From: Hyphomicrobiales bacterium | GTDB taxonomy: Bacteria > Pseudomonadota > Alphaproteobacteria > Rhizobiales > Xanthobacteraceae | NCBI GenBank assembly: GCA_009377755.1 | Contig: WHTM01000028.1 | Coordinates: 1 to 64,000 of the forward strand | Direction: 5' to 3' | DNA: 64,000 nt | In this document: positions 1 through 64,000 of the stretch, in pieces | How positions within the stretch are numbered: position 1 is the stretch's first letter | Layout of the letters: every line of letters starts with the position of its first letter | Translations under genes and position numbers: made by a program | Notes under the pieces: generated by a model | The model's input: the letters and a program-made list of their open reading frames with translations, nothing else | What the model was told of the DNA's origin: nothing | Databases searched by the model: none

Positions 1-59
1 CCGGGGGGTGGACTGCCGTCGGTCGGGCTACGCCCTCCCTCCGTCAACCCACCCCCCGG
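1..59. repeat. Inverted repeat at window edge
   Basis: An 11-base arm CCGGGGGGTGG (1-11) pairs perfectly with CCACCCCCCGG (49-59) around a 37-base GC-rich middle. There is no T-tract on either side, so it is not a clear terminator. It follows the end of the minus-strand gene at 90-485 and could be a transcript-end structure or part of a longer element cut by the window edge. Confidence 0.4.
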
Positions 60-89
60 CGCATTCTCATCCTGATTGACGCTGACGTC

Positions 90-485
90 TCACCTTGATT
101 GTCGCGCGGCACTCAACACCTGTTTCTGTTGTGCCTCACTGGCGGCGATCGGACGTCCGACCGGACGCGGTGCAACACGAGCATTGTAGTTGGGAACAAG
201 CCGGTTCCAATCCCGCATCAGAGCGTTGTAGTCCTCGACCAGCTTGTTGTGTCGCTCCATGAACGGCGCCCATGTCCACTTCCCGTCATCGCCCTGCTGC
301 ATGTCGAGCGCCTCGATCCACTGCTCGATCACGCTGTCGGCGCTATCGACGTGCTCGACCTGCCGCTGCACCAGGTCCTTGAGATCATCCCGCTCGGCGC
401 GAAGGTCCTTAATCTGACGTTCAGCCTCCTTGAGCTTGTCCTCAAGCTCGGCGATACGGCGGATGGCTTCTGTGTCCTTGTCCAT
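90..485 (-). CDS. Coiled-coil phage protein of unknown function
   Basis: A 131-residue product. The N-terminal 50 residues are a charged heptad-like stretch rich in Glu, Lys and Leu (ELEDKLKEAERQIKDLRAER) that should form a coiled coil, followed by a Trp-rich middle and a basic tail. I recognise no family. The start is uncertain: ATG at 485 is used here, but an in-frame GTG at 512 would add nine residues, and neither has a good ribosome binding site. It lies downstream (leftward) of the packaging genes and is transcribed with them. A structural or chaperone role would be a guess. Confidence 0.55.
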   Translation of the reverse strand: MDKDTEAIRRIAELEDKLKEAERQIKDLRAERDDLKDLVQRQVEHVDSADSVIEQWIEALDMQQGDDGKWTWAPFMERHNKLVEDYNALMRDWNRLVPNYNARVAPRPVGRPIAASEAQQKQVLSAARQSR

Positions 486-729
486 GTGTTCAAAATATCG
501 CAAATTAAGCACACGTCAAGTCAATGTGTCCGGGGGTTTCTGCGATTTGGGTGGGGCGCGAGAGTGGCGGAGCCGGCTTCACGAAAGGAGAGGCCGCGAA
601 CGGATTCCTAAATCAGCCGATATCGGTGCAGCGCTCGCAAACGCGCGGAATCAGTCAACAGCAGCAATAGGCTACGTGGAGGCTATGGCAGGGGCGAGCG
701 CGCCCGGGCGAGGCGGCATCTCGTGCGGA

Positions 730-761
730 TCAATCCCCAAATCTTTGGGGATTGATTTCTT
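730..761 (+). terminator. Perfect 12-bp hairpin with short T-rich tail
   Basis: TCAATCCCCAAA (730-741) pairs perfectly with TTTGGGGATTGA (744-755) across a two-base loop and is followed by TTTCTT on the plus strand. It looks like a plus-strand terminator, although the nearest intact genes are on the minus strand. It sits in the otherwise gene-free stretch 486-830, where I see no convincing reading frame. Confidence 0.4.
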
Positions 762-830
762 GCCATGGCGGCGGCGCCGGACGGTCGCGCTCACGATTGC
801 ACCGTCTCTCCCGCGATGCGGCGGATATCG

Positions 831-1124
831 TCAGTCAACGACTCCCATTCCTCGGGCTGCATCTCGTTTTGCAGCTTCCATTGCCCGTTGCCCAGCGCGC
901 CCCAGGGCCTTGACGATCAGTTGCCGGATAGCGTCGGAGCGAGACGAGGTAGACCGAACCGCGCTCCGTTTCGATTGGTGCCGGTTCAATCGTCCGCCCG
1001 CGCCTGGGGAGGCCATCCATCTATCGATGGCGGCAATCAATGCCGGCGGCATCCGAACGAGAACGACAGGATCACGGCCGCGGGGCAGCCGGCCAGTAGA
1101 CTTCGCACCCTTCTTCTCTGTCAT
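831..1124 (-). CDS. Ribbon-helix-helix-like DNA-binding protein
   Basis: A 97-residue protein. Residues about 19-35 read DPVVLVRMPPALIAAIDRW, a beta strand followed by a helix typical of ribbon-helix-helix proteins. A second helix follows near SRSDAIRQLIVKAL, separated by an unusually long basic loop. ATG at 1124 is preferred because GGAAG lies about 11 bases upstream; a longer reading frame to 1250 has no such signal. The family binds operators as a dimer, so it may regulate the phage late genes or act as an antitoxin-like regulator. No toxin partner is visible beside it. Confidence 0.6.
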   Translation of the reverse strand: MTEKKGAKSTGRLPRGRDPVVLVRMPPALIAAIDRWMASPGAGGRLNRHQSKRSAVRSTSSRSDAIRQLIVKALGRAGQRAMEAAKRDAARGMGVVD

Positions 1125-1212
1125 CGCGCAGAAATCTTCCTTATTGCGCGGTATTACCGAAATAGGGCCTCCCGTGGCCGGGCGCAATACCTGCCGCGCG
1201 GATCGCCGCCAC

Positions 1213-1407
1213 ATGACGAAGGGCCAGCGCGCCATGGCGGTGGCGTTCATTTATTCGGAGCCGAAGAAGACAGGCAGGGGCCAAAAGTCCTCCGTGACGG
1301 AGCACATTGGCTCTGGCCGTATTTCGATGGCCCGCACCGTCCTCTCCCATTCCGTCGACGGTGACCTAGCTAACGACGTTCTCGCGGGTGGTCACGCCGA
1401 TCGGTGA
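1213..1407 (+). pseudogene. Remnant of ParB-like phage protein, antisense to the late operon
   Basis: A 64-residue plus-strand frame in a minus-strand operon. It reads RRHMTKGQRAMAVAFIYSEP at its start, then a Gly/Lys-rich linker and ISMARTVLSHS...LANDVLAG. This resembles the HTH-containing ParB/KorB-like segment of ParB-nuclease-type phage proteins (pattern RRHLTKGQRAM...SKARTVL...LADAVLAG). Codons stay in frame to a TGA at 1407, but the N-terminal ParB domain is missing, since upstream lies the antisense of the ribbon-helix-helix gene. Its 3' end overlaps the tail of the gene at 1370-1624. I read it as a gene fragment left by rearrangement; a small expressed ORF is possible. Confidence 0.45.
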
Positions 1408-1624
1408 GACCGTGTTCATGGCAGGGGTGGGGACGCCACGGCGCGGCATACGGCTTGGCAGCCATGCCGGGCGTGTACAGCGGCCGCCTGATCTGCTGGC
1501 CGGGGAACGGCCGGTACTTGGCCATTTCCGCCCCCGCCGCGTAGTGGGTGGCCAGCGTCCAGCCGATCGCGGATACAGCAGCGACGGCTGCCAAATAAAG
1601 TGTGAGCAAAAGCCATGGCCGCAT
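1370..1624 (-). CDS. Small membrane-anchored phage protein
   Basis: An 84-residue protein with an N-terminal hydrophobic segment (about residues 3-24, LLLTLYLAAVAAVSAIGW) and a basic, Pro-rich, hydrophilic tail. AAAGGA lies nine bases before the ATG at 1624, which supports the start. It is the last of three consecutive genes for tiny membrane proteins. Position and topology (anchor plus polar domain) would fit a lysis accessory or spanin-like role, but I see no lipobox or sequence match. Its last dozen codons are antisense to the ParB-like remnant, so the C terminus may be recently acquired. Confidence 0.5.
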   Translation of the reverse strand: MRPWLLLTLYLAAVAAVSAIGWTLATHYAAGAEMAKYRPFPGQQIRRPLYTPGMAAKPYAAPWRPHPCHEHGLTDRRDHPRERR

Positions 1625-1636
1625 AAGCGAGTCCTT

Positions 1637-1711
1637 TCACATCAACAGAATCACGACGCCGAACAGAAGTGCGGCCGCGACCTGCACGTAGGCGAATGTG
1701 AGCGGCGTCAT
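1637..1711 (-). CDS. Very small membrane peptide (24 aa)
   Basis: A 24-codon frame, MTPLTFAYVQVAAALLFGVV followed by ILLM, whose ATG overlaps the TGA of the preceding gene (ATGA at 1711-1708). Nearly the whole peptide is one hydrophobic helix. Coupling to the upstream frame and the identical coupling of that frame to the 279-aa gene argue for real translation. The function is unknown; a holin-like or anti-holin-like role is only a guess from the context of small membrane proteins. Confidence 0.38.
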   Translation of the reverse strand: MTPLTFAYVQVAAALLFGVVILLM

Positions 1712-1857
1712 GGAGCCGCCACCAGCAGCCGCCCGATCAGCGACAACGCCACCAGGATCAGCACCGTAGCGAGGCCGGGCACAAAGTAACGCACGTTGTC
1801 GTTCGCCGGTCGGCTGTACCAGCGGCGATGGACGAACCAGGACGATGCTCCGGTCAT
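1708..1857 (-). CDS. Small single-pass membrane protein (49 aa)
   Basis: A 49-residue frame, not homologous to anything I recognise: a basic N terminus (FVHRRWYSRPANDNVRYF) followed by one transmembrane helix (about residues 28-48, FVPGLATVLILVALSLIGRL). Its ATG overlaps the TGA of the 279-aa gene (ATGA at 1857-1854), and its own TGA overlaps the next ATG, so three frames are translationally coupled in a row. The arrangement of a basic cytoplasmic tail and a single helix suggests an inner-membrane protein of a lysis or assembly module. Confidence 0.5.
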   Translation of the reverse strand: MTGASSWFVHRRWYSRPANDNVRYFVPGLATVLILVALSLIGRLLVAAP

Positions 1858-2693
1858 CGCGCCATCCGCCGGGCAATCGACTTCACCTCACGGTCAGTCA
1901 ACCCGGCTTCCCACGCGCTGAGAGCAGCAACAGCACTCGGCGGCATGCCTTTGATAATGCGCTTGTAGCGCTCGGCGAGCACCTGCACCTTGCGCGGCGC
2001 CTCGCTGCCCCATTCCGCAAGAAGCGCCTTGCCGACGTCATCGTCGCGGAAACGCCGAAGCTGTTCCGTGCTGGCCAGCGAAGACACGGCCGGTGCCGGT
2101 TGCGCTAGCTCGGCAACCAGCGAGATTTGCACAACGTCCGGAAGGGTGCCCACATGCTGGTGAAAGTCGGTCTGCGCTTCGGCATTGCCGATGTCCGGCA
2201 GCATGTCATTCGTCGCACCACGAGCGGCTTGCAGTGCAGCGTCGGCGCCCTCACCCTGATCGGATAGCCACTGTGCGCCGGTGTCCATCACTTGCATTTT
2301 CGATTTCATGGCGCTGTCATCGAGAATGCGAACTGCTGGACTCTTAGCTTGCTCGGCTTGCAGCGCCTCGCGTTCGGCAGCGAGGTTCTCGACCTTGAAC
2401 CTCGCGGAATCATGTTTTTCCAGGTACGCAAGCTGCTGCAACCGAACGGCAGGATCGACAGTGCAGGCCTGCTCGGTTGCCGGGATCGAAACCTTCACGT
2501 CCCGCTCGGCCTTCTCGCCGGCAAGCTGCTGATACGCCCGCCGCGCATCGGGATCGGCCATGATCTTTGCCATTATCGAGTCTGCCGGCGGTGCAGCAGG
2601 CGGTGCCGGCGTTACCGGTGCAGGCGCCGGGGCAGCCGGTGCCCCATCAGCGGCTTGTGCCGGGGCGGGTGTCGTTGGTGCGTCCGTCATCAT
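1854..2693 (-). CDS. Pro/Ala-rich phage protein, possibly scaffold-like
   Basis: A 279-residue protein. Residues 1-40 are almost entirely Pro and Ala (low complexity). The rest is helical and charged, and the C terminus is a basic helix pair ending near LTDREVKSIARRMAR. I recognise no domain. Order in the operon (after the terminase and a long coiled-coil protein), helical composition and basic C terminus resemble what is seen in capsid scaffolding proteins, but this is inference. The ATG at 2693 overlaps the stop of the upstream gene (ATGA), and two ATG codons are adjacent. Confidence 0.6.
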   Translation of the reverse strand: MMTDAPTTPAPAQAADGAPAAPAPAPVTPAPPAAPPADSIMAKIMADPDARRAYQQLAGEKAERDVKVSIPATEQACTVDPAVRLQQLAYLEKHDSARFKVENLAAEREALQAEQAKSPAVRILDDSAMKSKMQVMDTGAQWLSDQGEGADAALQAARGATNDMLPDIGNAEAQTDFHQHVGTLPDVVQISLVAELAQPAPAVSSLASTEQLRRFRDDDVGKALLAEWGSEAPRKVQVLAERYKRIIKGMPPSAVAALSAWEAGLTDREVKSIARRMAR

Positions 2694-3670
2694 AAGCCTC
2701 CGAACTCATAGCGGTTGTACGTCGATGCGCCACTACGCGGCCCGGCATCGCCCTTAGGGGCCAGGTTTGAGGGGTCACGATGTTGACGCTGCTGCTTGAA
2801 CGCGCGTTCCAGCGCCGCGCGCTCGGCGGGATCATTGCTAGCCTCACCCGGCGGCGGCTTTAGCGGCGTGACTTTGTCCAGCCGCTTGGCCATCTTGAGA
2901 CGAAGCGCCGTCCGCACATCCGGATCATCGACGGCGACTTTCGCAATCGCTTCGATTGCCGCCGTGCCGGCAGTCACAAACGGTTCATTCCGGCGGGCCA
3001 CGTCAGTCCGCGCCGCCTGATGATTGGCAACGCGCAGGCTGAAGGCGTCGTTAGTTTCGCCCTTCAGCGGCACCGGCGGCGGACCGGCCAGGCGGTCCGG
3101 CATCGGCACCGCATGCGCCGCGGCGACGCCATCCCGCACGCTGCGAACCCGCTGCACCAAGTCGGGCCTGTCGGCGTGTCGCGCTGTCCAGTTGGCCGCT
3201 TCCACGGCCGTCTCGTGGCGCTGGATATCGGCGGCGGCGGCGGCAACGTCGGTAAGCAAGCCGTGCAGCCGCTTCCATGCGGCTTCCAATGCGGGAATGT
3301 TCTCGGCATGCGTCTTGGCCACTTCGGCCTCGACCTTCGCTTTCGCCTCACGCTTGCTCACCTCTGCCAGCCGCGTCGCCGCCTTGGCCCGCGCATCCTC
3401 CAAGGCTCGCACGACATCGGATTGCACCGTCATGCTGAACACATGATCGCGCAGCGCCGCCGTTCCCTCCATCGCCTTCGCCTCGCGCTTGCGGTCGAGA
3501 GTGTTCAGCACGCCTTGCTCATGATCGATTTCAGCATCGAGGCGCTTGACCACCGCCGCGTGATCCGCTGCTGTGACCGCCTTCGCCGCCAACTCGGCAA
3601 GCGATGGTGCATCAGTGGCCGGCAACGTGGTCTCGCCGATTGGCGTGACCGGAGACTTGGATTTCGTCAT
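2690..3670 (-). CDS. Long coiled-coil phage protein of unknown function
   Basis: A 326-residue, Ala/Lys/Glu-rich, almost entirely helical protein. A coiled coil is likely from about residue 35 to 170 (for example ARAKAATRLAEVSKREAKAK), and the tail is polar, ending in a Tyr/Gly-rich segment. AGGGAA before the ATG at 3670 supports the start. It sits where portal or head genes usually follow a terminase, but shows no portal-like features. Structural, scaffold or injection-associated roles are all possible. Confidence 0.6.
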   Translation of the reverse strand: MTKSKSPVTPIGETTLPATDAPSLAELAAKAVTAADHAAVVKRLDAEIDHEQGVLNTLDRKREAKAMEGTAALRDHVFSMTVQSDVVRALEDARAKAATRLAEVSKREAKAKVEAEVAKTHAENIPALEAAWKRLHGLLTDVAAAAADIQRHETAVEAANWTARHADRPDLVQRVRSVRDGVAAAHAVPMPDRLAGPPPVPLKGETNDAFSLRVANHQAARTDVARRNEPFVTAGTAAIEAIAKVAVDDPDVRTALRLKMAKRLDKVTPLKPPPGEASNDPAERAALERAFKQQRQHRDPSNLAPKGDAGPRSGASTYNRYEFGGL

Positions 3671-3687
3671 TATACATTTCCCTTCAT

Positions 3688-3903
3688 TCAGTTAGATGTG
3701 ATCGCATCTCGCAACGAGCTGACCCGCTCGTAAATCGAGGCGCCGCGAAAAATATGGAGCCGCTGTCGAGGATCAAAGCCTTGTCGCAGCAACCGTTCGC
3801 ACAGCGTCCGAACGCTCGAATGGCTGTACGGCCCGCTCACGCTGACAGGGCCACAGCGTAGGAAGCCTTCACCGATCAGATCGGCGCGCAGCGGGGTGCT
3901 CAT
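3688..3903 (-). CDS. Hypothetical phage protein (71 aa)
   Basis: A short soluble-looking protein whose ATG at 3903 overlaps the TGA of the upstream 79-aa gene. It contains a segment SSVRTLCERLLRQGFDPRQR that looks like a helix-turn-helix-sized helical pair, but no confident family can be named. Spacing to the next gene is 17 bases. It belongs to the same leftward packaging operon as the terminase. Confidence 0.5.
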   Translation of the reverse strand: MSTPLRADLIGEGFLRCGPVSVSGPYSHSSVRTLCERLLRQGFDPRQRLHIFRGASIYERVSSLRDAITSN

Positions 3904-4139
3904 GACGGTGCTCCAATCCCGAGACGTCGCTGCCGGCGCGGTGGCCGCTCAGAAGCCGAAACCTCCGCCGAACCGCGCAGGGATTGCGCCTCGTATTGCT
4001 GACGCGCAGCAGCAACCGCGTGGGCGTCTGCCTCTTCGGCCGGCTGCGTCACACGCCGCGCCGCGATAAGCGACAACTGCGCGCTGATATATGCGTCACG
4101 CGCACTCGTGTTCCAACTCGGAATTACGTCTCTCCCCAC
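3900..4139 (-). CDS. Hypothetical phage protein (79 aa), GTG start
   Basis: The frame is open much further upstream, but that part is antisense-like Arg-rich translation of the terminase end. The credible part begins at GTG 4139, overlapping the preceding small gene by 16 bases, and gives an Ala-rich helical middle (ISAQLSLIAARRVTQPAEEA) and a basic tail. The stop overlaps the next start (ATGA at 3903). Function unknown; probably a small head or packaging accessory. Confidence 0.45.
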   Translation of the reverse strand: MGRDVIPSWNTSARDAYISAQLSLIAARRVTQPAEEADAHAVAAARQQYEAQSLRGSAEVSASERPPRRQRRLGIGAPS

Positions 4140-4312
4140 TGACGTAAAGGATCGTCGTCCGGCGCAACCGTGTCCCAACGACGGCCGGGCAGCGCGCGGC
4201 CGTACCTGTCGTGGCCTTTGTCGCGCCACCGCCGCTCGATGTCCGTGCCGGCAGCAGACTTGGGCGGCGAGTCGATGATCCGGCCGCTTTTGTCGGTCTT
4301 CGGCTTCGTCAT
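4124..4312 (-). CDS. Hypothetical phage protein (62 aa) downstream of terminase
   Basis: A polar 62-residue protein rich in Lys, Asp and Arg, probably largely disordered. Its ATG at 4312 overlaps the terminase stop (ATGA), so it should be translated by coupling to the terminase. No domain is recognised. Confidence 0.55.
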   Translation of the reverse strand: MTKPKTDKSGRIIDSPPKSAAGTDIERRWRDKGHDRYGRALPGRRWDTVAPDDDPLRQWGET

Positions 4313-5811
4313 ACTGAGAAATCCTTAAACGGATCGTCGTCCTCGACGCTGTACGACGCGCCACCCGACGCCATGTCCTGCTGCACCCACTCCGGAACCG
4401 GTCCAAAACTCGGGTTGGTCGCCAACCCCAGGGCACCAGCCGCAGCGTTCGCAACATCATCATGCGCATATTTCGCGTGATCGATCTTGTCCGCACCGCC
4501 GCGTGTCACACTGCGCTCAAGACTCAGAAGCTGCTGCTTCAACGTGCGATCGTCCAACAATTCACAGCCACGAGAATTCAGCATCGGCAACAGGTCGAGA
4601 TACAGCGCGCTCTTGACCTTCGCTGACCTCTCATAATTGACGCCCAACCCACGAAAGGTGCCCTGGACCCACTCACCACCGAAATTGTCGCCCGTCACGC
4701 TGGCCACTCGATAGCGCCGCAGCAGCGCCACACACTCCGCAGTCACAGCTTCGGGATTGAACGAAGGCTTGAACTCCCGAACCGCGTCCAGCACCGCCAC
4801 CTTGCCCTCGCGATGCGCAATGGCGAGCGACATCGCGTCCTGCCCGGACCCGCCGGCAGGATCGACAAACCCAACATAGGTGTGTGCATTCTCCGGCGGA
4901 CGTTCCAGCACGCCAGCCGCCGTGCAAGCCTCAACCGCCTCCCGCGTCACCAGCGATGCGACATCCGACCGGAACTCCGACCCATACTCGGCCGCAGCCC
5001 ACACCGGATCGTCCCGGAACGCCGCGGAAACCACCTCGCCGTCCTCCGGCAGCAGCGGATTCATCACCCAGGTGGGAGCCTTCACGACCAGGACATTGCC
5101 CGGCTGGCCGTAACTCTCCGTGAACTTGCGAAAGAGCAACCCGCGCCGCGCATGCGCCGAGGAGATGCCGATCACCATCGCGCCCGGCATCATCGTCCCC
5201 ATCGCCGGCTTGATCGCCTGATAAACATCCTCGTCGGGATTTGCAGTCGCCTCGGACCGCCAGTGCGCAACCTCGTCCAAAACCGCCGCAACCACCGTGC
5301 GGCCACGCACCCGCCGCTGATCGTTCGTGAAAATCTCAATTGCAAACCGATTCGTCAGCTCAACACTGTCGGCCGTCACGCGCTTCACCAGCCGCTTGAA
5401 CATCGGTTGCTCAAACATGTCCTTGAGATAGTCGAAGCATACCCGCGCCTGATCCCTGTCAACCGCAAGCAACTGGACAATCCCACGCTCACCACGCGTG
5501 AGCCGTTCCCGGAAGCCAAGCTGTTCAGCACCGATGGTGGCAAGATAAGTGACCAGCGACGCCGCCTTGACATCTTTGCCTCCACGCCGGCCGATCAGAA
5601 ACCACCCCTCGCTCGCCGGCGCCGTCGGTGCATCCGCGCGACCCGTCAACTCGCGGAAGATCGTCAACTCGCCGGCATCCAGCGGCAGACCAAACAACGC
5701 CTTGTCCACCACACGCCACGATGCCCAGGACTCGCCCGTGAACCAGGGCCCGAACAGCTTCGGGTCGCGGCAGGCGTCGGCATACGTGATGGAGGCAAGC
5801 GGCTTAGGCAT
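4309..5811 (-). CDS. terL: Phage terminase large subunit
   Basis: A 500-residue packaging motor: an ATPase that drives DNA into the prohead plus a nuclease that cuts concatemers. A variant Walker A (GRRGGKD, residues 74-80) and Walker B (VLDE, 177-180) mark the ATPase. FVDPAGGSGQD (first Asp about 317) and TGDNFGG (Asp about 375) mark the RNase H-fold nuclease, with a further acidic site in KYAHDDVANA near the end. ATG 5811 is chosen over an upstream start at 5865 because GGAGG lies ten bases before it and it shares a base with the preceding TGA. It is in one operon with the small genes on both sides; no portal gene follows. Confidence 0.9.
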   Translation of the reverse strand: MPKPLASITYADACRDPKLFGPWFTGESWASWRVVDKALFGLPLDAGELTIFRELTGRADAPTAPASEGWFLIGRRGGKDVKAASLVTYLATIGAEQLGFRERLTRGERGIVQLLAVDRDQARVCFDYLKDMFEQPMFKRLVKRVTADSVELTNRFAIEIFTNDQRRVRGRTVVAAVLDEVAHWRSEATANPDEDVYQAIKPAMGTMMPGAMVIGISSAHARRGLLFRKFTESYGQPGNVLVVKAPTWVMNPLLPEDGEVVSAAFRDDPVWAAAEYGSEFRSDVASLVTREAVEACTAAGVLERPPENAHTYVGFVDPAGGSGQDAMSLAIAHREGKVAVLDAVREFKPSFNPEAVTAECVALLRRYRVASVTGDNFGGEWVQGTFRGLGVNYERSAKVKSALYLDLLPMLNSRGCELLDDRTLKQQLLSLERSVTRGGADKIDHAKYAHDDVANAAAGALGLATNPSFGPVPEWVQQDMASGGASYSVEDDDPFKDFSV

Positions 5812-6167
5812 CAGAGGTAAGCCTCCATAATGCCCTCCCAGCGCGTGCGCGAGGCCGTGAAGCAATTCTCTAGATGGAACCCAAGCTCAGTCCGCATGCG
5901 CCAATGAATGACACCGGCAAGCCGCCCGAACTCGGCAACGTCGCCGTCGAAGGCCGCGTGCTGCATGTCCTGAAGACACTCACGGATATGAACGACACCA
6001 CAAGGATGCATCCAAGCCGTTTCGGGATAGAAGCAGGCCGGCGCCACCTCGGCTTCGACTTCGTAAGCGCCCCGAAACATCCGCTCACGCGTGGCCACAC
6101 GATCAGCAGCCGCCAGGATTGCAGCACCCATGTCAGCATCGGGGGCGATCGTTGCCGGGGCAGTCAT
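5811..6167 (-). CDS. Hypothetical phage protein upstream of terminase
   Basis: A 118-residue protein with an Ala-rich start and a helical, His/Cys/Trp-containing middle (residues about 50-110). ATG 6167 overlaps the upstream TGA (ATGA), which decides the start over one at 6209. Its own stop overlaps the terminase ATG (TGATG). A small-terminase role is conceivable from position but not supported by sequence. Confidence 0.6.
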   Translation of the reverse strand: MTAPATIAPDADMGAAILAAADRVATRERMFRGAYEVEAEVAPACFYPETAWMHPCGVVHIRECLQDMQHAAFDGDVAEFGRLAGVIHWRMRTELGFHLENCFTASRTRWEGIMEAYL

Positions 6168-6565
6168 GCCGCCTCCGCTAGCTTGGCCGGACGACGATCC
6201 GACAACCACGCATCCCAGGCGGCGCGCCGCTCTTCAGCCGTCAACCGCAAGAAGGCGGGCAAGTCCGGCATGTCCTGATACGGCCCACCATGCGTCCGCA
6301 GACGAATCCCAGAAGTCGGGACTACCCCTGCCACCATGCCGGCGCCCGGACCCGGAACACCGCCGCCCGACGCCACCGGCCTAGCCTGCGGAACAGGCTC
6401 CTGTAGCGTTACATCGGCCTCACCCTTGGCGGGATGCCCTGTAACGCTAAGAACGCGCCTGCGCGCCCGGAGGGCCGCAATACGGTGCATGTCAGAGCAG
6501 TAGCGAGCCGTTGCCCGCTGGGACTGGAATGGCTGACCACAATGAGCGCAAAGCGCCTCAGTCAT
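6164..6565 (-). CDS. Zinc-finger-type phage protein
   Basis: A 133-residue protein with an N-terminal treble-clef-like motif, CAHCGQPF...ARYCSDMH (about residues 6-27). The last ligand position is Asp/His in place of a second Cys. It is followed by a basic helix ALRARRR and a Pro/Gly-rich linker. The C-terminal 45 residues contain a helical pair around FLRLTAEERRAAWDAW. Zinc-binding and nucleic-acid-binding is the likely activity. ATG 6565 lies inside the end of the upstream gene. Confidence 0.6.
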   Translation of the reverse strand: MTEALCAHCGQPFQSQRATARYCSDMHRIAALRARRRVLSVTGHPAKGEADVTLQEPVPQARPVASGGGVPGPGAGMVAGVVPTSGIRLRTHGGPYQDMPDLPAFLRLTAEERRAAWDAWLSDRRPAKLAEAA

Positions 6566-7058
6566 GCTCGCCCCCATCATCGGAAAGGACCGGCGCGCTC
6601 ACCGGAGAGCTGGCGCGCGTTTCGTCGGAGGCCGGCTCTGCCGCCTCGACAACCGCCGGCTCACCGGAGGCACGCTCTGCCGCTTTCTCGCGCATGTACG
6701 AATAAAGGTCGTCAGACACGTCGCGCGCCACGCGCTGCAAGCCGATGTCGAGAAGCAGCCGGCGAACCGAGTTGCACGCCGTCGTGTACGGCCCGATGTC
6801 GATGTCCTCGCCAGCCGCCAACCGCGCCTCGACCGCCTCGCACCACACCGACAGCGATGCTGCCCGACGGATCACTTGCTTCTGCGCCTCAGCAGGATTG
6901 CCGCCTACGTCGCTGGTGAATTGCCCGACAAGATCGCGATAGCGCCGCGCGAGCGCACTGCGGCCGTCCAGTCCCTCGACAAACAACCGCGACTGGTTGG
7001 CGACCGCGCTGCGAGACGCGGGTGGACGGGCGGCGACCGTGGTGCGGTCTGTGTGCAT
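6558..7058 (-). CDS. Conserved phage protein at head of packaging operon (possible small terminase analogue)
   Basis: A 166-residue protein. The core LDGRSALARRYRDLVGQF...GGNPAEAQKQVIRRAASLSVWCE is a pattern I associate with uncharacterised proteins found next to terminase genes in Rhizobiales prophages. It is helical with an acidic Ser/Ala/Glu-rich tail. ATG 7058 is favoured over 7160 because GAAGGAAGGG precedes it. It is first in the packaging operon, behind a good promoter at 7169-7197. Position suggests the DNA-recognition partner of the terminase, but no HTH is obvious. Confidence 0.6.
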   Translation of the reverse strand: MHTDRTTVAARPPASRSAVANQSRLFVEGLDGRSALARRYRDLVGQFTSDVGGNPAEAQKQVIRRAASLSVWCEAVEARLAAGEDIDIGPYTTACNSVRRLLLDIGLQRVARDVSDDLYSYMREKAAERASGEPAVVEAAEPASDETRASSPVSAPVLSDDGGEHD

Positions 7059-7168
7059 TCCAACCCTTCCTTCAACGGGCCGGGCGCGCCTCCCGGCGGG
7101 CCTCGAAAACCGCAGCCCCGTTGCCAGCATGTTGCCAGAAACGAAGCAATTCGGCTTCACAGCTGTCT

Positions 7169-7197
7169 GAAATATGGTGTTTTTGGTACAAAGTCAA
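7169..7197 (-). promoter_or_regulatory. Candidate sigma-70 promoter of packaging operon
   Basis: On the minus strand TTGACT (complement of 7192-7197) is followed after 17 bases by TATTTC (complement of 7169-7174), about 110 bases before the first packaging gene. The surrounding 40 bases are AT-rich relative to the GC-rich island. It is the only promoter-like match I see between the helicase gene and the packaging genes. Confidence 0.45.
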
Positions 7198-7358
7198 TGT
7201 GACGCAAGGGATATAAAACCCGTTGGTGAGGCCATATGAGCGCGCGAACAAGCGCGCCAGCAGCGGCGGATTGGGACGGCCGAAGAAAAAAAGGCGCGCC
7301 CTCACGCAAGCCCCGAGAGAGTGAGTTGCTTATTCGACCTGCTAGTTGCTTCACAACA

Positions 7359-7440
7359 GGCGAACATTGGCGAACATTGTTCGCGGGTGTACGGCGAACA
7401 TTGGCGAACATATCCCTTTAGGGATGTTCGCATATGTTCG
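7359..7440. repeat. Iteron-like array of GCGAACAT repeats
   Basis: Four direct GGCGAACAT(T/A) units at 7359, 7369, 7393 and 7403 and two inverted units (GATGTTCGC at 7423, TATGTTCG at 7433) lie just after the helicase stop. The second unit extends into the palindrome GCGAACATTGTTCGC (7370-7384), and the fourth into a hairpin with TATCCC and GGGAT arms. Iterated sites of this kind serve as replication origins or as repressor operators. Placement between the replication and packaging operons fits either. Confidence 0.6.
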
Positions 7441-7453
7441 TCACCCTTCGCCC

Positions 7454-8575
7454 TTACGCCAGCCATGCGCTGTCATCCCAGAAGCCGACTCGATTGCTGC
7501 CGATCAGGTAGTCGCTTGCCCGCTTGAATGCGGCCTGTCGGGCGCGGTCGGTGGAGTCGGCGGCACTGATTCCCATGCGGTAAGCGGTTTGTCGCCAAGC
7601 TTCGACGTTCACCACCTTCGCGTTGTGCGGGATGTGCCCGTTTGCGGGCGGCTGTTCGCCTTGTTCGTTGATGGCCTCTGCAAGCGCCCTCAGAGCCGTT
7701 CGTGCGGCCTTCGGCATGCTGGCGGTCTTTGGGGCGGCCGACTTGATCGGCGCGTCGGCGGCCACGACAACGCAACTGGTGACGGATTTGCCCTCGACAT
7801 CCTGCCCGATCTCCACCGACATCAGGCGAAAGGCGAACGTGTCGCCGGTGCGGTGGTCGCGCTGTTTGGCGACGGTGGCGGTGGCGATGCCGGTTTCCGA
7901 CTTCGATACCTCAATTTCGGTATCGGCCGCCGCTTTCAACAACGAATGCCCTCGTGCGCCCCTGCTGTCATCCTTGCCGGCATGGTGGATCACCATGACG
8001 TGCGCCTTGGTTTCGAGGCGCAGCCGGTCACAGTGAGCGACAAATTTGCCCATGTCGCTGCTATCGTTTTCGTTGCCGCCGCTCAGGGCCCGGCTCAGAG
8101 TATCGACGACGATCAATTCCAGGTCAGGGGGCCCCGGTGGCAGTTCGCGAATGCGCTGGATCAGGAGTTTTGCATCGGCATCGGAGCGGCATAGGTCGAT
8201 CGGCTCCGGGATGACGTAGAGCGGCACCTTGGTCACGTCGATTTGGTGGTGGATGCGGAAAGCGGTCAGCCGTTCCTCTATGCCGAGTCCGCCCTCTGCG
8301 GCGACGTAGACGACGGCACCCTGCCGGACGGTGCGTCCGCGCCAGTTCCAGCCGAGCGCAACGTGCGCTGCCTTGTCCAAGGCGTCGAACGTCTTGCCGC
8401 TGCCGCTTGCACCGTACTCAATCGACATTGCGCCACGGTCGAGAAGATCGGCTATCAGCGACTCGCGTTTCGGCGGTAGGTGCATCTGGTGCCAGGGGAT
8501 TAGCACCAGGCGCGGCGGTGCCGGCTCGCGAACTTCCTGCCGCTCATTGGGGAGTTTCGTTGCGGTTGCGGTCAT
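7454..8575 (-). CDS. RecA-fold replicative helicase / RepA-like AAA ATPase
   Basis: A 373-residue ATPase with Walker A GASGSGKT (55-62), a VVYVAAEGG segment (88-96), Walker B IVVDT (155-159) and a sensor-like VMVIHHAGKD near 195. This is the layout of RepA/DnaB-type hexameric helicases (AAA_25). The C terminus (about 290-373) is an extra helical domain that may bind the origin or primase. The start overlaps the primase stop (ATGA), so primase and helicase are made together. The iteron array follows its stop codon, which would suit an initiator-helicase acting there. Confidence 0.85.
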   Translation of the reverse strand: MTATATKLPNERQEVREPAPPRLVLIPWHQMHLPPKRESLIADLLDRGAMSIEYGASGSGKTFDALDKAAHVALGWNWRGRTVRQGAVVYVAAEGGLGIEERLTAFRIHHQIDVTKVPLYVIPEPIDLCRSDADAKLLIQRIRELPPGPPDLELIVVDTLSRALSGGNENDSSDMGKFVAHCDRLRLETKAHVMVIHHAGKDDSRGARGHSLLKAAADTEIEVSKSETGIATATVAKQRDHRTGDTFAFRLMSVEIGQDVEGKSVTSCVVVAADAPIKSAAPKTASMPKAARTALRALAEAINEQGEQPPANGHIPHNAKVVNVEAWRQTAYRMGISAADSTDRARQAAFKRASDYLIGSNRVGFWDDSAWLA

Positions 8576-9444
8576 GCTGCGGCCCTCCCGGCTTGCGCCC
8601 GTAGGGCGTCGTTCCAGTCTTTGCAGCCGTCCGGCGGATATCGCAGCACGACGCGCCGGTGGCGGTGCGCATGCGCGGTGCGTTCGGCGGCGGCCCGTCC
8701 CGCATCGTCGGAGTCGGCGAAGACGTGAAGTTCGAGCACACTATTGGGAATGGCTACGCGGCTCATGCGCGCGGCACCGAGGCAGCACCACACCGGCACG
8801 CCGGAGAGCTGCATGGCGGATAACCCGGTCTCAATACCTTCGGCGATGCCGAGCACATCACCGGCAGCACCGAGGCGAACAGCACCGTGGCCGAGCGCGC
8901 CCGTCGTCTTGCGCGGGATGCCGACCTGCGCTTTGCGGGTGCCGCGCGGGTCTAACAGCGTCACCTGCACCGCAATGGTGCGTCGGTCCGGCGCCTGCAC
9001 CGCGGCCACCATCGCCGGCAACTGGTACTTGTCGAGATACGTAGAGCCGCCACATCGCAGCGACGGCGGAACGTCGATGATGATTCCGCGGGCCCTCAAG
9101 TATTTTTCGACGATCGTTCCGGTGGCGCGGCCGGCCGCGGCCCATATCGTGATGGCCGCAGGATCGGGATTGTGCTCAACAGACTTTCGCGCCGCCGCAA
9201 CAACTTCGCGGCGCCGCGAGATTTCACCATCGAGCAATCCGCGCCGTCGCAGTTCATCGAGGATGGCGGCGGTGGAGCAGTTGGCGAAGCACCTCACCAG
9301 CACCGCCTTGTTGCCGTCCTTGACCAGAAGAGATGGGTTGCGGTCGCCGTTGCCCTTGCCGTGGCCGGGAACCGGGCAGCGGCAAAGGTAGGAGTCGAGC
9401 ATCGACTTCCCGCCGAGCGCCTGGGTGATTGCGGCGGCGGTCAT
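8572..9444 (-). CDS. Toprim-domain phage/plasmid primase
   Basis: A 290-residue protein. An N-terminal zinc site is made by C23, H28, C52 and C56 (CPVPGH ... RCFANCS). A central region (about 60-190) follows, then a Toprim domain with EGIETG (202-207) and DSDDAG (244-249). These are the hallmarks of DnaG/TraC/P4-type primases that make RNA primers for replication. ATG 9444 overlaps the TGA of the zinc-ribbon gene. Together with the helicase it forms the replication core of the island. Confidence 0.87.
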   Translation of the reverse strand: MTAAAITQALGGKSMLDSYLCRCPVPGHGKGNGDRNPSLLVKDGNKAVLVRCFANCSTAAILDELRRRGLLDGEISRRREVVAAARKSVEHNPDPAAITIWAAAGRATGTIVEKYLRARGIIIDVPPSLRCGGSTYLDKYQLPAMVAAVQAPDRRTIAVQVTLLDPRGTRKAQVGIPRKTTGALGHGAVRLGAAGDVLGIAEGIETGLSAMQLSGVPVWCCLGAARMSRVAIPNSVLELHVFADSDDAGRAAAERTAHAHRHRRVVLRYPPDGCKDWNDALRAQAGRAAA

Positions 9445-10004
9445 GGCGTGGCCTCGCCTTGGTGGCGTCGCCGGTATGTCCATTGCCGACAACGATTGGA
9501 GCAGAACTTGACATCGCCGCGCCTACCTTTCGGCAGCGGCTTCTTGCAGGCCTCGCAGTTCTTCGGGCGCCCCCACTTCCAATCGAGCGTGGACTTGCCG
9601 CCGTTCTCCCGGCGCCGCTTGCGATATGCGCGTTGATAGCAACGGTTCGAACAGACGGCCCAGTTGAACCAGCGCGCGGTGCCCCGGAAGTGCTTTCCGG
9701 GACCGGGAACAGGAATGCTGATTGGCTCACCGCACCCTGCGCAGTCGCGCTGTTCCCGGTCGAGGTTTAGTCCGCTATCTTCCGAGAAATCACCATGCTT
9801 GAAACACTCGAAGCACATCGAGACGAGTCCCCAACCGTGATTGGTGTCTTCGAGGATAACGAAACGCTTCAACGTCGGCGGCTCGAAGCGATCCCCGCAC
9901 CAGTGGCAACAGTCAGGCCGCGTTACGGGTAAGCGATAGTTCTCTTGAGAAATATCACCCTCCTGTAACGCTCCCCCGTCTTGCGGTGCTGAGGGCGCGG
10001 TCAT
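9441..10004 (-). CDS. Triple zinc-ribbon protein in replication operon
   Basis: A 187-residue protein with three separated Cys-rich modules: CCHWCG...MCFECF (about 32-68), CAGCGEP...CSNRCYQ (about 86-124) and CEACKKPL...CSNRCRQ (about 149-174). The last two end in near-identical CSNRC(Y/R)Q followed by Arg-rich helices, so they look like duplicated MYM/zinc-ribbon fingers. I know no named family. Location before the primase suggests a DNA-binding role in replication or recombination. ATG 10004 overlaps the previous TGA. Confidence 0.6.
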   Translation of the reverse strand: MTAPSAPQDGGALQEGDISQENYRLPVTRPDCCHWCGDRFEPPTLKRFVILEDTNHGWGLVSMCFECFKHGDFSEDSGLNLDREQRDCAGCGEPISIPVPGPGKHFRGTARWFNWAVCSNRCYQRAYRKRRRENGGKSTLDWKWGRPKNCEACKKPLPKGRRGDVKFCSNRCRQWTYRRRHQGEATP

Positions 10005-10192
10005 GATGCACACTCCACAACGCGCATGCCGCTTGCCGATGCCAGGGCGCAAGCCTCAATCAGCGCGTCATGCCTGCAACCGAACAACCAGCCATGCGAG
10101 CGCAGCAACACCAACCAGGCGGGCCCTTCTTTCAACACCATCACGGCGGCGAAGCGATGCGGTGGGAATTGGATGACGGAGCCGGTCGTCAT
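10001..10192 (-). CDS. Hypothetical phage protein (63 aa)
   Basis: A short protein beginning MTTGSVIQFPPHRFAAVMVL with two predicted beta strands and a helix (HDALIEACALASASG). It is coupled at both ends to its neighbours by ATGA overlaps. No family recognised; part of the replication operon. Confidence 0.6.
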   Translation of the reverse strand: MTTGSVIQFPPHRFAAVMVLKEGPAWLVLLRSHGWLFGCRHDALIEACALASASGMRVVECAS

Positions 10193-10497
10193 GGTGCGCT
10201 CCCGATAAGATCGAGGAGTGCGCCGATCGGTGATGATGCTCGCCCGCTGCCGTCTCGCGTCATGGCCTTCCGTAAGGCATCAAGCGGCGCGCCGAACTGT
10301 AGGGCGAAGCTTGCGAGAATCGCACCGTCCCGCGCGATGGCGTCGGCACCAGAGCCGAGCTTCCGCGCGCTGACGAATATCTCGCCGAGCGAGCCGTCCT
10401 CGTAGAAGCCGAGCGAGGCGACGAAGTGCTGGCCGGCGTGTTCAAAATCTAACGTCTCGGCCGGGCGGCGGCTGTGAAGTCGGCGGCGCTGGCTCAT
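10189..10497 (-). CDS. Stand-alone TSCPD-like domain protein
   Basis: A 102-residue protein with the pattern RRRLHSRRPAETLDFEHAGQ, then SLGFYEDGSLGEIFVSARK, GSGADAIARD and SFALQFGAPL...SPIGALLD. This matches the TSCPD-type domain otherwise found at the C terminus of B12-dependent ribonucleotide reductases and alone in phages. The cysteines of the namesake motif are absent, so a structural or nucleic-acid-binding role is more likely than catalysis. ATG 10497 overlaps the TGA of the first gene of the operon. Confidence 0.65.
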   Translation of the reverse strand: MSQRRRLHSRRPAETLDFEHAGQHFVASLGFYEDGSLGEIFVSARKLGSGADAIARDGAILASFALQFGAPLDALRKAMTRDGSGRASSPIGALLDLIGSAP

Positions 10498-10664
10498 GCC
10501 ACGCCCTTCCAACGATCGAGGACATGTCGCAGCGACTCGCGCTCGGCTTTCTCGACGACCTCAGGCTGCGCCGCCTCGGCCGCGGCGTCGATCAGGTCGA
10601 GGGAGGCCTGCGCCATCCCGCGGACCTTTTTGCTACTGGTAGCAATTTGCTCGGAGGCACTCAT
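10494..10664 (-). CDS. Small helical protein, first gene of replication operon
   Basis: A 56-residue frame, MSASEQIATSSKKVRGMAQA followed by an amphipathic acidic helix and ending in RHVLDRWKGVA. GGAG lies 12 bases before the ATG at 10664, and its TGA overlaps the next ATG. It is short enough to be missed by a length cutoff. Function unknown. Its upstream region carries three copies of TGATGTAGC, one of them adjoining its ribosome binding site. Confidence 0.6.
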   Translation of the reverse strand: MSASEQIATSSKKVRGMAQASLDLIDAAAEAAQPEVVEKAERESLRHVLDRWKGVA

Positions 10665-10666
10665 GG

Positions 10667-10750
10667 TGATGTAGCTCCAATTGCTGCACTTGCGTGCTCG
10701 GCTCGGGTGGGCTACATCAGGGCCGCTTGCCAGCCATCCTTGATGTAGCT
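10667..10750. promoter_or_regulatory. Triplicated TGATGTAGC motif, candidate operator of replication operon
   Basis: TGATGTAGCT occurs at 10667-10676 and 10741-10750, and its reverse complement GCTACATCA at 10711-10719, all within 84 bases in front of the first replication gene. The nearest copy overlaps that gene's ribosome binding site. Three matches to a 9-mer in so short a stretch suggest binding sites of a regulator, for example the AlpA-like protein or an absent repressor. Confidence 0.5.
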
Positions 10751-10752
10751 TT

Positions 10753-10826
10753 TGGTGGAGCGGATCGGACTTGAACCGACGGCGCGTTTGGCTTCCAAGA
10801 CCCGGCGCCGCAAACCTGCCCGCCCC
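10753..10826 (-). tRNA. Degenerate tRNA or tRNA-like element in the island
   Basis: On the minus strand a 74-nt segment has a tRNA-like 3' half. The T-arm (stem GTCGG/CCGAT around TTCAAGT) and an acceptor stem GGGGCGG/CCGCTCC with one G-U pair are followed by A and an encoded CCA. The D-arm is abnormal, and I cannot fold a proper anticodon stem around TCTTGGAAG, so no identity is assigned. It could be a decayed phage tRNA or an old attachment-site remnant. Confidence 0.45.
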
Positions 10827-10831
10827 AAACG

Positions 10832-10869
10832 AAAAGAAGCCCCGGCCTTGCGGCTGGGGCTTTCTTGTT
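10832..10869 (-). terminator. Rho-independent terminator after AlpA-like gene
   Basis: GAAGCCCCGGCC pairs with GGCTGGGGCTTTC around TTGC. The minus-strand reading ends in GCTTCTTTTC and the plus-strand reading in TTTCTTGTTT, so it could work in both directions. It directly follows the stop of the AlpA-like gene and precedes the tRNA-like element. Confidence 0.8.
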
Positions 10870-11075
10870 TAGGCGGCGGCTTCCGTTACTTGATCGCGCT
10901 TGGCAACCTGTGATTCGAGCCAAGCGTCAATTTCACTTTCGACCCACAGAAGCGGAGCGGCTGAACTAAGCTTGACGGGTCTCGGGAATGTGCCGGTCTT
11001 CACGAGGCGCCAGAGGTGCACCTTCGAATACGGCACCCCCTTTGCCTTCAGGGCGTCGCGGTCGAGTAACTGCAT
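10869..11075 (-). CDS. AlpA-family HTH protein (excisionase/regulator)
   Basis: A 68-residue MerR-like winged-helix protein: KGVPYSKVHLWRLVKTGTFP gives the helix-turn-helix, and LSSAAPLLWVESEIDAWLES the wing and following helix. AlpA proteins act as excisionases or transcription activators of P4-type integrases. It is a single gene with its own terminator, 57 bases from the gene next to the integrase. Confidence 0.8.
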   Translation of the reverse strand: MQLLDRDALKAKGVPYSKVHLWRLVKTGTFPRPVKLSSAAPLLWVESEIDAWLESQVAKRDQVTEAAA

Positions 11076-11132
11076 GGGGCCGTTTCCTCACTGAGTGAAA
11101 TCACAGTGAAGATAGGCGAGTGACCGGCCCTG

Positions 11133-11657
11133 TCAGTCCCGATTAAATGTGAGGGTATTTTTTCGGGATCGTGCTTCCGAAACTCGTTTTGCCAGGGAGG
11201 GTTCCCCGGCCCGAAAGAGTCTTTCGACACTCGGATGTTTATTGGGCAGCGCTTTCATTGCCCGGATAATTTCCTTGTCCTTCACACCGGGAAACATCTT
11301 GCGACCAAATTCAACGCATTCGAACAAATCTTCATTTTTGGAGCGCGCCTTCTTTGGGGCACCCCGTTTGCGGCGCTTGGTAAACTCCTTCTCCTTCACG
11401 GCGAGATGATAGCCAATTAGCGCCCAGCGGTGCAGTTCCGGCATTTCCCACGGAATATCTAGGCGCTCGCAGAGAGCGCGCTCCGCCGTATCCAGCCGGT
11501 CTAATTCCTCATGTAATATTTTCCGTAATAGCCCGGCTTCATCCATTGCTTTGGTGATTTCCAGGGACTTGCGTAGAACGTTCCTTCGTTCCTCTACATT
11601 CCAAGGTTCCGGCTTTTGCTTGCCGCGCGCGGACGCTAGTACGGTCTTGCCGCCCAT
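11133..11657 (-). CDS. Unknown protein translationally coupled to integrase
   Basis: A 174-residue, highly charged, helical protein (RRNVLRKSLEITKAMDEAGL; FTKRRKRGAPKKARSK), with a Cys-containing middle (FECVEFGRKMF) and a basic C terminus. ATG 11657 shares its first base with the integrase TGA (TGATG). Its base composition appears visibly less GC-rich than its neighbours, suggesting a separate origin. No family recognised. Because it is made only with the integrase it may assist recombination or regulate it. Confidence 0.6.
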   Translation of the reverse strand: MGGKTVLASARGKQKPEPWNVEERRNVLRKSLEITKAMDEAGLLRKILHEELDRLDTAERALCERLDIPWEMPELHRWALIGYHLAVKEKEFTKRRKRGAPKKARSKNEDLFECVEFGRKMFPGVKDKEIIRAMKALPNKHPSVERLFRAGEPSLAKRVSEARSRKNTLTFNRD

Positions 11658-12967
11658 CACGCCCTCGCCTTCATCTCGACCACGTTCGCGGGCGGCGGAT
11701 CGACGATCGAGCGCAGTCGGGCTGACCACAAGATCAGGGCCTCGCGTTTTTCGTCCGCATATTCGTAAAGATCGTACACCCCCTTGATCCCCGGCCGGAC
11801 GTGCTCCAGCAACGTCTCGCGGACTTCTTCGGCCACCTTGAGCGCCGACAGGTGCGTGCGCATGGTGCGGCGGACGTCGTGATTGATCCAGTGCGGCAGC
11901 GTCACGCGCCTGTGATCGTCACCCCGCTTCCGCGCCATGGCCTGCATGGTGTGCAGCATCTTCTTGTCTAGCTTCGCCTTAGGGTCGGAGAACTGATTTG
12001 GCTTCAGCGGGCGGCGGCCGGCGGAGAACGAGAACAGATGATCGCCGGACTTGAAGCGCGGTAGCGATTCCAGGACCTCGACCGCAGCATCACTAAGCGG
12101 AACAAGGCGAGGATGGGGCTCCTGCCCTTTCACCTTCTTCACCCGCCCCAGCGGCACCTTCAATGTCCGCGCGGCCAAGTCGATCTCACTCCAACTTGCA
12201 CCGGCGATTTCGTTAAGGCGGACACCGGTCAGCACCAGGAGGCGGTAGAGCGGCCCATACGGGTAGTCCCAGCGGCCCGTCACCCGCCAGAAAGCGCGCA
12301 GTTCATCGTCGCTCAGGGTGCGGGTCCGGCTGTTGCGCTCGCCGATCAGATCGGCCGGCTTCAGCCGGGAGCAGGGATTGACCTCGATCCCGTAGTCGTC
12401 GGTGCCGATCGCCCAATTGAAGAACCGCCGGATCAGGGCAAAGTGCTTGAACGCGGCGTATTTGGCGTCGCGCTCGACCGCCTCCCGGATCACCTTCTTG
12501 ATGTCGTTCGACGTGATCTCCGTCACCGGCCGCTTGGGCCACCGCGCGACAAACTCTTGCCGCAACTGGTGCTCCATTTCGCCGGCGCTGCGCAGCTTCT
12601 GCCTGTGGATATGCCGGATGAACGCCTCCGCCGCCGCCGTGAAGGTGTTCGACTGCTTCCGCAGTTCCGCTTGCCGCGCTTGCTCGGCGATCACGGCCGG
12701 GTCGCGGCCGGCCGCGATCAGCTTGAGCCACGCGCGCGCCTTCTCGTGCGCATCAGCCAGGGATATCGCCGGGTAGCTCCCCAGGGCGCGCCGCGTGGGA
12801 TGGCTCGACCCATTGAAGCGTGCGGCCAAGACAAACGTCTTACGGCCGGTGTCGCTGACGCGGACGCCGAAGCCGGGGAACCCGGTATCCCATACGTCAT
12901 ACAGCTTGCCGGCCGGTGCCGGCTTCAGGGCCTTCAGGGTCCGGTCGGTCAGGTTCCGTTTCGCCAT
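11657..12967 (-). CDS. int: P4-type tyrosine integrase
   Basis: A 436-residue site-specific recombinase. The N-terminal 90 residues match the DUF4102 arm-binding domain (LTDRTLKALKPAPAGKLYDV), then a SAM-like core-binding domain, then the catalytic domain with R250 (LTGVRLNEI), H363-x-x-R366 (NHDVRRTMRTHL), H389 (LLEHV) and nucleophile Y398 or Y401. GGAGGG before ATG 12967 sets the start. It lies beside the 3' tRNA-Leu fragment, which is its expected attachment site. Confidence 0.93.
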   Translation of the reverse strand: MAKRNLTDRTLKALKPAPAGKLYDVWDTGFPGFGVRVSDTGRKTFVLAARFNGSSHPTRRALGSYPAISLADAHEKARAWLKLIAAGRDPAVIAEQARQAELRKQSNTFTAAAEAFIRHIHRQKLRSAGEMEHQLRQEFVARWPKRPVTEITSNDIKKVIREAVERDAKYAAFKHFALIRRFFNWAIGTDDYGIEVNPCSRLKPADLIGERNSRTRTLSDDELRAFWRVTGRWDYPYGPLYRLLVLTGVRLNEIAGASWSEIDLAARTLKVPLGRVKKVKGQEPHPRLVPLSDAAVEVLESLPRFKSGDHLFSFSAGRRPLKPNQFSDPKAKLDKKMLHTMQAMARKRGDDHRRVTLPHWINHDVRRTMRTHLSALKVAEEVRETLLEHVRPGIKGVYDLYEYADEKREALILWSARLRSIVDPPPANVVEMKARA

Positions 12968-12980
12968 GCCGCCCTCCATT

Positions 12981-13026
12981 CTGGCAACAGGCTGGCAACA
13001 GATTTGGTGCAATTGGGTGTTGCCAG
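12981..13026. promoter_or_regulatory. CTGGCAACAG repeats upstream of integrase
   Basis: Two direct copies of CTGGCAACAG (12981-12990 and 12992-13001) and an inverted TGTTGCCAG (13018-13026) lie immediately upstream of the integrase start. They may be integrase arm-type sites or an operator for integrase autoregulation. Confidence 0.4.
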
Positions 13027-13128
13027 ATGAAACGGAATGATACAGGAAGAAACAGGGAAGGCAAGAGCTATCGGCACTTTTGGAAACAGAATGAACGGAT
13101 ATGCAATAGGGTGAAATACCTATCCTAG

Positions 13129-13186
13129 GGACTTAAAATCCGTTGGGCGTAAGCCCGTGAGGGTTCGACTCCCTCCGCCCGCACCA
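13129..13186 (+). other. attR: 3' fragment of tRNA-Leu (anticodon TAA)
   Basis: The segment contains the anticodon loop CTTAAAA, a long variable arm (TGGGCGTAAGCCCG), the T-arm (GAGGGTTCGACTCCCTC), acceptor strand CGCCCGC, A and CCA. The matching 5' acceptor GCGGGCG and D-arm are absent upstream, where the sequence is island DNA. One anticodon-stem pair is already broken, marking the crossover near 13129. This is the classic product of integration into a tRNA 3' half. Confidence 0.85.
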
Positions 13187-13282
13187 CATTGCCAATGTTC
13201 ACCCGCGCAACCCGCCCGGGACTTGAGCGCCGTCGCGTCTTGCCTATTCTGCCGGCGTCGCGGCTCTTACCAGAGAGGTCCC

Positions 13283-14209
13283 ATGGCACTTCTGCTCACC
13301 GCCATTTTCGGGGCGCCCGAAGAATGGCGAAAACTGATTGCGGCTGAAATGCCGGACGTGGATGTGCGCATCTGGCCGGGCACCGGCGATCCCGCCGATA
13401 TCGAGGTCGCCGCCGTCGCTGGCTTGCCGCGCGGCAAGCTGAAGAGTTTTCCCAATCTACGCCTGATCGTGTCGCTGACGGCGGGCATCGATATGCTTCT
13501 CGGCGATCCTGATCTTCCCGCCGTTCCGATCGTGCGGGCCGCGGACCCCGATGGTGACGTCATGATCGACGAGTTCGCCCTGCTCCACGTCCTGCGTCAC
13601 CACCGCGAGATGCCGGCTTTCGCGCTCGCGCAGCAGAAAGGCGAATGGCTTCCCATCAAGCCCAAGCATGCGCATGAGCGCCCCGTCGGGGTCATGGGCC
13701 TTGGTGCCATCGGACTTTCAGTGGCGCAGACGCTGGCGCGGCACGGGTTTGATGTCGCCGGCTGGGTGCGCTCGCCACGCCAGGCGGACGGCATCGCTAT
13801 CTTTCACGGAAGCGAACAGTTGTCTGCATTCCTCGCGCGCAGCGAGATCGTGATCAATCTGCTACCGCTGACGCCGGAGACAAAGGGCATCCTCAATGCC
13901 GCGACTTTCAATCAACTGCCGAAGGGTGCCTCGGTCATCAACCTCGGGCGTGGCCCGCACGTGGCTGAAGTCGACCTGATGGCGGCACTCGACAGCGGTC
14001 ACCTGGCCGCCGCGACGCTCGATGTCTTTCCAATCGAGCCGCTGCCGAAGGACAGTTCGCTGTGGCGCCATCCAAAAATCACCATTACGCCGCACGCTTC
14101 GCGCCGCATCTATCCGGGCAATCTCGCCCCGCGCGTGTGCGATGCCATCAGGCGCCTGCAATCCGGTGCGCCGCTGCAGCACCAAGTCGATCGCAAGCGC
14201 GGCTATTGA
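13283..14209 (+). CDS. D-2-hydroxyacid dehydrogenase, GhrA-like glyoxylate/hydroxypyruvate reductase
   Basis: A 308-residue NAD(P)H-dependent reductase. The Rossmann motif GVMGLGAIG begins near residue 135. The catalytic Arg is in INLGRGPHV, and ITITPHAS carries the catalytic His. Length and the absence of a long N-terminal lobe match the GhrA subgroup, which reduces glyoxylate and hydroxypyruvate. ATG 13283 follows AGAGAGGT; a longer frame from 13157 would run through the tRNA fragment. It is the first chromosomal gene outside the island. Confidence 0.82.
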   Translation: MALLLTAIFGAPEEWRKLIAAEMPDVDVRIWPGTGDPADIEVAAVAGLPRGKLKSFPNLRLIVSLTAGIDMLLGDPDLPAVPIVRAADPDGDVMIDEFALLHVLRHHREMPAFALAQQKGEWLPIKPKHAHERPVGVMGLGAIGLSVAQTLARHGFDVAGWVRSPRQADGIAIFHGSEQLSAFLARSEIVINLLPLTPETKGILNAATFNQLPKGASVINLGRGPHVAEVDLMAALDSGHLAAATLDVFPIEPLPKDSSLWRHPKITITPHASRRIYPGNLAPRVCDAIRRLQSGAPLQHQVDRKRGY

Positions 14210-14219
14210 CGCAGAAGCT

Positions 14220-15230
14220 TCAGCCCTTCAGCCCGAACATCCTGATGGCATTGCCGTGGCAAATCTTCGCCATGTCGGTGGGCGGCAGATCGAGCGACTC
14301 CATCACCTCGATGGTGAGGCGGATGTACATCGTCCCCTTCTCCTTATCGAACGGGCAGTCGGACGCGAACAGCACATGGTCCGGCGTGAAGAAGGAGATG
14401 CCGCAGATCGTCGGGGCGCGCGCGCCAGCCAGCGCCGTGTCGCCGTAGAAGCCCTTGAAGTAGTCGAACGGCCGCTTCTTCAACCGCTTGAGCACCAGCG
14501 AATAATCCTCGTCCGAGGTGCGGGCGCCCATCTGATCCCAGCTGTGGCCGACGCGGCCCTCGAAATACGGAATGATGCCGCCGAGGTGATGGGTGATCAC
14601 CTTCAGGTTCGGATAGGTATCGATGATCCCGGAGAAGACGAGGCGCGCCAGCGCCGCGCCGGTCTCGAACGGCCAGCCGATCACGCTGTTGATCTCATAT
14701 TTCGAGTTTGTCTCGGTCTTGTAGTCGGCCATGTCGCGGGTGCGGATCGGATGCAGCAGGATCGGCCGCCCCGATTTCTCGATCACCTCGTAGATCGGCC
14801 AGAAGCGCTCCTCATCGAGCGGCGCGCCGTTGACGTTGGTATGAAGCTGGATGGCGTTGGCGCCGTCCTTGATCGCGCGTTCGGCTTCCTTCACCGCCGC
14901 ATCCGGCGCATTCATCGGCAGCGACGCGGCCCAGCCGACGAAGCGGTCGGGATACTTGGCACAAATCTCGGCGAGGCCATCGTTGCCCATGCTGGTGAAC
15001 TGCGGCGACTGGTCCGGACCCCAGAGGCGGTCGGTCGCCGGCATGCCAATCGAGAGGACCTGCGTGTAGTCGGGATACAGATCGACGATGCGCAGCCTAT
15101 CATCGATGTCGTAGAGCGCCGGAATTCCACGCACGCGCTTGCCGATGTCCTTCTGGCCGGCCGGCGTCTGCACCAAGGCGTCGAAGAACGGCTTGGAGAA
15201 AAAATGAGTGAAGGCATCGATGTAACGCAT
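14220..15230 (-). CDS. Amidohydrolase 2 family metal-dependent hydrolase/decarboxylase
   Basis: A 336-residue TIM-barrel enzyme of the ACMSD-like amidohydrolase-2 family. It has an initial metal-site region YIDAFTHFF in which the usual HxH is reduced to one His, then LLHPIRT, ITHHLGG and a late Asp in FASDCPFD. Relatives decarboxylate or hydrolyse aromatic acids and their ring-cleavage products. GGGAG nine bases before ATG 15230 supports the start. It is divergent from a second family member, with a 175-base shared promoter region. Confidence 0.8.
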   Translation of the reverse strand: MRYIDAFTHFFSKPFFDALVQTPAGQKDIGKRVRGIPALYDIDDRLRIVDLYPDYTQVLSIGMPATDRLWGPDQSPQFTSMGNDGLAEICAKYPDRFVGWAASLPMNAPDAAVKEAERAIKDGANAIQLHTNVNGAPLDEERFWPIYEVIEKSGRPILLHPIRTRDMADYKTETNSKYEINSVIGWPFETGAALARLVFSGIIDTYPNLKVITHHLGGIIPYFEGRVGHSWDQMGARTSDEDYSLVLKRLKKRPFDYFKGFYGDTALAGARAPTICGISFFTPDHVLFASDCPFDKEKGTMYIRLTIEVMESLDLPPTDMAKICHGNAIRMFGLKG

Positions 15231-15405
15231 GCGTTTGCTCCCTACGATCCGGCGACGAGATCGCGCGGACCATGGCCGAGCAACACGACCGTGACAACCG
15301 CGATCCGGGAATGGCGACCGTGCGGACACAATTCGCGCAGCGGTTGACCCGGCCCCCTGCCCTCACCAGACTGTCGTTGCTCGCCGAGGCAGAGGAGAAG
15401 GTCAC

Positions 15406-16374
15406 GTGATCATCGAATGGCACACCCATGTCTATCCGCCGGAAGAGGCAAACGACTCTCCGACCTGGGACGGCCGGGACGGTCCATCCTGGGAGGGGCG
15501 CTGCCCGATGACCATCGAGAACGTGCTCGATGCCCACTACAAGAACAACATCGACGTCACCGTCATCAGCAACGCCTCGCACTACATGCGCGGCAAGCCG
15601 GTGAACCAGGAGCTGTCCTCGATCCAGCGCTGGACCGACTACGCGACCGAATTGCAGAACACCCACAAGGGCATCGTCTACGGCCTGGCGACCATCCTCC
15701 CATGCGGCGGGCCGGCGATGATCAGGGAAGCGGAGCGCGCCATCCGCGACTGCGGCCTCAAGGGTCTGTTCATCCACTCCAACCACAAGGGACACTATCC
15801 CGACGACGACGAGGCGCGCCCGTTCTGGGAACTGGCGCAGGACCTCGACGTGCCGGTGATGATCCATCCGCCGCATATCGGATTCGGCGAGGAGCGGATG
15901 CGGGAATACCGCCTCGCGTCGAGCGTCGGCCGGCCGTTCGACCTATGCCTGGCGCTGTCGCGGATCATCGTGCGCGGCATTCTCGAAGATTTTCCGCGGG
16001 TGAAGCTGGTAAGCTCGCATGGCGGCGGCGGCATCTGTGAGGTGATCGGCCGCATGGATTACGCCTACGAATTGCAGGACGAGGCGTATTTCCTCGGCTC
16101 CTACGCGCCGATGAAGATCAAGCATAAGCCGAGCCACTATCTGAAAATGATCTACGCGGACACCGTCACGTATCATACGCCGGCGGTACGGCTGGTGCTC
16201 GATACGCTCGGGCCCGATCACGTGCTCTACGGCAGCGACGCCCCGCCGCTGACCTCGCTGCGCCCGCGGGCGATCAAGCTGATCCAAGACCTCGACATCC
16301 CCAAGCCGCAGCACGAGAAGATTTTCTGGAGGAACGCGGCGAAGCTGTTGAAGCTGCCGATGGCGGACGCGTAG
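15406..16374 (+). CDS. Amidohydrolase 2 family protein, GTG start
   Basis: A 322-residue TIM-barrel enzyme with a complete N-terminal HTH motif (IIEWHTHVYPP), VMIHPPHIG, VSSHGGGG and the late YGSDAPP Asp, so all metal ligands of the family are present, unlike its divergent neighbour. A purine-rich GAGGAGAAGG precedes GTG 15406. The two divergent amidohydrolases probably act in the same aromatic or cyclic-acid pathway; the substrate cannot be told from sequence. Confidence 0.82.
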   Translation: MIIEWHTHVYPPEEANDSPTWDGRDGPSWEGRCPMTIENVLDAHYKNNIDVTVISNASHYMRGKPVNQELSSIQRWTDYATELQNTHKGIVYGLATILPCGGPAMIREAERAIRDCGLKGLFIHSNHKGHYPDDDEARPFWELAQDLDVPVMIHPPHIGFGEERMREYRLASSVGRPFDLCLALSRIIVRGILEDFPRVKLVSSHGGGGICEVIGRMDYAYELQDEAYFLGSYAPMKIKHKPSHYLKMIYADTVTYHTPAVRLVLDTLGPDHVLYGSDAPPLTSLRPRAIKLIQDLDIPKPQHEKIFWRNAAKLLKLPMADA

Positions 16375-16408
16375 GGGCGACCCTTGTGATCGCTCGCATC
16401 GTTCGCCG

Positions 16409-16495
16409 ATCCGGGACCCAGGAGAAACCTCGCCGCGGCGCAAGCCGTGTCTCAAGATTGCGCTGCGCGAGTCTCGCGCTGGGTCCCGGGTCGCG
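16409..16495. repeat. Palindromic repeat, CCGGGACC family
   Basis: CCGGGACCCAG near the left end pairs with CTGGGTCCCGG near the right end. The inner about 65 bases (GGAGAAACCTCGCCGCGG onward) recur at 17366-17433. One of several intergenic palindromes in this window with GGTCCCGG ends. Confidence 0.7.
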
Positions 16496-16562
16496 CCGCA
16501 TGGCCGAAGACCTCGGGGAATTCGGCTTGCAGGAAGTCGAATTGCGACATTGGCGGCAGGCC

Positions 16563-16901
16563 TCAGGCCGCCGGAGCGATCGCGCGCACTTCGAGATGCA
16601 CGCCCGTCTTCTCCTGCAGCACGCTGATGACGCCCGAAAGATTGGCCGCGGTGGGATTGCCATTCGGTCCGAACATGCGCATCAGGCTCTTAGGCGGTGT
16701 GCCGGTGGCCTCGGCCAGCGCTGCGAAGCCGACGGTCGCGTTGATAAAGTCGCGCAGCACCGCACGCGCCGTATCGGAGTCTCCCGAGATCAGCGTCTGC
16801 ACGGCTTCCTGAAGCAGCGCCTGCCGAAATTCCGGATCGGATTCGATTCTGGACTTGACGAAATCCTTGAAACTGCGGGTCAGAACCATGTGCGGCCTCA
16901 T
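16563..16901 (-). CDS. HTH antitoxin, HigA-like addiction-module antidote
   Basis: A 112-residue antidote of the family paired with RelE/HigB-type killers. The helix-turn-helix is around FAALAEATGTPPKSLMRMFG, followed by NPTAANLSGVISVLQEKTG. Its ATG at 16901 overlaps the toxin TGA (ATGA), while an internal ATG four codons later is an alternative start. It neutralises the toxin and, with it, represses the operon. Confidence 0.82.
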   Translation of the reverse strand: MRPHMVLTRSFKDFVKSRIESDPEFRQALLQEAVQTLISGDSDTARAVLRDFINATVGFAALAEATGTPPKSLMRMFGPNGNPTAANLSGVISVLQEKTGVHLEVRAIAPAA

Positions 16902-17224
16902 CCGATACGTGTCGCTTTTCGGCCCTTGTATTCAGCCCACCGCGCCTTGGCGGCTGCGATATCTTCGCTCTGTCGCTTCTTCGTGCCGCCGCCGAGCAGG
17001 ATGACGAGCGTCTGGCCCTCCTGTCCGAAATAAACCCGGTAGCCCGGCCCCCAATCCAGCTTTAGCTCGGTGACCCCTTTGACGTGAGAGCGATTTCCGC
17101 GCGCCAGCCGGGACAAAGCAATGGTGACCTTGGCCTGCGCTTGCCTGTCGAGCGAAGCAAACCACCTTTCGAACGGAACGCGGCCGCTCCGCTCGACGAA
17201 CGACCTCATCTCCAGCTCAGGCAT
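16898..17224 (-). CDS. RelE/HigB-like toxin (addiction module killer protein)
   Basis: A 108-residue protein of the RelE/ParE fold: a helix FERWFASLDRQAQAKVTIAL, a basic RLARGNRSHVKGV segment and a core ELKLDWGPGYRVYFGQEG, then strand TLVILLGGGTKKRQ. Such toxins cleave mRNA at the ribosome. Toxin-first order is usual for HigBA. The upstream palindrome at 17227-17244 is a likely operator. Confidence 0.83.
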   Translation of the reverse strand: MPELEMRSFVERSGRVPFERWFASLDRQAQAKVTIALSRLARGNRSHVKGVTELKLDWGPGYRVYFGQEGQTLVILLGGGTKKRQSEDIAAAKARWAEYKGRKATRIG

Positions 17225-17226
17225 TG

Positions 17227-17244
17227 GGTATCATATAAGTTACC
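17227..17244. promoter_or_regulatory. Candidate HigBA operator palindrome
   Basis: GGTATCATATAAGTTACC has arms GGTATC/GTTACC (five of six pairs) around an AT-rich centre. It lies a few bases upstream of the toxin ATG in an AT-rich island that probably also holds the -10 region. Its size and place suit autorepression by the toxin-antitoxin complex. Confidence 0.5.
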
Positions 17245-17365
17245 AATCCGCAATGAGGTTTCCGAGCCCGGTTACGCCCCCGCTGCCGCATGCGGCCAGC
17301 CAAATGTGGGCAACGCTTGCAGACTTGCTGTGACATCGTGACTCGCACCTACTCGACCGCCTCGC

Positions 17366-17450
17366 CAGGAGAACCTCGCCGCGGCGCAAGCCGCGTCTCA
17401 AGATTGCGCTGCGCCCAGTCTCGCGCTGGGTCGCGTTTCGCTCGCCTACG
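17366..17450. repeat. Second copy of the CCGGGACC-family inner segment
   Basis: About 65 bases from 17366 repeat the inner part of 16409-16495 with few changes (GGAGAACCTCGCCGCGG, then CTCAAGATTGCGCTGCGC). The element runs into the last codons of the molybdenum hydroxylase gene, whose C-terminal residues may therefore derive from the repeat. Confidence 0.65.
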
Positions 17451-19845
17451 CTCGCTGCACTTGCCCGGGACACGAGGCCTTCGCCGCCTGGATCGCCTGC
17501 CACACGCGCGCCGGCGTCGCCGGCATGTCCAATTGCGTGACGCCGAGCGGCTTGAGCGCGTCGACGATCGCGTTGAGCACCGCCGGCACCGCGCCGACCG
17601 TTCCCGCCTCGCCGACGCCCTTGACCCCGAACACATTGGTCGCGGTCGGCACCGAGTTGCTGTGGATGTCGAGATACGGAAAGTCGTGCGCCCGCGGCAT
17701 GCCGTAGTCCATGTAGGACGCGGTGACCATCTGGCCCCCCGCATCGTACTCGATCGACTCCATCAGCACCTGCCCGAGCCCCTGGGCGATGCCGCCGTGG
17801 ATCTGGCCCTTCACCAGCATCGGATTGACCATGGTGCCGACATCGTCGACCACGACGTAGCGCACCACGTCCACCTTGCCGGTCTCGGGGTCGACCTCGA
17901 CCTCGCAGACGTGGCAGCCGTTCGGATAGGTGATGTTGTCGGGCGCGATCATCGCCGACGCCCACAGCCCGACCTCCTCGCCGACCGGCAGACCGTGCGG
18001 GCGGTAGCTCAGCTTGGCCACGTCCTCGATCCGCACCTGACGGTCGGTGCCGGTGACCTTGAAGCTGCCTTTGTCGAAAACGATGTCGGCGGCAGCGGCT
18101 TCCAGCATGTGCGACGCGACCATCCGGCCGCGCTCGATAATCTTGTCGGACGCCACCTTCATCGAGGTGCCGCCGACGATCATGGAACGCGAGCCGAAGG
18201 TTCCCACGCCGTGGGCTACCAGATCGGTGTCGCCCCACAGCACGCGCACACGCTCCGGATCGAGGCCGAGCAAGGTATGCGCCATCTGCCGGAATGCCGT
18301 CTCGTGTCCCTGACCATGGTTGTGGGTGCCGAGCAGGACCGTCAGGTTGCCGCCCGGATCGAACCGCATTTCGGCATATTCCTCGCTCGGGCGGCCGAAC
18401 GGACCGGCGGCGACTTCGATCGCATTGACGACGCTCAGTCCACGCAGCTTGCCGTTCGTCTCGGACTCCTGCCGGCGCTTGGCGAAGCCGTTCCAGTCGG
18501 CGGCCTCGATTGCGAGATCCATGTTCTTCTCGAACTCGCCGCAGTCGTAGGTGAAGACGAGGCCCGTCTTGTAGGGCATCGCATCCGGCGGAATGAGATT
18601 ACGGCGTCTGATCTCGACCGGCTCGATGCCGAGCGTGTCGGCGGCGACATCGATGATCTGCTCGATCGCTAGGGTCGCCTCGGGACGGCCGGCGCCGCGA
18701 TACGGCGACATCGGCCCGGTATTGGTGAAATACGCCGTCACCTCCGAGCAGATCGCAGGCGTGCGGTAGACGCCCGCGATGCCGCCGATATTGTTCGCCG
18801 GCGGCAAAGTCGTGCTGAGGCCGAGATAGGCCCCGACGTTGGCAAGGACCTTGGCGCGAAGCCCGAGGAAGATTCCGTCCTTGTCGAGCGCCAGCTCGAC
18901 CAGCCAGTGGCTGTCGCGGCCGTGATAGTCCGACAGGAACGACTCGCTGCGCGTCGCGGTCCAGCGCACCGGCCGTCCGACTTTCCGCGACGCCCACAGG
19001 CACAGCATGTACTCCGGATAATGCGCGCCCTTCATCCCGAAACCGCCGCCGACGTCGAGCGATACGACCCGCAGCTTGTGAATCGGGATGTGCAGCACAT
19101 GTTCTGCGATCTCGTTGCGAATCCGATGCGGTACCTGCGTCCCGGCATGCAGCGTGTACCGATCCTCGACCGGATCGTAGAGACCGACGGCGTTGCGCGG
19201 CTCCATCGCATTCGTGGAAACCCGGGTGACGCGGTGGTCGGTGCGCACGACATGCGCCGCGCGGGCAAAGGCTTCGTCCACCGCCTTCACATTGCCGTTC
19301 CGGACCACGTAGCAGACATTGTCAGGTGCGTGTTGCGGCCAAATCCTCGGCGCTTCGGCCTTTGCCGCCTCGGCAGCGGTGGTGATGCACGACTTGTCCT
19401 CATACTCGACGACCACCAGATCGGCCGCTTCCTGGGCAGCGTAAAGTGTGTCGGCGACGACGGCGACGACGGCATCGCCGACGAAGCGCACCTCGTCGAC
19501 GGCAAGCACGTGATAGGGCGGACGCGGCATCGGCGAGCCATCGGCGAGCTTACGTTCGACGCCGCAATTGATCAGCCCAAGCCCATCGGCGACCGAGTCG
19601 GGCCCGGTCAGCACGGCGAGAACGCCCGGAACGGAGCGCGCCCCCGCGGCGTCGATGCTGACGACGCGCGCTGCGGCGCGGGTCGAACGCATGACAACGA
19701 GATGCGCCTCACCTGGAAAATGATGATCATCGGTATAGCGGCCGGCGCCGCGGACCAGTCGCAGGTCCTCGTATCGCGGCAATGGAGCGCCGATGCCGAC
19801 GTCGTCCGCGGTCATGGCCTGTTCCGTCTCACCCTGTCCACTCAT
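17446..19845 (-). CDS. Xanthine dehydrogenase/CO dehydrogenase-family molybdopterin-binding large subunit
   Basis: A 799-residue molybdenum hydroxylase large subunit. It begins with IGAPLPRYEDLRLVRGAGRY, then a Moco-binding core with GGGFGMKG, SPYRGAGRPEATLAIEQIID and GTHNHGQGHET, and the catalytic Glu in GVKGVGEAG. The active-site loop is PYRGAGR rather than AYxCSFR, so it is a form II (non-CO) enzyme, likely hydroxylating an aromatic or N-heterocyclic substrate. The FAD and 2Fe-2S subunits are not adjacent, which is unusual. ATG 19845 is chosen over 19977 as it matches family starts. Confidence 0.88.
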   Translation of the reverse strand: MSGQGETEQAMTADDVGIGAPLPRYEDLRLVRGAGRYTDDHHFPGEAHLVVMRSTRAAARVVSIDAAGARSVPGVLAVLTGPDSVADGLGLINCGVERKLADGSPMPRPPYHVLAVDEVRFVGDAVVAVVADTLYAAQEAADLVVVEYEDKSCITTAAEAAKAEAPRIWPQHAPDNVCYVVRNGNVKAVDEAFARAAHVVRTDHRVTRVSTNAMEPRNAVGLYDPVEDRYTLHAGTQVPHRIRNEIAEHVLHIPIHKLRVVSLDVGGGFGMKGAHYPEYMLCLWASRKVGRPVRWTATRSESFLSDYHGRDSHWLVELALDKDGIFLGLRAKVLANVGAYLGLSTTLPPANNIGGIAGVYRTPAICSEVTAYFTNTGPMSPYRGAGRPEATLAIEQIIDVAADTLGIEPVEIRRRNLIPPDAMPYKTGLVFTYDCGEFEKNMDLAIEAADWNGFAKRRQESETNGKLRGLSVVNAIEVAAGPFGRPSEEYAEMRFDPGGNLTVLLGTHNHGQGHETAFRQMAHTLLGLDPERVRVLWGDTDLVAHGVGTFGSRSMIVGGTSMKVASDKIIERGRMVASHMLEAAAADIVFDKGSFKVTGTDRQVRIEDVAKLSYRPHGLPVGEEVGLWASAMIAPDNITYPNGCHVCEVEVDPETGKVDVVRYVVVDDVGTMVNPMLVKGQIHGGIAQGLGQVLMESIEYDAGGQMVTASYMDYGMPRAHDFPYLDIHSNSVPTATNVFGVKGVGEAGTVGAVPAVLNAIVDALKPLGVTQLDMPATPARVWQAIQAAKASCPGQVQRA

Positions 19846-20032
19846 TATCGATGTCCCAGTCCCTGTTACGTGATGTCCGACCCCTGTCCGTGCCCGAGGG
19901 GTGCAGCATCGTGCCCTTTCCCTGCCCTGCCGCGTACGACCTTGCAATGTGTTTCCCCCGGCCCCGAGAGGCCCCACAGCGGCGCGGTACCGCGCGGCGA
20001 GGAGTTCATGGCGCCGGCGACAATCGGCCCGG

Positions 20033-20345
20033 ATTGATTATCGACGTTGCCGAGGAGCAGATCGTCACCGACCCTCGCGCTGGCGAATTCGATCACCAAG
20101 CAGTTGCACCGTTTCAACATCAAGCTGGCGATCGACGATTTTGGTCGTGGCTACTCCTCGCTGGCGCGCCCGAAGGAATGCCGTTCGCCGAGCTGAAGGC
20201 CGATTGTCACCGACTGCGGGACAGACAAGCGGCTGTGCAAGACAGTAATCGATCTTGCCCACAATTTCGGCAGTATTGCTGTCGTCGGCCAGCCGATGCC
20301 GGAGGGACGGTTCGACTCATTATTGAAACAGCGGTCGCAGGGCCG
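20033..20345 (+). pseudogene. Decayed EAL-domain (c-di-GMP phosphodiesterase) fragment
   Basis: Three plus-strand frames together spell the end of an EAL domain: LIIDVAEEQIVTD, then, shifted, LHRFNIKLAIDDFGRGYSSL, then MPFAELKAD, then, shifted again, DKRLCKTVIDLAHNFGS and GQPMPEGRFDSLL. At least three frameshifts are needed, and the segment between NFGS and GQPMPEG, which should carry the AEGVE-like motif, is deleted. The remaining 19846-20032 and 20346-20494 show no gene that I can support. Confidence 0.7.
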
Positions 20346-20494
20346 CCTTAACAACAACGGCAGCGGGCCAAGTGCGACGCCGCAGGCGAGCAGGCAGCCG
20401 CGGCGCGCAAGGCCAACCTGCAACCATTGGATCAGCTCTAGACTCGGCCTGCTTCAGATTCACGCAGTCGGCTGCACCCACCAACGGCGAGCGG

Positions 20495-20800
20495 TCAATG
20501 CGTCCATCCGTCGCGGCGGGTATAGGCGAAGTTGTCGGCGTAGGCGATCGTCCGGCGTGAGGATTGCTTCGGCTCAACCACGCGATAAGTGATATTGGCC
20601 CGCTGGCAATAGGCGACAGCCTCATCCTTCGTATCGAATTGCAGCCGCACCTGCTGGCGCATGTCGCCGGAACTGGTCCAGCCCATAAGTGGCTCGATAT
20701 CGCGCCGCTGCTCGAGATCGAAATCGAGCACCCATTCCTTGGTCTTGGCGCTGCCTGACTGCATCGCAGTCTGCGCCGGCTTGTAGATGCGTGCGCTCAT
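20495..20800 (-). CDS. NADH dehydrogenase (complex I) accessory subunit, NDUFS4-like
   Basis: A 101-residue protein of the ETC complex I conserved-region family, the bacterial relative of mitochondrial NDUFS4. It begins ARIYKPAQTAMQSGSAKTKE and contains WVLDFD, LMGWTSSGDM and AYCQRANITYRVVEP. It is a peripheral matrix-arm subunit in alphaproteobacteria and mitochondria. GGAAG precedes ATG 20800. It stands alone, as is common for this accessory gene. Confidence 0.9.
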   Translation of the reverse strand: MSARIYKPAQTAMQSGSAKTKEWVLDFDLEQRRDIEPLMGWTSSGDMRQQVRLQFDTKDEAVAYCQRANITYRVVEPKQSSRRTIAYADNFAYTRRDGWTH

Positions 20801-20822
20801 CCGCTGCTTCCGTGGTTCGTCC

Positions 20823-20990
20823 TAGCGTGGTGGATTTGAAGTTCCTGCCCTCGTTGCGGCAAGCTCATCGCAGGAACTTCAAATCCAAAACCACACTAGA
20901 TTCATCAAGTTGCCAGTGTCGTTCCGATTCGGAAGTTCGCTCCGGAGCGGGCTGCAAACTCAAGCGAACTTCCGAAATCGCGACACTGGG
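20823..20990. repeat. CTAGTG-family palindrome array, two units
   Basis: Unit 1 (20823-20900) has CTAGCG...CACTAG ends and stem TGGATTTGAAGTTCCTGC with its near-complement. A 13-base linker ATTCATCAAGTTG follows. Unit 2 (20914-20990) has CCAGTG...CACTGG ends and stem CCGATTCGGAAGTTCGCT. The two units share the GAAGTTC core and size but differ in stem sequence. Confidence 0.85.
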
Positions 20991-21003
20991 TGCAAGGCTG
21001 TGC

Positions 21004-21080
21004 TGGTCGGGGCAGCAGGATTCGAACCTGCGACCTGCAGTACCCAAAACTGCCGCGCTACCAGGCTGCGCTATACCCCG
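21004..21080 (-). tRNA. tRNA-Pro (TGG)
   Basis: A 77-nt cloverleaf with acceptor CGGGGTA/TGCCCCG, encoded CCA, anticodon stem GCAGT/ACTGC around loop TTTGGGT (anticodon TGG), and T-arm GCAGGTTCGAATCCTGC. It lies downstream of the cold-shock and DUF192 genes in the same direction. Confidence 0.95.
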
Positions 21081-21148
21081 AACGCCGAGCGCCGAAATAC
21101 ACGGTTCCCCGCGGGCCAGCAAGTCGGCGACACCGGCCGCCGAGCCGT

Positions 21149-21622
21149 TCAGCGGCGGAACATCTGGTGCGCGACCCGATCCCCAGGCGCCAGCCCGAGC
21201 CGGCGGGCGGTCCCGGCGATCATCTCAAGCACCGCACGGACCGGAACACCCGAGGAGATCACCCGCTCCGAGAGCGGCTCTGTGTTCTGCGCGATCCGCG
21301 CTATGGTGCCGTCGCTGCGGATGAAAATCATGTCGAGCGAGATGTAAGTGTTGCGCATCCACATCCCGACGACCTGATCCTGCTTGAAATCAAACAGCAT
21401 GCCATGTCCAGACGGTAGCGATTTGCGGAACATCAGGCCGCGTGAGCGATCAGCATCGGTCGCGGCCATCTCGACAGCGAAGACATGGACGCCGGACTTG
21501 CTGGCGATCTCGAGAATCTGCGTCTCAGCGGCGGCGGTACGCCCCACCGTCCCGACCCAGACGAGCAAGGCCAGGGTCAACAGACCTGAAAAAGCCGATA
21601 AAGCCACGATGGTGCGATGCAT
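21149..21622 (-). CDS. DUF192 family exported protein
   Basis: A 157-residue protein with an N-terminal signal/anchor helix (about residues 5-27) and a DUF192 domain containing RSRGLMFRKSLPSGHGMLFD and GMWMRNTYISLDMIFI. Function in this family is unknown. It follows the cold-shock gene by a few bases, a pairing that I recall as conserved in alphaproteobacteria. The start is ATG 21622 or seven codons earlier. Confidence 0.85.
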   Translation of the reverse strand: MHRTIVALSAFSGLLTLALLVWVGTVGRTAAAETQILEIASKSGVHVFAVEMAATDADRSRGLMFRKSLPSGHGMLFDFKQDQVVGMWMRNTYISLDMIFIRSDGTIARIAQNTEPLSERVISSGVPVRAVLEMIAGTARRLGLAPGDRVAHQMFRR

Positions 21623-21664
21623 TACAGCGACGCTTAGCACGATCGCGTTGTAAGAGGCAGCCCG

Positions 21665-22342
21665 TTAGTGGGAGGCCGGACCGTACGGACCGGTCTCCGG
21701 CCGCACTTCGGTAGCCATCAGCCCTTTGGGGCCGGGCCCGAAACGGACCAGTATGATCTGCCCAGGCCGCAGTTCGGCAATGCCGTAGCGGCGCAGCGTC
21801 TCCATATGCACGAAGACGTCTGGCGTGCCCTCGCCGCGGGTGACAAAACCGAATCCACGCAGGCGGTTGAACCATTTCACTTGCGCCCGCTCGAATCCGC
21901 CGGTCGGCGTCACTGTAACATGCAGTCGTGGCGGCGGCATTTGCGCCGGGTGGATCGCTGTCGACTCGTCCATCGACAGGACGCGGAAGGCTTGCAGGCC
22001 CTTCGGCCGCTGCAGCACCTCGCACACGACCCGCGCACCCTCGTATGCGGTCTGGAATCCATCACGCCGCAGGCAAGTCACATGCAGCAGAATATCCCCC
22101 ATCCCGTTGTCGGGGACGATGAAGCCGAATCCCTTCGAGACATCGAACCACTTGATGACACCGGAGACCTCGATGACGGTAACGCCCTCCTCGGGGAGTC
22201 CACCCGCCGCGTCAGGTCCGAAGCCGTTTCCCGTGCCCGGGCTCTTTTGCTCAAATCCGTCCGACGCCATGACGCCGCTTGCCGCCGCTGTTTCTTCGCT
22301 TCTTCCGAGCGCTTCGCGAATCTCTGAAAATGAAGATAACAT
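21665..22342 (-). CDS. Double cold-shock-domain RNA-binding protein
   Basis: A 225-residue protein with two CSDs. The first has KWFDVSKGFGFIVPDNGMGD (about residues 64-83) and the second KWFNRLRGFGFVTRGEGTPD (about 155-174). Both keep the RNP1-like KGFGF/RGFGF and DI/DVF(L)H motifs. The first 55 residues are polar and disordered, so a start at the internal MASDGFE is possible. The role is RNA chaperone or regulator, operonic with DUF192. Confidence 0.9.
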   Translation of the reverse strand: MLSSFSEIREALGRSEETAAASGVMASDGFEQKSPGTGNGFGPDAAGGLPEEGVTVIEVSGVIKWFDVSKGFGFIVPDNGMGDILLHVTCLRRDGFQTAYEGARVVCEVLQRPKGLQAFRVLSMDESTAIHPAQMPPPRLHVTVTPTGGFERAQVKWFNRLRGFGFVTRGEGTPDVFVHMETLRRYGIAELRPGQIILVRFGPGPKGLMATEVRPETGPYGPASH

Positions 22343-22438
22343 CGGGCAGACTTTGTAAAAGCGGAAAATGCGCTGTCATGCAAATTCAGTGCGCGCCTGT
22401 GAACATCGTTGGATTGGTGAGCGGAATCCGTTGGCGAA

Positions 22439-23203
22439 TCAGTTGGCGGTGAAAGGCGCCAGCGCCGTGCCGATATCTTCGCGAATCACCAGGTCGGCGA
22501 TCTGGTCAAGTTCCGTCGATTCACGGTTGATGATGACGAGAGCGGCACCATTTCGCTTTGCCATCAACGGGAAACCGGCGGCCGGCCACACAACGAGTGA
22601 AGATCCGATGGCGAGGAATAGGTCGCAGGCGAGCGTCAGCCTTTGCGCCCGATGCATTGCGGCTTCAGGCATCGCCTGACCAAAGGAGACGGTGGCGGTC
22701 TTGATGTAGCCGCCGCAGGAGGAACACTCGGGCGCGCGTCCGCCCGATGCATCGAAGCGCTCACGCACCCAACGAAGCTCATAACGCGCCGCACAATCCA
22801 AACACGTGGCATAGGTGGTGTTGCCGTGCAGCTCGACCACATCATCCGGCGCGATTCCCGATGCCTGATGCAGATTGTCGATGTTTTGCGTCACCACACG
22901 CGGCACTTTGCCCACTCTATAAAGTGCCGCGAGGGCGAGATGCCCCCGTCCCGGCTGCGCCTGCCCGAACTGATCCTGCATCGCGAAGCGCCGGCGCCAG
23001 GATTCGTCGCGCATCTCCTGGCTCGCCAGGAAGGCGTCGAACGAAATCGGCTGCATCTTCGTCCAGATGCCACCCGGCGAGCGGAAGTCGGGAATGCCGC
23101 ACTCGGTCGAGATGCCGGCGCCGGTGAACGGCACGACCCGTGAGGCGCCGGCGACAAGGTCGCGTAGGCGTCCGATGCCTGTCTCAAGGTCGGGCGCAGT
23201 CAT
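22439..23203 (-). CDS. cobB: Sir2-family NAD-dependent protein deacylase
   Basis: A 254-residue sirtuin. It shows GAGISTECGIPDFRSPGGIW for NAD binding, TQNIDNLH, the catalytic His in ELHGNTTYATC, zinc ligands CLDC...CSSC, and GSSLVVWPAAG. It removes acyl groups from lysines with NAD. ATG 23203 is used, since 24 further codons upstream lack family similarity. Divergent from the glyoxalase gene, with 57 bases between. Confidence 0.9.
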   Translation of the reverse strand: MTAPDLETGIGRLRDLVAGASRVVPFTGAGISTECGIPDFRSPGGIWTKMQPISFDAFLASQEMRDESWRRRFAMQDQFGQAQPGRGHLALAALYRVGKVPRVVTQNIDNLHQASGIAPDDVVELHGNTTYATCLDCAARYELRWVRERFDASGGRAPECSSCGGYIKTATVSFGQAMPEAAMHRAQRLTLACDLFLAIGSSLVVWPAAGFPLMAKRNGAALVIINRESTELDQIADLVIREDIGTALAPFTAN

Positions 23204-23260
23204 GTATGGTCTCCGGATCGTGGCCGGCCCGACGCCGGCCCGTTTTCGGGGAACGCCAGG

Positions 23261-23719
23261 ATGCGATATCTTCACACAATGCTGCGCGTGCGCAATCTCG
23301 ATGCAGCGCTAGACTTTTATTGCGACAAGCTCGGGCTGCAAGAGGTGCGCCGCAGGGTGGACGACAAGAACAGATACACCTTGGCCTTTCTGGCGGCCGC
23401 GGAAGACGTCCCGGCGGCACAGGCCGCGCTCAAGGCGGGACGCCGGGACGCGCCATGCGTCGAGTTGACCTACAACTGGGACACCGAGGACTACGGCGAG
23501 GCACGCTATTTCGGCCACCTCGCCTACGAGGTGGACGATATCTACGCACAATGCGATCGCCTGATGCAGGGCGGTGTCACCATCAATCGCCCGCCGCGCG
23601 ACGGCATGATGGCTTTCGTCCGCTCACCCGACCGGCATTCCATCGAGCTGTTGCAAAAGAACGGTCCACTGCCGCCGAAGGAGCCATGGACCTCGATGCC
23701 GAACACCGGAAAGTGGTGA
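23261..23719 (+). CDS. gloA: Glyoxalase I / lactoylglutathione lyase family protein
   Basis: A 152-residue VOC-fold enzyme. It has MRYLHTMLRVRNLDAALDFY with the first metal His, a glutamate in CVELTYNWDTEDY, FGHLAYEVDDIY with the second His, and the last Glu in DRHSIELLQ. All four GloA metal ligands are present. It isomerises the hemithioacetal of methylglyoxal and glutathione. CCAGG precedes the ATG. Confidence 0.9.
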   Translation: MRYLHTMLRVRNLDAALDFYCDKLGLQEVRRRVDDKNRYTLAFLAAAEDVPAAQAALKAGRRDAPCVELTYNWDTEDYGEARYFGHLAYEVDDIYAQCDRLMQGGVTINRPPRDGMMAFVRSPDRHSIELLQKNGPLPPKEPWTSMPNTGKW

Positions 23720-23854
23720 AATCGCTTGCCTTCCAGGTGGAATCTCAGGCCCACGGCCGCTCGCTTGCCGGACCAGGCGAAGCCCTTTATATGTCGCGGC
23801 GTCCGCGTCCTGCCGCACGGCTGATTGGCCACACCAGGACGCCCTTCATGTGAA

Positions 23855-23930
23855 GCGCCCTTCGTCTAGCGGTCCAGGACGCCGCCCTTTCACGGCGGAA
23901 ACACGGGTTCGAGTCCCGTAGGGCGCGCCA
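23855..23930 (+). tRNA. tRNA-Glu (TTC)
   Basis: A 76-nt cloverleaf starting GCGCCCTTCGTCTAGCGG with anticodon stem CCGCC/GGCGG around CTTTCAC (anticodon TTC), T-arm ACGGGTTCGAGTCCCGT and encoded CCA. No gene lies in 23931-24091. Confidence 0.95.
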
Positions 23931-24091
23931 AACTCCTCCACCGGTTCCATCGACTGCCCGAGGCGCGCTGCCGCACTGCCGCTCCCGTCGTTGTGGCGGA
24001 GCGACCACGATGCTACCAACGGTGTGTTCACGGCGTCCCTTCCCAGGTTTAGGTACGCTTCGGATCCGAATTGATATTCCTCCAAGCACGA

Positions 24092-24538
24092 ATGCTCTTG
24101 ATGGTTCTTCGACCGCTCCGCTGGGCAACGCTCATTCTCGCCGCTGGGATCGCGGCCTGCGCCGGCCAGCGCGACCCGTTCGAGCGCAACTCGGCGCCAG
24201 CGAATTACAAGGCGGACATCCTGGCGTTCCTGCGCACCTATCTCAACGACCCGACCAACCTACGTGAGGCGGCGGTGACCCCGCCGAGCTTGCAGCGCGT
24301 CGGCCGCGATGAGCGCTATGCCGCCTGCGTTCGCTTCAATGCGCGAAGAAGCGACGGGAAATATGCCGGCCTGCTCGATACCGCCGCCGTGTTCAATACG
24401 TCCGGCAAGCTTGACCGCTTCATCGATCTCACGCCCGACGAAACCGCTGCTGATGCGGCCATCCGTGAGCAATTGCGCGACGTGTGCAAGACGGCAGCCT
24501 ACCAGCCGTTTCCAGAACTGGAGCGCTTGACGCGCTGA
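24092..24538 (+). CDS. Small lipoprotein of unknown function
   Basis: A 148-residue protein with a lipoprotein signal: hydrophobic LRWATLILAAGIAAC, with the lipidated Cys at about residue 23. The mature part contains Tyr/Asp-rich NYKADILAFLRTYLNDPTNL and YAACVRFNARRSDGKYAG, seen in uncharacterised alphaproteobacterial lipoproteins. The frame could start at TTG 24071, but ATG 24092 gives a proper signal peptide. Convergent with epmB, ten bases away. Confidence 0.75.
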   Translation: MLLMVLRPLRWATLILAAGIAACAGQRDPFERNSAPANYKADILAFLRTYLNDPTNLREAAVTPPSLQRVGRDERYAACVRFNARRSDGKYAGLLDTAAVFNTSGKLDRFIDLTPDETAADAAIREQLRDVCKTAAYQPFPELERLTR

Positions 24539-24547
24539 TCTCTGATC

Positions 24548-25597
24548 TCAGGCCTTGGGCGGATAGCCGTGCGTTCGCCCATTGAAATCCTCGACCCGAT
24601 AGGTGCCGGGGGCGTCCGCATGCAGATAGCACGGGCCGACCGGCGACTTGCCGAACCCACCGGGGATATCGAGCACATAGCCCGGCTGGCACAGGCCGGA
24701 CAACCGGCCATGCAGGGCACGCATCAGCGCCTGCCCTTCCGCGATCGTGGTGCGCATATGCGCGGTTCCCGGCGCGAGGTCGGCGTGGTGCAGGTAATAG
24801 GGCTTGATCCGTGCTTCGACGAAGGCGCGCATCAGCGCCGCCAGCGTCTCTGCGTCGTCGTTGACGCCCCGCAGCAGCACCGATTGGCTCAAGACGGGAA
24901 TCCCGGCATCGACGAAGCGTGCGCAGGCTTTGCGCGCTGCGGGTGTCAGTTCGCGCGGGTGGTTGGCATGCGTGACGACATAGGTCGCGAGACCTTCCAC
25001 GCGCAGCGCGCCGACCAGCGTCGGCGTGATCCTCTCCGGGGCGGCGATCGGGACGCGGGTATGGACGCGGAGAACCTTGACGTGGCCGAGGGCGGCGATG
25101 CGCCGCACAACCGAGCGCACCCGCCGCACCGAGAGCACCAGCGGATCGCCGCCGGTGAGGATCACCTCCCAGATGTCCGGATGCGCGCCGATATAGGCGA
25201 GCGCGGCGTCGAGCGCGGCGGCCGACAGCGCCCTGCCCTTGCCCGGCCCGACCTGTTCGCGCCGGAAGCAGTAGCGGCAATAGACCGCGCAGACATGCGC
25301 AAGCTTCAGCAGCACCCGGTCCGGATAGCGATGGACGATGCCCTCGACTGGGCTGTGTGAGTCGTCGCCGATCGGGTCCGGCCGTTCCTCCGGCGCGACA
25401 GTCAATTCGCTCCCATCGGGAACGAATTGGCGCGCGACAGGGTCGGCGGGATCGGCCGGGTCGATGAGATCGGCCATGGCCGGCGTAATTGCGACCGCAT
25501 AGCGCGCGGCCACAGCCTCCAGTTCCGCGCGATTATCCGCCGGGACAAGCCCGGCCTCGACGAGCTGCGCCGGCTGACGCAAGGCATTGGCTGCCAT
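24548..25597 (-). CDS. epmB: EF-P beta-lysylation radical SAM enzyme (lysine 2,3-aminomutase-like)
   Basis: A 349-residue radical SAM enzyme with CAVYCRYCF (CxxxCxxC cluster site), LTGGDPLVLS, YYLHHADLAPGT and a PGGFGKSPVGP C-terminal region. EpmB converts alpha-lysine to beta-lysine for attachment to EF-P. It is 18 bases downstream of epmA and close to efp, which favours EpmB over catabolic KamA. GGAGAG precedes ATG 25597. Confidence 0.88.
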   Translation of the reverse strand: MAANALRQPAQLVEAGLVPADNRAELEAVAARYAVAITPAMADLIDPADPADPVARQFVPDGSELTVAPEERPDPIGDDSHSPVEGIVHRYPDRVLLKLAHVCAVYCRYCFRREQVGPGKGRALSAAALDAALAYIGAHPDIWEVILTGGDPLVLSVRRVRSVVRRIAALGHVKVLRVHTRVPIAAPERITPTLVGALRVEGLATYVVTHANHPRELTPAARKACARFVDAGIPVLSQSVLLRGVNDDAETLAALMRAFVEARIKPYYLHHADLAPGTAHMRTTIAEGQALMRALHGRLSGLCQPGYVLDIPGGFGKSPVGPCYLHADAPGTYRVEDFNGRTHGYPPKA

Positions 25598-25615
25598 CGT
25601 CTCTCCTTTCACCTT

Positions 25616-26683
25616 TCACGGCGGTTCCGGAACCGGCGACCACAGCACCTGATCGATGCGCGTGGCCCCTGTCGCCAGCATCACCAGCCGGTCGAAGCCG
25701 AGCGCGACGCCCGATGCCTGCGGCATCTGCGCCACCGCGGCGATGAAATCCTCGTCGATCGGATAGCGTTCGCCATAGACCCGCGCCTTCACGTCCATTT
25801 CCGCTTCCAGCCGACGTCGCTGCTCGACGGCATCGGTCAGTTCGCCGAATCCGTTCGCGAGCTCAACCCCGCAGGCGTAGAGCTCGAACCGTTCCGCGAC
25901 GCGTGGGTCCAGTGCGCTCGGCCGCGCCAGCGCCGACTGCACCGCCGGGTACTCATATAGTAATGTGAGCCGCTCGCGGCCGAGATGCGGCTCGACACGC
26001 TCGACCAGGATGCGGCTAAAGATATCTCCCCACAGATCGTCCTCGGCCACACGGATTCCGATAGCCTTGGCCGCCGCCGCCAGCCGATCTCTGTCCGGTA
26101 TTCCGCCGGTCAGGCTGTCCAGGAGGTCCAGGAGGTCCAGGAGGTCAATGCCGGCATGGCGCATGAAGGCCTCGGCGACGGTCAGCCGCTCAGGGGGGCC
26201 CGCGGGATTGATGTCGGCTCCGCGGAATGTCAATCTCTTGGCTCCCACCGCGCTGGCGCCTTCGGCGACAATCTCCACGCAATCCTGCATCACTGCCGTG
26301 TAAGGCTCGCCGGCCCGGTACCATTCCAGCATGGTGAATTCCGGGTGGTGCAGAGCACTCCGCTCGCGGTTGCGGAACACCCGCGCGAAGTCGAAGATGC
26401 GGCGCTCACCGGCGGTCAGCAGCTTCTTGCAGGCGAATTCCGGCGAGGTACGCAGGTAGAGGCCTTGCTCGGTGCCATCCGGCGACAGCAGTCTGGTCGC
26501 GAAGGCGTGCAGGTGCGCTTCATTGCCGGGCGAGACCTGAAGCGCCGCGGTCTCGACCTCCACGAAATCCCGCGCGCCGAACCAGGCCCTTAATGCCGCT
26601 GCGATCCTGCCCCGAGCCAGCAGGAACGGTCGGCGATCGGCATGCACGTGGGGCGACCACCAGGGCGAGGGATCGGGCATCAA
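25616..26683 (-). CDS. epmA: EF-P lysine ligase (LysRS-like)
   Basis: A 355-residue class II aaRS-like enzyme without an anticodon-binding domain. Motif 2 is [20 protein letters not shown], motif 3 region [12 protein letters not shown], and [15 protein letters not shown] is at the N-terminal end. EpmA ligates beta-lysine to a conserved EF-P lysine. An in-frame 9-base tandem repeat near 26116-26150 encodes LLDLLDLLD. Divergent from efp across a 135-base shared control region. Confidence 0.9.
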
Positions 26684-26818
26684 CCGCTTCCGCTACCACA
26701 CAATCCCGTGGCCACCACACTAGCGTTCGCCGTCAGGATCAGTATGTTGCGCCTCGAAAGCGCTGCCGGGCGGCCGTTTCGGTCGGTCCCGCCGGCGGCA
26801 TGCATTGAGGAACCATCC

Positions 26819-27385
26819 GTGAGAGTCATCGCCAGCTCCCTGCGCAAGGGCAATATCGTTGAGGTCGACGGCGACCTGTTCGTCGTGCTCAACGCAGAAA
26901 GTTTCCATCCCGGCAAGGGCACGCCGACCACCCAGGTCGACATGCGCCGGATCCGCGATGGCGTGAAGACCGCGCAACGCTATAAGACCACTGAGCAGGT
27001 CGAACGCGCGCATGTCGAGGACCGCGAGTTCCAATACCTGTACAACGACGCCGACGGCTACCATTTCATGAATTCGGAAACGTACGATCAGGTCAGTCTG
27101 CCCGCCGACCTGATCGGCGACCAGGCGGTCTACCTGGAGCCGGAGATGAAGGTCAAACTGGCGATCCACGAGGGCGTGCCGGTTTCGATCGAACTCCCGC
27201 AGCGCGCAACCCTCGAAGTCGTCGAGACCGAGCCGACGGTCAGGGGCCAGACGGCATCATCCTCCTACAAGCCGGCCGTGCTCTCGAACGGTGTGCGCAC
27301 CATGGTGCCGCCGCACATCGCCACCGGCACGCGCATCGTGGTGATGACCGCCGACGGAGCGTACGTGGAGCGGGCGAAGGATTGA
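26819..27385 (+). CDS. efp: Elongation factor P, GTG start
   Basis: A 188-residue translation factor that relieves ribosome stalling at polyproline. The KOW-like N-terminal domain carries the modified lysine in [11 protein letters not shown] (about residue 33), followed by two OB-fold domains ([24 protein letters not shown]). GTG 26819 follows GAGG; an upstream ATG frame from 26642 overlaps epmA. Having the epmA/epmB modification genes next door makes lysylation of this protein very likely. Confidence 0.93.
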
Positions 27386-27386
27386 G

Positions 27387-27418
27387 TTTACCTCTCCCCG
27401 CTTGCGGGGAGAGGTAAA
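27387..27418. terminator. Perfect palindrome, terminator between convergent genes
   Basis: TTTACCTCTCCCCGC pairs with GCGGGGAGAGGTAAA around TT. It starts just after the efp stop and ends ten bases before the stop of the convergent gene. It can terminate both transcripts, but the same sequence is also a dispersed repeat type in related genomes, from general knowledge. Confidence 0.7.
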
Positions 27419-27427
27419 GAAGAGTCC

Positions 27428-28501
27428 TTACGACCTTGCCACCGTGCGCAGTTCGGGAGGAAACAGTTCGTCCGGCGTCATCGGCCGCTCGGTAATGTGC
27501 TGATCGTGGGCGAAGCGGCAGAAGGCGTCGAGGGTCGGCCGGTTTGCGTCAAGCCCGTACGGGAACGGATCGGCCCCGAAAGTCGCCGCGCAGTCCTCCA
27601 GGAAACCTGATGCCCAGGGCATCGGAATCGCGGCGACGCCGATCATTCGAATGCGCTCAAGGCAGCGCCGCTTCGCCTCCTCGCAGGCGTTGACGATGTT
27701 CATCGCGGTCCATGGATGCTGCTCGAACACGGCACGCCGCATGGCGATCAGGTGCATGATCGGGAATACGCCGGTCTTCTGGAAATAGGTCAGCTCCTCG
27801 GCGCGGTAATTCGGAAACAGCCGCACGATCTCGGGATGCCCATCGAGAAAGGAATCCGGCGCCCTCGCCGATACCGCCGCGTCGACCTCGCCGTTCGCCA
27901 GCATGGCACTGATGCTGGAATCGGGCCGGCTCTGGTAGCAAATGCTGGCGGGCAGTTCGAGAGCGACCTTCTCCACCCGCCCCGGCTCGTTGACACCGGC
28001 CTGCACCCAGCGGATCGAGGTCAAATCGACGCGATAATATTCCGCCAGCATCCCGCGTGCGTAGATGCCGGCGGTCTGGGCCCATTCCGGTATCGCGACG
28101 GTGCGGCCCTCCAGCTCTTTCGCGGTCCTGATGCCGCGGTCGGCGCGAACGTAGATTCCGGAATGCCGGAACACGCGTGACGGGAACACCGGAATCCCGA
28201 CCATCGGCGCATCGCCGCGCGAGCTCAGTGCGACGTACTTCGCAAACGACATCTCCGAGACGTCGAATTCACGATGCTTGATGAAGCGGAAGAAGATCTC
28301 CTCGACGACCGCCGTGGTGAAGGCCGTCAGCAGGATCCCCTCCGGGCGAACCACACCGTGCACGAGATCGCGCATGTGATCATAGTCGGCAACCGCCATG
28401 GTCAGGTGCACGCGCGCCCCGCCGCCGGTGTCGACGATCTGCGGCAGGCGCTCATCTCCGGACAGACGGGTGACGGTCGTCTTGTGGTCGTGGACGTTCA
28501 T
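27428..28501 (-). CDS. 4,5-dihydroxyphthalate decarboxylase-like / periplasmic-binding-fold protein
   Basis: A 357-residue protein of the family containing 4,5-dihydroxyphthalate decarboxylase, built on a type II periplasmic-binding fold but without a signal peptide. Visible signatures are EGILLTAFTTAVVEEIFFRF, GIPVFPSRVFRHSGIYVRAD, TVAIPEWAQTAGIYARGML and FPIMHLIAMRR. It is a paralogue of 31341-32330. Substrate unknown; decarboxylation of an aromatic acid is plausible. ATG 28501 is chosen because sequence upstream is not family-like. Confidence 0.75.
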   Translation of the reverse strand: MNVHDHKTTVTRLSGDERLPQIVDTGGGARVHLTMAVADYDHMRDLVHGVVRPEGILLTAFTTAVVEEIFFRFIKHREFDVSEMSFAKYVALSSRGDAPMVGIPVFPSRVFRHSGIYVRADRGIRTAKELEGRTVAIPEWAQTAGIYARGMLAEYYRVDLTSIRWVQAGVNEPGRVEKVALELPASICYQSRPDSSISAMLANGEVDAAVSARAPDSFLDGHPEIVRLFPNYRAEELTYFQKTGVFPIMHLIAMRRAVFEQHPWTAMNIVNACEEAKRRCLERIRMIGVAAIPMPWASGFLEDCAATFGADPFPYGLDANRPTLDAFCRFAHDQHITERPMTPDELFPPELRTVARS

Positions 28502-28598
28502 GTCGAACCTCGATCGATGCACTGGAGGGCTACGCCGATGGTAAACGAATGCTAACCGTTGGGCGACTACGCTGGACCAGCATTCGCAGCGAGGCCAG

Positions 28599-29574
28599 AT
28601 GGCCAACGATTTGCGCCTTCAGCCGCTCCTCATTTCGCGCCGGCAAAGCCTGCAGGCTCTCCTCGGCGGTATAGCCCTGCTGTCCGTCGGTCCGCTCCCG
28701 GCGCACGCTCGTACCCCTTTTTCGGACTGGGTGGAATCGTTTCGCGTCCGGGCTCGCGCCCGGGCTCTTTCCGATGCAACCTATGACCGCGTCATGCAGG
28801 GGCTCAAGCCCGACGCCAGCGTCTACGAGCTGGACCGAGCCCAGCCGGAATTCACCGAAGAGCTGTGGCAATACCTCAATCGCCGCGTCTCCGACTGGCG
28901 CATCGAGATCGGCCGGCAACGCGTCAAGGAGCACGCGGCGCTGTTGGCCCGCATCGAGCGCGAGACCGGAGTCGACCGCTTTCTGCTGCTCGGCCTGTGG
29001 GGCATGGAGTCGGTGTTCGGCAACGTCATCGACGACAACAAGTACATGCGCCCGATCTTTCCCGCCCTGGCCGCGCTCGCCTGGGGCGAGCCGCGGCGCC
29101 GCAAATACTGGGAGCAGGAGTTGCTCAACGCGCTGGTGATCGTCGAGCGCGGCTGGGCCAAGCCCGAGCAGATGATCGGCTCATGGGCCGGCGCCATGGG
29201 ACACACGCAATGGATGCCGGAGGTTTGGCTCAACGTGGGCGTCGATTATGCTCGGACAGAATTTCTATTCAGCCCGCTCCTACAACCCGTCGTACAATTA
29301 CGCGCAGGCGTTGGTGCATCTGGGCGACCGCATTCGCGGCGACGGGCCGTTTATCCAGCAGTTCCCCGGCGGCGAGCGCACGCTGACGGTGGCCGAGTTG
29401 CAGGAAATCCAGCAACGCCTGACCAAGCTCGGGTTCGATACCGGCGGCACGGACGGACGCGTCGGCTCCGGCACGATGCGGGCGGTGCGAAAGTTTCAGC
29501 AGCAGGTCGGTCTCGATCCGGCCGACGGCTACCCGGGCGTCAAGGTGTTGACGCGCCTGCGCCAGGGCCTGTAG
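28599..29574 (+). pseudogene. MltB-type lytic murein transglycosylase with internal deletion and frameshift
   Basis: The 5' part (28599 to about 29249) encodes a twin-arginine-like signal (SRRQSLQALLGGIALLSVG) and the catalytic region with the Glu in GLWGMESVFG and AGAMGHTQWMPEVWLNVGVD. The 3' part (29248-29574, another frame) encodes NFYSARSYNPSYNYAQALVH and a peptidoglycan-binding domain (TVAELQEIQQRLTKLGFDTG). Family members have roughly a hundred residues between these parts. They are missing here and the frame changes at the join, so the enzyme is broken. Confidence 0.8.
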
Positions 29575-29706
29575 CAGACCCTGGTCTCCCACAACCGTCT
29601 CGCTGTTGCAGCCCTCAAACGATGGTGGCAAGTTTGCCGCCACGCGTCATCCGCGGCCAGGCGCAACGCCTGCCGCTTTCTCAATCGTCATCGGGAGGTA
29701 AGTGCC

Positions 29707-31206
29707 ATGACAACCGCTGTCTCTCCGCAAGCTGCGTCCGCACAAGCGTTGCAACTGCCCAGTCAACGCGGTGCGTATTACGCCGGCAAATGGCACGAGC
29801 CGAAGTCCGGCCGCTATGTCGATACCATCAATCCCGGGACCGGCGGATCGCTTGGCAAGGTGGCCGACGCATCGGCCGAGGACATCGATGCCGCGGTCGC
29901 CGCAGCCAAGGCGGCCTACAAGGACTGGAAATGCGTGACGCCGCTGGAGCGCGCGAAGATGTTGCGCCGCTGCGCCGAAATCCTGCGCGAGAATGCGCGC
30001 GAGCTGGCGATGATCGACTCAGCCGACTGCGGCAATCCGGTCACCGAGATGATCAGCGATGCCATGATCGCGGCAGCGCAGATGGACTTCTTCGCCGGGC
30101 TGGTCACCGAGATGAAAGGCTCGTCGATCCCGATGGGGCCGGACGTGGTGAACTTTTCGGTGCGCGAGCCGCTTGGCGTCGTCGGGCGCATCATTCCATT
30201 CAACCACCCGTTCATGTTCTGCGCCGGCAAGGCGGCGGCCCCCCTTGCTGCCGGCAACACCATCGTCACCAAGCCGCCGGAACAGGCGCCTTTGTCGTCG
30301 CTGCGGCTCGCCGAGCTGATCGGTGGCATCCTGCCGCCTGGCGTGTTCAACGTCGTGCCCGGCGGAAAAGAGGCCGGCGCACGGCTCGCGAGCCATCCGG
30401 ACGTCGCCAAGATCGCGCTGATCGGCAGCGTGCCCACCGGACGTGCGGTCATGAAGGCCGCCGCCGACACGCTCAAGGGCGTGCTGCTCGAACTCGGCGG
30501 CAAGAACGCGCTGATCGCCTATCCGGACGCCGATCCCGACGAAGTCGCGGGCGCGCTCGTCGGCGGCATGAACTTCACCTGGTGCGGCCAGTCCTGCGGT
30601 TCGACCAGCCGGGCCTTCCTGCACGAAAAAATCCACGACGCCGTGCTGGAGCGCGTCAAGGAGAAGATCAAGCACTACAAGCCCGGCATCCCGACCGAGC
30701 CGGCCACCACCATGGGCGCGATCATCAGCAAGGTGCAGTACGACCGCGTGATGAGCTACATCGACGCCGGCAAGAGCGAAGGAGCGCGCGTCGTCTCAGG
30801 CGGCAAGCGGCCCGACGATCCGGCGCTTGCCAGCGGATTCTACATTGAGCCGACGGTATTCGCCGACGTCAATATGAACATGCGGATCGCAAAGGAGGAA
30901 ATCTTCGGCCCGGTAGTCTCCGTGATCAAATGGAGCGACGAGGCGAGGATGCTGGAACAAGTGAACGTCGTCGAATACGGCCTCACCTGCTCGATCTGGA
31001 CCAACGACCTTTCGACCGCCCACCGTACCGCGGCGGCGGTCGAGGCCGGCTACGTCTGGATCAACGAGTATTCCAAGCACTTCCTCGGCGCCCCCTTCGG
31101 CGGCTTCAAGCAGTCCGGCGTCGGCCGCGAGGAGTGCATCGACGAGTTGCTCGCCTTCACGCAGGAAAAGAACATCCACGTGAAGCTGCGCCCGGCGAAG
31201 AAGTAG
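29707..31206 (+). CDS. Aldehyde dehydrogenase (betaine-aldehyde-dehydrogenase-like)
   Basis: A 499-residue NAD(P)-dependent dehydrogenase. It has PFNHPFMFCAGKAAAPLAAG with the oxyanion Asn, the catalytic Glu in LLELGGKNAL, the nucleophile Cys in FTWCGQSCGSTSR, EEIFGPVVSV and PFGGFKQSGVGRE. It lies between the two dihydroxyphthalate-decarboxylase-like genes. The substrate is probably an aromatic or semialdehyde intermediate, but this is only from context. GGAGG precedes the ATG. Confidence 0.88.
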   Translation: MTTAVSPQAASAQALQLPSQRGAYYAGKWHEPKSGRYVDTINPGTGGSLGKVADASAEDIDAAVAAAKAAYKDWKCVTPLERAKMLRRCAEILRENARELAMIDSADCGNPVTEMISDAMIAAAQMDFFAGLVTEMKGSSIPMGPDVVNFSVREPLGVVGRIIPFNHPFMFCAGKAAAPLAAGNTIVTKPPEQAPLSSLRLAELIGGILPPGVFNVVPGGKEAGARLASHPDVAKIALIGSVPTGRAVMKAAADTLKGVLLELGGKNALIAYPDADPDEVAGALVGGMNFTWCGQSCGSTSRAFLHEKIHDAVLERVKEKIKHYKPGIPTEPATTMGAIISKVQYDRVMSYIDAGKSEGARVVSGGKRPDDPALASGFYIEPTVFADVNMNMRIAKEEIFGPVVSVIKWSDEARMLEQVNVVEYGLTCSIWTNDLSTAHRTAAAVEAGYVWINEYSKHFLGAPFGGFKQSGVGREECIDELLAFTQEKNIHVKLRPAKK

Positions 31207-31212
31207 GCTTGC

Positions 31213-31340
31213 GTGTCCCGGACGCGGTGCAGCATGCAATGCTGCACCGCTGATCCGGGGACCGTTCCAGATGCTGCCGTAGATACGATCCCGGGTCTGC
31301 AGCGCACCACTTCGTGCTGCGCTGCGCCCGGGAAACGTCA
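31213..31340. repeat. Palindromic repeat, GTCCCGGAC family
   Basis: It begins GTGTCCCGGACGCGGTGCAG, contains the hairpins GGTGCAGCAT/ATGCTGCACC and CAGCGCACCACTTCG/TGCTGCGCTG, and ends CCCGGGAAACG. The same layout with changed stems occurs at 61331-61457. Confidence 0.8.
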
Positions 31341-32330
31341 TCAAATCTTGAACGTCTCGTGCGTCGAGGGGTGGAACAGCTCGTCCGGCGTCACCAGCCG
31401 CGACGACAGGCCCTGCGCATGATGGTGGCGCAGGAAGGTTTCCAGCGTCTTGCGATTGGGCTCCAAGCCATAGGTCCAGAAGTCGTCGCCCATCAATGCG
31501 CGCGCCGCCTTGAGCTGCTCCTCGACGAATGGCATCGTCACCTTGGTCGCTGATGTATCGAATAGCAGTTCCAACGCTTTCACCTTCGACTCCTCGAAGC
31601 CCTTCAGCACCGCCGCCGGCAGCCAGGGATGCTGCTCGACCAAGGCATGCCTGATGCCGACGAGATGCATGATCGGGAAAATCCTGGTGCGCGCGTAGTA
31701 GTCCTTCGCCGCCGCCGTCGGATCGGCGAACAGCCAGCCGATGTTCGGATTGCGCATCGCGGCGCCGGCCGGCGGCCGTGGCGCGATGAAGCCGTCGATA
31801 GCGCCTTCGTCGAGGAGAGCCGAGATCGTCTTGCCCTCGGGCGCATCTTCGAGGCGGACGTTCTTCGGCAGATTGAGGGTGATCTTCTCCGGCCGGTCGG
31901 CGTCCTCGATGCCGCCGCGCACCCAGATCACGTCGGACGGCTTGACGCCGTGATCCTCTTCAAGGATCGCGCGCGCCCAGACATTGGCCGTGAGCTGATA
32001 TTCCGGCACACCGACGCGCTTGCCCTTGAGGTCCTCTGGCTTCTTGATGCGGTCGGTGCGTACATAGATCGACGTGTGGCGGAACATGCGCGAGACGAAG
32101 GCCGGCACGCCGACATAGGGAGAATTGCCGAGCGCGGTCTTCACCGTGAAGCTCGACAGCGAGCACTCGCAAATGTCGAACGCCTCCTGCCGGAACGCGC
32201 GGAAGAAGATTTCCTCCGGCGGCAGCGTCATGCAGATGGCTTCGACACCGTCGATCTCGACCGATCCGTCGACCAAGGCGCGGGTGCGGTCATAGGGGCC
32301 GACGGCGACGGACAATTTCAGTTTCGACAT
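31341..32330 (-). CDS. 4,5-dihydroxyphthalate decarboxylase-like / periplasmic-binding-fold protein (paralogue)
   Basis: A 329-residue cytoplasmic protein of the same family as 27428-28501. Signatures are LPPEEIFFRAFRQEAFDICE, GVPAFVSRMFRHTSIYVRTD, KRVGVPEYQLTANVWARAIL and FPIMHLVGIRHALVEQHPW. It lies just downstream of, and convergent with, the aldehyde dehydrogenase. It could be an aromatic-acid decarboxylase or a ligand-binding protein. Confidence 0.77.
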   Translation of the reverse strand: MSKLKLSVAVGPYDRTRALVDGSVEIDGVEAICMTLPPEEIFFRAFRQEAFDICECSLSSFTVKTALGNSPYVGVPAFVSRMFRHTSIYVRTDRIKKPEDLKGKRVGVPEYQLTANVWARAILEEDHGVKPSDVIWVRGGIEDADRPEKITLNLPKNVRLEDAPEGKTISALLDEGAIDGFIAPRPPAGAAMRNPNIGWLFADPTAAAKDYYARTRIFPIMHLVGIRHALVEQHPWLPAAVLKGFEESKVKALELLFDTSATKVTMPFVEEQLKAARALMGDDFWTYGLEPNRKTLETFLRHHHAQGLSSRLVTPDELFHPSTHETFKI

Positions 32331-32446
32331 GCAGACATTTCTCCCGGACGTATTTGTATCCGGCGTTCATAGGCGAAAGCGGACGGGATGCAAAGCGCCG
32401 CAGCAATTCGCGGTTGTCATCCGGCCAAGCGACGCACAGCGTCGCG

Positions 32447-32545
32447 CGAGCCGGGACCCATCCATCCATACACACAGCTTTCACCGGATGTGCCGAGGCA
32501 TGGATCCCGGCTCTCGCGCTTCGCCCTCGGCCGGGATGATAGCGG
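32447..32545. repeat. Palindromic repeat, CGGGACCCAT family
   Basis: CGAGCCGGGACCCAT on the left pairs loosely with ATGGATCCCGGCTCTCGC, followed by CGGCCGGGATGAT. The same organisation is seen at 34515-34605 and 41655-41707. The rest of 32331-32446 holds no gene that I can see. Confidence 0.7.
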
Positions 32546-32548
32546 AGC

Positions 32549-34399
32549 TTAGCGGCTCGATCCCAGAGAACCAGAATTGGCAAGCGCGACATCCACCAGC
32601 CGCAGTTGCACGCGCTCGGCACCGTTCCAACGGTCGATGCATAATGTACCGGCAGCGTGCAGTTTGGCGCCGCGGTTCTGCAATAGCGCGTTGCCGAGCA
32701 CCTGCCCGACCGCGCGGAAGGCGATCGCGTTGACGATGGCGCCGTCAGGCGCGCGCAGCCGCGCCCGCACGTGCACCTGTCCGACCGGCTCGGCATAGAC
32801 CAGCGCATGCGCCGGCAGCGCCAGCAGCGGCTCGGGATTGCCGGCACCGAACGGCCCGGCACGGTCCAAGGTGGTAACGAGCTCGGTCGCGGCGCCGCGC
32901 GCCGTCACCGCGCCGTCGATCAGCAAGGCGCGGTCGCGTCGGGCCGCCGCAACAACATCTCCGAGTGCGTCCTCCAGAAAGGCGCGAAACGCGGCGAGTG
33001 CATCCTTACGCAACGTCACGCCGGCGGCCATCGCATGCCCTCCGCCCTTCAGGAGCATGCCTTCGCCCACCGCGCGCCGTACCGTTGCTCCCAGATCGGC
33101 TCCGGGGATCGAACGGCCGGAGCCGGTACCGATACCGCCCGGCTCCAGCGCGATGGCGAACGCGGGGCGCGAGAACCGCTCCTTCAGGCGCGCCGCGACC
33201 AGGCCGACGACGCCGGGATGCCACCCCTCGGACGCGGTGACGACAACCGCGCCCTTGTCCTCCAGGCCGAGCGCGGCCAGCGCCTCGGCCTCTGCTTGCG
33301 CCAGGGTTGCCTGCTCGATCGCCTGGCGCTCGCGGTTCAGCCTGTCGAGCTCGGCGGCAATCTGTGCCGCCTCGACGGCATCGTCGGACAGCAGCAGCCG
33401 CACGCCGAGATCGGCGCGGCCGATGCGTCCGCCGGCATTGATGCGCGGCCCGAGCAGGAAGCCGAGGTGCCACGGCTCCGGCGGTCCGGCGAGGCGCGCC
33501 ACATCCATCAGCGCGGTTTGGCCTGGATGCTCGCGCCGGCGCAGCGCCAGCAGTCCCTTGGCGACGAAGGCGCGGTTAAGCCCCTTGAGCGGCACGACAT
33601 CAGCCACGGTGCCGAGGGCGACGAGGTGCAGGTCGTCGAGCAGGTCCGGCTCCGGCCGCTCGACGGTCCAGAAGCCTCGGCGGCGCAGTTCGCGGTTGAC
33701 AGCAACGACCGTCATGAAGGTCAAACCCACCGCGGCGAGATGGCCAAGGCCGGAGAGATCGTCACGGCGGTTCGGATTGACGATCGCGACCGCCGGCGGC
33801 AGCGCCTCATCCGCCTGGTGATGATCGACGATGACAACATCGAGCCCGAGCCGCCGGGCCTCCTCGAGCGGCTCGCGGCTGGTGGTGCCGCAGTCGACCG
33901 TAACGATCAGCGTGGCGCCGCGCCCGGCGAGCGCGCGCGTCGCGTCGACGTTGGGCCCGTAGCCCTCGAACAACCGGTCTGGGATATGGATGATCGGCGC
34001 CAGCCCGCACCGGCGCAGCGCCAGCGCCAACAGCGCCGCCGAGGTAGCGCCATCGACGTCGTAGTCGCCGAAGATGGCCACGGTTTCCTTGCGCTCGACC
34101 GCGTCGGCGATGCGGCTCGCCGCCGCATCCATGGCGGTGAGCACACTCGGATCGGGCATCAGCCGCCGGACGGTCGGATCGAGAAAGCTTTCGACCTGGT
34201 CGACGCCAACGCCACGCCCGGCCAGGACGCGTGCCAGCAACTCCGGCAGACCGTGCTGCTGCGCGATCGCCATGGCGATCGCACTGCCGCGCTCGTCAAG
34301 GCGCGCACGCCAGACGCGGCCTGTCGCCGACCGCTCGACGCCAAGGAATGCGTCGCGATGCGCCAATTCACACGGTGATGCGAGCGCTGCCAGAGTCAT
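32549..34399 (-). CDS. recJ: Single-stranded-DNA-specific exonuclease RecJ
   Basis: A 616-residue DHH-family 5'-3' ssDNA exonuclease used in repair and recombination. The catalytic motifs are IFGDYDVDGATSAAL (motif I), LIVTVDCGTT (II) and VIVDHHQADE (III, the DHH). LGPRINAGGRIG and the DHHA1 domain with GRSIPGADLGATVRRA and LLKGGGHAMAAGVT follow, then an OB domain. It is close downstream of the aminotransferase-hom-glpX set, as commonly seen in alphaproteobacteria. Confidence 0.95.
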   Translation of the reverse strand: MTLAALASPCELAHRDAFLGVERSATGRVWRARLDERGSAIAMAIAQQHGLPELLARVLAGRGVGVDQVESFLDPTVRRLMPDPSVLTAMDAAASRIADAVERKETVAIFGDYDVDGATSAALLALALRRCGLAPIIHIPDRLFEGYGPNVDATRALAGRGATLIVTVDCGTTSREPLEEARRLGLDVVIVDHHQADEALPPAVAIVNPNRRDDLSGLGHLAAVGLTFMTVVAVNRELRRRGFWTVERPEPDLLDDLHLVALGTVADVVPLKGLNRAFVAKGLLALRRREHPGQTALMDVARLAGPPEPWHLGFLLGPRINAGGRIGRADLGVRLLLSDDAVEAAQIAAELDRLNRERQAIEQATLAQAEAEALAALGLEDKGAVVVTASEGWHPGVVGLVAARLKERFSRPAFAIALEPGGIGTGSGRSIPGADLGATVRRAVGEGMLLKGGGHAMAAGVTLRKDALAAFRAFLEDALGDVVAAARRDRALLIDGAVTARGAATELVTTLDRAGPFGAGNPEPLLALPAHALVYAEPVGQVHVRARLRAPDGAIVNAIAFRAVGQVLGNALLQNRGAKLHAAGTLCIDRWNGAERVQLRLVDVALANSGSLGSSR

Positions 34400-34514
34400 C
34401 CGAGTCGTCCTGCCCGCTCAGGATAGCCGCAAATTCGGGTCTCGGACCGCGTTGTCCCCGCCTTTCACTCGGCGTCTCCAACGCGTGCCATACACTCTAC
34501 GGTCGTCGGGGACC

Positions 34515-34605
34515 CATACTCCGTGGCCTCTCGATGGACCTGTGGCTATGGGTCCCGGCTCGCGCTCGCTGCGCTTGCTTGGCCGGGACGACAACGGTGA
34601 AGTCA
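34515..34605. repeat. Palindromic repeat, CGGGACCCAT family
   Basis: GGGGACCCATACTCC on the left, with ATGGGTCCCGGCTCGC and CGGCCGGGACGAC-like sequence on the right. Located between recJ and the hydrolase gene. Confidence 0.65.
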
Positions 34606-34609
34606 CGCC

Positions 34610-35329
34610 TTACGCGAAGACTTCCTTGAAGAAATCCTGCATCGCGATCCAGGAGCGCCGGTCGGCCTGCTTGTTGTAGACAGCGGGCGGCGGTCCGTCC
34701 TCGGGCATCAGCCAGTTGGTGAACGTATGCAAGGCGTTGCCGTAGGAGACGAACTCCCAATTCGCCTTGGCGTCGCGCATCTCGTTCCAGAACGCCAGCA
34801 CTTGGTCGTCGGGCACGACGGGATCGTCGACGCCGTGCAGGGCCAGGATCTTGCCCTTGTAAGCATCGGCGGCCAGCGGCGTCGGCGTCGCGAGCACGCC
34901 GTGGAAGCTCACCACGCCTTTGAGATCGTTCTGCGCGTCGCGCGCCATCTCCAGCACGATCATGCCGCCGAAGCAGTAACCAATCGCCGCCATCCTGCTC
35001 AGGTCGGTGTTCGGCAGTTTGCGCAGCTCGTCGAACCCGGCCCGCGCCCGCCCCCGCAGCAGCGGGCGGTTGGTGGCGTATTTCATCATCTCGGCTTCGC
35101 AGGCTTCCATCGTGACCGGGCGAATGCCCTTGCCGTAGACGTCCGCCACGAACGCGTTGTAGCCGAGTTCGCTCAACATCTCCGCGCGCTTGTGGGTATA
35201 TTCGCCGGCCCCGACCCATTCCGGAAAAACCAGCACACCCGGCCGCTTGGCTCCAGCGTCGTCCCACACGGCAAACCCTTCGCAACCGTAGCCGTCATGC
35301 ATGTATTCGATGACCGCGGACTTCTGCAT
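34610..35329 (-). CDS. Dienelactone hydrolase family protein
   Basis: A 239-residue alpha/beta hydrolase with a cysteine nucleophile in IGYCFGGMIVLE, the Asp in HGVDDPVVPDDQ and the His in NALHTFTNW. Dienelactone hydrolases open the lactone in chloroaromatic catabolism, but most chromosomal members act on unknown esters. Thirteen bases downstream of glpX, so probably cotranscribed. Confidence 0.85.
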   Translation of the reverse strand: MQKSAVIEYMHDGYGCEGFAVWDDAGAKRPGVLVFPEWVGAGEYTHKRAEMLSELGYNAFVADVYGKGIRPVTMEACEAEMMKYATNRPLLRGRARAGFDELRKLPNTDLSRMAAIGYCFGGMIVLEMARDAQNDLKGVVSFHGVLATPTPLAADAYKGKILALHGVDDPVVPDDQVLAFWNEMRDAKANWEFVSYGNALHTFTNWLMPEDGPPPAVYNKQADRRSWIAMQDFFKEVFA

Positions 35330-35341
35330 TGCGCTCTCCCC

Positions 35342-36337
35342 TCAATCCAGATGGAACTTGTCCAATTGCCGGTGCTCGGCACGTATCCAGCGGACGGTGC
35401 CGGTAACCGAGCGCATCACCACCGTCTCGGTCTCGATGATTTCCTTGCCGAACTTCACGCCGCGCAGCATGTCGCCATTGGTGACGCCGGTGGCGGAAAA
35501 TAAGCAATCGCCCTTGACCATGTCTTCGATCGCGTACTTCTTGCGCGGATCGTGGATGCCCATCTTACCAGCTCGCACGCGTCTCTCTTCGGTGTCGAGC
35601 ACCAGCCGGCACTGCATCTGCCCGCCGATGCAGCGCAGCGCCGCTGCGGCCAGCACCCCCTCCGGCGCGCCGCCGATGCCGATATAAATATCGATGCCGG
35701 TCTGATCGGGCGTTGCCGTATGAATGACTCCGGCGACGTCGCCGTCGGTGATCAGGCGGACCGAGGCGCCGGCCTTACGCACCGCCGCGATCAGATCGGC
35801 ATGGCGCGGGCGGTCGAGGATCAGCGCGGTGATCGCCCCGGGCGTCACGTCCTTGGCCTTGGCGAGACTGCGGATATTCTCCTCCGCAGGCGCATCCAGA
35901 TCGACCACGGCCTTTGGGTACCCTGGACCGATGGCGATCTTCTCCATGTAGACGTCGGGCGCATTGAGCAGCGTGCCGCCCTCGGCCATCGCCATGGTGG
36001 CGATGGCGCCAGGCATGTTCTTGGCGCACAGCGTCGTGCCTTCCAGCGGATCGACGGCGATGTCGACCTTCGGGCCTTTCTTATTGCCGACGGTCTCGCC
36101 GATGAACAGCATCGGCGCCTCGTCGCGCTCACCCTCCCCGATCACGACGGTGCCGTCGATCGGCAGCTTGTTGAGCTCGCGCCGCATGGCGTCGACGGCG
36201 GCCTGATCGGCGGCCTTCTCGTTGCCGCGCCCGCGCAGCCGCGCCGCGGACACCGCCGCGCGCTCGGTCACCCGGACGATCTCCAGGGAAAGAATGCGCT
36301 CCAGCGCCTGACCCGGCTGGATAGTAATCAACGCCAT
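35342..36337 (-). CDS. glpX: Class II fructose-1,6-bisphosphatase
   Basis: A 331-residue GlpX-type phosphatase (gluconeogenesis/Calvin cycle). It shows VVIGEGERDEAPMLFIGE and the metal-binding DIAVDPLEGTTLCA, then LITDGDVAGVI and IGIGGAPEGVLAAAAL. It follows hom in the same direction by about 40 bases. Confidence 0.95.
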   Translation of the reverse strand: MALITIQPGQALERILSLEIVRVTERAAVSAARLRGRGNEKAADQAAVDAMRRELNKLPIDGTVVIGEGERDEAPMLFIGETVGNKKGPKVDIAVDPLEGTTLCAKNMPGAIATMAMAEGGTLLNAPDVYMEKIAIGPGYPKAVVDLDAPAEENIRSLAKAKDVTPGAITALILDRPRHADLIAAVRKAGASVRLITDGDVAGVIHTATPDQTGIDIYIGIGGAPEGVLAAAALRCIGGQMQCRLVLDTEERRVRAGKMGIHDPRKKYAIEDMVKGDCLFSATGVTNGDMLRGVKFGKEIIETETVVMRSVTGTVRWIRAEHRQLDKFHLD

Positions 36338-36377
36338 GCGTCAGCGCTCCCCTGCTGTCCCGGTACCGGCTCCATCT

Positions 36378-37697
36378 TCAATCTTTTTCGATGCGGATCA
36401 ATTGCGGCGTTTCGGCAATGACCCCATCGGCTTCGACCGCCGCCAAGGCGGTCCGCACCGCGTCCTCGGTGGTGGCGTAGGTGATCAGGATCACCGGCAC
36501 CGGCGCGCCGCCGGGCCGGTCGCCGCCCTGCGGGCGAACGCCGCGATGCCGCTGGACGATGGATTCCATCGAAATGTTCTGTTCGGCAAGCCGCGTCGCG
36601 ATGGTAGCGGCGGTGCCCGGACGGTCGCGTGCCAGCAGCCGGATGTAGTACCCACCCTCGTGCCGCTGCATCGGCGCTTTTTCGCTGACCGCAAGGTCTG
36701 CGGCCGGACGGCCGAACGGCGCGGAACGAACACCGCGGGCGATGTCGGCAATATCGGATACGACCGCCGAGGCGGTAGCCATCCCGCCGGCGCCGGGCCC
36801 GACCAGCGTGATCGGATCGATCTCCGCAGCATCGACGGTAATCGCGTTGGTGACGCCCATCACCTGCGCGATGGACGAATCCTTCGGAACCATGGTCGGA
36901 TGCACCCGCTGCTCGATGCCGGTGTCGGTGCGCACCGCGACGCCCAGCAGCTTGACGCGATAGCCGAGCTCATCGGCGGCATCGAGGTCGGCGAGCGTGA
37001 TCGAAGAGATCCCCTCTACATGGACGGCGTCCTGATCAACCCTGGTGCCGAAGGCGAGACTCGCCAGGATCGCGAGCTTCTGCGCGCTGTCGAACCCCTC
37101 GATGTCGAACGATGGATCGGCTTCCGCATAGCCGAGCCGCTGCGCTTCCTTCAGGCAGACTTCGAAGCTAAGCCGCTCGCGCTCCATCCGCGTGAGGATG
37201 TAATTGCAGGTTCCGTTGAGGATTCCGTAGACGCGCTCGATCGCGCTGCCGCGCTGGCTATCACGCAGGGTCTTCACAATCGGTATCGCGGCACCGACAG
37301 ACGCCTCGAAATTCAACGCGGCATTGTGCTGCTCGGCAAGCGCGGCGAGCGCCGCACCATGCCTGGCAAGCAGCGCCTTGTTGGCGGTGACGACCGACTT
37401 GCCGGCGGCGAGCGCCGCTTCCATGGCCGCCTTGGCCGGGTCGCCCTCGCCCCCGATCAATTCGACAAACACATCGATCTCCGGGTCGCGCGCGAGCGCC
37501 ACCGGATCGTCGACCCAGCGGCAACGCACGAGCTCGGCGTCACGCTGCTTGCTTTTCGTGCGAGCGGTGACAGCGACGACATCGACAGCCCGGCCGCAGC
37601 GGCCTGCCAGCGCATCGCGCCGCGCATCGAGCATCCGTTTCACGGCGGCACCAACCGTGCCCAATCCCGCGATACCGACTTTCAGCGGCGCGCTCAT
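36378..37697 (-). CDS. hom: Homoserine dehydrogenase
   Basis: A 439-residue enzyme of threonine/methionine synthesis. The NAD(P) motif is VGIAGLGTVG, with VVTANKALLA, GILNGTCNYIL and GYAEADPSFDIEGFDSAQKL in the catalytic domain, and a C-terminal ACT domain (YYIRLLARDRPGTAATIATR). ATG 37697 is preferred over an ATG three codons upstream. It is 33 bases downstream of the aminotransferase. Confidence 0.95.
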   Translation of the reverse strand: MSAPLKVGIAGLGTVGAAVKRMLDARRDALAGRCGRAVDVVAVTARTKSKQRDAELVRCRWVDDPVALARDPEIDVFVELIGGEGDPAKAAMEAALAAGKSVVTANKALLARHGAALAALAEQHNAALNFEASVGAAIPIVKTLRDSQRGSAIERVYGILNGTCNYILTRMERERLSFEVCLKEAQRLGYAEADPSFDIEGFDSAQKLAILASLAFGTRVDQDAVHVEGISSITLADLDAADELGYRVKLLGVAVRTDTGIEQRVHPTMVPKDSSIAQVMGVTNAITVDAAEIDPITLVGPGAGGMATASAVVSDIADIARGVRSAPFGRPAADLAVSEKAPMQRHEGGYYIRLLARDRPGTAATIATRLAEQNISMESIVQRHRGVRPQGGDRPGGAPVPVILITYATTEDAVRTALAAVEADGVIAETPQLIRIEKD

Positions 37698-37730
37698 CAA
37701 CAGCAACTATCCGGGTGCAGGCGGCGCGGA

Positions 37731-38948
37731 TCAGCGCCGCGTGGCGAGGGGTACGACGTTGTGCAACTTTTCCGGAGCGCTTTCAAGGAAGCGGCGGATG
37801 TTGCGCGCCGCCTGGCGGATGCGCTGCTCGTTCTCGACCAGCGCGATGCGGACATAGCCTTCGCCGTATTCGCCGAACCCGATTCCGGGGGACACCGCAA
37901 CCTCGGCCTGCTCGACGAGAAGCGTCGAGAACTCGACGCTGCCGATGGAGCGGAAGGCTGGCGGCAGCGGCGCCCAGGCGAACATCGAGGCGCGCGGCGC
38001 CGGCACGTGCCAGCCGGCGCGGTCGAATGACTCGACCAGCACGTCGCGGCGACGGCGATAGGTGTCGCGCATCTCCGTAATGCATTCCTCCGGCCCGTTG
38101 AGCGCGGCGGCCGCCGCCACCTGAACGGGCGTGAAGGCACCGTAGTCGAGATAGGATTTCACCCGCGCCAGCGCCCCGATGACGCGCTCGTTGCCGACCG
38201 CAAAGCCGATGCGCCAGCCGGGCATCGAATAGGTCTTCGACATCGAGGTGAACTCGACCGCGATGTCCATCGCGCCCGGCACCTGCAGCACCGAAGGCGG
38301 TGGGACGCTGTCAAAATACACCTCGGCATAGGCGAGGTCGGAGAGCACCAGGATGTCATGCTTCTTCGCGAAGACGACGAGGTCCTTGTAGAAGTCGAGA
38401 TCAGCGACATAGGCCGTCGGATTGGCGGGGTAGCACACCACCACGGCGATCGGCTTCGGGATTGAATGCACGATCGCGCGCTCGAGTGTGTGGAAGAAGT
38501 TCGGGGTCGGCTCAGACGGCACGGAACGGATCACACCGCCGGCCATCAAGAACCCGAAAGCATGGATCGGATAGCTCGGGTTCGGCACCAGCACCACGTC
38601 GCCCGGCGCGGTGATCGCCTGCGCGACGTTGGCGAATCCTTCCTTCGAGCCGAGCGTCGCGACGATCTGGGTGTCAGGATTGAGCCTCACGCCGAAGCGG
38701 CGCCCGTAGTAGGCGGCCTGCGCCCGGCGCAGCCCCGGAATTCCCTTGGACGCCGAATAGCGGTCCGTGCGCGGCTTGCCGATGGTCTCCTTGAGCTTCT
38801 CGACCACATGCGATGGCGTCGGCAGGTCCGGGTTGCCCATGCCGAGGTCGATGATGTCGGCACCGGCGTTCCGCGCCGTCGCCTTGGCGCGGTTCACCTC
38901 TTCGAAGACATAGGGCGGCAACCGGCGAATGCGGTGAAACTCTTCCAT
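37731..38948 (-). CDS. Class I aminotransferase, AlaC/LL-DAP-aminotransferase-like
   Basis: A 405-residue PLP enzyme. It starts MEEFHRIRRLPPYVFEEVNR, has DLGMGNPDLPTP and VVCYPANPTA, with the PLP lysine in SMSKTYSMPGWRIGF and an Arg in GEGYVRIALVEN. Proteins of this type next to hom are annotated as alanine or LL-diaminopimelate aminotransferases; sequence alone does not decide. No Shine-Dalgarno is visible because a CTAGTG-family palindrome begins four bases before the ATG. Confidence 0.88.
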   Translation of the reverse strand: MEEFHRIRRLPPYVFEEVNRAKATARNAGADIIDLGMGNPDLPTPSHVVEKLKETIGKPRTDRYSASKGIPGLRRAQAAYYGRRFGVRLNPDTQIVATLGSKEGFANVAQAITAPGDVVLVPNPSYPIHAFGFLMAGGVIRSVPSEPTPNFFHTLERAIVHSIPKPIAVVVCYPANPTAYVADLDFYKDLVVFAKKHDILVLSDLAYAEVYFDSVPPPSVLQVPGAMDIAVEFTSMSKTYSMPGWRIGFAVGNERVIGALARVKSYLDYGAFTPVQVAAAAALNGPEECITEMRDTYRRRRDVLVESFDRAGWHVPAPRASMFAWAPLPPAFRSIGSVEFSTLLVEQAEVAVSPGIGFGEYGEGYVRIALVENEQRIRQAARNIRRFLESAPEKLHNVVPLATRR

Positions 38949-38952
38949 GGCA

Positions 38953-39278
38953 CTAGTGTCCCGAATCCGAAGTTCGCACCACCTTGCAGCGCCCTCTTCG
39001 CGAACTTCGGATTCGAAAGGACACTAGCAGGTTATCGAGGCTGGTGTGATTTGGTTCAGAAGTTCTCATCATGACTCGCGGCACGAACAATGAGAACTTC
39101 TGAACCCCCCACCTGGTGCCGCCGATTTGGAGTTCCTGCACCACTTGCGGCAATCTCATTCAGGAACTTCAAATCGAAAGCGGCACTAGAATCATAGACT
39201 TGCTAGTGCCCCTTTGCTTCCGAAGTTCGTGTCGGAGGGTGCTGCAATGTATCACGAACTTCAGAAGCGAGGCACTAG
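38953..39278. repeat. CTAGTG-family palindrome array, four units
   Basis: Unit 1 (38953-39027, CCGAATCCGAAGTTCGC stem), linker CAGGTTATCGAGG, unit 2 (39041-39116, GGTTCAGAAGTTCTC stem), directly fused through a shared CTGGTG to unit 3 (39113-39189, GATTTGGAGTTCCTGC stem), linker AATCATAGACTTG, and unit 4 (39203-39278, CTTCCGAAGTTCGTG stem). Each unit is a near-perfect hairpin with CTAGTG/CACTAG-like ends and an A/G-GTTC core. Confidence 0.9.
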
Positions 39279-39705
39279 CTCCTACCCGCGAATCGTGACG
39301 GATTCACGAGCATCTTCGCGCGAGCTTTTTATCACGCGCCCAAAAAGGCGCCAGTGTCATCTCGGCGGCCGATCGAGGCAGCGTACGGCCGAGTGTTTGG
39401 TTCAGGGGACCGGCCGGGTCGCGCGCCTGGCTGCGGCCCGGGCGCAATTTTCCCCCTGCCCGCTTGCTGCTCGGCCAGGCCCCGCGGGCGACCCCCCAAG
39501 CCATTTCGCAACGCAATGGAAACCCTTTGTTTTCAATCAATTGCGATGAGGTCGCAAATTCGCTAGGCAATTCCGGTAGACTGCCGAGGCGTGGGGAACC
39601 GCCAGCGCATGGGCATGCAAGGCTTGGAGCCTTGCACGGAAGGCGTTGCCCGACCATTTGCCGCATTGAGGAACCCCCAGCGCCGGCAACGGCGAGCATC
39701 GAGAC
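39279..39705. other. Gene-free stretch before PHA synthase
   Basis: No reading frame here looks like a gene on either strand; the longest are antisense to phaC or repeat-derived. An AT-rich patch near 39530-39585 (TTTGTTTTCAATCAATTGCG and TAGGCAATTCCGGTAGACT) is the most likely place for the phaC promoter. A short inverted repeat AAGGCTTGGAGCCTT lies near 39622. Confidence 0.5.
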
Positions 39706-41514
39706 ATGAGCGAGCAAACATCCACAGAGCCGCCGAATATCCGCGCGGTCGACGTCGAAGCCTTCGCCCGCAATCTCGCCCGTATCGTGGAGGAAGGCGG
39801 CAAGGCGCTCGCAGCCTATCTGAAACCGCGCGAGCAGGGGCTGGTCAAGGATGAGCCGCCGGCTGACATCACGGACGCAGTCAAGACGCTCGGCAGCGTC
39901 GCCGAATACTGGCTGTCGGACCCCGCGCGCGCACTGGCGCTGCAAAGCGCGCTCGGCAAGGCCTACCTCGATCTCTGGGCGCACGCCGCCAAACGGCTTG
40001 CCGGCGAACGGACCCCGCCGGTTGCGGCGCCCGACCCGCGGGACAAGCGCTTTGCCGATCCGGAGTGGTCAAGCAACCAATTCTTCGATTTTCTCAAGCA
40101 GGCCTATTTGTTGAGCACGAAGTGGGCGCAGCACCTGGTCGACGATGCCGCCGGCCTCGACCCGCACACCAGGCAGAAGGCCGAGTTCTACCTGCGCCAG
40201 ATCGCCAACGCGGTCTCGCCGTCGAATTTCGTGCTCACCAACCCGGAGCTCTTGCGCGAAACCTTGAACTCGAACGCCGAGAACCTGGTCCGCGGCATGC
40301 ACATGCTCGCCGAGGACATCAAGGCCGGCCACGGCGACCTGAAGATTCGCCAGTCCGACGCCGCGCAGTTCGAGGTCGGTCGCAATCTCGCACTGACGCC
40401 CGGCAAGGTGATCTATCAGAATGAGCTGATGCAGCTCATCCAATACGCACCCACCACCGAGGACGTACTCAAGCGGCCGGTGTTAATCGTGCCGCCCTGG
40501 ATCAACAAGTTCTACATTCTCGATCTCACGCCGGACAAATCCTTCATTAAATGGTGCATCGATCAGGGGCTCACGGTGTTCGTGATCTCCTGGGTCAATC
40601 CGGACGAGCGGCTCGCCAAGAAGAACTTCGAAGAATACATGCGCGAGGGTCCGCTCACCGCGCTCGATGTCATCGACACGGTGACCGGCGAGCGCAAGGT
40701 GCACACCATCGGCTATTGCGTCGGCGGTACGCTGCTCGCGATAACGCTCGCGTATATCGCAGCGAAGCGCGACCAGCGGGTGGCATCGGCGACGTTCTTC
40801 GCCGCGCAGGTCGACTTCACCCACGCCGGCGATCTCCTCGTGTTCGTCGATGAGGAACAGATCGAGGCGCTGGAACGCCGCATGAAGGAGCGCGGCTACC
40901 TCGAAGGCAGGAAGATGGCGTCGGCCTTCAACATGCTGCGCTCCAACGACCTGGTCTGGCCGTACGTGATCAGCAACTACCTCAAAGGGAAGACGCCGGC
41001 CTCGTTCGACCTCTTGTACTGGAACTCCGACGCGACCCGCATGCCGGCGGCGAACCACTCGTTCTATCTGCGCAACTGCTATCTCGACAACAGGCTCGCC
41101 AAGGGCAGGATGGAGATCGCCGGCGTCAAGCTCGACCTGCGCAAGATCAAGGTGCCTGTCTACAATCTGGCGACGCGCGAGGACCATATTGCGCCGGCGA
41201 AATCGGTGATGCGCGGATCGAACCTGTTCGGCGGCCCGGTGAAGTTCGTGCTCACCGGGTCCGGGCATATCGCCGGCGTGGTCAACCCGCCGGCGAAGAA
41301 GAAGTATCAGTACTGGACCGGCGAGACGCCGAAAGGCGGCGACCTTGACGCCTGGCTCAGCCATGCGACCGAGCATCCCGGCTCCTGGTGGCCCGACTGG
41401 CTCGCCTGGATCACGGACAAGGACGACAAGCGGGTGAAGGCGCGCCCGCCCGGCGGCGGCAAGCTCACGCCCATCGAGGACGCGCCGGGGAGTTACGTGA
41501 GGGTGCGGGATTAG
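39706..41514 (+). CDS. phaC: Class I poly(3-hydroxyalkanoate) synthase
   Basis: A 602-residue polymerase making PHA granules from (R)-3-hydroxyacyl-CoA. The lipase-box variant GYCVGG holds the catalytic Cys ([17 protein letters not shown]). Also visible are [20 protein letters not shown], the catalytic Asp in [12 protein letters not shown] and the His in [11 protein letters not shown]. Length and the N-terminal domain fit class I, which needs no PhaE or PhaR partner. It is a single gene here; phaAB are not adjacent. Confidence 0.95.
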
Positions 41515-41522
41515 CTTTCCGC

Positions 41523-41707
41523 TGTCGTCCCGGACGCGCCACCGATCTCGGGTTTACCCGAGATCGGCGCTTAAACTGCCCAAGTCGGCAACACCCGACT
41601 TGGGTGCGCGATCCGGGACCCGCGAATCCCGGTCTTCGTTGGTGCACGTGAGCAGCACCGGGGTACATGGGTCCCGGCTCTCGCTCCGCTCGGCCGGGAT
41701 GACAATG
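41523..41707. repeat. Composite GTCCCGGAC / CGGGACCCAT palindromes
   Basis: Two palindromic elements side by side. The first (41523-41622) has TCCCGGACGCGC and CGCGATCCGGGACC ends with inner hairpins ATCTCGGGTTTACCCGAGAT and CAAGTCGG...CCGACTTG. The second (to 41707) has CGGGGTACATGGGTCCCGGC and GGCCGGGATGAC. Confidence 0.75.
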
Positions 41708-41718
41708 GAGAGTCATTA

Positions 41719-43413
41719 TCAGAGTATCCTACCGCCCATTCCCTTTCCCCTTGCCGTCTTCTTCCCGCTCTTCGCCTTCGCGGCCATCACCGCCGAACGC
41801 GCCGGTGCGGCGTCCGTGCCGCGCATCACGTGGTAGTTCAGTTCGCCCGGGTCGGTGAGGTCGGGAACACGCCAGCCGTCAAGGTCGTATTCCGCCATGC
41901 ATTGTTCGGCAAAGCCCTTGAAGCGATCGGCATTGCCGGACGCCTGTGCGCCGAACAGGCAGTAGCGGCGAATTTCCTCTGTCGAGCCACCGTAGTTGAT
42001 CTCGTAGAGCTCGTGCCGGCCGCCGAACTCGGAGCCGAGGCAGTCCCACAAGAGCTTCATCAGCTTCACCCGCTCCTCGGCCTTGTAGCCGTTGGAACCG
42101 CGCAGATAGCGGTCGAGATAGGGCCGAACCTCGGGGTTCTTGAAGTCGCGTGCATGCGAGTTGAGGTAGATGAGGCCTGACGCCACCGTCTGCTCGATGA
42201 TGTATTTGATCTTGGTGTAGGCGATGGTGGCGATGATCGCGTAGGCGTTACCCGGATCCATGTTGGGCAGCTTGTAGTCGCCGATCCAGGGCTTCGGATC
42301 GCGTACCATGGCGTCGGACAGCGCCCAGAACAGATTGCGCCAGGCGATCACCTCGCCGACGTTCGCCTGCACGCCGCGGTAGTCCTTGGTGCCTGCCGCC
42401 TCGACCGCCTTGAGCAGGAGGCCTGCGATGAAATCGAGCTTCACGGCGAGTCGCGTGCAGCCGTGCACGACGAAGCGCGGCAGAAAGCCGGTGCGCGGGA
42501 AGAAGTTGTTGGCCTTGTCGATGTCGCCGTAAACGAACACGTTCTCCCAGGGCACCAGCACCCTGTCCATGATGAACACGGCGTCGTTCTCGTCGATGCG
42601 GCTCGACAGCGGATAATCGAACGGCGAGCCCATCGCCGTCGACGTCATCTCGTAGGACGTGCGGCAGATGAATTTTACGCCCGGCGCATTCGTGGGAAGC
42701 ATGAACACGACCGCGAACTTCTTGTCCTGTACCGGGATCAGCCCGTGGTGCGCCACGAAGGTATAGTTGGTCAGCACCGACCCGGTCGCCACCACCTTGG
42801 CGCCGGAGACGATGATGCCGGCATCGGTCTCCTTCTCGACGTGACAACAGACGTCGCCCGACTCGTTCGGCGGCCGATCGCGGTCGATCGGCGGATGGAT
42901 GATGGCGTGGTTGATGAACGGCACCCGCTCCTGGCTGAACTTGTACCACCGGCGCGCATTGTCCTGATACGGATCATAGAAGTCGGCATTGGCGCCGAGC
43001 GTTGCAAGGAACGCCGCCTTGTAGTCGGGCGCGCGGCCCATCCAGCCGTAGGTCACTTTCGCCCATTCGGCGATGGCGTTGCGCCCGGCGATGGTCTCCT
43101 CGAGCGTCGTCGGCGCCTTGAAGAAGGCGTGCGTCATGCCACCGTTGCCGGTGTCGGTCGGCAGCAGGATTTTGCCTTTGCATTTCGGATCGTGCAGAGC
43201 GTCGTACAGCCGTGCGACCATGCGTGAAGTATTGCGAAACGCCGGATGCGTGGTGACGTCCTTGACCCGCTCGCCGTAGATGTAGACTGCGCGCCCGTCG
43301 CTGAGGGAGGCGAGATACTCCTTGCCGGTCTGCGGCGCCTTGCTGGTGACCTTGCCGATGGTCTCCGGATTGACGGTTTGGGCCGACCGGTCACTGCGGG
43401 CTTTGGCTGGCAT
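41719..43413 (-). CDS. HpaB-family flavin-dependent aromatic monooxygenase (4-hydroxyphenylacetate 3-monooxygenase-like)
   Basis: A 564-residue FADH2-using hydroxylase of the HpaB family. It has the N-terminal helical domain ([20 protein letters not shown]), a beta domain with [10 protein letters not shown] and [16 protein letters not shown], then [20 protein letters not shown] and the C-terminal HpaB domain ([15 protein letters not shown]). No HpaC-type flavin reductase is adjacent. ATG 43413 (GGGGAG five bases upstream) is favoured over 43425. An IclR-type palindrome overlaps its leader. Confidence 0.88.
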
Positions 43414-43428
43414 GCTGCTCCCCATGTC

Positions 43429-43443
43429 GTTCGATTATCGAAC
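43429..43443. promoter_or_regulatory. IclR-type operator upstream of HpaB-family gene
   Basis: GTTCGATTATCGAAC is a perfect 15-base palindrome (arms GTTCGAT/ATCGAAC). It is nearly identical to the site at 44516-44530 on the other side of the IclR gene, and resembles the published PcaR-type box GTTCGATAATCGCAC. It lies 16 bases before the monooxygenase ATG, well placed for control. Confidence 0.65.
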
Positions 43444-43508
43444 ATAAGTGCGATTTACGAACACGTTACGTCGCCGGCATCTCGAAGACAAGTGCGCGCT
43501 ATGATCCG

Positions 43509-43619
43509 CCTCATCCTGAGGAGGCTGCGCAGCAGCCGTCTCGAAGGATGGGCCGCGGGCACAGAGCGCGCTGCCGATCCTTCGAGACGCGCTCCTTCAG
43601 AGCGCTCCTCAGGATGAGG
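43509..43619. repeat. CCTCATCCTGAGGAG palindromic repeat
   Basis: CCTCATCCTGAGGAG at the left pairs with CTCCTCAGGATGAGG at the right. Inner arms GTCTCGAAGGAT and ATCCTTCGAGAC also pair. This is a dispersed repeat type that I know from Rhizobiales. It ends eight bases before the stop of the IclR gene and could terminate transcription. Confidence 0.8.
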
Positions 43620-43627
43620 CTGAAGGA

Positions 43628-44476
43628 CTAACCGACGAACAACCCGATCTGGCCCGCAAGCGACTTGAGCTCCGGCAGGAACCGGTCGCGCATCTCGTTG
43701 CGCGTGGTGCGCGACGCATGCGTGCTGAGGTTCAACGCGGCGACGGCCTGTCCCTGGCGGTCGACGATCGGCACCGCAACCGACCGGAGCCCCCGCTCCA
43801 GTTCCTCGTCGACTAGCGCAAACCCTTGTTCGCGATCGGCCTTGACGCGATCGAACAGCGCCTGCAAGTCGGTGATAGTGTAGGGCGTCAGCGGCTCGAT
43901 GCGCGCGCTGCTCAAACGCCGCCAGATCTCGGAGTCATCGAGAAAGCCGAGCTGGATGCGTCCCATCGCGGTATGGAATGCGGTCAGCCGGCTCCCGACC
44001 GACACAGCGCCAGACATGATGCGGGTCGTCTGCACGCGCGCCACATAGACGATCTCGTCGCCCTGCAGGATCGACGCCGAGCATGACTCGCGCGTCCGCT
44101 CGCTCAAGGCGCGCATCAGCGGCAGTGCGCGCTCGATCCAGTGCTGGGTGGCCACATAAGCGAAACCGAGCCGCAGGATGTTCGGCGAGAGCGAAAAATT
44201 GCGGCCCTCCTGATCGACGTAGCCGAGCTGCGCCAACGTGCGCAGGATGCGCCGCGCGGCCGCGCGCGAAAGGTCTGCGGCGCTGGCTGCTTCCGACAGC
44301 GTCATGCTGCTCCGATCCCGGTCGAACGCCTCCAGCACCGCGAGGCCTTTCGCCAGCGTGGTCATGAATTCTTTGTCGGCCGCAATGTCAGCCATTGCGC
44401 GGCGGCGCGCCGTGGGCGGCGCGGTGTCGTCGGCCGCTGCGGGGACTGACTTGGCACGGGCGCGTGCGATTGACAC
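43628..44476 (-). CDS. IclR-family regulator (PcaR/PcaU-like)
   Basis: A 282-residue regulator. The winged HTH spans about residues 37-100 (LAKGLAVLEAFDRDRSSMTL, AADLSRAAARRILRTLAQLG), and the effector domain contains SVGSRLTAFHTAMGRIQLG and GFALVDEELERGLRSVAVPI. PcaR/PcaU relatives sense beta-ketoadipate or protocatechuate. It is divergent from the ABC binding-protein gene, with two palindromes between, and cotranscribed in orientation with the monooxygenase, so it probably controls both. Confidence 0.88.
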   Translation of the reverse strand: MSIARARAKSVPAAADDTAPPTARRRAMADIAADKEFMTTLAKGLAVLEAFDRDRSSMTLSEAASAADLSRAAARRILRTLAQLGYVDQEGRNFSLSPNILRLGFAYVATQHWIERALPLMRALSERTRESCSASILQGDEIVYVARVQTTRIMSGAVSVGSRLTAFHTAMGRIQLGFLDDSEIWRRLSSARIEPLTPYTITDLQALFDRVKADREQGFALVDEELERGLRSVAVPIVDRQGQAVAALNLSTHASRTTRNEMRDRFLPELKSLAGQIGLFVG

Positions 44477-44494
44477 TGGACCTCCACATTCTAC

Positions 44495-44530
44495 AATGGT
44501 CGATAGTCGACCATTGTTCGGTAATCGAAC
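44495..44530. promoter_or_regulatory. Two adjacent IclR-type palindromes in divergent promoter
   Basis: The first (44495-44515) has perfect arms AATGGTCGA/TCGACCATT around TAG. The second, GTTCGGTAATCGAAC (44516-44530), differs from the site at 43429-43443 by two bases. They lie between the regulator start (44476) and the binding-protein start (44626), so they may mediate autoregulation and activation. Confidence 0.65.
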
Positions 44531-44625
44531 AAGTGCGCGCCGTCAATGCGCCAAAAACGCTAGTCCGGAGGACGCCATTACGAGGTCCCGCGCTGCCCGC
44601 AGGGGCCCTCCACGGGGAGAGGCAC

Positions 44626-45951
44626 ATGGCTGAGAATCGTCGACCCATCGCATTGAGCCGCCGCAACTTCGTCGCCGGCTCTGCTGCCGCCGGAACCGCG
44701 CTTGCCGCAACGCCGCTGTTCGCGCCGGCCGTGCATGCCGCCAAGACGCTCAAGCTCGGCTATGTCAGCCCGCAGACCGGCCCGCTCGCCGCCTTCGCCG
44801 AGGCCGACAATTTCGTCATCTCCAACTTCCTCAATACTGTGAAGGGGGGCTTGAAGATTGGCAGCAGCAGCACGTATCCGGTCGAGGTCGCGGTCAAGGA
44901 CAGCCAGTCGAACCCGAGCCGCGCCGCCGATGTCGCGCGGCAGTTGATCGTCGCCGACAAGATCGACCTGATGCTGGTCGCTTCGACGCCGGAGACGACC
45001 AATCCGGTCTCCACCGTCTGCGAGCTGGAAGAGACGCCGTGCATCTCCACGGTCGCGCCGTGGCAGCCCTACTTCATCGGCCGGCAGCAAAACCCGGGAG
45101 ACCCCAAGACGTGGAAGCCGTTCAACTCGACCTTCCACTTCTTCTGGGGGCTTGAAGACGTGATCGCCGTCTTCACCAACATGTGGGGCCAGGTGGCGAC
45201 CAACAAATCGGTCGGCGGCCTGTTCCCGAACGACGGCGACGGCAATGCCTGGGGCAACAAAGTGGTTGGCTTTCCGCCGGTGCTGGACAAGCTCGGCTAC
45301 AAGCTCACCGATCCCGGCCGCTACCAGAACCTCACCGACAACTTCACGGCACAGATCACAGCGTTCAAGCGCGACAACTGCGAGATCGTCACCGGCGTCG
45401 TCATTCCGCCGGACTTCACCACCTTCTGGAAGCAGGCGCTACAGCAGGGCTACAAACCAAAGGTCGCGTCCGTCGGCAAGGCGCTGCTGTTCCCTGTCGC
45501 CCTGGAAGCGCTGGGCGCCAGCGGCAACAATCTCTCATCGGAGGTGTGGTGGTCGCCGACCCATCCGTTCAAGTCGTCGCTGACCGGCCAGTCGGCCAAG
45601 CAAATCGCCGACGCCTACGAGCAGGCAACCAAGAAACAATGGACGCAGCCGATCGGCTTTGCCCACGCGCTGTTCGAGGTTGCGGTCGACGTGCTCAAAC
45701 GCTCGGCCGAGAAGAACGATCCCAAGGCGACGGTCGCGGCGATCGCCGCCACCAAGCTCGACACCATCGTCGGCCATATCGAGTGGGGGCAGAAGAACCT
45801 GCCGCCGTTCGCGCAGAAGAACATCGCCAAGACGCCGCTGGTGGGCGGCCAGTGGCGGCTGCGCGGCGGGTCGAAGTACGACATCGTCATCACCGACAAC
45901 AAGACCGCGCCCAACATTCCCGTCGGCGGCAAGATGGAAGCGATCAGTTGA
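44626..45951 (+). CDS. ABC transporter substrate-binding protein (branched-chain amino acid/aromatic type)
   Basis: A 441-residue periplasmic binding protein (Peripla_BP_6 fold) with a twin-arginine signal (SRRNFVAGSAAAGTALA) cleaved near HAAKT. The mature part starts LKLGYVSPQTGPLAAFAEAD and has the hinge region VASTPETTNPVSTVCE. Such proteins bind amino acids or aromatic acids. No permease or ATPase gene is next to it. GGGGAGAGG precedes ATG 44626. Divergent from the IclR gene, so the ligand may be the monooxygenase substrate. Confidence 0.87.
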   Translation: MAENRRPIALSRRNFVAGSAAAGTALAATPLFAPAVHAAKTLKLGYVSPQTGPLAAFAEADNFVISNFLNTVKGGLKIGSSSTYPVEVAVKDSQSNPSRAADVARQLIVADKIDLMLVASTPETTNPVSTVCELEETPCISTVAPWQPYFIGRQQNPGDPKTWKPFNSTFHFFWGLEDVIAVFTNMWGQVATNKSVGGLFPNDGDGNAWGNKVVGFPPVLDKLGYKLTDPGRYQNLTDNFTAQITAFKRDNCEIVTGVVIPPDFTTFWKQALQQGYKPKVASVGKALLFPVALEALGASGNNLSSEVWWSPTHPFKSSLTGQSAKQIADAYEQATKKQWTQPIGFAHALFEVAVDVLKRSAEKNDPKATVAAIAATKLDTIVGHIEWGQKNLPPFAQKNIAKTPLVGGQWRLRGGSKYDIVITDNKTAPNIPVGGKMEAIS

Positions 45952-46019
45952 GCTATCAAGCAAATGGAAGCCGGCGAGTTCGGCTCCCATTTAGCCAGGC
46001 ATTTTCATAGGATAGTGGG

Positions 46020-46220
46020 ATGACTGAACCGAAACCCGAGAAGACGCTTGGGGTGCTCCAAGTTCGCGACCAGTGCTATGGGCTTTTGGACCAAGTCGCC
46101 CGCACCGGCAAGCCTGTACTCATCACAAGGATGGGCAAGCCGCTCGTTGAACTGCGGCCCGTTCAGTCTCGACGTGTGCGACGTGAGATTGCGCGCGCAA
46201 AGGGACCGCGGAAAAAATAG
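46020..46220 (+). CDS. Phd/YefM-type antitoxin, orphan
   Basis: A 66-residue protein. LGVLQVRDQCYGLLDQVART and GKPVLITRMGKPLVELRPV are the Phd/YefM N-terminal DNA-binding region, followed by a basic tail RRVRREIARAKGPRKK. No toxin (Doc, VapC or YoeB) follows; argC is convergent four bases after the stop. It is either an orphan antitoxin or a stand-alone regulator. Confidence 0.72.
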   Translation: MTEPKPEKTLGVLQVRDQCYGLLDQVARTGKPVLITRMGKPLVELRPVQSRRVRREIARAKGPRKK

Positions 46221-46223
46221 CGG

Positions 46224-47282
46224 CTATGGAAATAGCGCCACCTGATCGATTCCCATCGTCTCAGGGTACCCGAGCATCAGGTTCATGTTCTGCACCGCCT
46301 GGCCCGATGCGCCCTTGGTGAGGTTGTCGAGCGCGGAAACGACGATGGCACGGCCCGGCACGCGGTCGTTGGCGACGCCGATGAAGGTCATGTTGGAGCC
46401 GCGTACATGCCTTGTCTGCGGGGTCTCGCTGAACGGTAGCACATGCACGAACGGCTCCCGGGCATAGGCCGTGGCGAGCAGCGCGTGCAGTTCGCTCGGC
46501 GCCCGGCCCCGGCGCCCGCGCACATAGATGGTCGAGAGGATGCCGCGGTTCATCGGCACCAGATGCGGCGTAAAGGTCGCGATCACCTCGCGCCCGGCGG
46601 CCCTGGAGAGTTCCTGGTCGAGTTCGGCCATGTGCCGGTGATGCCCGACGCCATAGGCGTGGAACCCCTCCGACACCTCCGAGAACAGCATCGCCTCCTT
46701 GGCGGCGCGGCCGGCGCCCGTCATGCCCGATTTGGCATCGATCACGATCTCGTCGGTCGCGATCGCCTTCGCCTTGAGCAACGGCAGCAGCGCAAGCTGC
46801 GCACAGGTGGTGTAGCAGCCCGGATTGGCAACGAGCCGCGCAGTCTTGATCGCACGCCGATAGACCTCGACGAGACCGTAGACCGCTTCAGACTGAAGTT
46901 CCGGCGCGTGATGCTCGTGGCCATACCAGCGCGCATAGGCAGCCGGATCGGCAAGCCGGAAGTCGGCCGACAGATCGACCACCTTGGTCGCCGGCGCCTT
47001 GGTCAGCAGGTCCTTGATCACCTTCTGCGTCGTGCCGTGCGGCAGCGCGCAGAAGATCAAGTCGAGCTTGGCGGCAGCCCAGTCGATGCCCTCGATCGAT
47101 ACCAGGTGCGGCAAGTCATACGGCGAGAACTGCGGAAACACGTCGCGCATCGCCTGGCCAGCCCGGCGGTCGGCGGTGAGCAGCACGATCTCCAACCGCG
47201 GATGGCGGATCAGTAGCCGCAACAGTTCCGCCCCGGTGTAGCCGGAGGCGCCGAGAATTCCGATCCTGGCTTTGGCAGGCAT
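46224..47282 (-). CDS. argC: N-acetyl-gamma-glutamyl-phosphate reductase
   Basis: A 352-residue arginine-pathway enzyme. It has IGILGASGYTGAELLRLL (NADP), FCALPHGTTQK, DLSADFRLADPAAY, the catalytic Cys in VANPGCYTTCAQLALLP, and HRHMAELDQEL. Single gene; 47283-47490 upstream is GC-rich with no reading frame of interest. Confidence 0.95.
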   Translation of the reverse strand: MPAKARIGILGASGYTGAELLRLLIRHPRLEIVLLTADRRAGQAMRDVFPQFSPYDLPHLVSIEGIDWAAAKLDLIFCALPHGTTQKVIKDLLTKAPATKVVDLSADFRLADPAAYARWYGHEHHAPELQSEAVYGLVEVYRRAIKTARLVANPGCYTTCAQLALLPLLKAKAIATDEIVIDAKSGMTGAGRAAKEAMLFSEVSEGFHAYGVGHHRHMAELDQELSRAAGREVIATFTPHLVPMNRGILSTIYVRGRRGRAPSELHALLATAYAREPFVHVLPFSETPQTRHVRGSNMTFIGVANDRVPGRAIVVSALDNLTKGASGQAVQNMNLMLGYPETMGIDQVALFP

Positions 47283-47490
47283 GGCAGCCCTCGTTTCTTC
47301 CTTACCTCTTAAGGCCGGACGAAACAGGCCGCGGTGCTTTTGAGAAAATGTGCCGCGGAGCTTCAGCCGGCGGCACGATGACGATCACCCGAACGTCATC
47401 GCCCGTGCCACAAGGGCGCGGCGGCGACGCAATCTTATGTGACCCGTCGTGATCATACGCGTGGGCTATAAACCCGCGCCAGCCGCCCCG

Positions 47491-48840
47491 TCAAGCGCGC
47501 GCGGCGCCGCCCAGCGGCAGCGGCTGTTCCGCCAGCATCGCCGTCTCGACCAAGCGCCGCACCTCGCCGATGTCCATCCCGTGGGCGGCGATCAGGTCGC
47601 GGCAGTCCTCGACGATGGCGTCCGCGTCCTGCATCAGCTTCAGCCGCTTGAAGTTGTCGGCCTGCGCTAGGCCCATGCTCTCGCCGACGATCTCCAGCAG
47701 GTTGACGATGCGGAACGGATACTCGCCCTCGTGCGCGCACAGTTCGCGATGATCGGCGTGATAGACTGCGACCAACGCGTCGACGCCCGCCGCGCGCGCG
47801 GCATCGAGTTCGGCGCGATAGAGCTGGCGCCGGTATTCCGGCAGCGCGCGGAAGTAATTGGCCATCAGGCCGACCGCCGGTTGGCCGAGGTCGACCAGTT
47901 CGACGCCCGGCACCGCCCGCAGGATCGCTTCCGCCGCGGTCACCACGCCGGGAATTCCGGGGTGCCGATGCAGCGCGATGCGCATGTCGACGCGTTGGCG
48001 CAGCATCGGCCGCAGCGCATCGAGCCGGCTGCCGAGATACACCATGAACGGCGTCATCTCGAACGGCCGCGACCCGCGCGCCTTCTCGACCGTCGGCAGC
48101 GTCGTCTCTGAGAACTGCACGTAGCAGCTCGGGCACCAGGCGAGCACCTGGCCGCTCTTGCCCTGCGCCAGCCTGTCGGCCGTGCCGGTCGCCATGCGGC
48201 CGGTGGTCTCGGTATCGCCCGAACGCATGTGCACGACGCCGCAGCAATGGCTCGGGCCCCCCATGACGCGATAGCTGACGCCGAGAGCATCCATGATGTC
48301 GAGCGCGAGCAGCGCGATGTGCGGCGTCTTGAGCACGTTGCAGCCGGTGTAGAACACAAAATCGGGGCGCTCGTCGCCCGCCGCCGCGGCGGGTGCGAGC
48401 GAGCGTGCCTTGCTGCTCTGGCCGAGGCGCAGAAGCTGTTCGTTGGTGAGCTGCAGCTTGGCGATGACGTTGACGCCGTCCGCGACTGCGCGATAGCCCA
48501 TCACGCCCTTGCGCCGCTGTTCCGGCAACGGATCGCGCCCCTTTGCCATGGCGATGCGTGCCATCGACAGCATGAAGCGCGGATTGACGCCGTAGTCGCA
48601 GGCCGTGATGCAGTCGCCCGAGAGGATGCAGCCCTCCGCCCACTTGCGCGAGGCTTCGGGCCCTTCACCGCTGCGCAGGATCTCCAGCACCCCCGCGACG
48701 ACGGCTTGCGGATCGGCGCCGGCGACGCCGGCCGGCTCCTTGACCGGACAGGCTTCGAAGCATTTGCCGCAGCGCGTGCAGGCGTCGAGGATGTGCTCGA
48801 CCCGGCCGGCCAATGCGGCCTCGAACGTCATTTCGGTCAC
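47491..48840 (-). CDS. Fe-S/CCG-domain oxidoreductase, HdrD/GlcF-like
   Basis: A 449-residue (Fe-S)-binding protein. The first 4Fe-4S site is CTRCGKCFEACP. A second, atypical one is CILSGDCITACDYGVNP. The first CCG-type domain has GCNVLK, GGPSHCCGVVHM and WCPSCYVQF, and the second CCG domain has lost most cysteines (HADHRELCAHEG remains). Relatives are electron-transfer subunits of heterodisulfide reductase or glycolate/lactate oxidases. GTG 48840 has a better leader than ATG 48831; the partner subunit is not adjacent. Confidence 0.78.
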   Translation of the reverse strand: MTEMTFEAALAGRVEHILDACTRCGKCFEACPVKEPAGVAGADPQAVVAGVLEILRSGEGPEASRKWAEGCILSGDCITACDYGVNPRFMLSMARIAMAKGRDPLPEQRRKGVMGYRAVADGVNVIAKLQLTNEQLLRLGQSSKARSLAPAAAAGDERPDFVFYTGCNVLKTPHIALLALDIMDALGVSYRVMGGPSHCCGVVHMRSGDTETTGRMATGTADRLAQGKSGQVLAWCPSCYVQFSETTLPTVEKARGSRPFEMTPFMVYLGSRLDALRPMLRQRVDMRIALHRHPGIPGVVTAAEAILRAVPGVELVDLGQPAVGLMANYFRALPEYRRQLYRAELDAARAAGVDALVAVYHADHRELCAHEGEYPFRIVNLLEIVGESMGLAQADNFKRLKLMQDADAIVEDCRDLIAAHGMDIGEVRRLVETAMLAEQPLPLGGAARA

Positions 48841-48896
48841 CGGCGACCCCGTTCGCTCTTTCCGCGCGTAGGATAGTCGCTCGAACAGGCCGTGGC

Positions 48897-49055
48897 CAGG
48901 GCTGTCCCCGGCGCAGCGCGCGTGAAACGGTGCGCTGCAGACTCGGGACTCGGTTTCGAGTTCAATTTGCGAGACTTCAATGAGCGCCCGAAGTCGCGAA
49001 CACCCGGGGAGCGCCCGACTTCGGGTGTGCTGCACCGCGTCCGGGGCACGCAAGG
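48897..49055. repeat. GTCCCCGG...CCGGGGCAC composite palindrome
   Basis: It begins CTGTCCCCGGCGCAG and ends GCGTCCGGGGCACGC, with inner hairpin arms GCGCCCGAAGTCG and CGCCCGACTTCGGG and a near-repeat GACTCGGGACTCGG. It is another variant of the GTCCCGGAC-type intergenic elements. Confidence 0.65.
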
Positions 49056-49060
49056 TGAAC

Positions 49061-49228
49061 TTATAGCACCGGATTCCAGTTCACCGGCACCATGCGGTAC
49101 CCGCTGCCCGCCCTCTCCATGTGGCCGAGCGCCGGGAACGGGAAATGGTAGCCCGATAGGAGGATTCGGTCGGTCGCCAGCATGTCGTAGAGCTTGCGGC
49201 GCGTACGCGCGCCCTGCTCGCCGTCCAT
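49061..49228 (-). pseudogene. C-terminal remnant of MBL-fold metallo-hydrolase
   Basis: The minus strand encodes 55 residues ending in TAA: MDGEQGARTRRKLYDMLATD then YHFPFPALGHMERAGSGYRM and VNWNPVL. This matches the C-terminal end of Tat-exported MBL-fold hydrolases (HFPFPAxGHxEKxGxGYR). The some 270 residues of the metal-binding domain are missing upstream, where 49229-49433 shows no gene. A short real ORF is unlikely. Confidence 0.65.
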
Positions 49229-49433
49229 GTCACCGCCCGTGTGAGATTCTACCGATCAGCGCGCAACCCGGAACGGAAATAAGCGCGTCGAAAGTGGTGT
49301 TGAGCAGTTGGCCTCCGGCACGAACTCGCCGGGCCGACCATGCCCAGTCCAAATTTCGGTACCCCCCGCATTCGTTCACCCGAACGTGACCGCGGCGGCC
49401 GCCGATGCAAGCCGCGGGCGCTGGCCGCCGCCC

Positions 49434-49964
49434 TCACCCCCAGAACCACCGGACCGCCTTGGTGGTGACGTCGCCGAGCAGCAGCAGCACCGCCGCCCAC
49501 ACGAAGGCCGAGGTCCAGTTGGCGAGCTGGAAGCGCCAGAACGGCATCGCGAAAATGCCGGCGACCAGCGGCACCGAGGCGCGCAAGGGACCGGAGAAGC
49601 GTCCGATGAAGATGCCGAGCGCCCCCCACTTCTTGATGAACGCCTCGCCTTTGGGGATCAGGCCTGGGTGTCGCGACAAGGGCCACATGTGATAGACAGC
49701 ATTCTCTAGCTTGAGGCCGATCCAATAGGACAGCCAGTCGCCGAGCGCCGCGCCGACCGAGGCGGCAATCCAGATCGGCCAGAACGGGATGTCGCTCGAC
49801 GCCAGCAACAAGCCGATCCCGACTAGCGCCGCCCAGGCCGGCACCAGCAACGAAATGAAGGCGAGCGACTCGGCAAACGCCAGCGCGAAGACGACCGGCG
49901 CTGCCCATGCCTGATGGGTGCGCACAAATTCAACGAGTGCGTGGCCATATTCTTCGAGAATCAT
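49434..49964 (-). CDS. DedA-family inner membrane protein
   Basis: A 176-residue protein with four to five hydrophobic helices: FALAFAESLAFISLLVPAW, then GAALGDWLSYWIGLKL and IFIGRFSGPLRASVPLVAGI, where the conserved Arg and Pro-rich loop of the SNARE-associated/DedA domain sit. DedA proteins flip or transport phospholipids and affect membrane potential. ATG 49964 is chosen as the family start. Confidence 0.87.
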   Translation of the reverse strand: MILEEYGHALVEFVRTHQAWAAPVVFALAFAESLAFISLLVPAWAALVGIGLLLASSDIPFWPIWIAASVGAALGDWLSYWIGLKLENAVYHMWPLSRHPGLIPKGEAFIKKWGALGIFIGRFSGPLRASVPLVAGIFAMPFWRFQLANWTSAFVWAAVLLLLGDVTTKAVRWFWG

Positions 49965-50148
49965 TGCGAGCCCACCGGTACCCGTATGTAACGTGCGCGG
50001 CGGCGCGGCGCCAGCGGTCCGCCCGGCGCTGAAGTCCCAGCCGGAAAGGAGAATTGCCGCACCGGAAAACGTGCCATAATCGACCTTCAGCGATTCCGCC
50101 GAAGTTGATCGATGCTCACCCTCCATGGCAAGCCGGCCCGTAAAGTTG

Positions 50149-50222
50149 CTAGTGTCGCTACGATTCGGAAGTTCGCTCCGGAACGGGCTGCAACTCTAGC
50201 GAACGTCCGAATCGCGCCACTC
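50149..50222. repeat. CTAGTG-family palindrome, single unit
   Basis: CTAGTGTCG at the left and CGCCACTCG at the right, stem GATTCGGAAGTTCGCT with AGCGAACGTCCGAATC. It is preceded by GTAAAGTTG, a partial match to the 13-base linker. It lies 40 bases before parE. Confidence 0.8.
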
Positions 50223-50262
50223 GTGATTCGTCCGCTTCCACTAACCAACGGTCCGTTCCTGC

Positions 50263-52314
50263 ATGCCGAAAGCCGCCAAGACGACGCCGAAGACGCGCGA
50301 TCTGTTCGATTCCGCCGAATCCGGCCCCCGCCGCGCCACCGCCAAGGCCGCGCGCGGCACCGTGGGCGCCGATTCCGGCTACACCGCCAAGCACATCGAG
50401 GTGCTAGAAGGGCTCGAGCCGGTGCGGCGCCGGCCGGGCATGTATGTTGGCGGCACCGACGAGAAAGCGCTGCATCACCTGTTCGCCGAGGTGATCGATA
50501 ATGCCATGGACGAGGCGCTGGCTGGGCATGCCACCGTCATCACCGTGGAACTGTCCGCCGATGGCTTTTTGACCGTGATCGACAACGGCCGTGGCATTCC
50601 GGTCGATCCGCATCCGAAATTTCCGAAGAAGTCGGCGCTCGAAGTGATCATGTGCACGCTGCATGCCGGGGGCAAGTTCGATTCCGAGGTCTATGAAACC
50701 TCGGGCGGGCTGCACGGCGTCGGCGTCTCCGTGGTCAACGCGCTGTCGGAACGGCTCGAGGTCGAGGTCGCGCGCCAGCAGACGCTTTACGCGCAGGCGT
50801 TCGAGCGCGGCAAGCCGGTCGGTCCGCTGCGCAATCTCGGACGCATCCCGAACCGGCGCGGCACCACCGTCCGGTTCAAGCCCGATTCGAAGATTTTCGG
50901 CGCCCAGGCGCGCTTCAAGCCGCAGCGCGTGTTCAAGATGGCGCGCTCGAAGGCCTATCTGTTCGGCGGTGTCGAAATCCGCTGGAGCTGCGCTCCGGAA
51001 CTGCTGCGTGGCATCGACGACGTACCGGCACAGGAGACATTCCACTTCCCCGACGGGTTGCGCGATTTTCTCGCCTCCGCCATCCACGGCGACACGCTGG
51101 TGCATCCCGACATTTTCACTGGGCGCAGCGGCAAGACCGGCGCCCGCGGTTCGGTGGAATGGGCGATCGCCTGGACCGCCGACGCCGACGGCTTCGTCTC
51201 CTCCTATTGCAACACCATCCCGACGCAGGACGGCGGCACCCACGAATCCGGATTGCGCACCGCGCTGCTGCGCGGTCTCAAGGACCACGCCGAGCGCAAC
51301 GGCCAGGGTAAGCGCGCCGCCCCGATCGCATCGGACGACGTGATGGCGGGGGCCGCCTGCATGCTTTCCGTGTTCATCCGCGAGCCGGAGTTCCAGGGCC
51401 AGACCAAAGACCGCCTCGCCACTGTGGAAGCGCAGAAAATCGTCGAGCAGGCGATCCGCGACCCGTTCGACCACTGGCTCGCGGGCAACCCGAACCAAGC
51501 GAACAAACTGCTTGATTTCGTTGTCGAGCGCGCGGAAGAGCGCGTACGCCGTCGTCAAGAAAAGGAAATCTCGCGCAAGACCGCCGTACGCAAGTTGAGG
51601 TTGCCCGGAAAGCTCGCCGATTGCACCAACACCGCGTCCGAAGGCTCGGAACTGTTCATCGTCGAAGGTGACAGCGCCGGCGGCAGTGCCAAGCAGGCGC
51701 GCGACCGCGCCACCCAAGCGATCCTCCCGCTGCGCGGAAAAATCCTCAACGTCGCTTCGGCCGGCAAGGACAAGCTGGCGCAGAACCAGCAGCTCACCGA
51801 CCTTGTGCAGGCGCTCGGCGTCGGCACCGGTGCGCACTACCGCGAAGAGGACCTGCGTTATGAGAAGGTGATCATCATGACGGACGCCGATGTCGACGGC
51901 GCCCACATCGCTTCGCTGCTGATCACCTTCTTCTACCGGCAGATGCCGAAGCTGATCGACGAGGGGCACCTCTATCTCGCGGTGCCGCCCCTCTACCGCC
52001 TCTCGCACGGCGCCAAGTCGGTCTATGCGCGCGACGACAAGCACAAGGACGAATTGCTGAAGACTGAGTTTCACGCCAATGCCAAGGTAGAGATCGGCCG
52101 CTTCAAGGGGCTCGGTGAGATGATGGCGAGCCAGCTCAAGGAGACCACCATGAACCCGCGCAAGCGCACGCTGCTGCGGGTCACGCTGATCGCGGAAGAA
52201 CGCGCGGACACCGCCGATTCCGTCGAGCGGCTGATGGGCGTCAAGGCGGACGCCCGCTTCGCCTTTATCCAGGAGAAGGCGGAGTTCGCGGGGGAGGCGG
52301 CGCTCGACATCTAG
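50263..52314 (+). CDS. parE: DNA topoisomerase IV subunit B
   Basis: A 683-residue GyrB/ParE-type ATPase subunit that decatenates chromosomes with ParC. GHKL motifs are EVIDNAMDEALAGHA and VIDNGRGIPVD, with GGLHGVGVSVVNALS. The Toprim domain has EGDSAGGSAKQARD and DADVDGAHIASLL. The first 45 residues are a basic extension typical of alphaproteobacterial ParE. parC is not adjacent, as usual. Confidence 0.95.
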   Translation: MPKAAKTTPKTRDLFDSAESGPRRATAKAARGTVGADSGYTAKHIEVLEGLEPVRRRPGMYVGGTDEKALHHLFAEVIDNAMDEALAGHATVITVELSADGFLTVIDNGRGIPVDPHPKFPKKSALEVIMCTLHAGGKFDSEVYETSGGLHGVGVSVVNALSERLEVEVARQQTLYAQAFERGKPVGPLRNLGRIPNRRGTTVRFKPDSKIFGAQARFKPQRVFKMARSKAYLFGGVEIRWSCAPELLRGIDDVPAQETFHFPDGLRDFLASAIHGDTLVHPDIFTGRSGKTGARGSVEWAIAWTADADGFVSSYCNTIPTQDGGTHESGLRTALLRGLKDHAERNGQGKRAAPIASDDVMAGAACMLSVFIREPEFQGQTKDRLATVEAQKIVEQAIRDPFDHWLAGNPNQANKLLDFVVERAEERVRRRQEKEISRKTAVRKLRLPGKLADCTNTASEGSELFIVEGDSAGGSAKQARDRATQAILPLRGKILNVASAGKDKLAQNQQLTDLVQALGVGTGAHYREEDLRYEKVIIMTDADVDGAHIASLLITFFYRQMPKLIDEGHLYLAVPPLYRLSHGAKSVYARDDKHKDELLKTEFHANAKVEIGRFKGLGEMMASQLKETTMNPRKRTLLRVTLIAEERADTADSVERLMGVKADARFAFIQEKAEFAGEAALDI

Positions 52315-52537
52315 TCGACCGGTCGCGCTCCCCTGCGCCAAAAATCGGACACTACTGCCCCGCCACGAATTGGGAATCTGTGCGGCAATTTTGTGGGGCG
52401 GTTCCCAAGCCGGTCCGGACTCTTATCTATGCATCACCATCGGAGCGTAGCGCGGCCGCGCGATATTGCCGGCACACGCAGCGATGGTGAGTATTGCGAC
52501 CGATCCGGCCGCGCCTCCCACATCGAGGAGAGCGCCA

Positions 52538-52933
52538 ATGACCAACAATCTCATCCGATATGAGGCGCCGGCTTCGGACGAGCTCCACCCGTACCTCTAC
52601 CTTGCCATCATCGGCCTCACGCTCTGGCTGGTGCTGGCCGCGTGGACTTTCTTCGACGACGAGCCCTATACCGGCCTCTTGCTCGCGGTGGTCACCGGCT
52701 TCCTGTTCATCTTCATCGCCCTCCCCGCCATGCTGTGGCTGACGTGGCGAAGAAACCACGCCACCGCGAACAACGAGCACCGACCGCCGTTTCGCGACTG
52801 GGCGAGCCGCGAGTTCGCGACCTGGCAGTGCCGGATTTCGGGACGCGAAGCGGCGGTGCAGGTCCTCCTGCCCATTGCCGCTCTCGCAATCGGCATGACG
52901 GCCATCGGCTTGGTCTTCACGATCGTTGCATAG
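52538..52933 (+). CDS. Small integral membrane protein
   Basis: A 131-residue protein with three hydrophobic segments (about 20-40, 47-70 and 108-130) and a polar loop WRRNHATANNEHRPPFRDWA. Uncharacterised; similar small proteins occur singly in Bradyrhizobium-type genomes. GGAGAG precedes ATG 52538. The 220 bases after parE hold a loose inverted repeat (CCCCGCCAC/GTGGGGCGG) and nothing else. Confidence 0.65.
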   Translation: MTNNLIRYEAPASDELHPYLYLAIIGLTLWLVLAAWTFFDDEPYTGLLLAVVTGFLFIFIALPAMLWLTWRRNHATANNEHRPPFRDWASREFATWQCRISGREAAVQVLLPIAALAIGMTAIGLVFTIVA

Positions 52934-53008
52934 GTTGCGCGGATACCGTCCGGGCCGCTCAGGAAACTCGCCGCCCAAGCGCTCCGGCTCTTCCGCGACG
53001 CGCGCCGG

Positions 53009-53788
53009 CTAAACGTCGATCAGCCCGAGATAGATCGCCTTCACCACCGCATGCGTCTTGTTGTTGGCGCCGAGCTTCTGCATGGCGTGGCGCATGTGCG
53101 TGTCGATCGTCTCCTCCGACAGCTTCAAGATATCGGCGGTGTCGGGAACGGTCTTGCCGCGTCCGGCCCATGACAGCACATCCCGCTCGCGATCGGTGAG
53201 CGCCACGAACCGCAGCGGATAACCTTCGGCGTCCAGGAACCGGCTCGGCCGATTGCGGTTTTTTGACTCGATCTCGACGGCCTTCTGCGCCCAGTAGAGC
53301 AGGATGATGTGCAGCGCCAGCCGTTCCTGCTTGAACATGGAGACGAACTGGGTGACCCGGTCCTTCCAGAAGAACGTGCAGACGCTCGAATAAGACCGCC
53401 CCAGATCATCAAGATAATGAAACGGTATCACCAACCCGTTTGTGAAACCGTGGTCGCGTGCTGCCTCCATGGTCTTGATGGCCCCGGGTTTCTTGCGTCC
53501 GAGCCGCTTCGGGAGCGGCACGGACAACCAGTGGAACGGGGTATTGGTCCGCCGCGCCACCGGCAACATCGGGTCGACGTGCACGAAGCCGCCTGACCGG
53601 TATTCCCGCTCCCAGGCCGGGGGAACGGTGGCGATGAGAGTCGGCTGGTCCGCACCGGCCACCGACGTATCGATAAAGGCGAAGTGGGAAAAGCCGCGGG
53701 CTTCGATGCTGGCCTGAAGCGCACACGTCAGCGCTTCGAGCGTTTCGCAACGCTCGATTGCAACAATAGCTTCCTCAATCCCCCTCAT
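53009..53788 (-). CDS. LuxR-type quorum-sensing regulator
   Basis: A 259-residue regulator with an autoinducer-binding domain (about 15-175; FVHVDPMLPVARRTNTPFHW) and a C-terminal LuxR HTH (LTDRERDVLSWAGRGKTVPD, LSEETIDTHMRHAMQKLGAN). It is divergent from the luxI-type gene, with 80 bases between. ATG 53788 follows GGGAG, which itself lies in a lux-box-like palindrome, suggesting that the protein controls its own translation or transcription as well as luxI. Confidence 0.9.
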   Translation of the reverse strand: MRGIEEAIVAIERCETLEALTCALQASIEARGFSHFAFIDTSVAGADQPTLIATVPPAWEREYRSGGFVHVDPMLPVARRTNTPFHWLSVPLPKRLGRKKPGAIKTMEAARDHGFTNGLVIPFHYLDDLGRSYSSVCTFFWKDRVTQFVSMFKQERLALHIILLYWAQKAVEIESKNRNRPSRFLDAEGYPLRFVALTDRERDVLSWAGRGKTVPDTADILKLSEETIDTHMRHAMQKLGANNKTHAVVKAIYLGLIDV

Positions 53789-53794
53789 CCCATA

Positions 53795-53814
53795 ACTCCC
53801 GGATTTCCGGGATT
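53795..53814. promoter_or_regulatory. lux-box-like palindrome between luxR and luxI
   Basis: ACTCCCGGATTTCCGGGATT is a 20-base inverted repeat: nine-base arms with eight matches around TT. It is six bases upstream of the luxR ATG and about 55 bases upstream of the luxI ATG, a normal position for activating luxI while blocking luxR. Confidence 0.65.
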
Positions 53815-53868
53815 GCGCGCAGTCCGACCTTTCCGCCCTGATGTGCCTCGAAGTCAGGGGGAAGAGCA

Positions 53869-54519
53869 ATGTGGCAGTTGTCGCGTTTGGTTGCTGTCAT
53901 ATTCCATGAACAGAGCAATTTGGAAATGGCTGCGGCCTTCTTCCGGTTTCGCAAGGCGCTGTTTGTCGACGAGTGCGGCTGGGACCTGCCCGTCTGCTCG
54001 GACGCGGAAACCGACCAGTTCGATACGTCCGATACCGTCTATTGCGCGCTCTTGGCGGACGATGCAGTCGTCGGCGGCTTTCGGGCGATCTGCTGCGACA
54101 AGCCCTACCTCGCCCGCGACGCGTTCCCCCACCTTGCCACGACACGGCCCTATCCGGAGCGGCCCGACTACTGGGAGATCAGCCGATTCGGGGTGCGTCG
54201 CCGTCATCGCAAGTACGGCGTCATGTTGTACGCGGTGATGTTTCACTTCGCGGAGATGCGCCGAGCAAAGGCTCTGGTTGCTGTGGCTGACATTAGCCAT
54301 GAGAGGTTGCTTGGCAAGATAGGCATCCGGACCCGCCGTTATGGCCCGCCGATCGTACTCGGTGACCCGAGCATGAGCGAGCCAATTCAGATCGTCGCAG
54401 GCGAAATCCCGCTCGCCGAGCAGGAGCGGACCCGTCTGCAATTCCTCAGAACCTGTTCTGAATCTATGGAGATACGAGATGATACCTTGGTTTGGCGACC
54501 TGTCCGCGTTTCGGCGTGA
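53869..54519 (+). CDS. LuxI-type acyl-homoserine-lactone synthase
   Basis: A 216-residue autoinducer synthase. FRFRKALFVDECGWDLPV carries the conserved Arg, Phe and Trp, then the Asp pair near AETDQFDTSD, and WEISRFGVRRRHRK carries the conserved Glu and Arg. The acyl side-chain preference cannot be told. GGGGGAAGAG precedes the ATG. The last 41 bases overlap the cytochrome P450 gene, so signal synthesis and P450 are made from one message. Confidence 0.9.
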   Translation: MWQLSRLVAVIFHEQSNLEMAAAFFRFRKALFVDECGWDLPVCSDAETDQFDTSDTVYCALLADDAVVGGFRAICCDKPYLARDAFPHLATTRPYPERPDYWEISRFGVRRRHRKYGVMLYAVMFHFAEMRRAKALVAVADISHERLLGKIGIRTRRYGPPIVLGDPSMSEPIQIVAGEIPLAEQERTRLQFLRTCSESMEIRDDTLVWRPVRVSA

Positions 54520-55768
54520 TCCGCTCGAATTCTTCCTCCAACGCGGGATCGCGGCGAAGGAACCCTTCGTGAAGCTCGCGATGGGTTTTGCGCCTGTCTA
54601 CCTCGTCACCGATCCAGCCTACATCAAGCCGATCATGAAGGCGAGCGAGGACACCATCGACAAGGGACGGCTCATCCAAAAGCTGCGCAACATCATCGGG
54701 CAAAGCTCGATGGTGCTCAGCGGCGATCGGCATCGGGAACGCCGTGCCGTGATCCATCAGCAACTCGCGCGCGGCCTGGCCTCCACTTATATCCCGCAGA
54801 TTTCCGCGATCATCCGCCACCACGCGGCGCTGCTGGCGCGCGAGCAGGTGTTCGATGCTCATGCCGCCACCGCGCCGTTGGCTTTGCGCATGACGTCGAT
54901 GATCCTGTTCGGCTCGCGGGCGTTATCGCCCGGCGACGAGAACATGTTGGTCGAGGCCGTCCACATGGTCGAAGACGATCTCGCCGCCGACATGTTCAAG
55001 ATCGTTCCCGATCTGCCCTGGGTGCGCAGGCGCAAGAAGCAGAGACTGCAGGAGGGGCGGCAAATGATGTCGCTGGTAATCAGCCGCGCGCGCTCCAAGG
55101 CCGCCGAGAGCAGTCTGCTGCGCGCGCTGCAAACGTTGAACCTGTCGGAAGAGGAGCTCAACGACGAAGTCCTGCTGCTGTTCCTGGCCGGTCATCACAC
55201 CAGTGGCACGGCGGCGGCGTGGCTGCTTTATCATCTCGCCGCCAACGACAGTCTGTGCAACGCCATCGCCCACGAGGCGCGATCGGTCTCCGACGACACC
55301 GGCGAGATTCGGCTGGACATGCTTAAGAACGCGACGCTGAGCCTGGCGGCCGGCCGCGAGACATTGCGGCTGTTTCCGTCGGCCTATTGGCTGTCGCGCG
55401 AGGCGAAGCAGCCGGTCGAGCTGGCAGGCCGCAAGTTTAAGCGCGGCACGTCATTCTTGATGAGCGCCTGGCATCTGCATCGCGATCCACGCTACTGGGA
55501 TCGGCCGGACGAGTTCGATGTCAGCCGGGCGCATATGAAGAACCCCGCCTACATTCCGTTCGGCGCCGGGCCGCGCGCCTGCGTCGGCATGGGCGTCGGG
55601 CTGCTCGAGCTGCAATTGCTGGCGCTGGAGATGGCCGCTTCGCTCGAGTTCAAGGATGTCTCGCCATTTCCGGCCCCGCCGCCGAAGCCGTCCGTGACGT
55701 TGATTCCGCCGCAGATCCGCATCGAGGTTGGTCTGCGTCAAACCGTGAAGACTGCCGCCGTTGCCTGA
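54479..55768 (+). CDS. Cytochrome P450
   Basis: A 429-residue P450. The I-helix oxygen-binding motif is FLAGHHTSGTAAAW, the ExxR motif GRETLRLFPS, and the heme loop YIPFGAGPRACVGMGVGLLE with the axial Cys. It is soluble, with no membrane anchor. ATG 54479 is preceded by GGAG and lies inside luxI. No ferredoxin or reductase is adjacent. Since it depends on quorum control it may modify a signal or make a secondary metabolite; the substrate is unknown. Confidence 0.92.
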   Translation: MIPWFGDLSAFRRDPLEFFLQRGIAAKEPFVKLAMGFAPVYLVTDPAYIKPIMKASEDTIDKGRLIQKLRNIIGQSSMVLSGDRHRERRAVIHQQLARGLASTYIPQISAIIRHHAALLAREQVFDAHAATAPLALRMTSMILFGSRALSPGDENMLVEAVHMVEDDLAADMFKIVPDLPWVRRRKKQRLQEGRQMMSLVISRARSKAAESSLLRALQTLNLSEEELNDEVLLLFLAGHHTSGTAAAWLLYHLAANDSLCNAIAHEARSVSDDTGEIRLDMLKNATLSLAAGRETLRLFPSAYWLSREAKQPVELAGRKFKRGTSFLMSAWHLHRDPRYWDRPDEFDVSRAHMKNPAYIPFGAGPRACVGMGVGLLELQLLALEMAASLEFKDVSPFPAPPPKPSVTLIPPQIRIEVGLRQTVKTAAVA

Positions 55769-55798
55769 ATTGCAGCTGCCTGAAAAAAGGAGACGCCC

Positions 55799-56008
55799 AT
55801 GCCCCAAGCAAAGACCCAGGCCACACGCCGTAGCGCGCAGGACTCTCCCGAGCTGCTGATCTCGTTCCTGCAGTACGCGCTCGATGATGTGCGCGCGCTC
55901 AGTGAGCGCAGCGGTCGCCATCTTGAACTTGCGATCGCGACCTTGGCCGAGGACACGAGCGTGATCGACGTCGCCGCCGCGGTCAGCAACCTGCGGTCCC
56001 GTTCGTAG
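55799..56008 (+). CDS. Small acidic/helical protein downstream of P450
   Basis: A 69-residue helical protein, with SPELLISFLQYALDDVRALS and RHLELAIATLAEDTSVIDVA as two amphipathic helices. AAAGGAGA lies seven bases before the ATG, 30 bases after the P450 stop, so it is probably the third gene of the luxI operon. No family known. Confidence 0.6.
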   Translation: MPQAKTQATRRSAQDSPELLISFLQYALDDVRALSERSGRHLELAIATLAEDTSVIDVAAAVSNLRSRS

Positions 56009-56038
56009 ACGGCCGCGCCGCAGATGACGCGATCCCGA

Positions 56039-56422
56039 TCAATGAACTTCGTCGGCGATCTTTTCGACGAGGCTGACGAGGGTGCGCCGCATTTCCGGAT
56101 CGTTGATCCTGGAAAATGCCTGCACCAGCCGGAACGGCTGCGGATCGGCAATCAGGCTGAGCGGTGAAAAGTCGTCGACCGACGCCCGATCGGGCCGCTC
56201 GGCGCCCTCGAAGAACGCGCTGATCTCGATGCCGAGGATCGACGCGATGCGGAACAGGCGTCCGCCGCCGACCCGGTTGACGCCGCGCTCATACTTCTGC
56301 AACTGCTGGAAGGTCAGACCGAGCTGGTGTGCGAGCTCCTCCTGCGACATCGACTTGGCAAGGCGGTGGAGCTTGATGTTGCGACCCACAAGGATATCGA
56401 CAGGGTCAGGCTTTTTTCCCAT
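56039..56422 (-). CDS. XRE-family transcriptional regulator
   Basis: A 127-residue protein with an N-terminal XRE HTH (VGRNIKLHRLAKSMSQEELA, LTFQQLQKYERGVNRVGGGR) and an alphaproteobacterial C-terminal extension (about 75-127). It converges on the luxI-P450 operon. ATG 56422 has no clear ribosome site, and a longer frame to 56482 exists. It may control the neighbouring quorum genes or biofilm-type functions, as such short XREs do elsewhere. Confidence 0.83.
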   Translation of the reverse strand: MGKKPDPVDILVGRNIKLHRLAKSMSQEELAHQLGLTFQQLQKYERGVNRVGGGRLFRIASILGIEISAFFEGAERPDRASVDDFSPLSLIADPQPFRLVQAFSRINDPEMRRTLVSLVEKIADEVH

Positions 56423-56563
56423 GTGCGTGACAATGACTTTTGAGGAAGGAAGCGCGGACAATACCTCCAAACACAACCGCAAGGCTAGTCCCGATTCATA
56501 TCATTGTTAGGTTGATGAGATCATTGGCGCCGCGTGGTTATTCGGGCGCGCCGATCGCTAATT

Positions 56564-56636
56564 TAGTGTCGTGATTCGGAAGTTCGCTTGAGTGCTCGGC
56601 TTGCTCCGGAGCGAAACTCGAATTCGGGACACTAGC
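56564..56636. repeat. CTAGTG-family palindrome, single unit
   Basis: TTAGTGTCG at the left, GGGACACTAG at the right, stem GATTCGGAAGTTCGCT against AGCGAAACTCGAATTC with a few mismatches. Between the XRE gene and the SMR gene. Confidence 0.8.
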
Positions 56637-56795
56637 CCTCGCGATTCGATGGTTTCCGTCGCTGGCTTTGCGTGCGGCGTTGCACCTCGCCTTTGAGGGC
56701 GACATTCCGCTGAGCGACGCACGCACCTTGCCGGCGCAACAGCCATAGCCTAAATGACCGCGCAAAAGACGACCTCGCATCTTTCCCTTTTTCTC

Positions 56796-56836
56796 GGTGG
56801 GGACGGTCCTGCCAATGACGGAGGTCCTGTCATGGC
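56796..56836 (+). promoter_or_regulatory. Two mutually exclusive hairpins before SMR gene; possible guanidine-II-like switch
   Basis: Hairpin 1 (56796-56813) is a seven-pair stem with wobbles closed by the loop ACGG (GGTGGGG-ACGG-TCCTGCC). Hairpin 2 (56811-56836) places the ribosome site GGAGG in its loop and the start codon in its stem (GCCAATGAC against GTCATGGC, one bulge). They share 56811-56813. ACGR loops before SugE-type genes are the hallmark of guanidine-II (mini-ykkC) riboswitches, but the canonical second ACGR hairpin is not clear. Confidence 0.4.
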
Positions 56837-57146
56837 CTGGGTTTTGCTGTTCTTTGCCGGCCTGTTTGAAATCGGCTGGGCGATCGGTCTCAAGTTCACG
56901 GAAGGCTTCAGCCGCCTGCTCCCAACGGTGCTCACCGTCCTCTGCATGGCGCTCAGCATCGGCCTGCTGGGCCTTGCCTTGAAGACCTTGCCCGTGGGCA
57001 CCGGCTATGCGGTGTGGACCGGCATCGGCACGATCGGCACGGCAGCGTTGGGGATCGTCCTGTTCGGCGAGCCGGCGACCGTGCTGCGGCTCGGCTGCAT
57101 CGGCCTCATCGTCGCGGGGATCGTCGGGCTCAAGCTCGTCAGCTAG
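56832..57146 (+). CDS. sugE: Small multidrug resistance family transporter, SugE/Gdx-like
   Basis: A 104-residue four-helix SMR protein. It starts MAWVLLFFAGLFEIGWAIGL with the essential Glu at about residue 13. KFTEGFSRLLP, the GTGYAVWTGIGTIGT loop-helix and a final helix follow. WAIGLK and the GYAVWTGIGTIG pattern favour the guanidinium-exporting (Gdx) branch over EmrE. GGAGG lies seven bases before ATG 56832. Its TAG stop lies inside a CTAGTG-family palindrome. Confidence 0.88.
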   Translation: MAWVLLFFAGLFEIGWAIGLKFTEGFSRLLPTVLTVLCMALSIGLLGLALKTLPVGTGYAVWTGIGTIGTAALGIVLFGEPATVLRLGCIGLIVAGIVGLKLVS

Positions 57147-57308
57147 TGTGGTTTGGATTTGAAGTTCCTGCAATGAGCCTGCCGCAACGAGGGCAGGAAC
57201 TTCAAATGCACCACACTAGATTCATAACGTTGCCAGTGTCGTTCCGATTCGGAAGTTCGCTCCGGCGCGGGCTGCAAACTCAAGCGGAACTTCCGAATCG
57301 CGACACTA
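57143..57308. repeat. CTAGTG-family palindrome array, two units, overlapping gene end
   Basis: Unit 1 (57143-57219, GGATTTGAAGTTCCTGC stem), linker ATTCATAACGTTG, unit 2 (57233-57308, CCGATTCGGAAGTTCGCT stem). Same order and linker as at 20823-20990, but the loop of unit 1 is in the opposite orientation. The first four bases contribute the stop codon of the SMR gene. Confidence 0.88.
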
Positions 57309-57309
57309 G

Positions 57310-57426
57310 GCCGGCACGATCACCGTGGCCGGGCGCGCTGGCACCGACGACGAGCTCTTCGTGGTGACCCGCAATGCGGCCGGCACGGCCGGGAACCGTT
57401 CGTTCGCCGTGCACATCCTCTGCTGA
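57310..57426 (+). pseudogene. C-terminal gene fragment cut by repeat array
   Basis: Directly after the array, 38 codons read AGTITVAGRAGTDDELFVVT and then RNAAGTAGNRSFAVHILC, stop. Codon use is that of a real GC-rich gene end, but there is no start and the 5' part is replaced by the palindromes. The rest of the gene is not in the window. I do not know the family. Confidence 0.35.
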
Positions 57427-57561
57427 CGCTGCTGAAGCAGATGATCCCGCAGGGCACGAACGCTCCGACGGGAGAGAAAGACGATCGATTGCCTGGATCC
57501 TGTTGATCAGGGCGTTGTGGACCAGGGAGGGAGAGATGAGCGTACGGTTCGATCTGTCGAC

Positions 57562-57603
57562 ACGTGGGCACGGCGTGTTCCGCGCCCTTTGCCCACCCTA
57601 CGG
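57562..57603. repeat. GTGGGC...GCCCACCCTACG repeat
   Basis: GTGGGCACGGCG pairs with CGCGCCCTTTGCCCAC, followed by CCTACGG. The related CGTAGGGTGGGC half occurs at 59298. Its presence here argues that the reading frame before 57611 is not coding. Confidence 0.6.
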
Positions 57604-57610
57604 TTTACCA

Positions 57611-57985
57611 ATGCTCGATCCCGATCACATCCAGGAACTGTTTTCCGCCTTCGGCGCGGTGTCGGTGCGGCGCATGTTCGGCGGCGCCGGCCTCTATGCG
57701 GACGGCACCATGTTCGCGCTGGTCGCCGACGGCGTGATCTACCTCAAGACCGCGCCCGATGGCACTGACGCGTTCGTGCGCGAGGAGTGCGGACCGTTCA
57801 GCTACGCCACCAAGGACGGCACGCGCCAGATCACGTCGTACTGGCGCATGCCCGACCGGCTCTATGACGATCCCGACGACTTGGCGCGATGGGCGCGCAC
57901 AGCGCTCGCCGTGGCAAGGGCGGGGCAGGCAAAGAAGGCGCGCCCGAAGTCCAGCCGCGCCAGGGCGAAATCGCGCAAGCGCTGA
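57611..57985 (+). CDS. TfoX N-terminal domain protein
   Basis: A 124-residue protein. LDPDHIQELFSAFGAVSVRR, MFGGAGLYADGTMFALVADG and VIYLKTAPDG match the TfoX N-terminal domain; a basic Lys/Arg/Ala tail follows. In alphaproteobacteria these solo domains have no proven competence role. An upstream ATG at 57536 has a strong ribosome site, but the codons between form a known repeat, so 57611 is preferred with some doubt. Confidence 0.82.
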   Translation: MLDPDHIQELFSAFGAVSVRRMFGGAGLYADGTMFALVADGVIYLKTAPDGTDAFVREECGPFSYATKDGTRQITSYWRMPDRLYDDPDDLARWARTALAVARAGQAKKARPKSSRARAKSRKR

Positions 57986-57996
57986 AGCCGCGTGCC

Positions 57997-58749
57997 TCAC
58001 TTCGGCGGCGGGAAGCCGGCGCGGGTCGCGAAATATTCCCAGGCGCGGTCCGTGCCGAGCGGGCTGAACAACACGCCCCGCGTCGACTCGACCTCCGCCG
58101 CGCTGAGCGCCTTCACCTTGGCGCCGGGGCGTCCGAGCGTGAGCAGATGCGCGCGCGTCTGCATGTCGGCGTTGAGCATCAGGCCGATCGAGGTGAGCAC
58201 CGTCCGCTTGACGTCGCTGGTGCCGATCACGGCGCCGTGCCCGCGCATCAGGCAGGCAGGCCCTTGCCCAAGCGCGTTGGCGAGCGAACGGCCGATCGCG
58301 TCGTTGACCACCAGCATGGTCTTCTCGTCGGGGAAGTCGTCGCGGATGTCCCAGTTGGGAACGTGTTCGCCGATCGACGACGCCATCACCCAGACCGCGC
58401 CCACCGGGGCATCGACGATCGTGAACGGGATCAGCACATGCGCGTGGCTGTGGCACACCGACATCACGTCGGCGCGCGCCCGGTAGATGCAGCCGTGGAT
58501 GAAACGCTCGGCATAAGGCACGCGGTTGTCGAGGTCGATCGCACTGCTGTCGAGATCGAACTCGATCAGGTCGTCGTCTTCGACCAGCTCCGGGCTGCGC
58601 GAGCGCGCCAGGAAATAGCGCCCGGGATTCTCCGGATGCCGGATGCTGATATGGCCGAACGCATCGACCACCCCCTCGCGGCCGAGAATCCGGTTGGCGA
58701 TGATCAGGTCGCGAAGAGCGTTCTGGATGGTGTTGCTGCGGTCGGTCAT
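57997..58749 (-). CDS. Class II aldolase/adducin family protein
   Basis: A 250-residue metal-dependent aldolase/epimerase-type protein. GREGVVDAFGHISIRHPENP, VCHSHAHVLIPFTIVDAP with the zinc histidines, and the third His in MRGHGAVIGTSDVKRTV are present. Many members next to catabolic genes act on hydroxy-acids; the substrate is unknown. Convergent with the TfoX gene. Confidence 0.85.
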   Translation of the reverse strand: MTDRSNTIQNALRDLIIANRILGREGVVDAFGHISIRHPENPGRYFLARSRSPELVEDDDLIEFDLDSSAIDLDNRVPYAERFIHGCIYRARADVMSVCHSHAHVLIPFTIVDAPVGAVWVMASSIGEHVPNWDIRDDFPDEKTMLVVNDAIGRSLANALGQGPACLMRGHGAVIGTSDVKRTVLTSIGLMLNADMQTRAHLLTLGRPGAKVKALSAAEVESTRGVLFSPLGTDRAWEYFATRAGFPPPK

Positions 58750-58768
58750 CGATGCTCCACGCGGCTTC

Positions 58769-59058
58769 TCACCGCATCATGATGATGCTACCCTGGCCGT
58801 TGCTCATGCCGTCGGCCAGCAGCGGGCGCGACCGGTCCACGCACAGGCCCGATTCGAGCGCGAAGGCAATCCGCAATCCAGGCAAGAGGTGCGCCGCAAT
58901 TTCGGAATGGAACGCCGCCCCGGAACGAGCGCGAGGTCGACGCCCAGCACCGACCGGCCCATAATCTCGCGCCACGTCTCCAGTCCGCTGCGGGTCAGGA
59001 TGTCGTCGCGTGTGAACCGCAGTGTTGCGCTATCGGTTGCGACCGTGTGTATGGGCAG
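58769..59058 (-). pseudogene. Truncated, frameshifted AraC-family regulator (N-terminal part)
   Basis: The first frame reads LRFTRDDILTRSGLETWREI and MGRSVLGVDLALVPG. After a shift it continues AAFHSEIAAHLLPGLRIAFA and VDRSRPLLADGMSNGQGSII, stop. This is the AraC ligand-binding-like N-terminal domain (RLAxWREVFGR; LPGLRI; RxRxLxADG). The HTH domain is missing. It lies between the aldolase gene and repeats. Confidence 0.6.
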
Positions 59059-59161
59059 TCTCCTGCTCGCCCGCCGCCCCCCAGCAGCGCGCCCCAATTC
59101 TCAATGCCGCGTCGAAAACGTCAAACGGATTCGCCTCCGGCCCAATTCGTTCGTTTCCGTG

Positions 59162-59298
59162 CTAGTGTCCCGAATCCGAAGTTCGCTTGATTTTGCGGCG
59201 CCCTCCGTAGCGAACTTCGGATTCGAAGGACACTAGCAAGTTATTGAGTCTAGTGTGGTTTGGTTCAGAAGTTCGCTTGATGGACTCGCGGCAGCACG
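59162..59298. repeat. CTAGTG-family palindromes, one full and one truncated unit
   Basis: Unit 1 (59162-59236, CCGAATCCGAAGTTCGCTT stem), linker CAAGTTATTGAGT, then the left half of a second unit (from 59250, GGTTCAGAAGTTCGCTTG stem) that stops in its loop where a CGTAGGGTGGGC repeat begins. Confidence 0.85.
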
Positions 59299-59411
59299 CG
59301 TAGGGTGGGCTGAGCGAAAGCGAAGCCCACGCGGATCAGCACGGAGATCGCCGTAGCCGGATGGAGCCCCCGGGTCGCGCCTTCGGCGCGCCCGAGGATA
59401 AACTACGCGAC
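59298..59411. repeat. GTAGGGTGGGC repeat adjoining the truncated unit
   Basis: CGTAGGGTGGGCTGAGCGAA, GCGAAGCCCACGC and later CGGATGGAGCCCCCGGGTCG, TTCGGCGCGCCCGAGGATAA and ACTACGCGACATCCGGG. This is a dispersed repeat type seen in many Bradyrhizobium-like genomes. Here it interrupts a CTAGTG unit. Confidence 0.65.
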
Positions 59412-59445
59412 ATCCGGGAACGGCGGTCCTAGCGCTCAAAGGCCT

Positions 59446-59485
59446 TGACAGCCGATGACTGATGATTTATGAAAGTCGTCAGTCG
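59446..59485 (+). promoter_or_regulatory. Promoter and operator of the tetR gene
   Basis: TTGACA (59446-59451), 17 bases, TATGAA (59469-59474) form a near-consensus promoter. The arms GACTGA (59458) and TCAGTC (59480) flank the -10. GTCGTCAGTC at 59476-59485 recurs as TCGTCAGTC upstream of the efflux gene, so it is probably the repressor site. Confidence 0.6.
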
Positions 59486-59513
59486 ATAGCAACGGTGCCG
59501 AAAGGGCCATCCC

Positions 59514-60122
59514 GTGATCCCGCAGGCGAAGATCAAGCCCGACGATACCCGCGAGCGGATCATGGACGTCGCCGACGCCCTGTTCCGGCGGCTCGGCTTC
59601 GCCAAGACCGCGGTCGCCGACATCGCCGGCGAGCTCGGGATGTCCCCGGCTAACGTCTACCGGTTCTTCCCCTCCAAGAACGCCATCGTCGAGGCGATCT
59701 GCCGGCGCTGCCTGAGTGAGGTCGACGAGCGCGCCTGGGCGATCGCCCGCTCGCGCGGCCCGGCAGCGGCGCGGATCGAGCGCCTGGTGCTCGAGATCCT
59801 CGCGTACCACAAGGATAATCTCCTCACCGACAAGCGCGTCAACGACATCGTGCTGGTCGCGATCGAGGACTCTTGGGACGCCATCCAGGCGCACAAGGAC
59901 GTCATCAGAAACGTCACCGAGCTGATCCTGCGCGACGGCATCGAGGCCGGCGAGTTCGAGCGGGTCGATCCGACCGAGACCTCACGGCTGCTGATGCGGT
60001 CGCTGGTCGCTTTCATGCACCCGGTGCTGATCAGCCAGTGTCTTGCTGGCGAAGAGAACGTCGAAGCGGAGGCCCGCACCATGGTCCGCTTCGTCCTGCG
60101 CGCGATCACCCCAAGGACATAA
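59514..60122 (+). CDS. TetR-family regulator of efflux locus, GTG start
   Basis: A 202-residue repressor. The HTH is in RIMDVADALFRRLGFAKTAV and ADIAGELGMSPANVYRFFPS; the ligand domain is all-helical with HKDNLLTDKRVNDIVLVAIE. It is located 97 bases upstream of, and in the same direction as, the membrane-fusion and RND genes, which it most likely represses. Confidence 0.9.
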   Translation: MIPQAKIKPDDTRERIMDVADALFRRLGFAKTAVADIAGELGMSPANVYRFFPSKNAIVEAICRRCLSEVDERAWAIARSRGPAAARIERLVLEILAYHKDNLLTDKRVNDIVLVAIEDSWDAIQAHKDVIRNVTELILRDGIEAGEFERVDPTETSRLLMRSLVAFMHPVLISQCLAGEENVEAEARTMVRFVLRAITPRT

Positions 60123-60164
60123 TCTCATGCCCGACCGGCTCGGCGATTTCGTGTGGCCAAAATA

Positions 60165-60186
60165 TGACGAAATAACAGTTTCGTCA
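60165..60186. promoter_or_regulatory. TetR-type operator upstream of efflux genes
   Basis: A 22-base palindrome with perfect eight-base arms TGACGAAA/TTTCGTCA around TAACAG. It is followed by CAGTCAT and two further TCAGT copies to 60203. It shares TCGTCAGTC with the site in front of the tetR gene and lies 34 bases before the efflux ATG. Confidence 0.62.
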
Positions 60187-60219
60187 GTCATCACAAGTCA
60201 GTGACAAGGAAATCTCGCG

Positions 60220-61302
60220 ATGTCTCCGGCAAGCTCGGCACAGAAGCCCATCATCGCCCTCGCAGCGCTCCTGTTCCTCGCGGCCTGCCAGGCCGAGACG
60301 GCGCCGGCCCCTGAGGCCGAGCGTCCGGTGCAGGTGCAACGCGTCGCATTCGAGACCGAGGACACAGCACACGACTTTGTCGGTGTGGTGCGGGCGCGCT
60401 ACGAGACCGACCTCGGTTTCCGCGTCGCGGGCAAGATCGTTGCCCGACGGGTCAATGTCGGCGACCGCGTGCGCGCAGGCGACCTGGTCGCGCAGCTCGA
60501 CCCTGAGGATCTGCGGCTGCAGGCCGAGAGCGCCGAAGCCGAGTTCGCCGCCGCGACCACGAATCTCACGCAGGCCGCCGCCGACCATGAGCGCTACACC
60601 ACGCTGCGGGCGCGCGGCTTCGCATCGATCGCAGAGTTCGATCGCAAGACCGCGGCGAAGGGCGAGGCGGAAGGACGGCTTGCGCGCGCACGGCGGGCGC
60701 TGGAACTGGCGCGCAATCAGCTCGGTTATGCCGACCTCAAGGCGGGCGCGGACGGCGTGATCACGGCGGCGCTTGCCGAGCCCGGACAGGTCGTCGCTGT
60801 CGGTCAGCCGGTGCTGCGCCTCGCGCATCGCGGCGAGAAGGAAGCCGTGGTTGCGCTGCCGGAGACCTGGCTCGGCCAGGCGCGCGAGGCGAAGGCAACC
60901 GTCAGCCTGTGGTCCGCCAACGGCCGCCGCTTTGCCGCACGGTTGCGCGAATTGTCGCCGCAGGCCGATCCAGCGACCCGCACCTACGCGGCGCGTTTCA
61001 CGATCGCGGAGGCTGACAACAGCGTCGCGCTCGGCATGACCGCCACCGTGACGCTCGCCCGCGGCGCCGATACGCCGGTTGCAAGGCTGCCGCTGTCGGC
61101 GGTGCTCAACCGCGGCAAGGGGCCGTCGGTCTACGTGGTCAACGACTCCGGCGAACTGGCGCTGCGGCCGGTGACCATCGCCTCGTTCAACGAGGACGCG
61201 GCGCTTGTCACCGGCGGAATCGGCTCCGGCGATAAGGTCGTGACGCTCGGCGTTCAGAAGCTCGAAGCCGGTCTCAAGGTCCGTACCGTGGAAAGCCGGT
61301 GA
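60220..61302 (+). CDS. RND efflux periplasmic adaptor (membrane fusion protein)
   Basis: A 360-residue lipoprotein adaptor. The lipobox is ALLFLAACQ. The lipoyl halves are VVRARYETDLGFRVAGKIVA and LKAGADGVITAALAEPGQVV, with a coiled-coil hairpin between (about 95-150) and a beta-barrel and membrane-proximal domain after. It links the RND pump to an outer-membrane channel. It is preceded by the tetR gene and followed by the pump gene after a palindromic repeat. Confidence 0.92.
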   Translation: MSPASSAQKPIIALAALLFLAACQAETAPAPEAERPVQVQRVAFETEDTAHDFVGVVRARYETDLGFRVAGKIVARRVNVGDRVRAGDLVAQLDPEDLRLQAESAEAEFAAATTNLTQAAADHERYTTLRARGFASIAEFDRKTAAKGEAEGRLARARRALELARNQLGYADLKAGADGVITAALAEPGQVVAVGQPVLRLAHRGEKEAVVALPETWLGQAREAKATVSLWSANGRRFAARLRELSPQADPATRTYAARFTIAEADNSVALGMTATVTLARGADTPVARLPLSAVLNRGKGPSVYVVNDSGELALRPVTIASFNEDAALVTGGIGSGDKVVTLGVQKLEAGLKVRTVESR

Positions 61303-61330
61303 TGGACGTGCGCCCTGCCAACTCTCGATA

Positions 61331-61457
61331 CGTGTCCCGGACGCGCAGCAGCGTGCAACGCTGCTGCGCAGAGCCGGGACCATTCCAAACTCGGAGTCCG
61401 TAACGGTCCCGGTTCTGCAGCGCATCACTGCGTGCTGCGCCGCGCCCGGGACACAGG
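61331..61457. repeat. GTCCCGGAC-family palindrome between MFP and RND genes
   Basis: It begins GTGTCCCGGACGCGCAGCAG, has the hairpin GCAGCAGCGT/ACGCTGCTGC, then CAGAGCCGGGACC and GCAGCGCATCACTGCGTGCTGC, and ends CGCCCGGGACACAG. Its layout is the same as 31213-31340. It splits the efflux operon and could tune expression of the pump relative to the adaptor. Confidence 0.8.
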
Positions 61458-61482
61458 ACTGCATAATTCTGGGAGCGGCGTC

Positions 61483-64000
61483 ATGCAGCGCTTCAATCTG
61501 TCGGCCTGGGCGATCACGCATCGGCCGCTCATCCTGTTCATGATCCTTCTGCTCAGCGCGGCCGGAGCCTACTCCTACCTCAATCTCGGCCGTGCCGAAG
61601 ATCCTTCGTTCACGATCAAGATCATGGTCGTCAACGTCGCCTGGCCGGGCGCGACCGCCGCGGAGATGCAGACGCAGGTCGCCGACAAGATCGAGAAGAA
61701 GCTGCAGGAACTGCCGCACCTCGACCGCGTGGAGAGCTACTCTCAGGCGGGCGTGTCGTTCATCCGGGTGTTCCTCAGCGATACGACTCCGCCCGCCGAG
61801 GTCAAGGACCTATGGTACCAGGTCCGCAAAAAGGTGGGCGACATCCGCGGGGAGCTGCCGTCCGACATCGTTGGGCCGAACTTCAACGACGAATTCGGCG
61901 ACGTCTATTCGGCACTCTACATGCTATCCGCGGACGGCCTGAACTTTGCCGAGCTCAAGGCGCGCGCCGAGAGCATGCGGCAGCGGTTGCTCCGCGTGCC
62001 TGACGTCAACAAGGTCGACATCATCGGCGAACAGCCCGAGCGCATCTTCATCGAGTTCAGCCACGCCAAGCTCGCGACCCTCGGCATCACCCAGCAGCAG
62101 ATCTTCGACAGCGTCGCCAAGCAGAACGCCGTCGTCTCCGGCGGCTCCATCGACACCTCGGCCGATCGCATCAATCTGCGCGTGACCGGCGCATTCAGCG
62201 GCGCGGAAGCGATCGCCGCGGTGCCGGTGCAGGCGGACGGGCGCGTGTTCCGGCTCGGCGACATCGCCACGGTGAAGCGCGGCTACGAGGATCCGCCGAG
62301 CTTCATCGTGCGCACGGGCGGCAAGCCGGCATTGGGCCTCGGCGTTGCGATGCAGGAGGGCGCCAACATCATCACGCTCGGCGAGAACCTGAAGCGGGCG
62401 ATGGATGCGATCACCGCCGAGCTGCCCGTCGGCATCGAGGTGACGCAGATCGCGGATCAGCCGCACATCGTCGACGACTCGGTCTCGGAATTCTTCACGG
62501 TCTTCGCCGAAGCGCTGGTGATCGTGCTGGTGGTGAGCTTCCTGTCGCTCGGCCTGCGCACCGGCATCGTCGTCGCGCTGTCGGTGCCGCTGGTGCTGGC
62601 GATCGTGTTCGTGGTCATGTTCGCTACGAGCATGGACCTGCACCGCATCACGCTCGGCGCGCTGATCATCGCGCTCGGGCTGCTGGTCGACGATGCGATC
62701 ATCGCCATCGAGATGATGGTGGTGAAGATGGAGCAGGGCTTCGACCGGGCGCGCGCCGCGACCTTCGCCTGGACCTCGACCGCGTTCCCGATGCTGACCG
62801 GCACGCTGGTCACCGCCGCCGGCTTCCTGCCGGTCGGCTTCGCCAAATCGAGCGCCGGGGAATATGCCGGCGGCATTTTCTGGGTGGTCGGCCTCGCGCT
62901 GATCGCCTCCTGGTTCGTCGCCGTGCTGTTCACGCCGTATCTCGGGTTGAAACTGTTGCCGGACTTCGCCAAGCACAGAGTCAATCACGATCCGGACGCG
63001 ATCTATGACACCCGCGTCTACCGGGCGCTGCGGCGCGTGATCGAGCGGTCCTTGCGCTGGCGCAAGACCGTCGTCGCCGCCACGGTGCTGATGTTCGTCG
63101 CCAGCATCGCCGGTTTCGGCTTCGTGCAGCAGCAGTTCTTCCCGACCTCGACCCGTAACGAGCTGTTTTTCGAGATGCGGTTGCCGGAAGGAACCGCGAT
63201 CGGCGTCACCGATTCCACCGCCAGACAGGCCGAGCGTCTGATCGGCGACGATCCGGACGTCGCGACCTACACGACGTATGTCGGGCGAGGCGCGCCGCGC
63301 TTCTGGCTCGGTCTCAACCCGGTCCTGCCGAACGCCAACTTCGCGCAGATCGTGATCGTCACCAAGGGCGTCGAGGCGCGCGAGCGGGTCAAGGCGCGGC
63401 TCGAGAAGGCGCTCGCCGAGGGGGCGCTGGCGCAGGCACGCACGCGCGTCGACCGGTTCGTGTTCGGCCCGCCGGTCGGCTTCCCAGTGCAGTTCCGCGT
63501 GGTCGGCCCCGATCCGATGAAGGTGCGCACCATTGCCGACGAGGTGCGCAAGGTGATGGCGGAGAATCCCAAACTCATCGACCCGCACCTCGACTGGAGC
63601 GAGCAGGTGAAGTCGATCCGTCTCGAGGTCGACCAGGACCGCGCACGCGCGCTCGGGCTGACGCCGCAGGACATCGCGCAGACGCTGCAGACGCTGGTAT
63701 CAGGCTATACCGTGACGCACTACCGCGAAGGCATCGAGCGCATCAACGTTGTGGCGCGTGCGGTTCCCGCCGAGCGGCTCGACCTCGACCGGCTGCCGGC
63801 GCTGACCGTCGCCACCCGCAACGGGGTCGCGGTGCCGCTGTCGCAGGTCGCGCGCCTGTCCTACGAGTACGAGGAGCCGATCCTGTGGCGGCGCAACCGC
63901 GATCTGGTGCTGACGGCGCGCGCCGATGTTGTCGACGGGGTGCAGGCGCCAGATGTGAGCAACGAGGTGCTGCCGAAGCTGCAGGGGATCAAGGAAACGC
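61483..64000 (+). CDS. RND efflux pump inner-membrane transporter (3' end outside window)
   Basis: An open frame of at least 839 codons running off the right edge. It begins MQRFNLSAWAITHRPLILFM with the first transmembrane helix, has NVAWPGATAAEMQTQVADKI in the porter domain and a central helix bundle with ITLGALIIALGLLVDDAIIA carrying the proton-relay Asp pair, then a second porter half from about 520. Its shape is that of the HAE1/AcrB family, in the AcrB/efflux-RND-permease branch that lacks a partner specificity clue. GGGAG precedes the ATG. Confidence 0.93.
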   Translation, partial: MQRFNLSAWAITHRPLILFMILLLSAAGAYSYLNLGRAEDPSFTIKIMVVNVAWPGATAAEMQTQVADKIEKKLQELPHLDRVESYSQAGVSFIRVFLSDTTPPAEVKDLWYQVRKKVGDIRGELPSDIVGPNFNDEFGDVYSALYMLSADGLNFAELKARAESMRQRLLRVPDVNKVDIIGEQPERIFIEFSHAKLATLGITQQQIFDSVAKQNAVVSGGSIDTSADRINLRVTGAFSGAEAIAAVPVQADGRVFRLGDIATVKRGYEDPPSFIVRTGGKPALGLGVAMQEGANIITLGENLKRAMDAITAELPVGIEVTQIADQPHIVDDSVSEFFTVFAEALVIVLVVSFLSLGLRTGIVVALSVPLVLAIVFVVMFATSMDLHRITLGALIIALGLLVDDAIIAIEMMVVKMEQGFDRARAATFAWTSTAFPMLTGTLVTAAGFLPVGFAKSSAGEYAGGIFWVVGLALIASWFVAVLFTPYLGLKLLPDFAKHRVNHDPDAIYDTRVYRALRRVIERSLRWRKTVVAATVLMFVASIAGFGFVQQQFFPTSTRNELFFEMRLPEGTAIGVTDSTARQAERLIGDDPDVATYTTYVGRGAPRFWLGLNPVLPNANFAQIVIVTKGVEARERVKARLEKALAEGALAQARTRVDRFVFGPPVGFPVQFRVVGPDPMKVRTIADEVRKVMAENPKLIDPHLDWSEQVKSIRLEVDQDRARALGLTPQDIAQTLQTLVSGYTVTHYREGIERINVVARAVPAERLDLDRLPALTVATRNGVAVPLSQVARLSYEYEEPILWRRNRDLVLTARADVVDGVQAPDVSNEVLPKLQGIKET

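Follow-up and report, generated by a model that had tools for sequence, protein, structure and literature searches.

Which kind of element accounts for the palindromic repeats, with several different stems and evenly spaced joints, that lie scattered over one 64,000-nucleotide stretch of a Hyphomicrobiales genome, and what moves them? We refer to this whole stretch as the window; its source genome is a 5.2-Mb assembly in 95 contigs. A preliminary description, made from the letters of the window, had placed about 11-12 units with CTAG-like ends at six loci. All six loci were found again, and we count 12 hairpin units in them, including a cut one and a decayed one.

The first locus (20822-20989, two units) is a complete dimer on the plus strand, in which hairpin A (20822-20899, GATTTGAAGTTCCTG stem, assigned by sequence and match) is followed by the 13-nt linker ATTCATCAAGTTG (20900-20912) and by hairpin B (20913-20989), with a CGATTCGGAAGTTCGCT stem and the ends CCAG/CTGG. 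The array at 38953-39278 (four units) consists of two dimers in opposite orientation that have a single CTGG, at 39113-39116, in common. Its minus-strand dimer comprises hairpin B (38953-39027), the CCGAATCCGAAGTTCGC arm of which is of the type matched by the ends of the IS630 elements L366, L367 and L369, a 13-nt linker that reads CCTCGATAACCTG on the minus strand (39028-39040), and hairpin A with a GGTTCAGAAGTTC stem (39041-39116); its plus-strand dimer runs from hairpin A (CGATTTGGAGTTCCTG stem, 39113-39189) through a 13-nt linker identical to the consensus AATCATAGACTTG (39190-39202) to hairpin B (GCTTCCGAAGTTCGTG stem, 39203-39278). A further complete dimer lies on the plus strand at 57143-57309 (two units: hairpin A at 57143-57219, the 13-nt linker ATTCATAACGTTG at 57220-57232, and hairpin B at 57233-57309). 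At 59162-59293 there are one unit and one truncated unit, all on the minus strand: hairpin B (59162-59236), a 13-nt linker reading ACTCAATAACTTG on that strand (59237-59249), and a hairpin A cut within its loop (59250-59293), which a different, GTAGGGTGGGC-type repeat (59294-59330) abuts as if inserted in the loop.

The two remaining loci hold one plus-strand hairpin B each. The copy at 56562-56635 is decayed and has its loop inverted, and the copy at 50149-50222 stands alone between a VTT-domain frame (49434-50126, minus strand) and a topoisomerase frame (50263-52314, plus strand). The latter frame probably encodes a GyrB/ParE-type topoisomerase, and the best relatives of its protein, at 76-82% identity, are found in Xanthobacteraceae, Bradyrhizobium, Nitrobacter, Rhodopseudomonas and Afipia; the names Xanthobacteraceae and Rhizobiales for the family and order compared below are based on these relatives. 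Directly before the lone hairpin stands the linker remnant AAAGTTG (50142-50148, plus strand), and these linker-like bases suggest that it is a truncated dimer. A second palindrome type, with GGGACC/GGTCCC-like arms, occurs four times in the window (32445-32516, 34507-34558, 41610-41680 and 61368-61418).

A common plan underlies the arrays, which differ in appearance because they are the same dimer read from opposite strands: hairpin A, a 13-nt linker and hairpin B, about 167 bp in total. The order in intact copies is CTAG-hairpin A-CTAG-13 nt-CTAG-hairpin B-CTAG, one-base variants being frequent, and the hairpins of the window measure 76-78 nt (A) and 74-77 nt (B). The four or more stem types of the preliminary description are real in so far as several exist, and they are better described as subfamilies within two kinds of hairpin, A and B. 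The window contains 31 copies of the GAAGTTC core that the preliminary description had seen in the arms, where shuffled sequence has 5.3 on average and never more than 10, and GAAGTTC-N18-40-GAACTTC occurs 186 times in the source genome against once for a reversed-pattern control. Folded as DNA, the dimer at 57143-57309 has a z score of -9.05, with none of 200 shuffles folding as well; at Rfam gathering scores, only two tRNAs match in the window, and the hairpins match no RNA family.

To describe the dimer beyond the window, 113 copies were gathered by their architecture; since the selection demanded complementary arms and spacers of 12-14 nt, this set cannot prove either arm complementarity or spacer length. 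Within it, 106 linkers are 13 nt and seven are 12 nt long, in a range in which only 12-14 nt was allowed. When all spacers from 8 to 60 nt that separate CACTAG from CTAGTG were counted, with one mismatch permitted in each motif, 13 nt was the commonest length in four of five sets; in G003, spacers of 12 nt are about equally common (5 vs 4). A linker of exactly 13 nt, as first proposed, describes all five intact linkers of the window (ATTCATCAAGTTG, CAGGTTATCGAGG on the complement strand, AATCATAGACTTG, ATTCATAACGTTG, and CAAGTTATTGAGT on the complement strand), and is nearly right elsewhere, the seven 12-nt variants among the 113 dimers departing from it.

The stems change in a compensated way, because arms pair at 24.4 (A) and 23.9 (B) of 26 positions within their own units and far worse, at 16.0 and 17.6, when they are re-dealt among units. 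Over 197 usable hairpins, the outer arm matches its linker-side counterpart at 24.2 of 26 positions, and in 167 of these (A, 89 of 101; B, 78 of 96) the linker-side arm carries an insert of 3-4 nt after about position 10, a figure that comes from a direct count, an alignment of 16 A-hairpin sequences having placed the bulge inconsistently. CTAG is found at both ends of 67 of the 112 flanked dimers, with no direct repeat beyond it, and in the source genome and in G594 dimers abut through one common CTAG, as is expected if CTAG is the target.

This architecture bears on whether the dimer is a unit at all, or whether the dimers are chance neighbours among hairpins that move singly, each as an IS630-type MITE in its own right. 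Every hairpin does have arm copies and CTAG at both ends, and lone hairpins exist, among them one in the source genome (C9, 31878-31954) at which no evident linker remains. Some chains, too, run A-A or B-B rather than A-B, which counts against the reading of the dimer as an IS630-type MITE that we come to prefer below. Independent movement is nonetheless difficult to reconcile with the order of the hairpins (with few exceptions among the 113 dimers, A comes before B), with a linker conserved in length and sequence across families, and with linker-side arms that are off-spacing; the lone hairpin of the window at 50149 keeps linker-like bases, and all three empty sites described next lack whole dimers. 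We regard it as improbable.

Comparison with relatives, which the preliminary description had proposed as a check, yielded three sites that lack a dimer, one against Nitrobacter vulgaris and two between Afipia genomes; at each of them, the whole dimer is absent and CTAG or near-CTAG stands in its place. In N. vulgaris, a dimer adjoins a conserved gene that has none in all eight aligned relatives; the empty site reads CTAG in four of these (L110, L115, L150 and L144) and a one- or two-base variant in the others, and the left end of the dimer itself is CGAG, which counts against the IS630 reading. A dimer of Afipia birgiae is absent from another Afipia (site CTCAG), and a dimer of the latter is reciprocally absent from A. 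birgiae (TCAG), both sites having been judged by eye from alignments and printed sequence; that they read CTCAG and TCAG rather than CTAG counts against an IS630-type MITE. Duplication of TA and duplication of CTAG look alike in sequence alone. For the loci of the window, both flanks were found in relatives for two of five, too distant for the site to be read, and for the other three no such pair was found.

The same comparisons argue against a structure that serves the host, such as a terminator, an mRNA stabiliser or a nucleoid binding site kept by selection and not mobile. The strong hairpin fold would suit such a role, REP elements transcribed within 3'-UTRs have been described in Bradyrhizobium (from the part of PMC5082802 consulted), and one insertion is common to two related genomes (L200/L205). 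Relatives mostly do not share sites, however, and at two loci of the window the element sits a short way upstream of a reading-frame start in the mechanical list (38948 and 50126). In G668, moreover, contigs break inside near-identical copies and therefore indicate recent spread, which leaves a purely host-serving structure extremely improbable. Six contigs of that assembly (C2, C9, C15, C18, C20 and C21) start or stop in or near dimers, as a large number of recent, near-identical copies would lead one to expect.

Copies are dispersed through genomes, with tens to more than 100 in each rich one. The pattern GAACTTC-N47-55-GAAGTTC, which reflects the spacing of the inner arms, matches 135 of 296 genomes of the same family, with single matches at the level of the reversed control; at least three matches are found in 47 genomes against two for the control, with the highest numbers in G138 (113), G083 (80) and the source genome (71). 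Allowing up to three mismatches, the junction CACTAG-linker-CTAGTG is present in 38 of 397 genomes of the order, the source genome included, and in 14 of 52 sampled families, and the reversed-control junction does not occur among the matches listed for the order. Junction copies number 93 in G668 and 82 in the source genome. At class level, seven of 385 genomes, again including the source genome, have the junction, and all eight loci opened, in the six other genomes, proved to be dimers. Plasmid and phage collections were searched and contained no match to the element.

Across the order the linker is conserved in length and in sequence, with 12-nt variants, and the free variation of linkers that was named at the outset as evidence against a family is not what we see. 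Stems, by contrast, vary widely: outside the window's family the commonest stem among the loci read is GAATTTGACATTTGAG with GATTCCGACATTTGC, and the single-contig genome G138 alone has at least five stem types. Taken with the empty sites in relatives and the full-size elements that match its arms, the high copy number bears out the first view of a miniature mobile family with modular units. CTAG itself is scarce in the source genome: for the 0.81 Mb sampled, trinucleotide frequencies predict 834 occurrences but 361 are present, and these elements account for at least 74 of those 361.

The likeness to REP sequences that was first noted raises the question of whether the dimer is REPIN-like, that is, a REP doublet that owes its mobility to a REP-associated tyrosine (Y1) transposase working on hairpins in single-stranded form. 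There is a resemblance, since REPINs, as far as the portion of PMC3116915 drawn on here describes them, also have bulged hairpins in inverted pairs separated by a conserved spacer, with stem changes that compensate each other. The hairpin tetranucleotide is by consensus CTAG, however, and not GTAG or CGTC. No Y1_Tnp domain was found at E<=0.001 in 21 of 32 element-rich genomes (10 of 17 and 11 of 15 in two sets), including the single-contig genomes G138, G437, G590 and G431, and among 12 Y1 loci of relatives inspected by eye, five had GTAG-type repeats nearby and none had CTAG dimers. On these grounds we have abandoned both the REP-like label and a REP-associated tyrosine transposase as the mover, and we consider a REPIN-type origin very improbable.

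The GTAG-type repeats (for example GTAGCCCGGG and GTAGGGTGGGC), seen at the Y1 loci L220, L223, L225, L226 and L228 of G003, G008 and G016, are a separate REP system that coexists with the CTAG dimers. In the source genome, the sole Y1 gene that adjoins a dimer belongs to an IS200-type element on C73 (L106, transposase frame 9958-10389), which has CCCCGGCAGAGCCGGGGG-type hairpin ends of its own and was apparently inserted at the end of the dimer, the last CTAG of which is broken. We rejected it as the mobiliser, as a different element that landed beside a dimer. A recurrent mobiliser gene beside dimers was sought by comparing 50 flank loci, including some that were chance matches to the pattern, with one another by tblastx, and was rejected in turn. 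The comparison returned the dimers themselves and the orthologous pair L200/L205; it also returned a weak 75-residue match between L056 and L194, both element-bearing, and matches among the chance-pattern loci. Unpaired arms in 0.8 Mb of the source genome, followed up as possible ends of an autonomous element, turned out by eye to be truncated units and chance matches, none of them flanking a longer element.

Full-size elements with matching ends were found elsewhere, among IS630 relatives, which were gathered from 45 of 397 genomes of the order at 1e-30 and from 50 of 296 genomes of the family. Their ends were placed by a script that used CTAG-like sites and end-to-end similarity; 36 elements were used, and 22 of 58 loci were dropped, two as duplicates and the rest because ends were missing or not convincingly placed (L370, for instance, has best-scoring ends that look like another repeat). 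When scored against 175 dimer arms, 55 of the 72 ends exceed the 99% level of two controls, namely shuffled ends (n=720, largest score 8) and internal IS segments (n=409, largest 10; threshold 7.96). At least one such end is present in 34 of the 36 elements; the 17 ends that match no dimer arm above threshold count against the relationship. The arm type of the window, CTAGTGTCCCGAATCCGAAGTTCGC, is matched by L366, L367 and L369, with L366 agreeing with an arm of the source genome at 25 of 28 positions, and L365-L367, L369, L371, L373 and L375 are the IS elements with the window's arm type.

One full-size element is that of G431, a genome with 11 DDE_3 matches, in which seven of ten compared copies (L310 and six others) are identical over the 1146-bp element and have CTAG at both ends. 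The element encodes a transposase of the IS630 family (NCBIfam score 267.5 bits, cut-off 100; Pfam DDE_3). Both ends of the element begin with CTAGTGCACTGAC, and the pair is similar to the A and B arms in a dimer subfamily of G594. The source genome has a 1152-bp IS630 relative at C72, with a stop in the transposase and a different arm type; no IS with the main arm type of the window was found there, this broken copy being the only one. DDE_3 was not found in four of ten element-bearing genomes (G437, G383, G374 and G489), and close IS relatives occur in 10 of 38 junction-positive against 35 of 359 junction-negative genomes, a modest association (Fisher p=0.005, with at most five candidates scored per genome). 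The patchiness of close relatives (10 of 38) counts against the IS630 reading, under which the partner must often have been lost or have acted briefly; spread was probably episodic, and many copies in the window look like relics.

In ungapped comparison, IS ends fit the outer arms, which retain the spacing of the IS repeats, better than the linker-side arms in 64 of 72 cases, with seven ties and one reverse, and it is on this sequence comparison that we call the linker-side arms disabled. A linker-like 13-mer stands right after the left repeat, about 25-37 bases from the left end, in L366, L369 (AATCATAGATTCG) and L373. A fourth such match, in L368, is on the other strand, and about four chance matches are expected, by estimate, in the sequence scanned. 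These matches offer a hint that the linker may be derived from IS sequence.

We therefore consider it highly probable that the units are halves of a non-autonomous MITE of about 167 bp, of the IS630/Tc1-mariner class, that is moved in trans by an IS630 transposase; the mobilisation in trans is our inference from the matching ends, and the mover is likely a member of the IS630 (Tc1/mariner) family and not a REP-associated transposase. The dimer is short and has no transposase gene, as a MITE should. An IS630 transposase supplied in trans would bind the outermost arms of A and B as two terminal repeats, cut out the dimer and paste it into the TA of a CTAG, an event that would leave CTAG on both sides and allow dimers to enter one another's CTAG ends. 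The linker-side arms would be the same repeats with 3-4 bases added after about position 10, which breaks the repeat spacing and probably makes them unusable; because they are off-spacing and probably disabled, the whole dimer rather than a single hairpin would move. The stem subfamilies would answer to different IS630 lineages. Tenzen and Ohtsubo reportedly observed preferential insertion into CTAG. IS630-family transposition duplicates TA, and the 24-bp repeats of ISY100, an IS630-family element, are thought by the authors to be likely the minimum (both from the excerpt of PMC2170065 available to us).

The element is of a known kind, a MITE, with an unusual two-palindrome scaffold and arms that match several IS630 lineages. 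Like other IS630/Tc1-mariner MITEs, the dimer is short, gene-less and multicopy, with ends like those of full-size IS630 elements and, apparently, a CTAG/TA target. Ordinary MITEs typically have one repeat at each end. In the dimer, by contrast, the repeat forms a complete palindrome at either end, so that there are four copies of the arm, the inner two off-spacing; further differences are the 13-nt linker and the presence of several arm types on a single scaffold. RIME1 of Rhizobium, about 130 bp with two large palindromes, is likewise a two-palindrome intergenic element of the same order. REPINs and BIMEs with their RAYT, in the parts of PMC3116915 and PMC3733652 used here, resemble the dimer as inverted doublets of bulged hairpins that move as doublets; the dimer differs in having CTAG rather than GTAG or CGTC, hairpins of mostly 74-79 nt rather than 20-40 bp, and a DDE-type partner with no link to RAYT. 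MITEPsy1 of Pseudomonas syringae (100 nt, with 18-nt repeats and kinship to ISPsy2 of the IS5 family, according to a portion of PMC3189936) is different. Br-REP1 and Br-REP2 of Bradyrhizobium, as an excerpt of PMC5082802 presents them, are, like the dimer, intergenic palindromes, and occur in a related genus; a search of the window that tolerated as many as three mismatches found no copy of the Br-REP1 consensus CCGGAATCTCGAGATTCCGG. The preliminary description knew no published name for the family, and we found no description of the element in the open-licence literature.

How one design came to carry so many arms may be explained by its history. The common linker favours a single scaffold over several parallel ones, and we propose tentatively, at a little short of even confidence, that an ancient scaffold of two palindromes, disabled inner arms and a 13-nt linker has persisted across the order, swapping arms to suit successive IS630 lineages. 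Hairpin-templated copying at replication would keep its four arms matched to one another, and the scaffold would parasitise whichever transposase is present.

The reading as an IS630-type MITE would account for a large, apparently undescribed repeat class in an alphaproteobacterial order, and it names a mover that can be tested. The off-spacing inner ends suggest a way in which a composite holds together, and the dimer offers a convenient means of finding out how much drift IS630/Tc1-mariner ends tolerate before they cease to be usable. Its design suggests how a gene-less parasite may stay mobile while the transposases of its hosts change.
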